From Deltaproteobacteria bacterium (GTDB lineage Bacteria; Desulfobacterota; DSM-4660; Desulfatiglandales; B25-G16), in NCBI GenBank assembly GCA_020351915.1, contig CP070673.1:4986278-5029102 (forward strand): DNA of 42,825 nucleotides, written 5' to 3'. This document shows positions 1-42,825 of the stretch, piece by piece. Numbering within the stretch: position 1 is the first letter of the stretch; each line of letters begins with the position of its first letter. The position numbers were made by a program, and so were the translations under genes. The notes under the pieces were generated by a model. That model made no database searches. It saw only the letters and a list, made by a program, of their open reading frames with translations, and was not told where the DNA came from.

Positions 1-845
1 GGCACCCAGAGATTACTCCTCAGATAGACTGGCTTCAGTTTTGATAAGAGGTCTTGTGGGATCGGGTAATTGGGGTCGAAAGGGACGTACTGGCAATTGT
101 AGTAATCGGCAAGGGATCGTCCGACTTCCTCTTTTTTGGCCTTCATTTTGTTGATAATGATGGATTCAATGGTAGAGCTTTTGGTTCGGGCTATCTCGGT
201 GGCCTTCTGCAATTGCTTTTCGGTGATGATATGATTCCTGATCAGGTAGTTGAACTTGGTCTCTTTCGCTCTCCTTTTGGAAAGTTTGTTTTGATTGTAA
301 AAGGCGATTCCCAAGATCTTGGCCATTTCCACAGCAGAATTTTGGTCTTCAAGGATGAAACGATCGCCATTTTTCTTGTTAATGAGCTGGAGTACACCGA
401 TAACATACTTTTTGAAAAAGATAGGAACGCTTAATATCTGCTTTGTGACATAATCGTAATTTGTATCCCAGCTTCTGTCAAAGGAGATATCCTTATTGAT
501 CATGGCCAGTTGATGCTGATCATAAGCATTTGCAATGTTGGTTATATGGGCAGTGTTGGCGGTGTACCCCGCAATGCTGTTATTATTGATAGGGACTCGG
601 ATTTCCTTGGGGATATCCCCAACCTTAAACCGGGAGAAGATTTCCTTTGTTTTTCCATCCACCACATAAATGGTGATCCGATCGGCATCAAATAAACTCA
701 AGATGCTGCCTTTGAGGCTGATCAAAATCTCATCGATATCCTTGGCTGCATGAATCTGATTGGCAATATCATGAAGGGCCTTGTAATAGAGCAATCTCTG
801 TTTTTCTTTGTTGGGGTCCTCTTGTGCTTTTGTGTCTTTTTTCAT
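1..845 (-). CDS. GAF domain plus MshEN-like domain protein, probable GspE/PilB-family ATPase (partial, C-terminus outside window)
   Basis: The minus strand is open from an ATG at 843-845 to the window edge, giving about 281 residues with no stop. A good ribosome site (AGGAGC) lies just upstream of the ATG. Residues about 15-165 look like a GAF sensor domain (motifs VPINNNSIAGYTA, VPIFFKKYVIGVLQLINKK). After a helical linker, residues about 205-281 match the N-terminal domain of type II secretion/type IV pilus ATPases (LIRNHIITEKQLQKA, then GRSLADYYNCQYVPFD). In that family an AAA+ ATPase module normally follows, but here it would lie to the left of position 1. A second, complete PilB/GspE protein is encoded at 15440. 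The family is inferred from motifs; whether the ATPase part exists cannot be seen. Confidence 0.7.
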   Translation of the reverse strand, partial: MKKDTKAQEDPNKEKQRLLYYKALHDIANQIHAAKDIDEILISLKGSILSLFDADRITIYVVDGKTKEIFSRFKVGDIPKEIRVPINNNSIAGYTANTAHITNIANAYDQHQLAMINKDISFDRSWDTNYDYVTKQILSVPIFFKKYVIGVLQLINKKNGDRFILEDQNSAVEMAKILGIAFYNQNKLSKRRAKETKFNYLIRNHIITEKQLQKATEIARTKSSTIESIIINKMKAKKEEVGRSLADYYNCQYVPFDPNYPIPQDLLSKLKPVYLRSNLWV

Positions 846-1277
846 GCCCTTGCTCCTGACTCGGTGTTCTCTCTACCCTTATCGGTTTGCTCCAGTTAAC
901 ACTTTAGGAGGAAATGTTGGCTTTCGTTCGGAATACTATTGGGTCATAGCATGACAGGATGTTGTCCAAACGGAAATCCCTTTGAGCGGTCATTAAAACG
1001 TTTTTTGCAAACAAATCTTGGCGAAGTGGAAGATAAGCGATGTCAACTATTTGAGCCCTAAGGCGAGTTTTGACATCGCCTGGAGTCCTGCCTAGATAGG
1101 CGGGATCAAAAAACGTTTTAGACCAAGAGAAAAGGGATTTTGGCAACGGCCTGATGATATATGTCTGAGAAGAATTGCACTCTAAGGAAAAAATACTGGT
1201 AGAATGATAGGGGTGTGTCAATCTGAGCTCATAGCAGGTTTCCTCTGTTCTTCTGAGAACTGGTGGTTTGCGAGCGA
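846..1277. other. Intergenic region dominated by a structured repeat
   Basis: No credible gene is present. An open frame covering 904-1281 on the minus strand is mostly repeat sequence translated by chance; a similar translation appears at the other full repeat copy near 23.2 kb. The stretch from about 1153 to 1277 shows no recognisable element. Confidence 0.7.
953..1152 (-). repeat. Interspersed ~200-bp repeat, copy A (terminal inverted repeats)
   Basis: In reverse complement this stretch aligns along its whole length with 23138-23333, by eye at roughly 80 percent identity. The ends are imperfect inverted repeats (GGCTGTTGCC-like, here ggccgttgcc and gatgttgtcc). Both arms continue into a GGTC...AAAACGTTTT palindrome. 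The centre carries shared blocks such as CCAGGCGATGT, GAGCCCTAAGGCG (written on the plus strand) and CTTCCACTTCGCCAAG. There is no open frame of its own, so it looks like a non-autonomous, MITE-like or structured intergenic element. Confidence 0.8.
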
Positions 1278-2024
1278 TCAAGATCCTGCCGAATGAGAAT
1301 CTTCCTGCTTTTTTCGATAGGCTCCTCTGCTAATGAAAATGCTGAGCTCATAAAGGGTGATGATAGGCAGTGCCATCATTAGTTGGGTAGCAACATCCGG
1401 CGGGGTTAGGATTGCAGACAAGACAAATGAACCCAATATGGCAAACTTGCGGTATTTTTTCATCGACTCTGGCGTGATGAGGCCGATCTTGGTCAAGAAG
1501 AGGACGGCAACAGGCATTTCAAAAACCAAACCAAATGCCAAAAGTAGCCTAATGGCAAATGAGAAATACTGCTTTACAGACGGAAGTGCCTGGATGTCTT
1601 CAGTTGCAAAACCTATAAAAAACTTAAAACCATAAGGAAAAACAACAAAGTATCCGAATAGAGACCCGACAACAAAGAGGATGGTGGAAAACACGACAAA
1701 AGGGATAACATATCGTTTTTCTCTCCGGTAAAGGGCAGGTGCTACAAACATCCAGAGCTCATAGAAGATGACAGGTACAGCTAAGATAATACCAGCAATG
1801 AGGGCTACCTTGATATAGGCGATAAACATCTCGGGGAGACTGGTAAAGATAAGTGTGCTCTCATCAGGAAGGACTTTCGTTAGGGGCAGAATGAGAAGAG
1901 AGAACAGCTGTTTGGAAAAGATATAGGAAATAACAAATCCGGCACCTACAGCTATTGCACAGACGATTAGTCTTTTTCTGAGCTCATCTAAATGGGCCAA
2001 GAATGGCTGTTTTTCATCGGTCAT
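1278..2024 (-). CDS. tatC: Sec-independent protein translocase TatC
   Basis: A protein of 248 residues with about six hydrophobic segments. It is the multi-spanning receptor of the twin-arginine translocase, which exports folded proteins across the inner membrane. The N-terminal family signature ([13 protein letters not shown]) is present, as are the [13 protein letters not shown] loop and FGLVFEMPV in a later segment. The start was set at the ATG at 2022-2024 because TatC proteins begin just before this signature and a GGAG lies 11 bases upstream. The frame is open for 14 more codons, but these overlap the tatA/B-type gene. The chosen start still overlaps that gene's stop by 11 bases, which suggests translational coupling. 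Confidence 0.95.
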
Positions 2025-2346
2025 CCTCTTTTTTCTCCGTAACTCTATCGCTGCTTTCCTCTTCACTAGTTTCGGATGTTACCGGTTCTTTGGGTTTTGT
2101 TTCCTCCTCTATTTCGGATACGTCTAGTAGACCGCTCACAGAGTCGGCCAAATCCTCCTGCACCCCTTTAAGTTCGTCCTCAACGTCGTCCATATCAAGA
2201 TTTGCCTTTAACTGGTCAGTTGCTCTTCTGAACTCGGCCAATCCTTTACCGAGGGCTCTGGCCAAGTCAGGCAACTTTTTTGGTCCGATAATAATCAAGG
2301 CGATCACAAAAATAATGATCAATTCAGGCATGCCTATGCCGAACAT
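2014..2346 (-). CDS. tatB: Twin-arginine translocase subunit, TatA/TatB family
   Basis: 110 residues. It has one N-terminal membrane helix ([22 protein letters not shown]), an amphipathic helix ([15 protein letters not shown]) and a charged acidic tail rich in E, D and K. The Glu in the helix and the GPKKLP hinge are more TatB-like than TatA-like, but many bacteria in this group have a bifunctional subunit, so the A/B assignment is uncertain. It lies immediately upstream of tatC and overlaps it. No second Tat pore subunit is visible in the window. Confidence 0.9.
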
Positions 2347-2360
2347 AGGTGGTCTCCTGT

Positions 2361-2588
2361 TTAAAGTCCGCTGATAATTATCTCTGCTACCAAGACCGGC
2401 GGTGCGCCGAGCCTCCCGAAGAATCTCAGATCATTTCCCACCTCCCGTGATGACCGGAAATGATTCATCTGACCCTTATCAATTTCCAAAGATATTATCT
2501 TTTTCCGAGAGAGAAAAATCTCAAATTCCACTCCTGGCCACTTGTTCAGGCGATCAATTATGATTTCTGCTATCTCTGCCTTTTCCAT
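2361..2588 (-). pseudogene. Remnant of the N-terminal part of a PmbA/TldD-type metallopeptidase
   Basis: An open frame of 75 codons. Its middle section (FEIFLSRKKIISLEIDKGQ, then FRSSREVG, then a degraded DLRFFGRLG) has the pattern of the PmbA/TldD N-terminal domain, which in intact proteins is followed by several hundred more residues. Here the similarity stops at about residue 60 and the frame ends 14 bases before the tatA/B-type gene. The rest of the gene is not in the neighbourhood. I read it as a deletion remnant. The similarity was judged from memory of the family pattern, so a chance ORF is not excluded. Confidence 0.45.
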
Positions 2589-2775
2589 GGGAAATGCTCA
2601 GTTCTTTCTTGAAGGCAGTTTGTTGTTTGAAGATCTGCCAGGCTCACTACCGTATTGGTTTGTTCATTATTGCTGGGTTTCGGCGGAAACTCATCACTTG
2701 ATTAAAGGAACCATGTACTGCAATCTTTGCAGATTACCTGTTACTTGTTCTTCGTTTGAATGCACACAACAAGCA

Positions 2776-3396
2776 CTAGTCAGCTTTGTTCGGATATACG
2801 ACAAAGGGTTTGAGACCCTCTCTATCAGCCAGTCTTTTGGCATACTTTTTCGCCTCCCGTATGGTATAGAATGGACCGCAGCGAACCCTATAAAAGGTCT
2901 CACCATTAATCAGGGTTTGATAATAGTAAGCCTGATAGCCCGAGCTACTTAATCTCTCCACCATCTGTTCGGTTTTCTCTTTGTCTTTGAGTGCAATTAC
3001 CTGAACGCTATAGTGACGTGAGCCCTCTTCTCCTTGCCAGACCTGTGTCTGCTTTCTTTTCCTGTCGGGCTCTTTTACAGAGAGCTGTGAGGTTACACCT
3101 TCCTTGGCTCTCTCTTTTTTGTTAACGAGTTGATTATAGAAGGTAAGTTCCTCTTCTTTGATCGGCTCTACGTGATCAGTCGTTTCCTCTTCCTTAACCT
3201 CCACAACCGTTTCCTTGGTTCTGGAAAAGGTATCGAAGGTTATTGGCAGGTAGTTCCTGCCAACAACAACACCTAAGCAAAAGACCCAGGCCAGAACAAA
3301 GATCAGACCGAAGCAGAATAAAAGGAGAGAACCGAGAGTTGGTCGAAACGTATATCTCTTCTTTATTTTTTTTGAAGAGGATTTTTTGTTAGTCAT
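2776..3396 (-). CDS. SPOR-domain membrane protein
   Basis: 206 residues. A basic N-terminus (KKSSSKKIKKR) precedes one membrane helix at about 21-45. A charged low-complexity linker follows, and then a C-terminal SPOR domain of about 75 residues (HYSVQVIALKDKEKTEQM, then GETFYRVRCGPF). SPOR domains bind denuded septal peptidoglycan, so a role at division or in the cell wall is likely. The ATG at 3394-3396 was chosen, with GGA six bases before it; a TTG three codons upstream is also possible. It directly follows argS, whose stop lies nine bases upstream, so the two are probably cotranscribed. Confidence 0.85.
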   Translation of the reverse strand: MTNKKSSSKKIKKRYTFRPTLGSLLLFCFGLIFVLAWVFCLGVVVGRNYLPITFDTFSRTKETVVEVKEEETTDHVEPIKEEELTFYNQLVNKKERAKEGVTSQLSVKEPDRKRKQTQVWQGEEGSRHYSVQVIALKDKEKTEQMVERLSSSGYQAYYYQTLINGETFYRVRCGPFYTIREAKKYAKRLADREGLKPFVVYPNKAD

Positions 3397-3405
3397 TGTT
3401 TCCAA

Positions 3406-5064
3406 TTACATTATTTCAGGCGCACTGAGGCCCAAGAGGTTAAGACCATTTTTGATGAGAATCTTTACCCCTAAAGATAAGCAGAGCCTCGCCTGGCTTA
3501 AGGCCCTATCATCACTGATGACCCTATATTTATTGTAGTATCTATGAAAGCTACCGGCTAGCTCTATCAAGTAATAGGTGAGCCTGTGGGGTTCTGAGGT
3601 AGATGCAATCTCCTCGATCAGGGACGGAAATTCGCTCATTTTTCTAATGAGGGCGATTTCTTCATCTAAAACCAGTTTTTCGAGGCATGGGCCAGGGTCT
3701 TCAGGAAGATCCATGTTCGCCTCAGCTGCCTTCCTAAAGATGCTGCAGATTCGGGCGTGAGCATATTGGACGTAGTATACGGGATTTTCACTATCCTTCC
3801 TTTTGACCAGATCTATATCAAAATCAAGTGGGGAGCTGTGGTCTTTGCTCAAAAAGACAAATCGTACTGCATCGACACCAACGTCATCTACAAGTTCTTT
3901 CAACGCGACATACCTACCTGATCTCTTTGACATCTTTACTTCGGTTCCGCCTTCCCAAAGCTTGACCAATTGGATCAGGAGGACCTCCAGCCAACCCTGG
4001 GGAATTCCTTCTGCCAAGAGAGCAGCCTGAACCCTGTTTACATAGCCGTGATGATCTGCCCCCCAGATGTTTATTACCTTCTTAAACCCCCTTTCCCATT
4101 TATCAAGATGGTATGATATATCCGAAGCGAAATAGGTAAATTCACCATCTTTCTTGCGAAGGACCCGGTCTTTGTCGTCACCAAAAGGAGTGGTTTTAAT
4201 CCACAGTGCTCCACCCTCTTCAAAAAGCAGGCCCCTCTTTTTAATCAATTTGATTGTCTGATCGATTTTACCTGATGAGTAGAGATCGGTTTCCCTATAC
4301 CAGAGGTCAAAATTCACTCTGAAATCAGCAAGGTCTTCCTTGAGCTCCTTGAGCATCTTATCTTTTCCCAGTTCAGATAATAAATCTATTGCCTCATCAA
4401 CTGAGAGATTTTCAAGGTCTTGTTTCTGAGCAATCTCAAGGGCCAACTCCTCTATGTAGTCACCTCGATAACCATCTTCAGGGAAGGGATAGGATGGATC
4501 AGAGAACTGCCTCCACCTGCTATAAATGGATTCGCCAAGGAGCTTGATTTGTAGGCCTGCATCATTAATGTAGAATTCCCTCCTGGCATCATAACCACAA
4601 AAACTTAGGATTCGGCATAGGGTATCCCCTAAGGCTGCTCCACGACCATGGCCGAGATGGAGGGGGCCAGTAGGATTAGCACTTACAAACTCTACCATGA
4701 TTTTTTCCCCTTTTCCGATGGAGCTGCGACCATAATCATCCCCGAGCTCAGCAACCTGGGTAAGGAGACTATGCCATTGTTCTCTTGCTACAAAAAAATT
4801 AATAAAACCAGCACCACCTATGTCGGCCTTTAAGATGAAATGATCATGATCCATCAAATGCTGGATAATGATCTCAGCTATTTTCCGAGGCGAGTTCTTT
4901 TGTTCTCCAGCAAGGGTCATTGCCAGGTTAGTAGCAAAATGTCCATGATCAGGGTTATGAGGAACCTCAATGACAAACTCTGGGATGGGTGTCTGTTTAA
5001 GATACCCCTCCCTGAAACAGAGATCCAAGGTATCTTTAAGAATCGTACTCAACTTCTTTTTCAT
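3406..5064 (-). CDS. argS: Arginyl-tRNA synthetase
   Basis: 552 residues, normal for this class I synthetase, which charges tRNA-Arg. The HIGH-type signature is visible as GPLHLGHGRGAALGD in the first third, the KMSKS-type loop as KMSKRSG, and the C-terminal DALR anticodon-binding domain begins near YVQYAHARICSIFRKA. The start is the ATG at 5062-5064 (MKKKLSTILKD). The frame is open for 37 further codons, but those lie inside alr and do not look like synthetase sequence. The start overlaps the end of alr by 29 bases, so alr, argS and the SPOR gene probably form one transcript. Confidence 0.96.
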   Translation of the reverse strand: MKKKLSTILKDTLDLCFREGYLKQTPIPEFVIEVPHNPDHGHFATNLAMTLAGEQKNSPRKIAEIIIQHLMDHDHFILKADIGGAGFINFFVAREQWHSLLTQVAELGDDYGRSSIGKGEKIMVEFVSANPTGPLHLGHGRGAALGDTLCRILSFCGYDARREFYINDAGLQIKLLGESIYSRWRQFSDPSYPFPEDGYRGDYIEELALEIAQKQDLENLSVDEAIDLLSELGKDKMLKELKEDLADFRVNFDLWYRETDLYSSGKIDQTIKLIKKRGLLFEEGGALWIKTTPFGDDKDRVLRKKDGEFTYFASDISYHLDKWERGFKKVINIWGADHHGYVNRVQAALLAEGIPQGWLEVLLIQLVKLWEGGTEVKMSKRSGRYVALKELVDDVGVDAVRFVFLSKDHSSPLDFDIDLVKRKDSENPVYYVQYAHARICSIFRKAAEANMDLPEDPGPCLEKLVLDEEIALIRKMSEFPSLIEEIASTSEPHRLTYYLIELAGSFHRYYNKYRVISDDRALSQARLCLSLGVKILIKNGLNLLGLSAPEIM

Positions 5065-6181
5065 AAATATATTCCCGTGTGTTTCTGCTTCCGAGGGAGC
5101 AAAAGATCTCATACGAGATCGTATTGGCCCAGCGGGCCATATCGTCAGCGGTGATCCTATTTCCTCTATCCTCACCCAAGAAAAGTACCTTGTCCCCCTT
5201 TTTTATTTCTTTGATTGAGGTTACATCAGCAATTGTCAGGTTCATACATACCCTACCTATAATCCTTACCTTTTGGCCGTGAATCAATACCTGCCCCGTA
5301 TTACTCATAGCTCTACTGAGGCCGTCACCGTACCCTGCTGATATTATGGCTATCTTTTTGACACCATCCGTGTAAAAGGTTCGGCCATAGCTAATTGGGG
5401 TTCCACCCCTAACCTCCCTCACCTGCACAACAGAGGAGTGAAATGTCATGAGGTGCTCCAAGGCCGGGGGATCTGCGAAGTCTGGACACGGGAGCCCACC
5501 ATAGAGCATGATACCTGGTCTCACCAGATCAAAATGGGCTTCTTTATACCCGATGATACCCGCACTGTTCGCCAAATTATTCATGGTAAGCTCAAGCCCA
5601 AGTCTTCTACCAACAGCAATGGCTTCCTTGAAATGCTTGATCTGAGTCTCGGTAAAGAGCGTATCCTCTTGATCAGCAGCAGAGAGGTGAGAGAAGAGGC
5701 CTTGAATTTTGATCCTCTTTATGCTCAGAAGCTGTTCAAGAAAAGGGCCCGTTTCTTTGAAGTCGATGCCGAGCCTCCCCATCCCTGTGTCAATCTTTAC
5801 AAAGACAGTGATTGATCTCCCGCTCTTTTTACCCTCCTCTGAGATCAACCGCGCAGAGTCTACATCGAAGACAACCGGAGTCAAGCTGTAGTCAACGACC
5901 TTCTTTGCCTCTTCAGATGTGCTTATTCCCAGTAACAATACGACTGGTATTTTTATTCCCTCGGCCCTTAGTTTTATAGCTTCAGGGATATAGTCCACTC
6001 CCAGAGATTCTATCTGTAGTTTCTCTAATTCCCGTGCTACCTGAACCAGTCCATGGCCATACCCATCTGATTTGACCATCCCCATGATTCTGGTCTGTTT
6101 CCCTACGAATTCCCGCACCTTGAATAGGTTATGCTGTAAGGCCGAAAGGTTAATTCTTACCGTGTTAGGTGACGAATTCAT
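5036..6181 (-). CDS. alr: Alanine racemase
   Basis: 381 residues. A fold-type III PLP enzyme interconverting L- and D-alanine for peptidoglycan. The PLP-lysine motif is VKSDGYGHG instead of the usual VKADAYGHG, with the lysine retained. The C-terminal domain keeps SAGYGDGLSRAM, which carries the catalytic tyrosine, and GRVCMNLTIADVT. N-terminal RINLSALQHNL matches the family. It appears to be the first gene of the leftward alr-argS-SPOR unit. The Ser and Gly substitutions around the lysine could reflect altered specificity, but I would not rename it on that basis. Confidence 0.93.
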   Translation of the reverse strand: MNSSPNTVRINLSALQHNLFKVREFVGKQTRIMGMVKSDGYGHGLVQVARELEKLQIESLGVDYIPEAIKLRAEGIKIPVVLLLGISTSEEAKKVVDYSLTPVVFDVDSARLISEEGKKSGRSITVFVKIDTGMGRLGIDFKETGPFLEQLLSIKRIKIQGLFSHLSAADQEDTLFTETQIKHFKEAIAVGRRLGLELTMNNLANSAGIIGYKEAHFDLVRPGIMLYGGLPCPDFADPPALEHLMTFHSSVVQVREVRGGTPISYGRTFYTDGVKKIAIISAGYGDGLSRAMSNTGQVLIHGQKVRIIGRVCMNLTIADVTSIKEIKKGDKVLFLGEDRGNRITADDMARWANTISYEIFCSLGSRNTREYIYEKEVEYDS

Positions 6182-6418
6182 AATAACCTAATAAAATAGC
6201 CCATAACAAACCTGATTACAAGGACTATGTATGAGCCAGCCAATTTAGCTATGCCGATGGTCCAGGCTTGCAATACTGGTTAGGTAGTGATTCAGGGTGT
6301 GAAATATGAGAGATCCCTTTAGCTGGTATGTGTTGAGCAAAAGAGAAGGTGCTAAAGGCCCCCTGTCGCTATTCATGATTGATTATGGTATAAAAAAAAC
6401 CAAAAAACAGGCAAAGCC
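6182..6418. other. Divergent intergenic region between alr and recD2
   Basis: This 237-bp stretch must hold the start signals of both alr (leftward) and recD2 (rightward). For alr, TTGTAA and TATTTT spaced by 17 bases are readable on the minus strand, but the match is weak. For recD2, an AT-rich GGTATAAAA stretch lies about 20 bases before the start. No gene was seen. Confidence 0.4.
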
Positions 6419-8593
6419 ATGAACATGTTTCTTCAGGGTCAGATTGAAAGAATAACATACGCCAACGATGAAACCGGTTTCACCGTTGCCAAGGTAAGGG
6501 TCCAGGGGCAGCGGGATCTCGTGACTGTGGTTGGAAACCTGATAGCGCCTACGCCTGGTGAAATCATTAAAATGAGCGGCGAGTGGATTAATCATCCCCG
6601 GTACGGTGAGCAGTTTAAAGTCATTCACTACAAATCCCTGGTCCCTGCATCCATTTACGGAATAGAAAGGTATCTTGGCTCTGGTCTCATCAAGGGCATC
6701 GGTCCTATTATGGCCAAGCGAATTGTAGAAAAATTTGGCAAAAAGACCCTCGATGTCATCGAAAACGAGGTCGAGAAACTGGGGGAGGTTGATGGTATTG
6801 GCACAAAGCGAATCGGGATGCTCAGAAAGGCCTGGGAGGAGCAGAAAGAGATCCGAGAGGTTATGATTTTTCTCCAAAGCCATGGGGTCGGTTCAGGCTA
6901 CGCTACGAAGATATTCAAACACTATGGAAACCGGTCAATTAGGGTTGTACAGGAAAATCCGTACCGCCTCGCAACAGACATTTTCGGTATCGGGTTTCTG
7001 ACTGCCGATCGTATTGCAGAGAAACTGGGGTTTCCCAAGGACTCTGGGGTAAGGGCGGAGGCAGGCATTCTCTATGCCCTTTACCAGCTCTCTGATGAAG
7101 GTCATGTCTATTATCCCTACGAATTACTGATTCAGAGGTGTCAGGAGATCCTCGAGGTGCATCGGGAGGTCATTGTCAAGGCACTTGATGTCATCAACTT
7201 TCACCAAATGATTGTCATGGAGGACCTAGGAAAGGAGGAAACCGGAGATTCCAGGAGAAACAACAAGGCCGTTTACCTTGCCAAGTTTCACCTTTCTGAA
7301 ACGAGTATTGTCACCCGGATGAAAACCCTGATAAAGACTCCCAAATTAATTCGGAAGATCGATTCAAATAAAGCCATAGAGTGGGTGCAACGGCAACTTG
7401 CTATCATCCTGGCAAAAAAGCAGGTGGAGGCGATAAGATGCGCAGTTGATAATAAGGTGATGGTCATCACAGGTGGGCCTGGTACCGGTAAAACAACCAT
7501 CATCAGCGCAATTCTTAAGATCTTTTCAAAGCTCGGGGTGAAGATTATGCTCGCTGCCCCCACCGGAAGGGCTGCCAAGCGTATGAACGAAGCTACCGGT
7601 CATGAGGCCAAGACTATTCACCGGATGCTGGAGTACAGCATTCAGAAGGGGCAATTCCTGAGGAATGAGGAAAAACCGCTCGACTGCGATATCTTGATCG
7701 TTGATGAGGCCTCAATGATCGATACCATCCTCATGTACCATCTCCTTAAGGCTATTCCTGCTGCGGCTACCTTTATCCTGGTAGGGGATGTAAATCAACT
7801 ACCCTCAGTTGGGGCTGGAAACGTTCTCCATGATATTATTTCATCTGGTTCAGTGCCAGTGGTGGAATTGAACGAGATCTTTCGCCAGGCCAAGGAAAGC
7901 CTGATTATCGTCAATGCCCATAAGATCAATCACGGCCTGGTTCCATCACTAAAGCCTTCTGGGCCGAAGGATGATTTCTATTTTATTGAGCAGGAAGACC
8001 CGGAAGAGGCGCTTAAAATTATAATTGAGCTTACCATGGAGCGCGTTCCCAGTCGCTTCGGGTTTGATCCTATTGATCACATACAAGTGCTTACCCCAAT
8101 GCATAAGGGCGTTGTGGGGGTTGGGAACCTCAATACGGAATTGCAAAACGCGCTCAACCCAGGGGGAGATGGAGTAATTCGGGGCACCAGAAACTTTCGC
8201 ATGGGCGACAAAGTGATGCAGGTTAGGAATGATTACGACAAAGAAGTCTTCAATGGTGATATTGGGAGGATAACCAGGATAGACACCGAGGACCAGGAGG
8301 TGATTATTTCTTTCGACGGCAGAGATGTACCGTATGGGTATCCGGATCTGGACGAAATAGTATTGGCCTATGCTGTGTCGGTACACAAATCTCAAGGCAG
8401 CGAGTATCCAGCCGTGATTATCCCCGTGTTCACCCAGCACTATGTGCTTCTGCAGCGCAATTTGATTTACACAGCCGTGACCAGAGGCAGGAAATTGGTG
8501 GTGATGATTGGCACCAGGAAAGCTCTGGCAATCGGGGTCAACAATAACAAGACCCAAAAAAGGTATACCTATTTGAGACAAAGGCTGAGCTGA
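6419..8593 (+). CDS. recD2: RecD2-type ATP-dependent 5'-3' DNA helicase
   Basis: 724 residues, typical for RecD2, the stand-alone SF1B helicase found without RecBC. An N-terminal OB-like region (GQIERITYANDETGFTVAKV) is followed by helix-hairpin-helix repeats (GSGLIKGIGPIMAKRIVEKFG and GEVDGIGTKRI). The helicase core has Walker A GGPGTGKTT, Walker B ILIVDEASMID, GDVNQLPSVGAGNVL and the C-terminal VHKSQGSEYPAV and YTAVTRGRK motifs. It likely acts in DNA repair and replication-fork handling. Its stop (TGA) directly abuts the stop of the converging GalT-like gene, the two forming the palindrome TGATCA. Confidence 0.95.
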   Translation: MNMFLQGQIERITYANDETGFTVAKVRVQGQRDLVTVVGNLIAPTPGEIIKMSGEWINHPRYGEQFKVIHYKSLVPASIYGIERYLGSGLIKGIGPIMAKRIVEKFGKKTLDVIENEVEKLGEVDGIGTKRIGMLRKAWEEQKEIREVMIFLQSHGVGSGYATKIFKHYGNRSIRVVQENPYRLATDIFGIGFLTADRIAEKLGFPKDSGVRAEAGILYALYQLSDEGHVYYPYELLIQRCQEILEVHREVIVKALDVINFHQMIVMEDLGKEETGDSRRNNKAVYLAKFHLSETSIVTRMKTLIKTPKLIRKIDSNKAIEWVQRQLAIILAKKQVEAIRCAVDNKVMVITGGPGTGKTTIISAILKIFSKLGVKIMLAAPTGRAAKRMNEATGHEAKTIHRMLEYSIQKGQFLRNEEKPLDCDILIVDEASMIDTILMYHLLKAIPAAATFILVGDVNQLPSVGAGNVLHDIISSGSVPVVELNEIFRQAKESLIIVNAHKINHGLVPSLKPSGPKDDFYFIEQEDPEEALKIIIELTMERVPSRFGFDPIDHIQVLTPMHKGVVGVGNLNTELQNALNPGGDGVIRGTRNFRMGDKVMQVRNDYDKEVFNGDIGRITRIDTEDQEVIISFDGRDVPYGYPDLDEIVLAYAVSVHKSQGSEYPAVIIPVFTQHYVLLQRNLIYTAVTRGRKLVVMIGTRKALAIGVNNNKTQKRYTYLRQRLS

Positions 8594-9622
8594 TCATTTG
8601 TTAAAGATTTCCCTCACCTCAGGACACACGGATTCTGGGGGCATAACCGTGGCTGATTCCTTATGCAGCGTTTGCAGATAGGCCCGATCGCTATTGCCGA
8701 TGGGCCGTGGAAGGAGCCGAGGACAGATTTTGGCGTTGATCCTGAAATCTTCATCCTGCTTATGAGAGAAGATCGACATATTGAAGGAGGGAATATCCTT
8801 TTGGCCGAAGTATTGTAAGACCCTTGAAAGTCCTTGAAGAAATGCGCCAAGCTCTCCAATTCCTAATTGAATCAGGGAGTAGTGTTCAGGGAAAATGCAC
8901 CAGACATCGGGCAAAAAGGTCTGGGGCACGAAGCTCATGACCCAAAAAGTAGATCCAATCTCACCAATATAGCGCTCTCCAGATTTTTTCTCTGCACTTA
9001 TGAAATCCTTCCAGAAGCTTCTTCCATTTTCATTGAGGTATCTTGTGCATCCCTCAATCTGGACCCTGTGATGATTGGTAGGAACATATCCACAGTTCAC
9101 CTGCAGGTGAGGATGGACCAAACTTGATCCAGACTCAGGCATATAGTTCCAATTGACATAGAAGAACTGCACCCCAGGATCAAAATTGGCTACCCTTCGG
9201 ATAAACGCCAGTGCCACGGAGAATGCATCGTTCAATCGTTCGGGGGTTAAATTGGGCATTCCAAGGTAGTGCTCATTTGATATGATAGCAACCGCGGCAT
9301 AGGAATCAAAGGGAATCAAGTTTGGTATGAGGGTAGCCCTGCCTTCAGTTATCCTCCCCTCCGGAATAAACTCTTTTGGGAATAGAGGAGTTGATTTTTT
9401 TAGTGACTCAGGACAAAAAGGACAGAACATCTCCTTAGATCGTTGAATCGTCTGTTCCAGATCAGACCGCTCAGGAGGGTTGTACTGGAGCTCGTAGACG
9501 CGACCTGTCTCTCCTGTCAGAGGGTCAAAGCGTATCTCAAAAGGTATTTCATCCAGCACGAAATCCTTGAGCGGGTTAATCAAACGAGTTTTTGACCTTA
9601 TTCTTTTAAAGGTTATTTTCAT
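8594..9622 (-). CDS. Galactose-1-phosphate uridylyltransferase-like protein (HIT superfamily)
   Basis: 342 residues from the ATG at 9620-9622. Features of the GalT branch of the histidine-triad superfamily are visible: a possible zinc CxxC (MFCPFCPE), VNWNYMPESGSS followed by LVHPHLQV (the HxHxQ nucleotidyl-transfer motif), and a C-terminal half repeating the fold. It probably transfers a nucleotidyl group to or from a sugar phosphate or related compound. There are no galK/galE neighbours, so classical galactose use is not supported. The frame extends to a GTG at 9661 without a ribosome site, so the ATG is preferred. Confidence 0.75.
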   Translation of the reverse strand: MKITFKRIRSKTRLINPLKDFVLDEIPFEIRFDPLTGETGRVYELQYNPPERSDLEQTIQRSKEMFCPFCPESLKKSTPLFPKEFIPEGRITEGRATLIPNLIPFDSYAAVAIISNEHYLGMPNLTPERLNDAFSVALAFIRRVANFDPGVQFFYVNWNYMPESGSSLVHPHLQVNCGYVPTNHHRVQIEGCTRYLNENGRSFWKDFISAEKKSGERYIGEIGSTFWVMSFVPQTFLPDVWCIFPEHYSLIQLGIGELGAFLQGLSRVLQYFGQKDIPSFNMSIFSHKQDEDFRINAKICPRLLPRPIGNSDRAYLQTLHKESATVMPPESVCPEVREIFNK

Positions 9623-10076
9623 ATCGTTATTTGGACCTTTCTTTGTGCATTTGCCGACCACGTGTCATCTGTTAGTGATCCCCTGGTCTGAGTTCTAGAC
9701 TCCTGCGACCACCTATATAATCCCCTTTTCCAATCAGGACAAGGGCTATTTTAAGTTTTTATTACTGTTTTTAATACCCCGTCCGCTTGCGGCGGGGTTG
9801 CGGATTAAGATAGGGTCCAGGGCTTGCCCTGGGGTTTAATACCTTTTATTAAATATCTACGACGCTTACTATATCAGGCACCATATAGCCGGGCTGATAT
9901 TTTGGTAAAATGTAGTGGCCTTATTGCAGGTCATGTGGTATCCAGTAACGTCATAGGATATACGGCAGTTATGTGTTGCAAGGGAATGAAAGGCGCGCCA
10001 CCTCAAGCAAAGAGCAAAAAGGGAGAAATAATATTCTGGACTCTGAACCTGTAAACTATTGCCGCTGGCATAGGCT
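9623..10076. other. Non-coding region with hairpin repeats
   Basis: Both strands show only short chance frames. At 9776-9798 there is a strong hairpin (ACCCCGTCCGC / GCGGCGGGGT), and shortly after a second GC-rich inverted repeat (tccagggcttgccctgg). The rest, up to the HD-domain gene, shows no identifiable element. Confidence 0.6.
9776..9798. repeat. GC-rich intergenic hairpin
   Basis: ACCCCG-T-CCGC and GCGG-C-GGGGT form a stem with a two-base loop and one mismatch. It lies beyond the start of the leftward GalT-like gene and upstream of the rightward HD gene, so it is not placed as a normal terminator for either. It resembles the GC-rich intergenic hairpin repeats common in this bacterial group. 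Confidence 0.6.
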
Positions 10077-10673
10077 ATGGACCCGGCAATGAGATGCAAA
10101 GTCCCATCAATTGATCAATGCTATAGGCTGTTAAAGGGGTACCATGTTCCTGATCATATTGTTCAGCATAGCAAGACGGTTTGTAAGGTTGCAGTTTTAT
10201 TGGCAGAAGAGCTTAATAAGCAAGGGGAGAATCTGTGCATACCTGAGATTCAGGCAGCGGCATTTTTGCACGATATAACAAAGATGGAAGGTCTCAACAG
10301 AGGCCAAGACCACGCCAAAACCGGCAAAGAGCTTCTTTTGACACTTGGTTTTCAGAGGATTGGTGAAATCGTTGCGGAGCATATTAAGCTCCAAGAAGGA
10401 CGAAACTCCCCGCCTTTATCGGAAGAGGAGATCATTAATTATTCGGATAAGCGGGTGATGCATACCAAGCCGGTAACCCTTGCGGAGCGATTTGCCGATC
10501 TAAGAAAACGCTATAGAGTTAAGGGAATGGATAAGAATGCAATACAACAGATACTTGCACTTGAATATGAAATCTATGATCTTGAGAAGAGGATATTTGC
10601 CAAATTGGATTTCACTCCTCGAAAGCTGTCAGATTTGTTGGAGCGTAAATGGAGCGAGAAACACATATCATGA
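10077..10673 (+). CDS. HD-domain phosphohydrolase
   Basis: 198 residues. The metal-binding pattern of the HD superfamily is present: His31 (VQHSKTV), His65-Asp66 (FLHDITK) and His79 (DHAKTG), with GEIVAEHIK further on. Such small HD proteins hydrolyse phosphate esters of nucleotides or related compounds; the substrate here is unknown. Starts at ATG 10077 and ATG 10089 are both possible, and neither has a strong ribosome site. It has no close same-strand neighbours, and the radical SAM gene converges on it from the right. Confidence 0.82.
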   Translation: MDPAMRCKVPSIDQCYRLLKGYHVPDHIVQHSKTVCKVAVLLAEELNKQGENLCIPEIQAAAFLHDITKMEGLNRGQDHAKTGKELLLTLGFQRIGEIVAEHIKLQEGRNSPPLSEEEIINYSDKRVMHTKPVTLAERFADLRKRYRVKGMDKNAIQQILALEYEIYDLEKRIFAKLDFTPRKLSDLLERKWSEKHIS

Positions 10674-10730
10674 GAATAAAAGGTGAGTCATCTGCCTGCC
10701 ATAGAGCACATTTGCGGTGGATTTATGGCC

Positions 10731-12125
10731 CTATTCATTCTCAGCCATAGAAGAGCTTTCCATTTCATCCCCTAAACGGCCCTGGTTGTACTCTTCTCTC
10801 CAGATGCGATCAGCAAATCTGCCCCACCTGGCAGCATAAGCATCCATCCGTTCCTGGTATACAGTGTAGATCTCCTCAGCTCCTGGATGGGTAAACTTAG
10901 CATTCGTTTTCTTAACAACATCTCGCATAACATGAGGATTGTCGATAATCATACAGGGGCGCAAATGGTTAGGATTGTGAGGCTGGCAGGAACGGATATA
11001 TCGAAATAGAGGACTATTCAAGGCCTCGGCAAGGGGTTTTTCCATGATGTTATCTGTGGCGATGTGGGTATAGACACAGGGCTCCACATCCCCTTTTGCA
11101 TTCACATGAAAATACCTGCGGCCTCCAGCGATGCAGCCTTCAACATAGGGGCCATCATTCCAGAAATCCAGCACAAATATAGGACGTTTATTCCTAATGG
11201 CCAAAACCTGTCTCCTCAAATGATCCCTCTGCTCTGGTGTCACCATGAGGGAGAAGTCTGCCTGGCCGTTAACAGGAATGTAAAGGAAATACATCTGGGT
11301 CATTGAACCGAGAGATATCATGCGATCAATAAAGTGGTAAGAGGAAACCACTTGTACATTTTGGCGTGTAACCGTGGCAGAGGTGCCAATGATGACCCGG
11401 GCGTCATGGAGATATTCAAAGGCCTTCATGATTCGCCGATAAACCCCCGGTCCCCGCCACTCATCGGTCTCTCTTTCACCTCCTTCAAGGCTAATAATCA
11501 CTGCTGTATTGCCAAGCTCGGCAAAGCGCTCAGCCATTTCTCGGGTCATCAGAGTGCCATTGGTATAGACCTGGAAAAAGATTGAGGGATGCTTTTCAAG
11601 TATAGGAAAGAGATGAGGATAAACCAGGGGCTCTCCCCCAAGAATAGTGACGAAGTCTATGCCCAGTTCCTCGCATTCAGTGAGAAGACGATCCACCACT
11701 TCAAATGGAAGCTCCGGTTTCGTCCCATAACCCAATGTGTAACAGCCTTTACAGCGGAGATTACACCGAAGCGTAGGGCTTAGGATCATAATAAAAGGTG
11801 GACGGGCGCCTAACTTTGACTCCCACCTGTCCCTGAGCTTGCCTCCTTCAAACCAGGCCCCATTGAAGAGCGTCTCAAAAAGCCGGATTCTCCTTTTCGC
11901 TGGAAGATAGGTCAGAACGCGCCGGAACAGGTCTTTGGCAGGGTGCCCGGGGGTTTCAAGTAACCGCCTGACTTTTTCTATGCCGTAGAGGACTTCCGGG
12001 TCATTGCTGAGCCACTGCCCTAAATAGGTGAGACGCACGAGGTTATCGTCCGAGATCTTTGGCAACAGGCGGATGATCGCCCGTGCAGCTTGCTGGGCCG
12101 TCTGCTCTTTTAGCCTTGTCTCCAT
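10731..12125 (-). CDS. Radical SAM protein with SPASM-like C-terminus
   Basis: 464 residues. A helical N-terminal region of about 110 residues precedes the radical SAM core, with the cluster motif CNLRCKGC at Cys121, Cys125 and Cys128, then a GGEP-type motif (TILGGEPL) and ISLEGG. A later Cys-containing segment (YVEGCIAGG, GDVEPCVY, RPCMI) suggests an auxiliary-cluster or SPASM-like region. The ATG at 12123-12125 is preceded by a near-perfect AGGAGG; an upstream start 12 codons earlier is less likely. The substrate is unknown. No peptide precursor gene was seen next to it. Confidence 0.88.
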   Translation of the reverse strand: METRLKEQTAQQAARAIIRLLPKISDDNLVRLTYLGQWLSNDPEVLYGIEKVRRLLETPGHPAKDLFRRVLTYLPAKRRIRLFETLFNGAWFEGGKLRDRWESKLGARPPFIMILSPTLRCNLRCKGCYTLGYGTKPELPFEVVDRLLTECEELGIDFVTILGGEPLVYPHLFPILEKHPSIFFQVYTNGTLMTREMAERFAELGNTAVIISLEGGERETDEWRGPGVYRRIMKAFEYLHDARVIIGTSATVTRQNVQVVSSYHFIDRMISLGSMTQMYFLYIPVNGQADFSLMVTPEQRDHLRRQVLAIRNKRPIFVLDFWNDGPYVEGCIAGGRRYFHVNAKGDVEPCVYTHIATDNIMEKPLAEALNSPLFRYIRSCQPHNPNHLRPCMIIDNPHVMRDVVKKTNAKFTHPGAEEIYTVYQERMDAYAARWGRFADRIWREEYNQGRLGDEMESSSMAENE

Positions 12126-12416
12126 AGTTAGCCTCCTTTCTTTAGCGAGAGAAAGGGTCATTATGCTCTCACAACGATTTTTGAGCTATCTCTCTGGCCT
12201 TCTCTCTTTAATGTTTTCCGAACTAACCGTTTTTTTAGCTCTAGCAATCTTGTAACGCCCAATGATTCTATACAAGAGCTTTCTTTCGGTCTCGTTCCGG
12301 TTGGTGGGGTGCCCTTTCAAACAGCCTCTGATGACGTAGGTCACACGTGGCTTTCTTATGCGCTATGACACCAGGAATCTTATCCGGAGTGAATTGATCT
12401 TCTTATTCAGGAGGGT

Positions 12417-12457
12417 GGTGAGTGTTCTCTCACCGAGGTTTTGCTGAACGGCAAAAC
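12417..12457. other. Two tandem hairpins of unknown role
   Basis: GGTGAG-6-CTCACC (12417-12434) is followed three bases later by GTTTTGC-6-GCAAAAC (12438-12457). Both stems are perfect with six-base loops. They lie upstream of the leftward radical SAM gene start, about 290 bases away. They could be part of a leader or small RNA, or a decayed repeat. Confidence 0.45.
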
Positions 12458-12638
12458 AAGGGAATTGGTGACTAACTTTAGTTCACGCTCCACTTCCTCA
12501 GGAGATGTAAACGCTGAAGTGTTCATAGCGGTCCCAACTATTTGAAATGCCTTATCTATTTATAATACAACCAAATTTCTTATTAGGCAAACAAAAAATT
12601 TCCGAATTCAGACATTAAGAAACTTTGAGTTAAATCTT

Positions 12639-12680
12639 GACGGGCTGTTGCATAAGCGAAAAGGGATTTCGGCAACAGCC
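12639..12680. repeat. Interspersed repeat, copy C (collapsed, ends only)
   Basis: GACGGGCTGTTGC, a short spacer, then AAAAGGGATTTCGGCAACAGCC. The first part matches one terminus of the ~200-bp repeat and the second part matches the inverted opposite terminus, with the whole centre missing. It forms a hairpin (GGCTGTTGC / GCAACAGCC). Confidence 0.75.
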
Positions 12681-12829
12681 TTTTGAACAGTGGATCGAAC
12701 GATCCAAGATTTGGTGATTCGACTCGTCTGGAAGTATTTCCTGGCGGCACAGGACTCAATCTCTTGCCGTGGTTAAGAAACAAAAGCCAAAATAGCCAAT
12801 GTTTCATGAAACTGCTCTTTGAGAATCGA

Positions 12830-13507
12830 TCAAGGGGTCTTATCTCTGAGGCCTTCAGGATGTCCGATAGACTGAGCAACGCGTATCACCTGTGATTAAT
12901 ACAAGCCGGATAGAGATGCGCAATCACCCATGTGAGGATCATCAACGCCCTGTTCCACAAAATAACCCAGTGAAGCTTCTGTCATGTTGACACAGATTAC
13001 TAACATGAGTCCGTGCCTTGTGGCATATTCCCTGAGTTTGGCGATCCGCAACAGATGCAAAAGAGTAAGCAGGTGGTAATAAACGAGCACACAGTCAGGC
13101 ACTTTACCGGCCTTGATAGCTAATATCACCTGCCTTTTGGCCTTCATCGGAACCCATCTGAGTACCAGGTTCATCAGCCACACTGTCAACCAACGAGGCG
13201 GCATACCGAGGCGCTTTTCCATATCAATGGCATCAGTGGTAATATCAGTCTGTATCAGATCAGCGCCGAGGTACTTATATATTTCAGGATTGTAGAACTC
13301 GCCTTTGACCCTTGAGTCATTGATCTGAAACGCAACCACTGGCCATTTATCGCTTCTTTTTCTGGCCCTGACACAGAGGGCCATGGTAACCAAGCAGTCA
13401 ATGCCCCCACTTGCTCCGAGAACGAGCCCTTTGAATCCCTGGCGGCCCATTTCTGCTGCCAGGTTTTGCGCTGACCTTTCAACGAAGAGATCAACCGAAA
13501 ACTCCAT
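12830..13507 (-). pseudogene. NAD synthase-like PP-loop ATPase, interrupted by an in-frame stop
   Basis: The intact part (ATG at 13505-13507 to TAA at 12896-12898) encodes about 203 residues of the NH3-dependent NAD synthetase/N-type ATP-pyrophosphatase family. The PP-loop is GASGGIDC, where SGGxDS is usual, and the later GYFVEQG...MGD segment matches the region where NadE proteins read LGYF and GDL. Reading through the TAA in the same frame gives SQVIRVAQSIGHPEGLRDKTP, which is the expected continuation of the family, and then a TGA at 12830-12832. The last part of the family (PSADL and beyond) is absent. Thus one nonsense codon plus loss of the C-terminus, most likely a decaying gene. Whether the truncated protein is still made is unknown. 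Confidence 0.7.
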
Positions 13508-14052
13508 CAGCTTTTTCTCTAATACCACGATACTGTATTCCGGTTATTGACGGGCTCGTCTTGTCCCTGTTTTTTTTCATCGGGCAATTAACCATTGCCC
13601 CTCCGTTTCCATGCAGATCCATAATGTGGAAAAAATCGGCCTATAGCGAAATTACCTTACTGTAGGCTATGGGTTTGGGTCAGTCAACTACTCTCCTATG
13701 AACCCTTTGATACATCCTTCATAGAAGGTTCAGAGGTTCAAAGTTCAGGGTCAGTGAAGGTTAGAAAACAACCCTGAACCTGTGAACGCCTACAAAGATT
13801 TTATAGCCCCAGTTGCTGTAAGATTTGGTATAATGAAAAAACTTTTTGATCTCATTTTCACGTAAGGGTATTTGCCTTTTCTACGGATACTGTGAAATCG
13901 AGCGAAAAGGTGAGATTTTGGCTTTTTTCTACATTCACTAATTGTGTGTAAATACATATGCTAGCGACTATTGACAAGATATCAGGGAGATTATAGTCTT
14001 CTAAGCGGGAATAGATCTGATGATGAGGCTGAAGATTCAAAAGGAGGTGGCC
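13508..14052. other. Intergenic region with GTTCAGGGT-type repeats
   Basis: No gene was seen. Around 13728-13785 there are short related blocks (GTTCAGAGGTTC, AAAGTTCAGGGTCAG and an inverted ACCCTGAACCTGTGAAC). Similar words occur at 10035-10050 (CTCTGAACCTGTAAAC). Such blocks are common degenerate intergenic repeats. A frame at 13858-14463 on the minus strand is low-complexity and antisense to real genes. Confidence 0.5.
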
Positions 14053-14106
14053 GTGAATAAAGCCGCTACGAGTATATTGAATGCTTCTTGTAAGGAGGAG
14101 GGGGAA

Positions 14107-14388
14107 ATGGTTTCGGAGGAAAGCTGTGAGAGTAAGACAATCCGAGAAAAAATGGCCGAAGAGGAGCTGGTCAAAGAGAAGATAGATGCTGAAGGAAACA
14201 GATGGAGAAAGGCCTATTTTGGTGGTGGTGAACATTTTGAGAACTGGTTGGCTCAATGCAGAGAGTTTGGAGAGGTTATGGTAGAAGAGGTCGACTCTGC
14301 AGGATATAAATGCTTTGAGGAAGGTGGAGAAAAACTCTACAGAATCTGGATAAAGCTGGATGAAGGAAAAGAAGACGGCCTTTTTTAG
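14107..14388 (+). CDS. Small conserved-looking protein of unknown function
   Basis: 93 residues from the ATG at 14107, which has AGGAGG nine bases upstream. A GTG at 14053 is also preceded by a good AGGAGG and would give 111 residues. The N-terminal part is highly charged; the C-terminal half (GNRWRKAYFGGGEHFENWL, then a GYKCFEEGGEKLYRIWIK segment) looks like a folded, conserved domain. I do not recognise a named family. It lies 84 bases before a nucleotidyltransferase gene on the same strand and may be cotranscribed with it. Confidence 0.65.
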   Translation: MVSEESCESKTIREKMAEEELVKEKIDAEGNRWRKAYFGGGEHFENWLAQCREFGEVMVEEVDSAGYKCFEEGGEKLYRIWIKLDEGKEDGLF

Positions 14389-14472
14389 ATTGAAGGCTCT
14401 CTCGGCAGTGGTCTTCAGCTTTATAATCGCCGCAGAAACTATTGAATAAAAGGAGAGCGACAAGGATCGGTA

Positions 14473-15294
14473 ATGAGGAAAGCGAGAGTTGCTTCTGTTA
14501 TATTCGCTGCGGGTTATGGAAGCAGGATAAAGGATTACTCTGGTAACAAGATACTCCTGCCTTTAGTCCCCGGATCAGATCCTTATAGAGGAGAGTATCC
14601 GATATTTTCTGAAATCATAAGAAATTTGCCAACAGGACCAAAGGCCTTGGTGGTGCACCACAGAAAGGAAGAAGTGATTAAGGCCACTTGTGATCTTGGC
14701 GTTTTTTATTGTGATCAACCTGTGCCCAATGGAACAGGGGGCGCCCTCATAGCTGCACAGGGTTTCTTAGAAGACATAGATCAGGAAAATCTCATTATTA
14801 CTATGGGCGATGTTCCCTTTGTAAAGGCATCAACCTATCGGAAGCTTCTCAGCCACCTGAGTTATCAGGATTTCGTTGTTCTGGGCTTTAAACCAAGGGA
14901 CAGAGCTCAGTATGGTGTTTTAGAGATAGAAAATGAGGCGGTCAAAAGGATTATCGAGTGGCGATATTGGAGGGAGTATCCAGGAGAGATGCAGAGCCGT
15001 TTTGAGATCTGCAACTCAGGCATATATGCAGCCAATAGAGCCATTCTCCTTGAATACCTTGAGAGGCTGAAACAAATACCTCACCAGGTAGAGAAGGAAA
15101 GAGATGGCCGGATAGTAGTTGTCGAGGAGTATTTTATTACTGATTTGGTTGAGCTGTTGAACAATGATGGGCTGGCGGTTGGTTTTGCCCTTGCCCAGCA
15201 GGAGCATGAGGTCCTGGGTATAGACACCCATGAGGATTTGATGGTAGCCCAGAGCATATTTGCCAAGAAAGACAGAGAGGTAAAAAGACTTTGA
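14473..15294 (+). CDS. GlmU/MobA-like nucleotidyltransferase domain protein
   Basis: 273 residues with a single NTP-transferase fold. The N-terminal loop is VIFAAGYGSRIKDY...NKILLPL, comparable with the LAAGxGTRM...PK motif of sugar-phosphate nucleotidyltransferases. NGTGGALIAAQ and ITMGDVPF correspond to the uridine-binding and metal-binding segments of GlmU-like enzymes. A late EVLGIDTHEDLMVAQ matches the end of the GlmU pyrophosphorylase domain. The left-handed beta-helix acetyltransferase half of GlmU is absent. It probably activates a sugar phosphate; the exact substrate is unknown. Confidence 0.82.
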   Translation: MRKARVASVIFAAGYGSRIKDYSGNKILLPLVPGSDPYRGEYPIFSEIIRNLPTGPKALVVHHRKEEVIKATCDLGVFYCDQPVPNGTGGALIAAQGFLEDIDQENLIITMGDVPFVKASTYRKLLSHLSYQDFVVLGFKPRDRAQYGVLEIENEAVKRIIEWRYWREYPGEMQSRFEICNSGIYAANRAILLEYLERLKQIPHQVEKERDGRIVVVEEYFITDLVELLNNDGLAVGFALAQQEHEVLGIDTHEDLMVAQSIFAKKDREVKRL

Positions 15295-15439
15295 TTGCAG
15301 AACCAGGAAGTGATATCTATAGAGAGCAATTCACTTCTTTGCCCAGCATAGCTCATGAGATGAACAAGGGCCAATTCTGATTCAGAATAATGATGGTGGG
15401 ATTTCCATATAGCCGCTTATCATTAGAAAAGTATAAACC

Positions 15440-17266
15440 ATGAAAAAAGGTTCCACTTCCCCCCTGTTACCAGAAAATGTTTGTCGTATCCTTTTTGAAC
15501 AGGGGCTTATTTCAAAAGGGCAGAGAGAAGGGATTTTCCGGAAAAAGGATACCCTGCAGAAGAAGTTGGAGAAGCTGCGGATTATCAGGCACGCATCAGG
15601 AGGTTCCTCTTCCAGAATAACTAATCCCATAACGATTGTTGATATTATCTGCTTTTTGAGACTCAACCGAAAAGATGATCGAACACGGGAGCTCGATGAA
15701 GAAACCATCTACCAGGCCCTGGCTGAAGAGTGGGGAATAGAGTATAAGAAGGTAGATCCACTCAAGCTTGATCTCAAGTTGGTAACAACCATGATTCCCA
15801 GATCCTTTGCTATGAAACATCTCGTTCTTCCTACTAGTGTAAAAGATGGCTGGCTGACGGTAGCTACACCAAATCCCCATAATCTTGAGGTTATGGACGA
15901 TATCAGTAGGGTTACTCAACTAAAAGTAAGGCCCGTGGTTTCAAGCAAATCTGATATCATCAAGCTCATAGATGAATTCTATGGTTTCAGACGATCGATC
16001 GTTGCAGCTGATCAGCAGTTCTCGGGCCCTGGGATTGACCTCGGCAACCTGGAGCAGTATATGAGGCTCCGGAAAGCCAAGGATCTCCCCTCAGATGATC
16101 GCCACATTGTAAATGCCGTGGACCACCTCTTTAATTACGCCTTTGATCAGAGGGCCAGTGACATTCATATTGAGCCTAAGAGAAATATCACTTCGGTCAG
16201 GCTTCGGATTGATGGGATCTTACATTCCATCTACGAATTGCCAAAAAGCCTTCATGGGGCCCTTATTTCCAGAATCAAGAACCTCTCGCGCCTTGATATG
16301 ACGGAAAAGAGACGTCCCCAGGATGGGAGGATAAAGATTGACAGGGGCCAAGGACTTGAGGCGGAGATCAGGGTTTCAACAGTACCAACAGCCTTCGGTG
16401 AGAAAGCCGTTTTGCGCATACTGGATCCGGATATCCTGTTCCGGGATATCAGCCAGCTCGGCATGACATCACTGGACCAGGTGCGATACCAGCAGTTTAT
16501 TAGTCTTCCTTATGGCCTTGTCTTGGTATGTGGTCCTACTGGCAGCGGTAAATCGACCACCCTGTATTCCACCTTGAGGTATCTATCTACAAGGGAGAGA
16601 AACATCACCACTGTGGAAGATCCCATTGAGATGGTGTATGAGGATTTTAACCAGATAGCTGTGCAGCCAGCAGTGGGTATTACATTCGGAAGTATTTTGA
16701 GGAATATCCTACGGCAGGACCCTGACATAATCATGATTGGGGAGATGAGAGATCTGGAGACGGCGCAAAATGCTATTCAGGCATCTCTGACAGGGCACCT
16801 GGTGCTTTCAACCCTCCATACCAAAGATGCTCCTTTGAGCATTAACCGCTTGGTGGACCTTGGTGTTCCCCGTTTTCTTATCCATTCTAACCTCATTGGT
16901 GTTTTGGCCCAGCGACTCCTCCGCAAGATTTGCCCTTACTGCACCGAGACCTTTGAAATGAGCAGCGAAGAGCTTATGGCTATGGGAATCGAGACAGGAA
17001 AAGAGGGGATGATTGAGTTAACCAGGGGTAGGGGTTGTGTTAGATGCCGGGGGACCGGTTACTTGGGAAGGTTCGGTATTTTTGAAGTCCTACCGGTTAC
17101 AGAGACAATCAAGGATTTGATTGCCGAGGAAGGAAATGCCGATATGATCAGGCAGACTGCCTGCAAGGAAGATATGGTTACGCTCAGGGAAAATGCCATC
17201 AAAAAGATGCTCAACGGTGACACAACCTATCAGGAGGTAGTCAGGGTAACCTGGGGGCAGATCTGA
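15440..17266 (+). CDS. Type II secretion/type IV pilus assembly ATPase, GspE/PilB family
   Basis: 608 residues. An N-terminal MshEN/T2SSE_N region (about 60-190, with YQALAEEWGIEYKKVDPL) leads into the ATPase module. Walker A is GPTGSGKSTT near residue 368, the Asp box and His box follow (TVEDPIE, LSTLHTKDAP), and IIMIGEMRD is the Walker B region. A four-Cys zinc site (CPYC near 497, CVRC near 532) is as expected for GspE/PilB. It powers pilus or pseudopilus polymerisation at the inner membrane. No other pilus or secretion genes are in the window, and recN follows after four bases, so the gene is separated from its system. Confidence 0.92.
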   Translation: MKKGSTSPLLPENVCRILFEQGLISKGQREGIFRKKDTLQKKLEKLRIIRHASGGSSSRITNPITIVDIICFLRLNRKDDRTRELDEETIYQALAEEWGIEYKKVDPLKLDLKLVTTMIPRSFAMKHLVLPTSVKDGWLTVATPNPHNLEVMDDISRVTQLKVRPVVSSKSDIIKLIDEFYGFRRSIVAADQQFSGPGIDLGNLEQYMRLRKAKDLPSDDRHIVNAVDHLFNYAFDQRASDIHIEPKRNITSVRLRIDGILHSIYELPKSLHGALISRIKNLSRLDMTEKRRPQDGRIKIDRGQGLEAEIRVSTVPTAFGEKAVLRILDPDILFRDISQLGMTSLDQVRYQQFISLPYGLVLVCGPTGSGKSTTLYSTLRYLSTRERNITTVEDPIEMVYEDFNQIAVQPAVGITFGSILRNILRQDPDIIMIGEMRDLETAQNAIQASLTGHLVLSTLHTKDAPLSINRLVDLGVPRFLIHSNLIGVLAQRLLRKICPYCTETFEMSSEELMAMGIETGKEGMIELTRGRGCVRCRGTGYLGRFGIFEVLPVTETIKDLIAEEGNADMIRQTACKEDMVTLRENAIKKMLNGDTTYQEVVRVTWGQI

Positions 17267-17269
17267 TCC

Positions 17270-18964
17270 ATGCTGACTCACCTTGCTATCAATGATTTTG
17301 CAATTATAGACGCTCTGTCTGTCAGTTTTTCAGGAGGATCAAATATACTCTCTGGAGAGACTGGCGCGGGAAAGTCAATTATCATCAATGCCGTTAATCT
17401 CATCGTCGGGGGACGAGCATCCCCTGATCTTATCAGAACTGGTGCCGACAGGGCAGTAGTTGAGGCCCTGTTTCAGGTTCCTGCAGAATCTCCTCTTTCC
17501 AGACTATTGGCTGATATGGACATACCATTTAATGGAGAAGTGTTGATAAAGAGGACCATCTCTAAGGAGGGCAAGAGCAGGGTAAGGATCAATGGCTCTC
17601 TTGCCACACTCCACATGCTTTCCCAGCTAGGGCCCCATCTGATAAGTGTCTCCGGGCAAAACGAGCACCAGGTTTTACTGAGGCCTGACAACCATCTTTT
17701 TATCCTGGATGATTTTGGTGACCTAACAAAAGAGAGGCTTACATTTACTGGCCTCTACCGGGACTATTATGCTCATAAGGAGAGGTTAGAGAAACTACGG
17801 GACGATTTACAAAAAGAAGAGGAAAAACGGGAGCTTACACAATTCCAGATCCAGGAGATTGAAGAGACAAAGCTCGTTCCCGGTGAGGATATAGGGCTCG
17901 AGGAGGAGAGGCGCCGGCTTATGCATGCCGAGACCTTAATGGATATAGTGTTTAAAGGCTATCACACCCTCTATGAAAAAGATGAATCTGTCTTATCTAT
18001 CTTGAGCCTCCTCACCAAAGAAATGGGCAAGGGCGTTAGCATGGACTCTAATCTGGATCATTTTAAGAAAGAGTTGGAGTCGGTTGAGCTTCGGGTGGAG
18101 GATTTAGCCTTGGAGTTGCGGAATTTTTACGCTAAGCTCAGGGTTGACCCCAAAAGGCTAGAAGCAGTCGAGGAGAGATTGCAGCTCATCAGGCGATTGA
18201 AAAAGAAGTATGGTTCAACTATAGAAGAGATACTCTCTTTCAAGGAAGAGCTCTCTCAAAAGAGGTATCAACTGGCCCAGAAGCAGGAGGAACTCAAAAG
18301 GGGTGAGACCGAGCTTGAGGAAAAACGAGAACGGTTATTGAGAATGGCCACCAGCCTCTCTCAAAAGAGACGTGAAATAGCAGAGACACTGGAAAAGAGG
18401 GTATTAGAGGAACTCGATCAATTAGGTATGGCCGGGACCAGATTTAACATTGAGTGTGGCTCTATTTCATCAGTTGGTGGTATTCATTCGGCATACATGG
18501 TTGATTCTGCTATCAGCGCCGACGGCATCGATGTTGTGGAATTCCTGATATCACCGAATGTAGGTGAAGATTTGAGACCATTGGCCAAGATTGCCTCTGG
18601 TGGAGAACTGTCCAGGATCATGCTTGCCCTCAAGACTATATTGGCGCGATCTGGTTTGGTTGAAACCCTTGTGTTTGATGAGATTGATGCTGGCATTGCG
18701 GGAGCTACAGCTGCTATCATTGGTGAAAAACTGCGCTCCCTTGCCCAGTACCATCAGATTTTATGCATCACGCACCTACCTCAGATAGCATGCTCCGGTG
18801 AGAAACATTTTTTGGTTGAGAAGAGGGTTAGTAAAGGCAGGACCCGCACTCTCATAAGCTTGCTAAATAGGGAAGGCAGGGTCAATGAGATTGCCAGGCT
18901 TCTCGGTGGCAAAACTATATCCGGGAAGACCCTCGCCCATGCCAGGGAGATGCTCTCCTCCTAG
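17270..18964 (+). CDS. recN: DNA repair protein RecN
   Basis: 564 residues, normal for this SMC-like ATPase of double-strand-break repair. N-terminal LAINDFAIID and Walker A GETGAGKSII, an ISVSGQNEHQVLL motif, a long coiled-coil middle (about 160-370), then ASGGELSRIMLALK (signature) and LVFDEIDAGIAG (Walker B) near residue 467. It starts four bases after the PilB/GspE stop. Its TAG stop shares the palindrome CTAG with the stop of the converging lipoprotein gene. Confidence 0.96.
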   Translation: MLTHLAINDFAIIDALSVSFSGGSNILSGETGAGKSIIINAVNLIVGGRASPDLIRTGADRAVVEALFQVPAESPLSRLLADMDIPFNGEVLIKRTISKEGKSRVRINGSLATLHMLSQLGPHLISVSGQNEHQVLLRPDNHLFILDDFGDLTKERLTFTGLYRDYYAHKERLEKLRDDLQKEEEKRELTQFQIQEIEETKLVPGEDIGLEEERRRLMHAETLMDIVFKGYHTLYEKDESVLSILSLLTKEMGKGVSMDSNLDHFKKELESVELRVEDLALELRNFYAKLRVDPKRLEAVEERLQLIRRLKKKYGSTIEEILSFKEELSQKRYQLAQKQEELKRGETELEEKRERLLRMATSLSQKRREIAETLEKRVLEELDQLGMAGTRFNIECGSISSVGGIHSAYMVDSAISADGIDVVEFLISPNVGEDLRPLAKIASGGELSRIMLALKTILARSGLVETLVFDEIDAGIAGATAAIIGEKLRSLAQYHQILCITHLPQIACSGEKHFLVEKRVSKGRTRTLISLLNREGRVNEIARLLGGKTISGKTLAHAREMLSS

Positions 18965-19863
18965 TCCTTCACTCTTACTATCTGCCCGGGTTGGTGGTCA
19001 GTTCCTCTCACTGGTTCAGCAAAGGAATGATGTGTCTTCAACGCAACGATTTTTATTTCCCCCACCTTCACGCCCGGTAACTCATAGGTTTGTCCGGTGC
19101 ACGAGGTAATGCATTCACCCGTGCAGAAGACCTCAAGAACAACGCCTGGCCTCAGTCCTACATCGCGGCCGGCATTGACCATGATTCCTTGCTGATCCAG
19201 AGAAACGATTCTCCCTGTCCATGCCTGCTGATTCAACGAACGGGTGGCAGACCTTGCTGCTTTCTTGAGGATTTCCGGCAAACATTCTTTAAGAGCCTTT
19301 CTCTTTTTTTCTGCATAAGGGGTTTCTTCTTTCTCCGTTCTAATCTCTTCACCTGAAAAGGTAATGTCTTTGGCAAGATCCTCACCAAGGATTACGGTTT
19401 GGGTGTTGACATCCACTATGTCTATATTCACTGATACAGTGAATCTTTGAGCTCTTCTCCTAAACGGCCATATCCCTTTTCTGACCAGATCGACTTCAAT
19501 GGGGTTTACCGTTTCAAAGATAAGAGCATTTATGTCCCTCTCCTGGGAAACTCTTAGCAATTCAGGATTAACTGGCTTACCAACCTGAAAGGAATAGGAC
19601 TGTTCCGTCTTATTGTACTGGTAAACAATAAACAATCCACTTTCTCGCAAAATGGTACTGACCTCCTCGCTCACCACATCAACTAATTCATCTGAAGTTA
19701 GTCCGGTAAGATTTATTACAGGCATCACCATAACCCGTTTCTTTGGCCAATCATTATGCGACAGTGCCCGTGAAAACATTGAGGGGCCTGTTGCGCATCT
19801 AACAAGAAGCATAAGGAGAAGCAGAAAAATCGTGCTCAGGAGGATATAGAATCTTGTCTTCAT
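18961..19863 (-). CDS. Putative lipoprotein with a FlgT-like C-terminal domain
   Basis: 300 residues. A hydrophobic signal segment ends in LVRC at Cys23, a lipobox-like site, although Arg at -1 is unusual. Residues about 40-180 resemble the nucleotide-free, CsgG/TolB-like domain seen in periplasmic lipoproteins (RVMVMPVINLTGLTSDEL, then DINALIFETVNPIEV). The C-terminal part (GRIVSLDQQGIMVNAGRDVGLRPGVVLEVF, seen in pieces) matches the FlgT C-terminal pattern. A ribosome site (AAGGAA) precedes the ATG. Its role is probably envelope assembly, but no partner is nearby. Confidence 0.65.
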   Translation of the reverse strand: MKTRFYILLSTIFLLLLMLLVRCATGPSMFSRALSHNDWPKKRVMVMPVINLTGLTSDELVDVVSEEVSTILRESGLFIVYQYNKTEQSYSFQVGKPVNPELLRVSQERDINALIFETVNPIEVDLVRKGIWPFRRRAQRFTVSVNIDIVDVNTQTVILGEDLAKDITFSGEEIRTEKEETPYAEKKRKALKECLPEILKKAARSATRSLNQQAWTGRIVSLDQQGIMVNAGRDVGLRPGVVLEVFCTGECITSCTGQTYELPGVKVGEIKIVALKTHHSFAEPVRGTDHQPGQIVRVKD

Positions 19864-19881
19864 CAGAGAATTCCTTTCTTG

Positions 19882-20160
19882 TTAGAACGTTACCCTGAAT
19901 GAGTCAAACTCCCCGGTATAATCTTCCCTGATTTCATGGACCTTTGTTACTCTGGCTATTGGAGGGCCATGATGGCACCACGCTATTAATGTTTCAACCT
20001 TTTCCCTGGAACCTTCAGCAACGACTTCAACGCTTCCATCAAGCCGGTTTTTTACCCAACCGTACAGGCCTAGTCTGGTTGCTTCCTGTCTCGTCGTTTC
20101 TCGAAACCAGACACCCTGAACCCTTCCTTCGATGATGAGATGAGCCCTGATAGTGTCCAT
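19882..20160 (-). CDS. acyP: Acylphosphatase
   Basis: 92 residues, the usual size. The catalytic pattern is complete: GRVQGVWFR with the phosphate-binding loop and Arg, and GWVKNRLDGSVEVVAEG with the catalytic Asn. It hydrolyses carboxyl-phosphate bonds of acyl phosphates in the cytoplasm. The ATG at 20158-20160 was chosen; its ribosome site (GGAGG) lies in the end of ligA, whose stop is one base upstream, so the two genes are translationally linked. Confidence 0.95.
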   Translation of the reverse strand: MDTIRAHLIIEGRVQGVWFRETTRQEATRLGLYGWVKNRLDGSVEVVAEGSREKVETLIAWCHHGPPIARVTKVHEIREDYTGEFDSFRVTF

Positions 20161-20161
20161 T

Positions 20162-22207
<2,046 letters not shown>

Positions 22208-22299
22208 CTAATGAACTCCCCTCCTATCCGTTACCCCATAGCGGGGGTCCGCCGGAAAGACGGGCTTTCGAAAGGCCATGTCCCAAAAAAGGCGAAGGC

Positions 22300-23055
22300 T
22301 TACCCGCCATTCATACACAAATCGAGGAGTAAGTGTCCAGCATCTCTGCATACCTTTTTTAAGGTTTGAGATCCAACTCCGTCACGCCAGTCCAGAGAAA
22401 AGAGTTCATCCGATACAAGCAGCAAACCTGCAATTTCTACTGAACGATAGGCAGCAACGGTAATAAGCGAAGACATTTCCATCTCAACGGCCAACAAACC
22501 TCTTTTTCCATACGCTAGAACCTTTTTCTCTGTTTCGCGGTAAATGGCATCCGTTGTCCAAACCGGCCCCTTTTTGAAAGGGAGCTCGGCTTTTACCAGG
22601 GCATCTTCAAGCCGCTTGTTGAGAAGAGCACTTGTCTGTTTTTTTTCTCCGTCCACAGGATAATGTGCTGAGGTACCTTCTTCTGAGAGAGCGGTGGTGG
22701 GAATCACTATGTCACCTACAAGAAGATGCGGCTGTAAAGAACCACACCATCCTAATACCCAGACCCTCTTTGCACCTAAGGCTATGAGTTTTTCCATGAC
22801 CATCACCCCTTGGGGTGCACCTAAGAGAGGGCCTGCCAGCGCAAGGGGAGGATTTTTCCCTCTTTTGGCTAAAAAGAGCTTGAAGGGGCTCAGGGTTTTT
22901 GGGGCAACTCTCTCAGCATGAGCGAGATCAACCATAAACATAAGATCAGATGGAATGGCAACCATAATAGCGTCTGGACCAAGGAGCGGTTCCCCTTTTC
23001 CCCTCCTCGGCCTAATTATTGCCTTGTCATTGCTCAAAGCGTTTCTCTTCCTCAT
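22300..23055 (-). CDS. Nucleoside phosphorylase (PNP/UDP family)
   Basis: 251 residues from the ATG at 23053-23055; a TTG nine codons upstream is less likely. Family features are WVLGWCGSLQPHLLVGDIVIPT, the phosphate- and base-binding region, and VEMEMSSLITVAAYR with the EME-type ribose-binding segment, followed by LLLVSDELF with the catalytic-type Asp. It cleaves a purine or pyrimidine nucleoside with phosphate for salvage. The sequence does not let me decide between uridine, adenosine or methylthioadenosine types. It lies downstream of a full copy of the ~200-bp repeat. Confidence 0.85.
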   Translation of the reverse strand: MRKRNALSNDKAIIRPRRGKGEPLLGPDAIMVAIPSDLMFMVDLAHAERVAPKTLSPFKLFLAKRGKNPPLALAGPLLGAPQGVMVMEKLIALGAKRVWVLGWCGSLQPHLLVGDIVIPTTALSEEGTSAHYPVDGEKKQTSALLNKRLEDALVKAELPFKKGPVWTTDAIYRETEKKVLAYGKRGLLAVEMEMSSLITVAAYRSVEIAGLLLVSDELFSLDWRDGVGSQTLKKVCRDAGHLLLDLCMNGG

Positions 23056-23137
23056 AACAGTACTGTACGATTGTAAAACCAATGGTAGCCAAAATGCAAC
23101 CGGAAACAGGACACTTCAGAGATGTCACTCGTCAACA

Positions 23138-23333
23138 GGCTGTTGCCGAAATCCCTTTTCTCATGGTCTAAAACGTTTTCTGATAAATCTAAGGCTCGCT
23201 CCAGGCGATGTAAAAACTCGCCTTTAGGGCTCAAACAGTTGACAGCGCTTATCTTCCACTTCGCCAAGGGTTTTTTGGCAAAAAACGTTTTAATGACCGC
23301 CCAAAGAGATTTCCGTTTGGGCAACAGCCCGTC
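23138..23333 (+). repeat. Interspersed ~200-bp repeat, copy B
   Basis: It begins GGCTGTTGCCGAAATCCC and ends GGGCAACAGCCCGTC, so the termini are inverted repeats. Inside each arm is an AAAACGTTTT palindrome (23171-23180 and 23283-23292). The core (CCAGGCGATGT, GGGCTCAAA, ATCTTCCACTTCGCCAAG) matches copy A in opposite orientation with scattered differences. Confidence 0.82.
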
Positions 23334-23516
23334 AAGGCCTTTCCAATGGCTCCGCCTTGGGGTGGAACCATGACTGAGGGACGCCACCGATACTCACGCC
23401 ACATCGTTGAAAAAGAGAGATCCGTTTTGCTCAATCACCACCGGCGAGTTGCATTTGCTCAAGGGTTCGTGGATTTCCTTTCCCCGAGCAGTAATCATAG
23501 ATACCAGAGGATTTTG

Positions 23517-23545
23517 TTGACAAAAATGAGAAAAAACAATAGCAT
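23517..23545 (+). promoter_or_regulatory. Candidate housekeeping promoter upstream of ffh
   Basis: A perfect -35 TTGACA (23517-23522), a 17-base spacer and a -10-like TAGCAT (23540-23545) lie 28 bases before the ffh start. The -35 is good and the -10 only moderate. No strong ribosome site is visible before ffh. Confidence 0.5.
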
Positions 23546-23573
23546 GAACAAAGAATATCAATGATTTTCGACT

Positions 23574-24905
23574 ATGTTTGAACTGTTAACTGAAAAACTG
23601 AGTCGCGTGTTCAGAGATTTGACGGGCCGGGGGAGATTGAGCGAAAAGAATATTCAAGACGCCCTGAAGAGCATCCGGCTTGCCCTTCTTGAAGCAGATG
23701 TAAACTATAAGGTGGTGAAGAGTTTCCTTGAAGAAATAAGGCAGCGGGCTCTCGGACAAGAGGTAAGGGAAAGCCTTACCCCTGGTCAACAGGTAATAAA
23801 GATAGTAAATGAAGAGCTTAGCAAGCTCATGGGAGGCGGAAGGAGGGATCTGGAGCTCAGTGGTAAGAGGCCCCTGAGTTTGATGCTTGTTGGTCTTCAG
23901 GGTTCTGGTAAGACAACAACTGCCGGTAAGTTGGCCATCCACCTCAGAAAACAGGGATACCACCCCTATCTGGTGCCAGTAGATGTCAACAGGCCAGCTG
24001 CCGTTGAGCAACTTTCCCGGATAGGGGAAGAGATCAATATCCCGGTTCATCCTTCAGATACGAGGCAAAGTGCTGAAGACATCTGTCAGAGCGCCGTCAA
24101 TAAAGCATCAGAGACTGGGACGGATATATTGATTATCGATACCGCTGGCAGACTCCACATCGACGAACAGTTAATGGAAGAGCTTTCCAGGATGAAGGAT
24201 GCGGTCCATCCTTCGGAGACTCTTTTGGTTGCTGATGCTATGACTGGGCAAGACGCCGTGAACTTGGCGAAAAAATTTGACGAGGATCTTGATATCAGTG
24301 GAGTTATTCTATCAAAGATGGAAGGGGATGCCAGGGGGGGAGCAGCCCTTTCCATAATGGCGGTGACCAACAAGCCCATAAAATTTGTGGGTATGGGCGA
24401 AAAGCTGGATGCACTTGAGCCTTTCTATCCGGACAGGATGTCTTCTCGGATCCTGGGAATGGGGGACATCCTATCCCTGATTGACAAGGCAGAGGCTGAA
24501 TTTGACCAAAAGGAGGCACTGGAACTTGCAGAGAAGATCAGGAATGCTGAGTTTGATTTGGAGGATTTCAAAAAGCAACTTGCTGCTATCAAGAAGATGG
24601 GATCACTGGAACAGGTGCTCGGGATGATGCCCGGCATTGGGCAGATGATGAAGTTAGGGAAGGTGAATGCCGATAAAAAGGAGCTGATCAAGTCTGAGGC
24701 CATAATTAACTCTATGACCCCGGCGGAGAGAAGGGATTACCGGATCATAAGTGGCAGCAGGCGAAAAAGGATTGCACGGGGAAGTGGAACACGAGTTGAA
24801 GATGTGAATCGGCTCCTTAAGAATTTTGCTCAGACAAGAAGCATGCTTAAAAAACTGAAACGAGGGGGTTTAAGAGATTTATCTTCATTGGTGAGCCTCA
24901 GGTAA
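23574..24905 (+). CDS. ffh: Signal recognition particle protein Ffh (SRP54)
   Basis: 443 residues. Order: N-terminal helical bundle, GTPase G domain and methionine-rich M domain. G1 is GLQGSGKTTTAGKLA, the DVNRPAAVEQL and DTAGRLHID motifs are present, then DARGGAALS, and the M domain has GMMPGIGQMMK and the RNA-binding RRKRIARGSGT. With 4.5S RNA it delivers membrane proteins to the Sec machinery. It opens the conserved ffh-rpsP-rimM-trmD-rplS block. No SRP RNA gene was seen in the window. Confidence 0.97.
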   Translation: MFELLTEKLSRVFRDLTGRGRLSEKNIQDALKSIRLALLEADVNYKVVKSFLEEIRQRALGQEVRESLTPGQQVIKIVNEELSKLMGGGRRDLELSGKRPLSLMLVGLQGSGKTTTAGKLAIHLRKQGYHPYLVPVDVNRPAAVEQLSRIGEEINIPVHPSDTRQSAEDICQSAVNKASETGTDILIIDTAGRLHIDEQLMEELSRMKDAVHPSETLLVADAMTGQDAVNLAKKFDEDLDISGVILSKMEGDARGGAALSIMAVTNKPIKFVGMGEKLDALEPFYPDRMSSRILGMGDILSLIDKAEAEFDQKEALELAEKIRNAEFDLEDFKKQLAAIKKMGSLEQVLGMMPGIGQMMKLGKVNADKKELIKSEAIINSMTPAERRDYRIISGSRRKRIARGSGTRVEDVNRLLKNFAQTRSMLKKLKRGGLRDLSSLVSLR

Positions 24906-25000
24906 ACCTCGGCCATAGTGCGGGCTGAAGGTGTGATGAAAAAGGGAAGGCACGAAAGAGCGTTTTCCTTGTCTCACATTTTTTCACAAATTCTTTCAGA

Positions 25001-25029
25001 TTGCACCATTCACAATTTTAGCGTATGAT
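25001..25029 (+). promoter_or_regulatory. Candidate internal promoter before rpsP
   Basis: TTGCAC, exactly 17 bases, then TATGAT (five of six consensus bases), ending 34 bases before the rpsP start. It would let the ribosomal and tRNA-modification genes be expressed separately from ffh. Confidence 0.5.
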
Positions 25030-25063
25030 AGTAATCTAACTAAACGGGGTGAGAACAGTAGAT

Positions 25064-25327
25064 ATGCCGGTGAGAATACGATTGACCAGGAAAGGGGCAA
25101 AAAAGAGACCATTTTACCGTATTGTGGCAGCAGATTCAGAGGCACCCAGGGATGGTAGGTTTCTTGAGGTTATAGGACACTACAATCCACAGACGGATCC
25201 AGCTCAAATAAGCATTGATGAAGAGAAGGTTACTAAGTGGCTTAGGAGGGGCGCAAAGGTCTCTGAAACGGTGAGGTCTCTTTTGCGGAAGAAGGAGATA
25301 TCCAAGGTTTCTTCGCAAACAAGCTAA
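25064..25327 (+). CDS. rpsP: 30S ribosomal protein bS16
   Basis: 87 residues. The family start [23 protein letters not shown] is clear, with [14 protein letters not shown] following. It binds 16S rRNA during 30S assembly. The ATG at 25064 is used rather than the GTG five codons upstream, because bS16 begins at this Met; a GGGGTGA ribosome site lies upstream. A KH-domain gene follows 31 bases later. Confidence 0.97.
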
Positions 25328-25358
25328 CTGGGTTTAATCAGAAATCGAGGTGAGGGGA

Positions 25359-25598
25359 ATGATCGAGATGAAAGACCTGATTGAATACATTGCAAAGGTT
25401 CTTGTGGATAATCCGGATGAGGTGAGGGTAACTGAACTTGAGGGAAAGCAGACCGCTGTGATTGAGCTGAGGGTCGCCAAAGAGGATTTGGGGAAAGTAA
25501 TCGGCAAGCAGGGAAGAACGGCCAGGGCAATGAGAACAATACTTGGTGCTGCCTCAACCAAGATGAAAAAGAGATCTGTCCTGGAGATCTTGGAGTAG
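25359..25598 (+). CDS. khpA: KH-domain RNA-binding protein KhpA
   Basis: 79 residues from the ATG at 25359, which follows a GAGGTGAGGGG ribosome site; a start at the ATG at 25368 ([10 protein letters not shown]) is equally usual in the family. The single KH domain carries the GxxG loop in [14 protein letters not shown]. Proteins of this family bind RNA, in some bacteria together with KhpB, and the gene sits between rpsP and rimM in many genomes, as here. The next gene starts directly after its stop. Confidence 0.92.
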
Positions 25599-26126
25599 TT
25601 GAGCAAAGAAAAGCTTAGAGACCTAATTCTAATAGGTCATGTTATCCGTGCACACGGGTTGACCGGTCTACTCAGGATAGTTTCTTATGCTCAGTCACAG
25701 GAAACATTCCTCCAGGCCGGTTCTGTGTTTCTGAAGACAGGCCAAAACGAGCTGCATGAGGCCAAGGTTGTGTCTGTACGGCCCCACCGTTCCTGGTATC
25801 TTCTGCAATTGTCAGGCCTGGATTCAGTTGAGCAGGTTGAAATTTTTAAGGGCGCCGAGATACTAATCCGGAAAGACTCTCTGATTGAAACAGGTGAGAA
25901 TGAGTTTTTTTGGTACGAACTTTTAGGATTGGAGGTATATCTGACGACCGGTGAATACCTTGGGGCTCTTAAGGAAATATTTCCTACAGGGAGCAATGAC
26001 GTGTACGTGGTTGAAAATCAGGGCAAAGAATTCCTAATCCCCGCCATTCACCAGGTTGTTAAGGAGATTGACATACCTCAAAAGCGAATGGTTATTTCAC
26101 CTATGAAGGGCTTGTTAGATCTCTAA
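25599..26126 (+). CDS. rimM: 16S rRNA processing protein RimM
   Basis: 175 residues starting at TTG 25599, right after the khpA stop, with GGAG six bases upstream. No in-frame ATG occurs before the conserved start (LILIGHVIRAHGLTG). The N-terminal beta-barrel and the C-terminal PRC-barrel (FFWYELLGLEVYLTTGEYLG, then the NDVYVV motif, then LIPAI) are both present. It helps mature the 30S head with bS16/uS19. Its TAA stop overlaps the trmD ATG by one base (TAATG). Confidence 0.94.
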   Translation: MSKEKLRDLILIGHVIRAHGLTGLLRIVSYAQSQETFLQAGSVFLKTGQNELHEAKVVSVRPHRSWYLLQLSGLDSVEQVEIFKGAEILIRKDSLIETGENEFFWYELLGLEVYLTTGEYLGALKEIFPTGSNDVYVVENQGKEFLIPAIHQVVKEIDIPQKRMVISPMKGLLDL

Positions 26127-26902
26127 TGAGATTTGATATTCTTTCAATATTTCCGGAAATGTTTGCGTCCCTGATTGATTATGGAATCATTGGGCGAGCT
26201 CTAAAACGGGGGCAGATACAGATAAACTTGGTTAATTTAAGAGATTTTGCTGAAGAGCCCCATTTAGTGACTGATGACAGGCCCTTTGGAGGTGGCGACG
26301 GTATGGTTATGAAACCGGAGCCAATTGTCCGAGCCCTGGAATCAATTTCCACAGGTAAGGGAGAAAAAAGGGTCATCTTGCTGACACCTCAGGGTCAGCC
26401 TTTTACCCAATCAATAGCCCGGTGTCTAGCTACGCTTAAACAGATAGTGTTAGTGTGTGGACGATATGAGGGTGTGGATGAGCGAGTAAGATCCAGGTAT
26501 GTGGATACTGAAGTATCCATTGGCGACTACATTTTAACCGGAGGTGAGTTGCCAGCAATGGTTGTTGTAGATGCTGTAAGTCGATTGATCCCCGGTGTGC
26601 TTGGTGGGGCACGATCTAATCGTGAGGAATCCTTTGAGGATCACTTCCTGGAATATCCTCACTATACGAGGCCCCGGGTCTTTCAAGGGTTAGAAGTTCC
26701 GTCTGTCTTGCTGTCAGGTGATCACAGGAGGATCCAGCTTTGGAGAAGAACCCAGTCTATAAAGAGGACATTGGAGAGAAGACCTGATCTGTTGGAAAAG
26801 GCCTTTCTCAGTGAGGCAGACAAATGCATACTGGAGGAGCTAAAACAGAAACACGGGAAATCTTCGCACATTGGCGACCAGGAATCTGACCATGATCAAT
26901 AG
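26126..26902 (+). CDS. trmD: tRNA (guanine-N1)-methyltransferase TrmD
   Basis: 258 residues. This SPOUT methyltransferase makes m1G37 in tRNA, preventing +1 frameshifting. Recognisable parts: FDILSIFPEMF at the start, DDRPFGGGDGMVMKPEP, the knotted cofactor site (ILLTPQGQPF, LVCGRYEGVDERV, SIGDYILTGGELPA) and the C-terminal HYTRP segment. It overlaps rimM by one base, so translation is probably coupled. Confidence 0.97.
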   Translation: MRFDILSIFPEMFASLIDYGIIGRALKRGQIQINLVNLRDFAEEPHLVTDDRPFGGGDGMVMKPEPIVRALESISTGKGEKRVILLTPQGQPFTQSIARCLATLKQIVLVCGRYEGVDERVRSRYVDTEVSIGDYILTGGELPAMVVVDAVSRLIPGVLGGARSNREESFEDHFLEYPHYTRPRVFQGLEVPSVLLSGDHRRIQLWRRTQSIKRTLERRPDLLEKAFLSEADKCILEELKQKHGKSSHIGDQESDHDQ

Positions 26903-27073
26903 ATGAAACCGGTGAAGGTTAGGCGAAGATTAACGAGATTCCGAATCCACACGAAGGCTCCAAACAGAGCCCCAGTAATGTACAGTCTATCCGGAATTCT
27001 TTTTGGGTTCAGAACACTCGTGACAGAGGTAAGGTTACTCGAGCGCGATAATAGGAGAGACGCCGGATACTGA
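26903..27073 (+). CDS. Possible 56-residue basic peptide downstream of trmD
   Basis: A frame beginning with the ATG that directly follows the trmD stop encodes 56 residues, rich in Arg and Lys (KVRRRLTRFRIHTK start), and ends 24 bases before the next gene. It has no clear ribosome site and I recognise no family. It could be a translated small protein, a decayed gene or simply chance; the opposite strand is also open here. Confidence 0.25.
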   Translation: MKPVKVRRRLTRFRIHTKAPNRAPVMYSLSGILFGFRTLVTEVRLLERDNRRDAGY

Positions 27074-27097
27074 CCGCTCAATGAAGGCGGAAAAACC

Positions 27098-27676
27098 ATG
27101 ACATTTTATATTGGGCTCTTACATTATCCCGTGTATAACAAGAGGGGAGAGATCATTGCCTCAGCAATAACAAACCTAGATCTCCATGATTTGGCTCGGC
27201 TGGCAAAGACCTATGGAGCTGGAAGGTTCTACGTCATCACTCCTCTCGCCGACCAGCAAGATCTGGCTGAACGCATTTGTCAGCATTGGGTAAGCGGTTT
27301 TGGGGCACTCTACAATAAGGACAGGCAAGAGGCAATGTCTTTGATCTCAGTTGTTCCATCCCTTGAGAAATCGATGGAAGAGATCAAAGATAGGGAGGGT
27401 GAGCTACCGGCTCTAATGGTCACCGATGCAGGGAAAAACAAAAGAGAAAGAATCACCTACGAGATGGCGCGAGAGATAGTTGCTTCCACAAGGGTGATAA
27501 TGCTACTATTCGGTACTGCCTGGGGTATAGCTCAAGAGCTTATGAGAAAGGCAGATTATGTTTTAGCACCTATTGTGGGTGTATCTCAGTACAATCACCT
27601 TTCAGTCAGGGCAGCCGCTGCAATAACCTTGGATCGTTTGTTTTCCCGTTTTGCAGAGTCGCAAGGTGGTAGATGA
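27098..27676 (+). CDS. SPOUT-type RNA methyltransferase (PF09936-like)
   Basis: 192 residues. The pattern IGLLHYPVYNKRGEIIASAITNLDLHDLAR is typical of a family that sits next to trmD in Desulfobacterota and thermophiles. The C-terminal half (LMVTDAGKN, then LLFGTAWGIAQE and DYVLAPI) forms the trefoil-knot cofactor site. It presumably methylates a tRNA or rRNA position that has not been assigned. A GGCGG ribosome site precedes the ATG. It lies between trmD and rplS. Confidence 0.85.
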   Translation: MTFYIGLLHYPVYNKRGEIIASAITNLDLHDLARLAKTYGAGRFYVITPLADQQDLAERICQHWVSGFGALYNKDRQEAMSLISVVPSLEKSMEEIKDREGELPALMVTDAGKNKRERITYEMAREIVASTRVIMLLFGTAWGIAQELMRKADYVLAPIVGVSQYNHLSVRAAAAITLDRLFSRFAESQGGR

Positions 27677-27700
27677 TTTAGAGTAAAGGAGAAACGTACA

Positions 27701-28045
27701 ATGGACCCGATAGAAATGGTGGAGAAACAAGAGATGAGAGTGGATCTTCCTCCCTTCAGGACGGGCGATACAGTCAGGGTACACAGTCGAATCAGAGAGG
27801 GGGACAAAGAGCGAATCCAGGTGTTTAAGGGAGTAGTTATTAGAAAAAGAAAGGGTAACACAGGAGCTACCTTCACTGTACGTAAGGTGTCGTACGGTGT
27901 GGGGGTTGAGAAGATCTTTGCTTTGCATTCTCCAACCATTGATAAAATAGAGGTGGTTTTCAAGGGAAAGGTAAGGAGATCACGGCTTTACTATTTGCGC
28001 GGCTTGAGAGGTAAGGCAGCTCGGCTCAAGGAACGAAGAACCTGA
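27701..28045 (+). CDS. rplS: 50S ribosomal protein bL19
   Basis: 114 residues. The start of the conserved part is [22 protein letters not shown], followed by GVVIRKRKG, the family signature, and [20 protein letters not shown] at the end. It sits at the 30S/50S interface. A strong AAAGGAG ribosome site lies ten bases before the ATG. Downstream rnhB begins 11 bases later. Confidence 0.98.
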
Positions 28046-28056
28046 TCCATATTTGC

Positions 28057-28653
28057 ATGGATAATCGCTTCTATGAATGTCAGGCCAGGCACGCAGGTTA
28101 TTCTTTAGTGGCTGGTATTGATGAAGCGGGGCGTGGCCCCTTGGCTGGCCCGGTCGTTGCTGCTGCTGTCATACTGCCCGAACATAGTGTGCTGGAAGGT
28201 GTTACCGATTCCAAAAAGATGTGTGAGAGGGCTCGCGAGCAGGCCTTTTCCTTTGTTGAAAGAGAGGCAATAGATATTTCCCTCTCGGTGGTAGGCTCAA
28301 AAGAGATTGACAGCATTAATATCCTTCAGGCTACTCGCAAGGCTATGAGGCAAGCAGTTTTGACGCTAGATCCGCAGCCTGACTATTTACTGATTGACGG
28401 AACTCACCCTGTTGATCTTCCCATTCACCAAAGGTGTATCACAAAAGGCGATCAGCTCTCTCTATCCATATCGGCTGCTTCTGTTTTGGCAAAGGTTTAC
28501 CGCGATAGCATTATGCGCAGCTACCATGTGCTGTATCCTCGGTATGGGTTTTCTTCGAACAAGGGGTATGGTACCTCCAGGCACATAGAGGCTCTCATGA
28601 GATATGGTCCCTGTCGTATTCATAGATTAAGCTTTAGACGTGTCCTCACATGA
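28057..28653 (+). CDS. rnhB: Ribonuclease HII
   Basis: 198 residues. The catalytic acidic residues are in VAGIDEAGRGPLAGPVVAAAV (Asp-Glu) and DYLLIDGTHP (Asp), and SVLAKVYRD carries the fourth. It cleaves RNA in RNA/DNA hybrids and removes misincorporated ribonucleotides. Its stop overlaps the start of yraN by four bases (ATGA). Confidence 0.96.
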   Translation: MDNRFYECQARHAGYSLVAGIDEAGRGPLAGPVVAAAVILPEHSVLEGVTDSKKMCERAREQAFSFVEREAIDISLSVVGSKEIDSINILQATRKAMRQAVLTLDPQPDYLLIDGTHPVDLPIHQRCITKGDQLSLSISAASVLAKVYRDSIMRSYHVLYPRYGFSSNKGYGTSRHIEALMRYGPCRIHRLSFRRVLT

Positions 28654-29018
28654 CCAAAGAGAGAATTATCCTTGGAAAAATTGGCGAGGATCTGGCAAGG
28701 CAAAGACTTAAAGATCTTGGTTACCGGATCATCAAGGCAAACTATACGTGTGCCTTAGGTGAAATCGATTTGATTGCACGAGATGGTGATGTGCTGGTTT
28801 TTGTGGAGATCAAGACACGAAAAAAACAATCCCTGGGCTTTGCTAAAGAAGCGGTTACCAAGAGAAAACAGGTGAAACTTTCAAAGGTGGCTTTGGCCTA
28901 TATGAAGTACAACAATCTTTTGGGTAGTAAGGCGCGATTTGATGTGGTGGCCGTAGGAGTCAGTGAAGGAAAAAAGGAAATTGAGATCGTAAAGGATGCG
29001 TTTGAATTGGCCTACTAA
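28650..29018 (+). CDS. yraN: UPF0102 family protein (YraN, nuclease-like fold)
   Basis: 122 residues. The PD-(D/E)xK-like core is visible: LGKIGEDLARQRLKDLGY, CALGEIDLIARDGDVLVFVEIKTRK (Asp...Glu-x-Lys). In many genomes it follows rnhB, as here with a four-base overlap. A nuclease role is suggested by fold only. It is the last gene of the block. Confidence 0.93.
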   Translation: MTKERIILGKIGEDLARQRLKDLGYRIIKANYTCALGEIDLIARDGDVLVFVEIKTRKKQSLGFAKEAVTKRKQVKLSKVALAYMKYNNLLGSKARFDVVAVGVSEGKKEIEIVKDAFELAY

Positions 29019-29424
29019 TCAAACGTCTTGGAATTTCTACAACTTACTGAAATTAGATGAGTTTTTTGAGGCTTGGTGTTTTTTGCCTCGTACCTGGAAT
29101 AATGGAGTATTGGAATGTCGAAGATCCCGTCTTTAGCGGGGTTGATTATGCAAGGAACTTTCACATTTAGTAACCCCTCTGCCAAGAGTTATCTTGCCAC
29201 CAAAAAAAACATTGCATTTCCCCCAAAACCCAGTATTCCAGAACTCCACCAATATTCCAATTGGGGCGAAGCCCCTCAGTTCTCTAAAGTGCCCTCAGTG
29301 ATCTAAAGTTGAAGGTGAGATGAAGTCAAAATGATTTGTTTCCACAATCTTAGGCACTTTAGGCCTGCCCGTCCCGCTCTACGGGACGAGGCGGGCGGGC
29401 ACTTGTAACTTTAGGCACTTATCA
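29019..29424. other. Intergenic region with short repeated blocks and a GC-rich hairpin
   Basis: No gene was seen. There are GAATAATGGAGTATTGGAATG-like and inverted CAGTATTCCAG / AATATTCCAATT blocks, a GGGGCGAAGCCCC hairpin near 29265, CTTTAGGCACTT words on both sides of a strong hairpin, and the hairpin itself at 29367-29400. This arrangement looks like nested degenerate intergenic repeats. Confidence 0.6.
29367..29400. repeat. GC-rich palindromic repeat
   Basis: GCCCGTCCCG, a short loop (CTCTA), then CGGGACGAGGCGGGC form a long stem; the inner GTCCCG/CGGGAC part is perfect. It is bordered by AGGCACTTTAGG on the left and CTTTAGGCACTT on the right. Confidence 0.65.
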
Positions 29425-30129
29425 ATGGTTTTCAAGAGAGGAAAAAACGGGTTAGCACCGGGCACCCTCTATATCGTTTCTACGCCCATAGGCAATCTTG
29501 AGGATATCACTTTGCGGGCCCTGAGGATTTTGAAGGAAGTGGCGTTGATCGCCGCTGAGAGTAGAGATCATAGCAGGAAGCTCTGCACGCATTACGGTAT
29601 CAAGACCCCTCTGACCAGCTATAATAGCCACAACCAGCACCATAAGGGACGTGTACTCCTCGAGAAGCTACACTCAGGGCTTGACATTGCCCTGGTGAGT
29701 GACGCAGGAACACCCGGGTTGTCAGATCCTGGTTCCAGGTTAATTTGGGAAGCCATCGATGCTGGCGTACCACTGGTGCCGGTTCCAGGTGTATCGGCTC
29801 CACTAACAGCACTCTGCATTTCAGGTTTGCCCACACACAGATTTGTGTTTGTTGGTTTTCTCTCCAACAAGAAAGGCAGACGCAGAAAAGAACTGGAAGG
29901 TCTAAAGCAGGAATGCCGTACCATGATTTTCTTTGAATCACCGCATCGATTGATCAAGATGCTGACTGATGTGTATGATATCCTGGGTGATAGGAAAATT
30001 GCCCTAGCCAAGGAGATGACCAAGATTTTTGAGGAGGTAAAGCGGGGATCAATCAGCGCTATCTTGTCCTCACTCGAGGACAAGGAGATTAGGGGTGAAT
30101 ATACAATAATTGTACAGGGGGCTGAGTAA
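29425..30129 (+). CDS. rsmI: 16S rRNA 2'-O-ribose C1402 methyltransferase RsmI
   Basis: 234 residues, somewhat shorter than the usual about 280: the small C-terminal domain found in many RsmI proteins is missing. The catalytic domain is complete, with LYIVSTPIGNLEDITLRAL, AESRDHSRKL, ALVSDAGTPGLSDPG, VPVPGVSAPLTAL and FFESPHRL. It methylates C1402 in the ribosomal P site. The ATG at 29425 has no clear ribosome site. Confidence 0.94.
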   Translation: MVFKRGKNGLAPGTLYIVSTPIGNLEDITLRALRILKEVALIAAESRDHSRKLCTHYGIKTPLTSYNSHNQHHKGRVLLEKLHSGLDIALVSDAGTPGLSDPGSRLIWEAIDAGVPLVPVPGVSAPLTALCISGLPTHRFVFVGFLSNKKGRRRKELEGLKQECRTMIFFESPHRLIKMLTDVYDILGDRKIALAKEMTKIFEEVKRGSISAILSSLEDKEIRGEYTIIVQGAE

Positions 30130-30189
30130 GGTGATAAACCCATCTCTGTTATTGACAATCAATGATATTCCTATTAGATTTGAGACGTT

Positions 30190-32259
30190 ATGAAAGAAGT
30201 TAGATACTTAAAAGTAACTAATGAGCTTGGCATGCATGCCCGGGCAGCTGGCCAGATAGTAGCCTTGGCTGGCAAATATGACGCCAGATTGTTTCTAAAG
30301 AAAGACACTCGAGAGGCCGATGGTTCAAGCATCCTGTCGATTCTTTCCCTGGCTGTGCCCAATGGGGAGGAGATCGAGGCCAGGATAGTCGGTAGGAAGG
30401 CAAAAGAGTTCATGGATGAGCTGGAAAGCCTCTTTATCAATAATTTTGGAGAAACCGAAAGTCGGCCGTATCGCCCTAAAAAGAAGGTAATGAAGGGATT
30501 TTCCGTTTCTCCGGGTATTGTTATTGGTAAAGCGTACCACCTTGATAGATCTAAGGCCCAGGTTTTTCACCGGAAACTGATCAATGAAGAAGAGGTACAA
30601 AGAGATCTTGCTCGTTTCAGGCAGGCTGTGGACATGGCAAAGGAGCAGATCCAGAAGTTTAAATCCAGTATCCCAGAGCGGGTAGAGGGCTATGCCTTCG
30701 TGCTGGATACCCATTCAATGATCCTGGATGATGCAATGCTCTTTGATGCAACCTTAAAGAGAATCCAGAAGGAGAAGATCAATGCCGGGTGGGCGTTGGA
30801 AAAATCGGTAAAAAATATCCATGTGCTTTTCAAAGAGGTCGAGGATGACTACATTGGGCGAAGAATGGACGATGTTGATAGCGTTAGTGAAAGGGTACTG
30901 CGGAACTTAGCAGGAGTAGAAGCAGAGAGCCTGGCTGACATTCAAGGCGAGGTTATTGTAGTAGCCCATACCCTTTCGCCGGTTGACATTGTTGAGATCG
31001 ATGTAGACCATGTGCTCGGCATTTTGACTGATGTTGGGGGCCGAACGTCACACATGGCTATTATGTCTGAAGCCCTGGACATACCAGTTATTGTTGGGTT
31101 GGAAAGGGCCACCGATGCGATCCTGCAGGGCGACATTTTGATCGTTGATGGCAATACTGGCGAGGTTATTGTTAACCCTGACCCCAAAACCATTCTTTCT
31201 TATGAGGATGAGATAAGGCGTTATGCCAATTACAAATCGGCCATAGATAGGGTCAAACATCTACCGGCCGAAACTCTGGACGGACACAAGATAACCGTCA
31301 AAGCCAATATTGAGTTTTTGGCGGAGGCTCAGGTAGCAATTGAGAGCGGTGCAGAGGGCATAGGACTCTATCGGACAGAATACCTCTACCTGCTTAAGAG
31401 AGATTTTCCAGATGAACAAACCTTGTTTCAGGATTACGACCAGATTGCCAGAATGGTGGCTCCAAATCCGGTTACCATAAGGACCCTGGATATTGCAAGC
31501 GACAGGATGGAATCAGAAATGGACGGGAGCAGGGAGGATAATCCTGCTTTAGGTTTAAGATCTATTCGATTTTGCTTGAAGGAGCGAAAGGTATTTAAGA
31601 CCCAGTTGAGGGCTATTCTAAGGGCCAGCAGATATGGCAATTTCAGATTGATGTTCCCCATGATATCAGGTTTGGAGCAATTTCTAGAGGCAAAGAAGGT
31701 GTTACGGAGTGTTATGCGCTCTCTCGACAAAGAGGGCATTGAGTATGATAGAGGGATTCCTGTTGGCATTTTGATCGAGATTCCCTCTGCAGTATCTATA
31801 GCAGATATTCTTGCAAAGCATGCTGATTTCTTTTCAATAGGAACGAATGACCTTATTCAATATGCCCTCGCCATAGACAGGGATAATCAACAGGTTGCCG
31901 GTCTCTACGATCCCTTTCATCCCGCTGTCATAAAGATGGTACATCAGGTGGTCAAGGCAGGCGAAAAGGAAGGAATTGATGTATCCCTGTGCGGCGAAAT
32001 AGCCGGTGATCCCCTCTCTATTTTGATACTGCTTTCTTTGGGATTGGAGGAATTCAGTATGAATATCGGCGCCATTCCCCTGGTCAAGAAAATGATCAGA
32101 ATGGTACCATTGCAAAAAGTGAAGGAGGGTTTTAAGGATATAATTTCTTTACCTACCAGTAAGAAGGTTGAGGATTTTGTCTTGAAAAGGGCAAAGGCTC
32201 ACCTGCCCGATATCTTTGAGGAAGATGTCTTTAGGTACCGGACCCCTGGCACTGCCTAA
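30190..32259 (+). CDS. HPr-Enzyme I fusion, phosphoenolpyruvate phosphotransferase
   Basis: 689 residues. Residues 1-90 are an HPr domain with the phosphoryl-accepting His16 in ELGMHARAAG and a Ser46/Ser47 at the regulatory-Ser position. Enzyme I follows: N-terminal FSVSPGIVIGKAYHL, phospho-His in GGRTSHMAIM near 287, PEP-binding domain with GIGLYRTEYLYL and the C-terminal LCGEIAGDP. The usual TLDIGGDK motif reads TLDIASDRM here. No sugar permease or EIIA gene was seen nearby, so it may drive a regulatory chain, not sugar uptake. Confidence 0.9.
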   Translation: MKEVRYLKVTNELGMHARAAGQIVALAGKYDARLFLKKDTREADGSSILSILSLAVPNGEEIEARIVGRKAKEFMDELESLFINNFGETESRPYRPKKKVMKGFSVSPGIVIGKAYHLDRSKAQVFHRKLINEEEVQRDLARFRQAVDMAKEQIQKFKSSIPERVEGYAFVLDTHSMILDDAMLFDATLKRIQKEKINAGWALEKSVKNIHVLFKEVEDDYIGRRMDDVDSVSERVLRNLAGVEAESLADIQGEVIVVAHTLSPVDIVEIDVDHVLGILTDVGGRTSHMAIMSEALDIPVIVGLERATDAILQGDILIVDGNTGEVIVNPDPKTILSYEDEIRRYANYKSAIDRVKHLPAETLDGHKITVKANIEFLAEAQVAIESGAEGIGLYRTEYLYLLKRDFPDEQTLFQDYDQIARMVAPNPVTIRTLDIASDRMESEMDGSREDNPALGLRSIRFCLKERKVFKTQLRAILRASRYGNFRLMFPMISGLEQFLEAKKVLRSVMRSLDKEGIEYDRGIPVGILIEIPSAVSIADILAKHADFFSIGTNDLIQYALAIDRDNQQVAGLYDPFHPAVIKMVHQVVKAGEKEGIDVSLCGEIAGDPLSILILLSLGLEEFSMNIGAIPLVKKMIRMVPLQKVKEGFKDIISLPTSKKVEDFVLKRAKAHLPDIFEEDVFRYRTPGTA

Positions 32260-32270
32260 GCAGGTTGTTG

Positions 32271-32726
32271 ATGGAGAAGAAGATTGTTTGCCAGAACAGA
32301 AAGGCCAGACACGATTACTTTATTGATGAGATCTATGAGGCAGGCATCGTTCTTGCTGGCTCGGAGGTCAAATCACTAAGGGAGGGGCGTGCTAGCCTGA
32401 TGGATAGCTATGCGCGGGTCAAGAAAGAGGAGCTCTTTTTGCACAATATGCACATCACACCCTATCCCTTTGCACACCACGTAAATCTTGATCCTAAGAG
32501 GACCAGAAAGCTTCTCATGCATAAGAAAGAGATCAAACGGCTGATCGGAAAAACAGAGGAAAAGGGGTATTCGCTCATCCCCCTGTCGGTATATCTTTTG
32601 AGAGGGATCATCAAGGTTGAGCTGGCTCTGGCCAAAGGGAAGAGAAAATATGATAAGAGACATGCCCTGAAAGAAAGGGAGACGAAACGGGAGCTCGACG
32701 AGTTGAAAAAGAGAGATCGCTCTTGA
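32271..32726 (+). CDS. smpB: SsrA-binding protein SmpB
   Basis: 151 residues from the ATG at 32271; two TTG codons just upstream are possible but less likely. The features are NRKARHDYFIDEIYEAGIVL, GSEVKSLREGRASL, KLLMHKKEI and the basic C-terminal tail that enters the decoding centre (GKRKYDKRHALKERE). It binds tmRNA and brings it to stalled ribosomes. The tmRNA gene follows directly, as in many bacteria. It lies 11 bases after the HPr-EI fusion. Confidence 0.97.
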   Translation: MEKKIVCQNRKARHDYFIDEIYEAGIVLAGSEVKSLREGRASLMDSYARVKKEELFLHNMHITPYPFAHHVNLDPKRTRKLLMHKKEIKRLIGKTEEKGYSLIPLSVYLLRGIIKVELALAKGKRKYDKRHALKERETKRELDELKKRDRS

Positions 32727-32752
32727 AAAATAAGATATATGTGTGTTATAAT
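32723..32752 (+). promoter_or_regulatory. Promoter of ssrA
   Basis: TTGAAA (32723-32728), 18 bases, then a perfect TATAAT (32747-32752). A start near 32759 would leave a leader of about 30 bases before the mature tmRNA, removed by RNase P. The -35 overlaps the smpB stop codon. Confidence 0.75.
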
Positions 32753-32790
32753 AAAATATATGGTTTCCTAACCAAGGTTCCTTGAAAATT

Positions 32791-33144
32791 GGGGGCGAAA
32801 CGGCTTCGACGGGGATAAAGAAGCTTAGGTTGCATATCGAGGTTCTGTTTGCTCGTTAAACAGGCAGAAATAAAATAAACGCAGATGATTATGCGTACGC
32901 TTTAGCTGCTTAAGCGGCTAACGTCCTGCCGTTCTTTCCTGCGAGGATGGATTTGGGCGTCGACGAGCAGGATAGCCAATCTGAGAGACCTGAATCTCAG
33001 GGAGGCGAATTTCTAATCAGGTTAGCCCTCTAGTCAGCTTGCCCGAAAGGTGTCTTGAGGGCGAACATTGAACATCGGGATATGTATGTAGAGGCCTAAG
33101 TGGACTATTTTCGGACGGGGGTTCGACTCCCCCCGCCTCCACCA
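32791..33144 (+). ncRNA. ssrA: Transfer-messenger RNA (tmRNA, SsrA)
   Basis: 354 bases. The 5' end GGGGGCGAAACGGCTTCGAC and the 3' end GGGGGTTCGACTCCCCCCGCC, then TCCACCA, make the tRNA-like domain; the acceptor stem pairs GGGGGCG with CGCCTCC. The T-loop TTCGACTC is conserved and CCA is encoded. The tag reading frame starts at GCA 32881 and ends at TAA 32913, giving ADDYAYALAA. It rescues stalled ribosomes together with SmpB. A chance protein frame on the minus strand over its 3' end should be ignored. Confidence 0.97.
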
Positions 33145-33180
33145 GACTTCGCTTCGAAACGAAGTGAAGATGCGAAGTCT

Positions 33181-33217
33181 GCCCGCAGAAGCCTTGAGCG
33201 ATGGCGGGCTTTTTTTG
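33181..33217 (+). terminator. Rho-independent terminator of ssrA
   Basis: GCCCGC and GCGGGC form the stem, separated by 17 bases, directly followed by TTTTTTT. A further hairpin (AGACTTCGC / GCGAAGTCT, 33144-33180) lies between it and the tmRNA end. Confidence 0.8.
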
Positions 33218-33302
33218 GCGTGCTCCATTTTATCATCCCGTGACCGCACTAGAGGTGAAATCTGCTTGAATCCCCCATCGAGGCGGGGTATATTTTCCTT
33301 TA

Positions 33303-34301
33303 ATGGACACGGCAACACACGCACTAACCGGGTATGTCATCGCGCGGGCGGGATTGAGCAAAGGTACGGGAAAGTGGGGTACCATAGCAGCAGTGACTGC
33401 TTCTATCTTTCCAGACGTTGATGTTCTGCTGGGAATATTTGGATCAGAATTCGCCCTCAAGTACCACCGGGGCCTGACCAATTCGGTTTTTCTGATCATC
33501 CCGTTTTCTTTTCTCTTTTCTTTTCTCTTTGTGAAGATCTCTAAGGTGAGAAAATTCTGGAGATTCTTTGTGATATGTGTGGTGGTGATTGTCGCCCATG
33601 ACTTTCTCGATCTGGCCACATCTTACGGCACTATGATCCTGAGTCCTTTTTCGGATTACCGGTTCAAGTTGGATTGGCTCTTTATCATTGATCCTTATTT
33701 TGTCGCTGCACTCCTATTTCCTCTTATCGCTTTATTCTTCTGGAAGCAAAAGGGCATAACCCCTGGCAGGGTTTCGCTTATAATAGCCACCCTTTATGTT
33801 GGGTTGTGTGCCTTTAATCACTCCCGAGCTCTCTCTTTGGCAAAAGGTTTTGCACAGGAAGAGGGGTTGGCGCCAACTGCCGTTGCGTCGTTGCCACAAC
33901 CCCTGTCTCCTTTCAATTGGGGGAATTACATCCTTACAGACCAAAGCATCTATCAAGGGTTCGTAAGCCTGATTGCCTCCGAGGATCGGAACCCAGGCAA
34001 GGAGAAGAACTTCTTGAGCCGTTTTCTGGCCCGCTATAAGCCTATCCGCCTGGCTCAGTACCAGGAAATACAGAGGTTTGATGACTCCCCGTGGGTCGAG
34101 AAGGCCTTAGAACTCGAAGAGGTGAAAACGTTCTTCTGGTTTGCGCGATTTCCTATTGTCAGAGATAGAGGGTTTGTAGACGGGAAACGGCGAGTAGAGT
34201 TCTTTGACCTTCGCTTTGGTTCGATCAATCAGAGAAGGCCGTTCTTATATGCAGTGGACTATGATGAAGCAGGAAGGGTAGTGTTTCAAGGGTTTCTGTA
34301 A
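33303..34301 (+). CDS. YdjM/YbcI-family membrane-bound metal-dependent hydrolase-like protein
   Basis: 332 residues. N-terminal MDTATHALTGYVIA and SIFPDVDVLLG carry the His and Asp residues conserved in this family (PF04307). HRGLTNSVFLI and AHDFLDLATSYG supply more His/Asp in membrane segments. About four hydrophobic segments fall within the first 180 residues, and the C-terminal half is soluble. The enzymatic reaction is not established for the family. It lies just downstream of the ssrA terminator, with only a weak ribosome site. Confidence 0.85.
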   Translation: MDTATHALTGYVIARAGLSKGTGKWGTIAAVTASIFPDVDVLLGIFGSEFALKYHRGLTNSVFLIIPFSFLFSFLFVKISKVRKFWRFFVICVVVIVAHDFLDLATSYGTMILSPFSDYRFKLDWLFIIDPYFVAALLFPLIALFFWKQKGITPGRVSLIIATLYVGLCAFNHSRALSLAKGFAQEEGLAPTAVASLPQPLSPFNWGNYILTDQSIYQGFVSLIASEDRNPGKEKNFLSRFLARYKPIRLAQYQEIQRFDDSPWVEKALELEEVKTFFWFARFPIVRDRGFVDGKRRVEFFDLRFGSINQRRPFLYAVDYDEAGRVVFQGFL

Positions 34302-34369
34302 GCACAGGGCACATCCCCCATTCTTTCCGGAATATACTCATTATCTGAATATTGCCCTCTATCAATTTG

Positions 34370-34642
34370 TTAGTGTCTCCGTTTGAAAAGTTCTGGATAG
34401 AGTATCTTTGCGCATGTTGGACAGATGGTATGAGTATATTTGCCCTCAAAATGATTTCCGAAGTACTTTAGCCGATCTTGCCAATTGTCATTACTATCAC
34501 GAATTTTTTTGCAATTTGCGCATGTAGGAAACAATGCGCTCAAGGTTTTGACACTTTGCAGCACATTTTCATGTTCTCTGTCAAATAATTGTCGCGGCCC
34601 TTGTGCCTGGTTATCGACCGATAATATCTTGTGTTTTCTCAT
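34370..34642 (-). pseudogene. Orphan C-terminal tail of a sensory/signalling protein
   Basis: The open frame has about 90 codons. Its second half (LFPTCANCKKIRDSNDNW, followed by HTICPTCAKILYPELF) is the Cys-pair tail that normally ends PAS-, GGDEF- or receiver-domain proteins. None of those domains precedes it: the first part has no family features and the ATG has no ribosome site. It is therefore a probable remnant of a larger gene lost to its right, although a small independent zinc-binding protein cannot be excluded. Confidence 0.6.
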
Positions 34643-35038
34643 TGTGTTTCGTTGAAGTTGGAATACCAATAAAATCGTGACTCCATTGGATGAATTCTCT
34701 GCTAATAATGTATATGTCTGGGTTTCGATGATTTTGTCTCCTAAAAGATATTGATGATCGTGCCTCTATAGCCAATGGAGCACCCCGTCTAGAAATTGAG
34801 AAATTGCTATTAAGAGTTTATAAATATAATATATAATAAACATATTGACATATAATTATGCAAGAATTATACCTGAATTAATAAAATATATGTAACTGAT
34901 GTTATTATTATAAAAAGAGGGAACAGAAGGATTCTTTTTTGGTAGCTGCTTATCTATTTCTCAGTTTAAGGACTAGCCACTCTTTTCCGAAATATCTTGT
35001 GAAACAAACTGAGAAACATCCCCCCGCCAGTATGAGTC
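34643..35038. other. AT-rich intergenic region
   Basis: No gene was seen. The centre (about 34800-34920) is much richer in A and T than its surroundings. A possible promoter reading rightwards is TTGACA (34845-34850), 17 bases, then TATACC, but no gene begins downstream on that strand. This looks like a boundary between core and accessory segments. Confidence 0.5.
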
Positions 35039-35740
35039 CTAGCTGTAGAGCAACCAGTCCCGGAGCAAGGCAGTTACTGCCTGAGGCTGTTCCATGGCCG
35101 ACATGTGGCCACAATCCTCAATGATTGCGAGGCGAGCGTTGGAGATACGAGCCACCATCTCCTCATGGAGCTCTAGTGGAGTCAAGGTGTCCTGCCGGCC
35201 GCACAGGACCAGGGTCGGGCATTTAATTCTGCGCAGGTCATCGCGGCTATCTGGTCGAGCCATGATTGCTGTCTCCTGGCGCACAAACGCATCTTGACCA
35301 ACGCGCCCTGCCATCGACACGATCGCGTTGGTCAGCTGGCGGTCCTGGCGCCGGTTGGGATGAACAAGCTGCGGCAAAAGTCGCGGCATCACCTGATTGA
35401 ACCTCCCCTTCAGAGTCAGCTCAATCAATTCCATGCGGCCCTTGGTCTTTTCTTTGGTGTCAGCTCGGGCTGAGGTGTCGAGTAAGGCCAGCTTGGTTAC
35501 TCGCTCTGGTGCCCTACGCATAATTTCCAGCACCACATAACCACCCATCGAAAGCCCCGCTAGAGCAAAGCGTTCTGGCGCCTGGATCAGCAGTGCTTCG
35601 GCAATGCTGGCCATCGAGTCGTGCTGCGTTACATCAGCAACGGTGATCTCAGCGAGTTCGACCAAGTGCTTGGATTGATGCTGCCACAGGACACGGTCAC
35701 ACAAAAGGCCGGGCACTAGTATCAGGTTCTGTCTGCCCAT
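35039..35740 (-). CDS. Alpha/beta hydrolase
   Basis: 233 residues. The fold is complete: oxyanion region LVPGLLCDRVLW, nucleophile elbow GLSMGG, acid LCGRQDTLTP and catalytic His in EDCGHMSAME. The substrate cannot be judged. The start is uncertain: a GGAGG sits inside the first codons of the longest frame (ATG at 35758), which favours an internal start at about 35740. The base composition is visibly richer in G and C than in flanking genes, and the preceding region is AT-rich, so acquisition by transfer is possible. Confidence 0.85.
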   Translation of the reverse strand: MGRQNLILVPGLLCDRVLWQHQSKHLVELAEITVADVTQHDSMASIAEALLIQAPERFALAGLSMGGYVVLEIMRRAPERVTKLALLDTSARADTKEKTKGRMELIELTLKGRFNQVMPRLLPQLVHPNRRQDRQLTNAIVSMAGRVGQDAFVRQETAIMARPDSRDDLRRIKCPTLVLCGRQDTLTPLELHEEMVARISNARLAIIEDCGHMSAMEQPQAVTALLRDWLLYS

Positions 35741-36000
35741 CACCAATGGTTCCTCCATTCTTAGGGTGGGTCGACCAGTCCCATTTTCCCCATTTTATAT
35801 GAACTAACGCTTTTCGAAAAGCAAAGATATTGCATAATAAAATCAAAATATTTTCAATAGACTCAAACTGTAAAAAAGAAATAGGGTCAAACTCAAACCA
35901 TTAGGGGTTGACCCTCCATATCATATAAGTGATTTTTAAATTGATCCATTCACTTTCGAGAGGGGATCGAGGGATTTCAGATCTACGGAGAAATTCTTCT
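35741..36000. other. Intergenic region with inverted repeat
   Basis: AGGGTCAA, 17 bases, then TTGACCCT forms an inverted repeat at about 35883-35915. It may be a terminator-like structure or a decayed repeat. Nothing else was recognised. Confidence 0.45.
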
Positions 36001-37138
36001 TTAGATCTTTCCAAGTTCTCTCAATAAAACGCAAGAAAGAACCGTAAGTACCCCCAGAAAGAGAACGCCAATCTGGAAATTCCAGGCATCGGCTACTGCA
36101 CCCAAGATCGCTGGGGTGAACCCAAGTCCAACCGCGACCCCGGTGGCCATGTGGTTGCTCCAGTAAAGGTACCTCGTTCGTGTACTGTTGTAAGTTTTGA
36201 GATTGCCACGAGGACAGCCGGAAAGAATCCGGGGGAAAAAGTTGCCTGAAGAATGAGCATTGTCACCAAGAGGGGAAAAGTCTGGGAAACAGCCACGCCA
36301 ATCGTTGAAAGACCTGTAGCTACCAATGAAAAGAGGAGAATCCTTTTGACCCCAAACCGATCCACAAGAAACCCGGCTATGAGTGTCACAAAAAAACCGC
36401 CGATCCGCGAAAAGCCAAAGCCGGTATTGGCCATTTCCAGCTCGATTCCCTTCTCCTTGACGAGAAATAGAGGCATCATATCGTAGAGGCCGAGACTGCT
36501 TGACGCAGCAAAAATCAAGAGGATGGCTATGATCCAGAAATCCCTGCGACGAAGCACCCGTGAGAACCGAACCCGTTTTTCCTCCCGGGGACGAGGGTCT
36601 GGAGAAAGCGCCCAGAAAAAGATACCGACAATTACGCAGGCTGCACTCAGAACGAAAAAAAGGTCCTTCAATAGAAAAAAGGCAGGGCAAGGGCTGTGAA
36701 AAGTGGGATGGAGAGAATGCTAAAAGAGGCAGCCGTTTCATGAAATGCGATGGCCTTTCCCCAGTTTTCACCCCTAAAGATTGTGGTTAAAAGGGGAAGG
36801 GCGCTTGGCACGTATAGACGCGTACCAATCCCGACAAATACGGCAGCAGTTGCAAGTGAAGAAAAGGTTGTGGTGTATCTTAAGGAAAATAGGGCTGTCG
36901 CCAGAATAGCGAACCCTAATGCAATGGAACGTTTGTAGCCAATACGGAAGGATAGCAATCCATCTAAGGCCAAGGTTATGCTATAGCCTATGGACAGAAA
37001 AGAGAATATGCTGCCTGCCAGAGCATGGCTAATGGCGAGCTCATCTTCGATAAGGGGTAGAAGGGGAGAAATAACTGTTCTGCTGGAAAAGTAAACATAC
37101 CACAGACCCCAGAAGAGCAAGAGAAGCAAAGCTTTCAT
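36001..37138 (-). pseudogene. Major facilitator superfamily transporter, frameshifted
   Basis: Three consecutive frames together give a whole MFS protein of about 370 residues with the expected membrane helices. The N-terminal part (36668-37138) starts MKALLLLLFWGLWYVYF and ends after LALPFFY. The middle part lies in a second frame (to about 36150) and includes a transporter loop (DRFGVKRILLF). The end lies in a third frame (HMATGVAVGLGFTPAILG to the stop at 36001). The first shift sits in a run of six T bases, where one more T would restore the frame. The second lies near 36150. Two shifts argue for a decaying gene; a sequencing error could explain the first. Confidence 0.75.
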
Positions 37139-37504
37139 GCCTAAACTCTAAGCAGTCCTCAGATATTTTACAATCCCTTTATCCTGAATATTCGGACTGA
37201 AACCTCATTCTTTCCCCAGAAATAGGGAAAATGAATATCATATTTAGTGCCCTTGCTGAAGGCTTCGAACTGAGAGCTCACCTTAGAGTGCGCCTACTTC
37301 GTACTGAGAGCTTCATGGAACAATCAGGTGCGGGTTTACTAAGCAGAGCCTCGTAAGAAGGATCAGTAAAGAGATTGAAAACAAGGTGGAATCATCAATA
37401 AGATCGCAAAAAGGACTGCCTGAATAACGCAACCCCTTGACCGGAAAATACTTGAAATTTTTCTATGATGTTTAGGCTAAGATCTTTACACTTTTTGCAA
37501 ATCG
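37139..37504. other. Intergenic region, nothing recognised
   Basis: Only short frames occur, the longest about 41 codons on the plus strand from 37231, with no ribosome site. No repeat or hairpin stood out. Confidence 0.5.
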
Positions 37505-37942
37505 TCAATCAAGAGTCTTTTCCAAGTTAACAAAGTCAGATCTATCAAAGCCAAGGGACTTAAAAAAGGACAAGAGGTCAGTTGAATCCCACTTGACTGA
37601 GGAGTAAACATTTCGTACATCCATTTTCTTAAATTCCTTGAAAACCTCCTGGGCCATCTTCTTTCCAATCCCCTGTCCCATATATTTGGGGTCAACACCA
37701 AAAAGCCCAATCCAGGCACTTTTTTCCAGACCAAATCCACCGTAGAGAATATAGGTGATCAGAAATCCTACCACGTTACTATCAAGTTCAGCCACAAAGC
37801 TAACTCTATTCTTATTCTTTACCTCTTCTTCAACAGCCCTCCGATAATCTATGATGCCGCGTTTCTCGGTAATTGCTTTCAGGATTTTGGAAATATCGGC
37901 GAGGTCCTGTTTCCCTAACCTTCTTATAATCAGCTTTTCCAA
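37505..37942 (-). CDS. GNAT-family N-acetyltransferase
   Basis: 145 residues from a TTG at 37940-37942. The choice rests on AGGAGG nine bases upstream and on the family start (LEKLIIRRLGKQDLADI). A longer frame from a GTG at 38020 would overlap the small gene upstream. Acetyl-CoA motif A is GVDPKYMGQGIGKKMAQEVF and the C-terminal FFKSLGF is typical. It transfers an acetyl group to an unknown protein or small-molecule amine. It lies 38 bases after a small DUF2080-like gene and is probably cotranscribed with it. Confidence 0.85.
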   Translation of the reverse strand: MEKLIIRRLGKQDLADISKILKAITEKRGIIDYRRAVEEEVKNKNRVSFVAELDSNVVGFLITYILYGGFGLEKSAWIGLFGVDPKYMGQGIGKKMAQEVFKEFKKMDVRNVYSSVKWDSTDLLSFFKSLGFDRSDFVNLEKTLD

Positions 37943-37980
37943 TGCGATAGACCTCCTGCCATCTATATATAGTTTGTTGG

Positions 37981-38157
37981 TTAATCTGTCCTGATTATCT
38001 TTACGTGTTTTCCGACCCACTCTGGTGGAAGATAGATCCGACCGCTGTTACCGCTCAATTTCACCTCTTTTTCGAGCATTTCTTCTCCAAAGACCTCAAA
38101 TTTGACCTTTCTTACCTTCTCATCTGAGGCGGTCTCGTTTTTTCTTTTACTGTTCAT
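37981..38157 (-). CDS. Small DUF2080-like (AbrB/transposase-associated type) protein
   Basis: 58 residues from the ATG at 38155-38157, with GGA nine bases upstream. A charged N-terminal half is followed by EVKLSGNSGRIYLPPEW and VGKHVKIIR, the pattern of the DUF2080 family, whose fold resembles the swapped hairpin of AbrB/MazE proteins. In other genomes it is found near transposases, but none is visible here. Directly downstream on the same strand is the GNAT gene, an arrangement like a small two-gene toxin-antitoxin or mobile cassette. The family assignment is from pattern recognition. Confidence 0.65.
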   Translation of the reverse strand: MNSKRKNETASDEKVRKVKFEVFGEEMLEKEVKLSGNSGRIYLPPEWVGKHVKIIRTD

Positions 38158-38604
38158 CAGTTATCCATCATCCATCTACTGTAACATCAAGATTGATTAA
38201 AGAAAATGGCCCTTACTAAGGTGCAGTTTTCAGAGATGCCTCTCATTGAGGCCGTACTATACTATATAATATCATAAAATATGATTATTTTCTAGCCACA
38301 ATGTGACTATTCTTTATCATTAAGAAAAGCGATATGGGATTGCAGTAAAGGATAGAGATGCTTGTGGCTCGATTCAAAAAGAATCACAGAGAAGAAAGGT
38401 GAAACCTGATCACGGTGGAGGTTGAATTTGGGGCTGTCAGACTGAAGTTCTAGTTTCTTTGCCACAGTAGGTAACAAGACCGTTCTTTCATAGCGATAAG
38501 TCTCATTCTGTATTAAAGGGGGGAAGGCTGGTTTTGAGGAACTTGCTCAAAGAAAAGAAGGGGCATGGCCCCTTCTTTATGAAGTGTGCTTTATCCTAGC
38601 GCTC
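38158..38604. other. Intergenic region, with a terminator at its left-gene end
   Basis: No gene was seen in this 450-bp stretch. It holds the AT-rich upstream region of the DUF2080-like gene (around 38250-38310) and the hairpin terminator of the secreted protein gene. Confidence 0.55.
38554..38578 (-). terminator. Terminator after the Gly/His-tailed secreted protein
   Basis: A perfect 11-base stem (AAAGAAGGGGC / GCCCCTTCTTT) with a three-base loop, T-rich on its 3' side when read leftwards. It lies 27 bases after the stop of the gene at 38605 and could work in both directions. Confidence 0.75.
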
Positions 38605-39462
38605 TTATTTATGCCCACCTCCGCCACCGTGACCTGAGCCTCCTTCATGGCCAGAGCTACTTGGCCCGCCAATTCCGCCCATACTGCCTGGTCCACTTGT
38701 ACTTGAAGATTCAAGGCTTTCAGCACCTATTCCTTGTTTGATTGCGCTAGAGTACATCCTTGCAAGGTCGGTGGGTGCAGTGGTTCTAGAGCGGGTCATA
38801 AACGAGGTTCTCATTGCTTTCATCTCTTTTGTACTATAACGGTGTTTCAGGGCCTGACAAACAACATCTGCGGCATCCTTGGAGGAGGCACCGAGGCGTG
38901 CCATATCCCTTGCAGCCCTGAACGTCTCTGTGGCAAGTTCAATTGTTTGAGCTTTCCTCATCTGTTGGGCCCTCTGTTGTAACCTCTCCATGATTTCGCC
39001 TACATCGTTATCATTCACACCCGCTGCAAGTCCCTTGGCTATCGCATTCCCGAGACTCCACATCTGGGCTTTCTCCTCTGTGAGTTTTCTAGCTTGCTCA
39101 TAGGCGAAGGCATAGCGAGACCTAACGTTTTCCATTGCTTGCACGATATCCCTGTCCTGCACCTGCTTGGACATTCCTTCATATGCCTTGTTCATGATGG
39201 GTGCTACAGGCAATCCTTTCTCTTGGGCGCTCATTATGATCGCATGCGCTCTCAGGGCATGCTCCTCTCTGAAGTGATGGTTCAGCATGAGCCGGGTCAT
39301 CTTTATGGCATCATCACTTTCTATGCCAGCGCGTATCACCTGTCTGGTACTTACTCTGAGTCGGTCTGTAACCTGATTCGATAGCTCTTCGTCCACCTCA
39401 TCCGCAAATGCCACGGCGGCACCAAATAAGAAGACAAAGGCTACTATGCATATACTTTTCAT
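38605..39462 (-). CDS. Secreted protein with Gly/His-rich tail, ECF-regulon member
   Basis: 285 residues from the ATG at 39460-39462, with AAGGAG upstream. Residues 1-20 are a signal peptide (ICIVAFVFLFGAAVAFA, then cleavage before DEVDEE). The body is helical and rich in Ala, Arg and Met (ELATETFRAARDMARLGASS). The last about 40 residues are low-complexity Gly/Ser, ending in HEGGSGHGGGGGHK, which could bind metal ions. I recognise no family. Its own promoter is the second copy of the ECF-type promoter (39494-39523), so it is the probable main target of the sigma factor encoded upstream. Confidence 0.75.
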   Translation of the reverse strand: MKSICIVAFVFLFGAAVAFADEVDEELSNQVTDRLRVSTRQVIRAGIESDDAIKMTRLMLNHHFREEHALRAHAIIMSAQEKGLPVAPIMNKAYEGMSKQVQDRDIVQAMENVRSRYAFAYEQARKLTEEKAQMWSLGNAIAKGLAAGVNDNDVGEIMERLQQRAQQMRKAQTIELATETFRAARDMARLGASSKDAADVVCQALKHRYSTKEMKAMRTSFMTRSRTTAPTDLARMYSSAIKQGIGAESLESSSTSGPGSMGGIGGPSSSGHEGGSGHGGGGGHK

Positions 39463-39493
39463 GTTCGCTTTCTCCTTTCCTGTTGATTTAATC

Positions 39494-39523
39494 TTATAAC
39501 GTATGATCACTAGAAAGGTTACA
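39494..39523 (-). promoter_or_regulatory. ECF-type promoter, site 2 (before the secreted protein gene)
   Basis: On the minus strand: TGTAACCTTT, 12 bases, CGTTATAA. Both boxes and the distance are identical to those of the site before the sigma gene, while the spacers differ. A start near 39487 would give a leader of about 25 bases with the ribosome site. The -35 box contains the TAA stop codon of the lipoprotein gene. Confidence 0.75.
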
Positions 39524-39845
39524 TGTCTGGCACATATATGCAGCTCTCGGAGCCGAAATCGTCACTTTCCTTGACTCTGCAGTGTGGTAGGTACACAACC
39601 CCGTCCACGATATAGAAATATTTGAATTCCCTGTGTGCTGGAGCTGTGGCTTCCCAAATCCTATCATTGCCATGTTTTGCTTTGTGAAGCTCGTAACGAT
39701 CCAGGGAAGATACAAAGAAGACATCCTTGGCATTGGGCCTTTTGAGATAAATATGAATCGTGTCCTCTTTCACTTTGTAATAATGGCTTGTGCATCCTGA
39801 AAGGATAAGCATGATGGCACCTATGAGTAGGACGTGGGTTTTCAT
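39519..39845 (-). CDS. Small lipoprotein with CBM48/AMPK-like fold
   Basis: 108 residues. The signal peptide ends in the lipobox LSGC (Cys18). The rest is one beta-sandwich-like domain related to the end of the upstream protein: both have an aromatic beta-strand (YFYIVDG here, RFTYILEG there) and finish with a DDFG motif. This suggests an early-set or carbohydrate-binding (CBM48/AMPK) domain exposed at a membrane surface. It begins two bases after the upstream stop and is cotranscribed. Confidence 0.72.
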   Translation of the reverse strand: MKTHVLLIGAIMLILSGCTSHYYKVKEDTIHIYLKRPNAKDVFFVSSLDRYELHKAKHGNDRIWEATAPAHREFKYFYIVDGVVYLPHCRVKESDDFGSESCIYVPDM

Positions 39846-39847
39846 GT

Positions 39848-40411
39848 CTATGACTCGACCAAGATGATTGAATTCTGACCACCGAAATCATCTCGCTCCC
39901 TGGTCGGTACGGTTGGGTCAGCAAATCTCTCCTGACCCTCGAGGATATAAGTGAACCGGTGTTCTCCCTCTGGGAGATTAAGGGTAATCTCCCAGTAGCC
40001 GGTGGAGCCAGTCCTTTTCATAGGGATCTTCTTCCATTCGGTGAAACTACCGGTGATCTCTGCCCTGATCACATCAGGCCGGTAAAAGACGAACCTGTAG
40101 GGGACAGCGGTGTGCACTTGAGAAGGCATGGAAAAGAACAAAATGATAAGCACTCCTGCAACTGCTGAGGCAACCAGGCCCATGGGACGCAAGAGAGGCG
40201 TGAACAGGGAAGAGAAAAAGCCTTTGCTCACTTTTAACTTAACTGGCGGAACATGGTCCACCACTTCCGAGCGGATTACCCTTTCCTGATTCAAAAGCTC
40301 AACGGACTCTTCCTTAAAGGTCTTGTCGGAATGTACCCTTTCAACAAATTCTATCTTGTCGTCGATGCCTAGCTCGTTGTCGATGAACATGCTAATCATA
40401 TCATCCATCAT
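39848..40411 (-). CDS. Membrane anti-sigma factor candidate with periplasmic CBM48-like domain
   Basis: 187 residues. N-terminal about 50 residues (MISMFIDNELGIDDKIEFVERV) resemble the cytoplasmic part of anti-sigma factors. A membrane helix spans about 77-95. The periplasmic part (103-187) is a CBM48/AMPK-like domain with AEITGSFTEWKKIPM, GYWEITLNLPEGEHRFTYILEG and DDFGGQNS. It overlaps the sigma gene by four bases (ATGA) with an AGGAGA ribosome site, as usual for sigma/anti-sigma pairs. The proposed sensing of a glycan through the outer domain is inference. Confidence 0.72.
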   Translation of the reverse strand: MMDDMISMFIDNELGIDDKIEFVERVHSDKTFKEESVELLNQERVIRSEVVDHVPPVKLKVSKGFFSSLFTPLLRPMGLVASAVAGVLIILFFSMPSQVHTAVPYRFVFYRPDVIRAEITGSFTEWKKIPMKRTGSTGYWEITLNLPEGEHRFTYILEGQERFADPTVPTRERDDFGGQNSIILVES

Positions 40412-40884
40412 AATTCTCCTGTTTGGAGGATTTCTTTTAGTTTGCGGCGGGCACGGTGAACCTTTACCTTCACATTGGCCTCGCTTATGCCCGCAATTAA
40501 GGCAATTTTCCGGTAGGTGAACTCCCCAGTTACGACAAGGGCCAGTATATCTCTTTCACTTTTGTCCAGCCTCTGCATGGCCGAAAGGACCCGGCGATAT
40601 TCCTCACGAATCATAAGGACATTTTCCTGATCACGAGAGCAGTCCTCTTGGCCTGCCTCAAACTGGGGGTTGTTCCAGTGTCTTCCTGTATTATCGAAAA
40701 GTGCATTCCGCGCTATGGTGTACAGGAGTGCGGAGCTCTGTGCTTCACGTCCGTAATGCTCCAGGTAGCGTGTGAAACTCTCCTGCATAATATCGCTCGA
40801 TAGGTAGTAGTCCCCTGTCATTCGCATGAGGTATGCGAAGAGCTTGCCCCTTTGTTCCTCGTAGAATGACCCGTATTCATCCAT
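40408..40884 (-). CDS. ECF-type RNA polymerase sigma factor
   Basis: 158 residues from the ATG at 40882-40884. Region 2 lies in SFYEEQRGKLFAYLMRMTGDYYLSSDIMQESFTRYLEH (seen in pieces), region 4 in LDKSERDILALVV and YRKIALIAGISEANVKVKVHRARRKLKE, a helix-turn-helix for the -35 box. There is no region 3 or 1. A GTG at 40902 would lie between the -35 and -10 boxes of the promoter and cannot be the start of a transcript from it. With the ATG, the mRNA would have almost no leader. It likely drives its own operon and the secreted-protein gene. Confidence 0.88.
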   Translation of the reverse strand: MDEYGSFYEEQRGKLFAYLMRMTGDYYLSSDIMQESFTRYLEHYGREAQSSALLYTIARNALFDNTGRHWNNPQFEAGQEDCSRDQENVLMIREEYRRVLSAMQRLDKSERDILALVVTGEFTYRKIALIAGISEANVKVKVHRARRKLKEILQTGEL

Positions 40885-40891
40885 ATCTTTT

Positions 40892-40921
40892 TTATAACGC
40901 ACCGGAAATAAAAAGGTTACA
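40892..40921 (-). promoter_or_regulatory. ECF-type promoter, site 1 (before the sigma gene)
   Basis: On the minus strand: TGTAACCTTT (40912-40921), 12 bases, CGTTATAA (40892-40899). It is identical in boxes and distance to site 2. The expected start, six to eight bases after the -10, falls at about 40884-40886, the position of the sigma gene ATG. Confidence 0.75.
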
Positions 40922-41393
40922 CAATTTTACAAATATTTTTGAGCCTGCCATATGCTTCATTGGATAAGCTCAGGGTGAATCACCCCCAATAGGAATAGGG
41001 AGTTTCTTTCAATGGAGTTTCAAAGATCAAAGGTAATGAATGACTACGGTCAAAGGGCTTTGTGCCGGTGATTTTTCGAGGGTGAAAATTTTTTCCGGAA
41101 AATTTTTGATATACTCTTAACACAAAGTGGCCAGATCGTAGAGCCGAAAATTCCAGATTGTGTGCCACTACCCAGAGTTTTTGGAAAGTAGGTATATCAC
41201 TGGGAAATCAAGAACCTAACCAGCTTGCAATTTCGATTCTCTTTGTCACTCTTTTGCGAAGCACCCCGCGGACTATTCTCGGTTTCCAGTATCGGTATGC
41301 AGTCACCAAGGGTCGCTGCTATTTCATTTTCTATTATAAAAGATGGGTAGGGTTATGAAGGGAGCGGCTCATGTTCCCCAATGTCCGCTTTCC
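40922..41393. other. Intergenic region between sigma operon and right-edge gene
   Basis: About 470 bp without a convincing gene. An AT-rich palindrome (AAAATTTTTTCCGGAAAATTTTT) lies near 41082-41106 and could end transcription of the right-edge gene or bind a regulator. Short frames at 40980-41168 (minus) and 41158-41358 (plus) have no features of real genes. Confidence 0.5.
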
Positions 41394-42825
41394 TCACCGC
41401 GGAGAAGAGCTCCCCTCGGATTCTTCAAAAAATAAATTCTCAATAAGGTGGACTACTGCCTCTGCTTTTTTCAGGTCTAAAACCGTGGCATGAGCAAAAA
41501 TCTTGATGGGAGTGGACAGTGCCTTTTCTATCATTGTTTCACGGAGTGGTTCGATCCTGGCCTGAGCCTCAGCAAAGCTCTTTTGAGAAGCAAATTGCTG
41601 AAAGATCTCTTGCTCAGTGTCTATGTAGTGTTCTCTCTGTGTGGTCTTGAAATCCCGCCAGAGGTTCTTATCCTTCTGAACCTTTGCCAATGATGCCCTC
41701 ACGAGATTGGCAATTTCATTTTTAAAGATAGGGAACCGCTGCTGTGCAATTGTTTTTTCATCTTCCCCTAATGTCGCCAGTAGATCCATGAAGAGCTCTC
41801 TGGTAACGGAGTCGTGTATTTTTTCCTTTATGGTTCCTGAGTCCAGGTCGAATAACAATTCACTGTAGTCAGGTCGTACAATGCACAAAAGGGAGCTTGC
41901 AAAAAAGCTCTGATGCCCACGGCATTTCTGTCCGGCATCATCGATAGCCTCAACATCAAATGTCAACGAGATACGGTCACAATAGTCCTGTTCGGTAAAT
42001 CCGTCGAACATGAGGCAGCTTTTAAGGGGAAGATCATTTGCGATGCTCTGCTCTAGTATCTTTGTTTCCTGGCCTTTGGTTATGGTGGCGGACAAGTTGA
42101 CCGGAGCAACCAGAGCATTAGTACGCATGTTACAAAAGATGGGTTCAGCAACGTAGCCCAATTTATAATTGATGACAAATCCAACGATGAGTGAGTTGGG
42201 ATCATTAGGATCTCCAATGGGTCTACCATGAACAAACACGCGTCGGTCCCAAAGGGCTTCAATTTCGTCCTGAGTGGGATTTTCGTCGATTACCTGCACA
42301 TCTTTGTAGGCTTCTGTAACACCTTGAATGAATTGTCCTTGGTTTTGAGTGCCCATAGCCGTATATGCGTATCCTTGGTGTAAAAAGGGAAACACTTCGA
42401 TTGCTGGTCTGCCGAGTTGAATACCAATGGTCCTGGAGCAGTCCGGCCTTTCTAATTCAACCGTAACAGTGCGAGCATAGGAATTTTCGGAAATAAGGAA
42501 GTGCACAGGCACGGAGATTGACCCGGTATTCTGAGGACATAATCTGTGTGCAAAGCTGGAATTATCTCGCGGATCGTGGTAGGGATGTCCATCAACTAAT
42601 ACCGTAAAGCGCGGTATGTAGTTACATGCCCAGGAAAATTTGAGCTCATAGCGATCACATCTCACTTTAGGTTGGGAACCGAGGGCAAATCTGCTCTGGA
42701 AATTACAGTGATCAATGGTCAAGTCACGAACATCGGGCCCCGGCGTTAGGAGCTCAACATAGCAGACGGAATAATCCGACAATCCAGTGCTGTCACTGTC
42801 AAATACCCCTAAGTTTTCATAACGC
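41394..42825 (-). CDS. Large protein of unknown function (partial, N-terminus outside window)
   Basis: The frame is open to the right edge, giving at least 477 residues; a TTG at 42782 is inside the frame and is not needed as a start. No known domain was recognised. The first 300 residues look beta-rich with paired Cys residues (DRYELKFSWACNYIPRF, ERPDCSRTIGI, VGFVINYKLGYVAEP), and the last 150 are helical and charged (KIHDSVTRELFMDLL, AQARIEPLRETMIEKAL). No membrane segment or signal peptide is visible in this part. Confidence 0.6.
   Translation of the reverse strand, partial: RYENLGVFDSDSTGLSDYSVCYVELLTPGPDVRDLTIDHCNFQSRFALGSQPKVRCDRYELKFSWACNYIPRFTVLVDGHPYHDPRDNSSFAHRLCPQNTGSISVPVHFLISENSYARTVTVELERPDCSRTIGIQLGRPAIEVFPFLHQGYAYTAMGTQNQGQFIQGVTEAYKDVQVIDENPTQDEIEALWDRRVFVHGRPIGDPNDPNSLIVGFVINYKLGYVAEPIFCNMRTNALVAPVNLSATITKGQETKILEQSIANDLPLKSCLMFDGFTEQDYCDRISLTFDVEAIDDAGQKCRGHQSFFASSLLCIVRPDYSELLFDLDSGTIKEKIHDSVTRELFMDLLATLGEDEKTIAQQRFPIFKNEIANLVRASLAKVQKDKNLWRDFKTTQREHYIDTEQEIFQQFASQKSFAEAQARIEPLRETMIEKALSTPIKIFAHATVLDLKKAEAVVHLIENLFFEESEGSSSPR

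Follow-up and report, generated by a model that had tools for sequence, protein, structure and literature searches.

The window, which is the whole stretch of 42,825 nucleotides that was analysed, contains a cassette of four genes on the minus strand, flanked by two promoter sites, P1 and P2. The genes encode an ECF sigma factor, a putative membrane anti-sigma factor, a lipoprotein and a secreted Gly-tailed protein. Their coordinates are summarized in Table 1. On the same strand, a transporter gene of major-facilitator type (36001-37138; family read without a search) appears broken into two reading frames, ORFs 36093-36671 and 36668-37138, as though by a frameshift or by decay.

Table 1. Features of the sigma factor cassette and the evidence for each
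Feature	Position	Strand	Evidence or detail
Promoter P1 of the sigma operon	40892..40921	-	-35 TGTAACCTTT 40921-40912, 12-base spacer, -10 CGTTATAA 40899-40892
Predicted 5' leader of the sigma mRNA, 3 nt	40885..40887	-	Predicted +1 = G 40887; register G-11 T-10 T-9 (PMC6411747)
ECF sigma factor, 158 aa	40408..40884	-	Pfam Sigma70_r2 and Sigma70_r4_2; TIGR02937 above cut-off
Putative anti-sigma factor: cytoplasmic N-terminal part, a single apparent TM span, AMPK1_CBM/CBM48 domain on the periplasmic side	39848..40411	-	Sequence, Pfam
Lipoprotein (LSGC lipobox), stand-alone AMPK/CBM48-like domain	39519..39845	-	hhalign, AF2, Foldseek
Promoter P2 of the target gene	39494..39523	-	TAA of TGTAAC (39521-39519) is the lipoprotein stop codon
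Predicted leader of the target mRNA, 27 nt	39463..39489	-	Shine-Dalgarno AGGAAAGGAG 39481-39472; same register as P1
Secreted target protein (285 aa) with a signal peptide, an all-helical body and a C-terminal tail rich in Gly, Ser and His	38605..39462	-	Homologues at 74 of the 81 loci

The sigma factor consists only of the sigma2 and sigma4 regions, which are matched by Pfam Sigma70_r2 (residues 8-65) and Sigma70_r4_2 (residues 97-149), both above cut-off. TIGR02937 (sigma70-ECF) also matches above cut-off, and the best NCBIfam subfamily, SigM, stays below its own. The next gene starts within the sigma gene, overlapping its stop by 4 bases, an overlap that is typical across the loci described below. 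The anti-sigma factor that it encodes holds an ISMFIDDEL motif in its N-terminal part, and its periplasmic domain, which ends in DDFG-x-NS, is recognized by PF16561 (45.1 bits; gathering threshold 26.8), by PF02922 (23.6 bits; threshold 22.4) and by AMPK beta-1 in the PDB (E 1.4e-7). The zinc-type class I motif Hx3Cx2C does not occur in the anti-sigma alignment, and about 44% of class I anti-sigma domains do without it (PMC7406223). Among the Pfam and NCBIfam families listed for the sigma or the anti-sigma factor, there is no match to sigmaI or to the RsgI N-terminal domain.

The lipoprotein has no match in Pfam. Its profile aligns with that of the anti-sigma factor (hhalign E 1.2e-11), and its predicted structure (AF2, pLDDT 92) is matched by Foldseek to the carbohydrate-binding module of AMPK beta (probability 1.00, E 7e-4 to 2e-3, TM up to 0.8). 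Judged by profile and model, the lipoprotein appears to be a free-standing copy of the anti-sigma periplasmic domain. A DDFG motif is conserved in both proteins alike, and the lipoprotein carries two invariant cysteines. The residues that we take to be the glycogen contacts of AMPK are only partly kept here, with an invariant W and an invariant N, the other contact positions being lost. The lipoprotein may compete for the ligand of the anti-sigma domain, or may help to present it.

The gene of the secreted target starts at ATG 39462. The body of its product is predicted with confidence to be an all-helical stack (pLDDT 96), for which a search of solved structures in the PDB returned no match (best E 0.015, TM < 0.4), and an assignment to a Pfam or NCBIfam family was rejected, the only matches being weak and inconsistent. 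A Gly-rich tail is found in nearly every locus; its histidines are not generally conserved. Where the target gene lacks a promoter, one often precedes the gene of a small secreted GPGDGTG/DGTG-repeat protein, a feature of other loci that the first reading had missed. Such small Gly-rich proteins, with GPGDGTGN-x-GxGP-x-DGTG(Y/N)GPG motifs, are encoded behind this same ECF promoter, often divergently from the sigma gene, in L050, L051, L059, L062, L067, L069, L074, L075, L083, L088, L095, L105, L115 and L117. For the four that were tried, no convincing Pfam or NCBIfam family was obtained.

The first-pass annotation had placed two copies of TGTAACCTTT-N12-CGTTATAA, both on the minus strand, exactly where P1 and P2 are found. 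All 18 box positions and the 12-base spacer are identical between them, as it had also stated. It had further concluded from the differing spacers that the two are no simple duplication, and the numbers agree: the spacers are 33% identical and the 40-base flanks 22% and 32%. Duplication of one promoter was therefore rejected, since identity in spacers and flanks is at chance level. Genome-wide tests were carried out as pattern searches over all 5.09 Mb. When up to two mismatches are allowed, which was the scan that the annotation had proposed, P1 and P2 are the sole two sites, and the looser core TGTAACNNTN13CGTT likewise finds these two alone. In 100 dinucleotide shuffles, no match to the motif was obtained with up to three mismatches. 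It is important to note that P2 is not wholly intergenic, because the TGTAA of its -35 box covers the last codon and the stop of the lipoprotein gene.

The description of the regulon as self-contained holds for this genome, where the searches find only P1 and P2. Some relatives have one additional site, which in most cases is close by and precedes the gene of a small secreted protein and is seldom remote. For example, in G027 (L132, L146) a remote promoter copy precedes the genome's only DUF2202 (PF09968) gene. DUF2202 genes, or matches to the starts of such genes, are also seen close to the cassette in L065, L069, L070, L079, L086, L088 and L124.

In a search of 60 relatives, the anti-sigma factor was found in the same genus, family and order with the target adjoining, and several of these relatives keep both P1 and P2 with differing spacers. 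A scan of one genome per species then gave 80 further cassette loci, mostly from Desulfobacterota metagenome genomes, many of them metagenome bins. As the loci were gathered by their anti-sigma protein and have common ancestry, counts over them are not fully independent. The sigma, anti-sigma and lipoprotein profiles match in nearly all 80. Across the phylum, the module is patchy, occurring in 7 of 198 genomes. Carriage by phages or plasmids was considered and rejected, the target having no match in phage records and the anti-sigma factor none in plasmid records. The sigma region of L116, on a contig labelled Flavobacteriaceae (bin416), is very like that of the Desulfobacterales bin L081, a likeness due to either misbinning or transfer. 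In L098, L118, L119 and L124 the cassette is rearranged, with the target and its promoter upstream of the sigma gene; target and promoter, together with the lipoprotein in L098, L118 and L124, seem to move as a unit.

A promoter lies directly 5' of the sigma start in 65 of the 81 loci (64 of the 80 further ones and the window). Its spacer is always 12 bases, though 11 to 13 were allowed in the search. GTAAC and GTT are invariant in these 65 sites, partly by construction, since the regular expression used for counting required both. In the other 16 loci P1 is missing at the standard place, and several of these have a site further upstream. A looser weight matrix (PWM), trained on the sigma-side sites only and then run over all 81 loci, gives the same picture, with 150 sites scoring at least 18, against 0.7 in shuffles. 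At scores of at least 15, the matches beyond the sigma side comprise 48 at the junction of lipoprotein and target, 14 divergent from the sigma gene and 9 downstream of the target; being absent from the training set, these matches provide an independent test. On the target side, the matrix recovers a promoter in most loci. Every locus has one to three sites, with a third in 13 loci and a single one in 14, some of which are on short contigs. Of 61 relatives, 12 carry the cassette, and 10 of these have the strict motif, which the 49 others all lack (Fisher p about 7e-10); 15 of its 18 hits sit at the cassette.

For ECF sigma factors, AAC in the -35 box, CGT in the -10 box and positive autoregulation are standard (PMC8103513). 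Both box elements were found in TGTAACCTTT-N12-CGTTATAA before the factor's own gene in the 65 loci. The proposal of the first-pass annotation, that the sigma factor controls itself and one neighbouring target, is supported by the conservation of the sigma-side site, by the independent target-side sites and by the restriction of the motif to genomes with the cassette.

The distance between P1 and the sigma gene had been missed in the first reading. The -10 box ends about 9 bases 5' of the sigma start codon, and the start codon follows CGTTAT by 9 bases in 45 of 65 loci. As its start codon we take ATG 40884 and not the mechanically assigned GTG 40902, located 5' of the base where transcription is predicted to begin; the GTG was rejected because the gap from -10 box to start codon varies across loci (7 to 11 bases in the relatives inspected), and not in steps of three. 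The register of the -10 element, G-11 T-10 T-9, is known from the structure of the sigmaH open complex (PMC6411747). Once it is applied, the sigma leader is predicted to measure 3 nt in 47 of 64 loci and no more than 7 nt in 63 of them, and in most loci the predicted +1 base is a purine, preceded by a pyrimidine at -1. A leader of 3 nt leaves no room for a Shine-Dalgarno site. Such sites precede the sigma gene in 6 of 64 loci, which is the background level (12%), the anti-sigma gene in 44 of 65 and the target in 41 of 53. Since the predicted leader is this short and Shine-Dalgarno sites are only at background, the sigma mRNA from P1 should be nearly or fully leaderless and lack a Shine-Dalgarno site, unlike the anti-sigma gene and the target.

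The target promoter is likewise tied to a gene boundary, which the first reading had also missed. In 42 of the 52 promoter-bearing junctions between lipoprotein and target, the window among them, the lipoprotein gene ends in a TAA that doubles as the TAA of TGTAAC, and in the remaining 10 the whole box follows the stop codon at other offsets. P2 is not universal, because 25 lipoprotein genes have no promoter directly following. In L103 (about 6448-7412) there are two tandem lipoprotein copies, each with its stop codon inside its own ECF -35 box.

It is very probable that the cassette forms a self-contained, autoregulated circuit of an ECF sigma factor and its anti-sigma factor, reading P1 and P2. 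The genes, the promoters, their spacing and conservation and the genome-wide exclusivity of the sites are present in the sequence; we infer the reading of P1 and P2 by the sigma factor, the start sites, the bias in translation and the repression by the anti-sigma factor. In such a circuit, the membrane anti-sigma factor would keep the sigma factor inactive until an envelope signal led to release. Its periplasmic domain of AMPK/CBM48 type would read this signal, which the lipoprotein version of the domain may share or buffer. Free sigma factor would then activate P1, for the operon of sigma factor, anti-sigma factor and lipoprotein, and P2, for the secreted Gly-tailed helical protein. A (nearly) leaderless sigma mRNA, set against a Shine-Dalgarno-led anti-sigma start that overlaps the sigma stop, would favour the anti-sigma factor over the sigma factor, and the positive loop would stay bounded. 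We put forward only tentatively, and rather doubt, the fuller picture of promoters fused to gene boundaries (the leader difference acting as a translational brake, the target -35 box fixed in the upstream stop codon), sensing of envelope glycans by twin AMPK-like domains, and a secreted Gly-tailed helical protein of new fold.

Several other explanations of the two sites have to be weighed against this circuit. TGTAAC is nearly the reverse complement of GTTATA, and some sites also receive a weak PWM score on their reverse strand, so that the boxes might be read as an operator for a dimeric DNA-binding regulator (an imperfect inverted repeat TGTAAC...GTTA[T/C]A) rather than as a sigma promoter. 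However, only 3 of 65 sites have a C at the position symmetric to the invariant G of TGTAAC, and outside the core one arm reads CCTTT and the other CG. The site is therefore directional, and a palindromic operator was rejected on this asymmetry. The position of the site is moreover fixed relative to the sigma start codon, the motif tracks the presence of the sigma gene, and no other regulator gene is common to the loci inspected, which leaves the operator very improbable. Still less credit, close to none, is due to a mechanical repeat, in which the TGTAAC of P2 would be conserved as a Met/Leu codon plus stop and CGTTAT would be coincidence. The stop codon does lie inside the -35 box at most junctions, but CCTTT and CGTT, in non-coding DNA, are conserved at exact spacing while the spacers diverge; the 10 junctions with the whole box after the stop also count against it, as do the loci where the box is found somewhere else altogether, either divergent from the sigma gene or after the target.

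A larger regulon, of which the two sites would be just the strongest members, with weaker promoters or promoters of shifted spacing elsewhere, deserves more consideration, though we regard it as unlikely. The genome has six sites with three mismatches, one relative has the remote site before its only DUF2202 gene, and some loci have a third site. On the other side, this genome holds no further core site, and the number of sites stays between one and three in every locus.

With the sigma-controlled circuit as the preferred reading, sequence alone gives the promoter, the target and the size of the regulon for a sigma/anti-sigma module that occurs in sediment and sulfate-reducing bacteria and appears to be undescribed. 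The module yields sharp predictions, with start sites given to the base, and the secreted target families now have a defined candidate switch. If the sigma message is indeed near-leaderless, it would be a conserved case in which leader length may set the ratio of sigma to anti-sigma factor, with a bearing on runaway of the loop. A literature search, whose reach did not extend to the main ECF classification, found no AMPK-type anti-sigma factors, and the module might already be a numbered group of the 2021 ECF classification. What is new here is the architecture and the proposed bias towards the anti-sigma factor, from a leaderless sigma message next to a Shine-Dalgarno-led anti-sigma start; the boxes, the domains, the neighbouring putative anti-sigma factor and the predicted autoregulation are standard for ECF systems.

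Among known systems, RpoE-RseA and SigW-RsiW (group IV sigma70) likewise have a sigma factor of sigma2 and sigma4 only, promoters of AAC/CGTT type, an overlapping anti-sigma gene next to the sigma gene (putative here) and positive autoregulation, which is predicted for the present module. Unlike them, the present module has a two-promoter regulon in this genome, a sigma start about 9 nt after the -10 box, a target -35 box that uses the stop codon of the preceding gene, and an AMPK/CBM48-type anti-sigma domain with a lipoprotein paralogue. SigI/RsgI of Clostridium thermocellum (PMC12203970) resembles it in the membrane anti-sigma factor with an outside domain; several RsgI proteins have a carbohydrate-binding module there. 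Here, in contrast, the sigma factor is a two-domain ECF factor and not sigmaI, the domain is CBM48/AMPK-like (with glycan binding putative), the target is no cellulosome part and the host is Gram-negative. SigAb of Acinetobacter (PMC12153292) also has a very small direct regulon that includes its own gene, and a further likeness is that the anti-sigma role falls to other genes of its operon; it differs in its boxes, in its targets (relA and the sRNA SabS) and in lineage, whereas the target here is a conserved secreted protein. Finally, the carbohydrate-binding module of AMPK beta (PF16561, CBM48) shares fold and sequence with the anti-sigma periplasmic domain, and, by prediction, its fold with the lipoprotein, from which it is set apart by the conserved DDFG motif of the bacterial domains and the two invariant cysteines of the lipoprotein.
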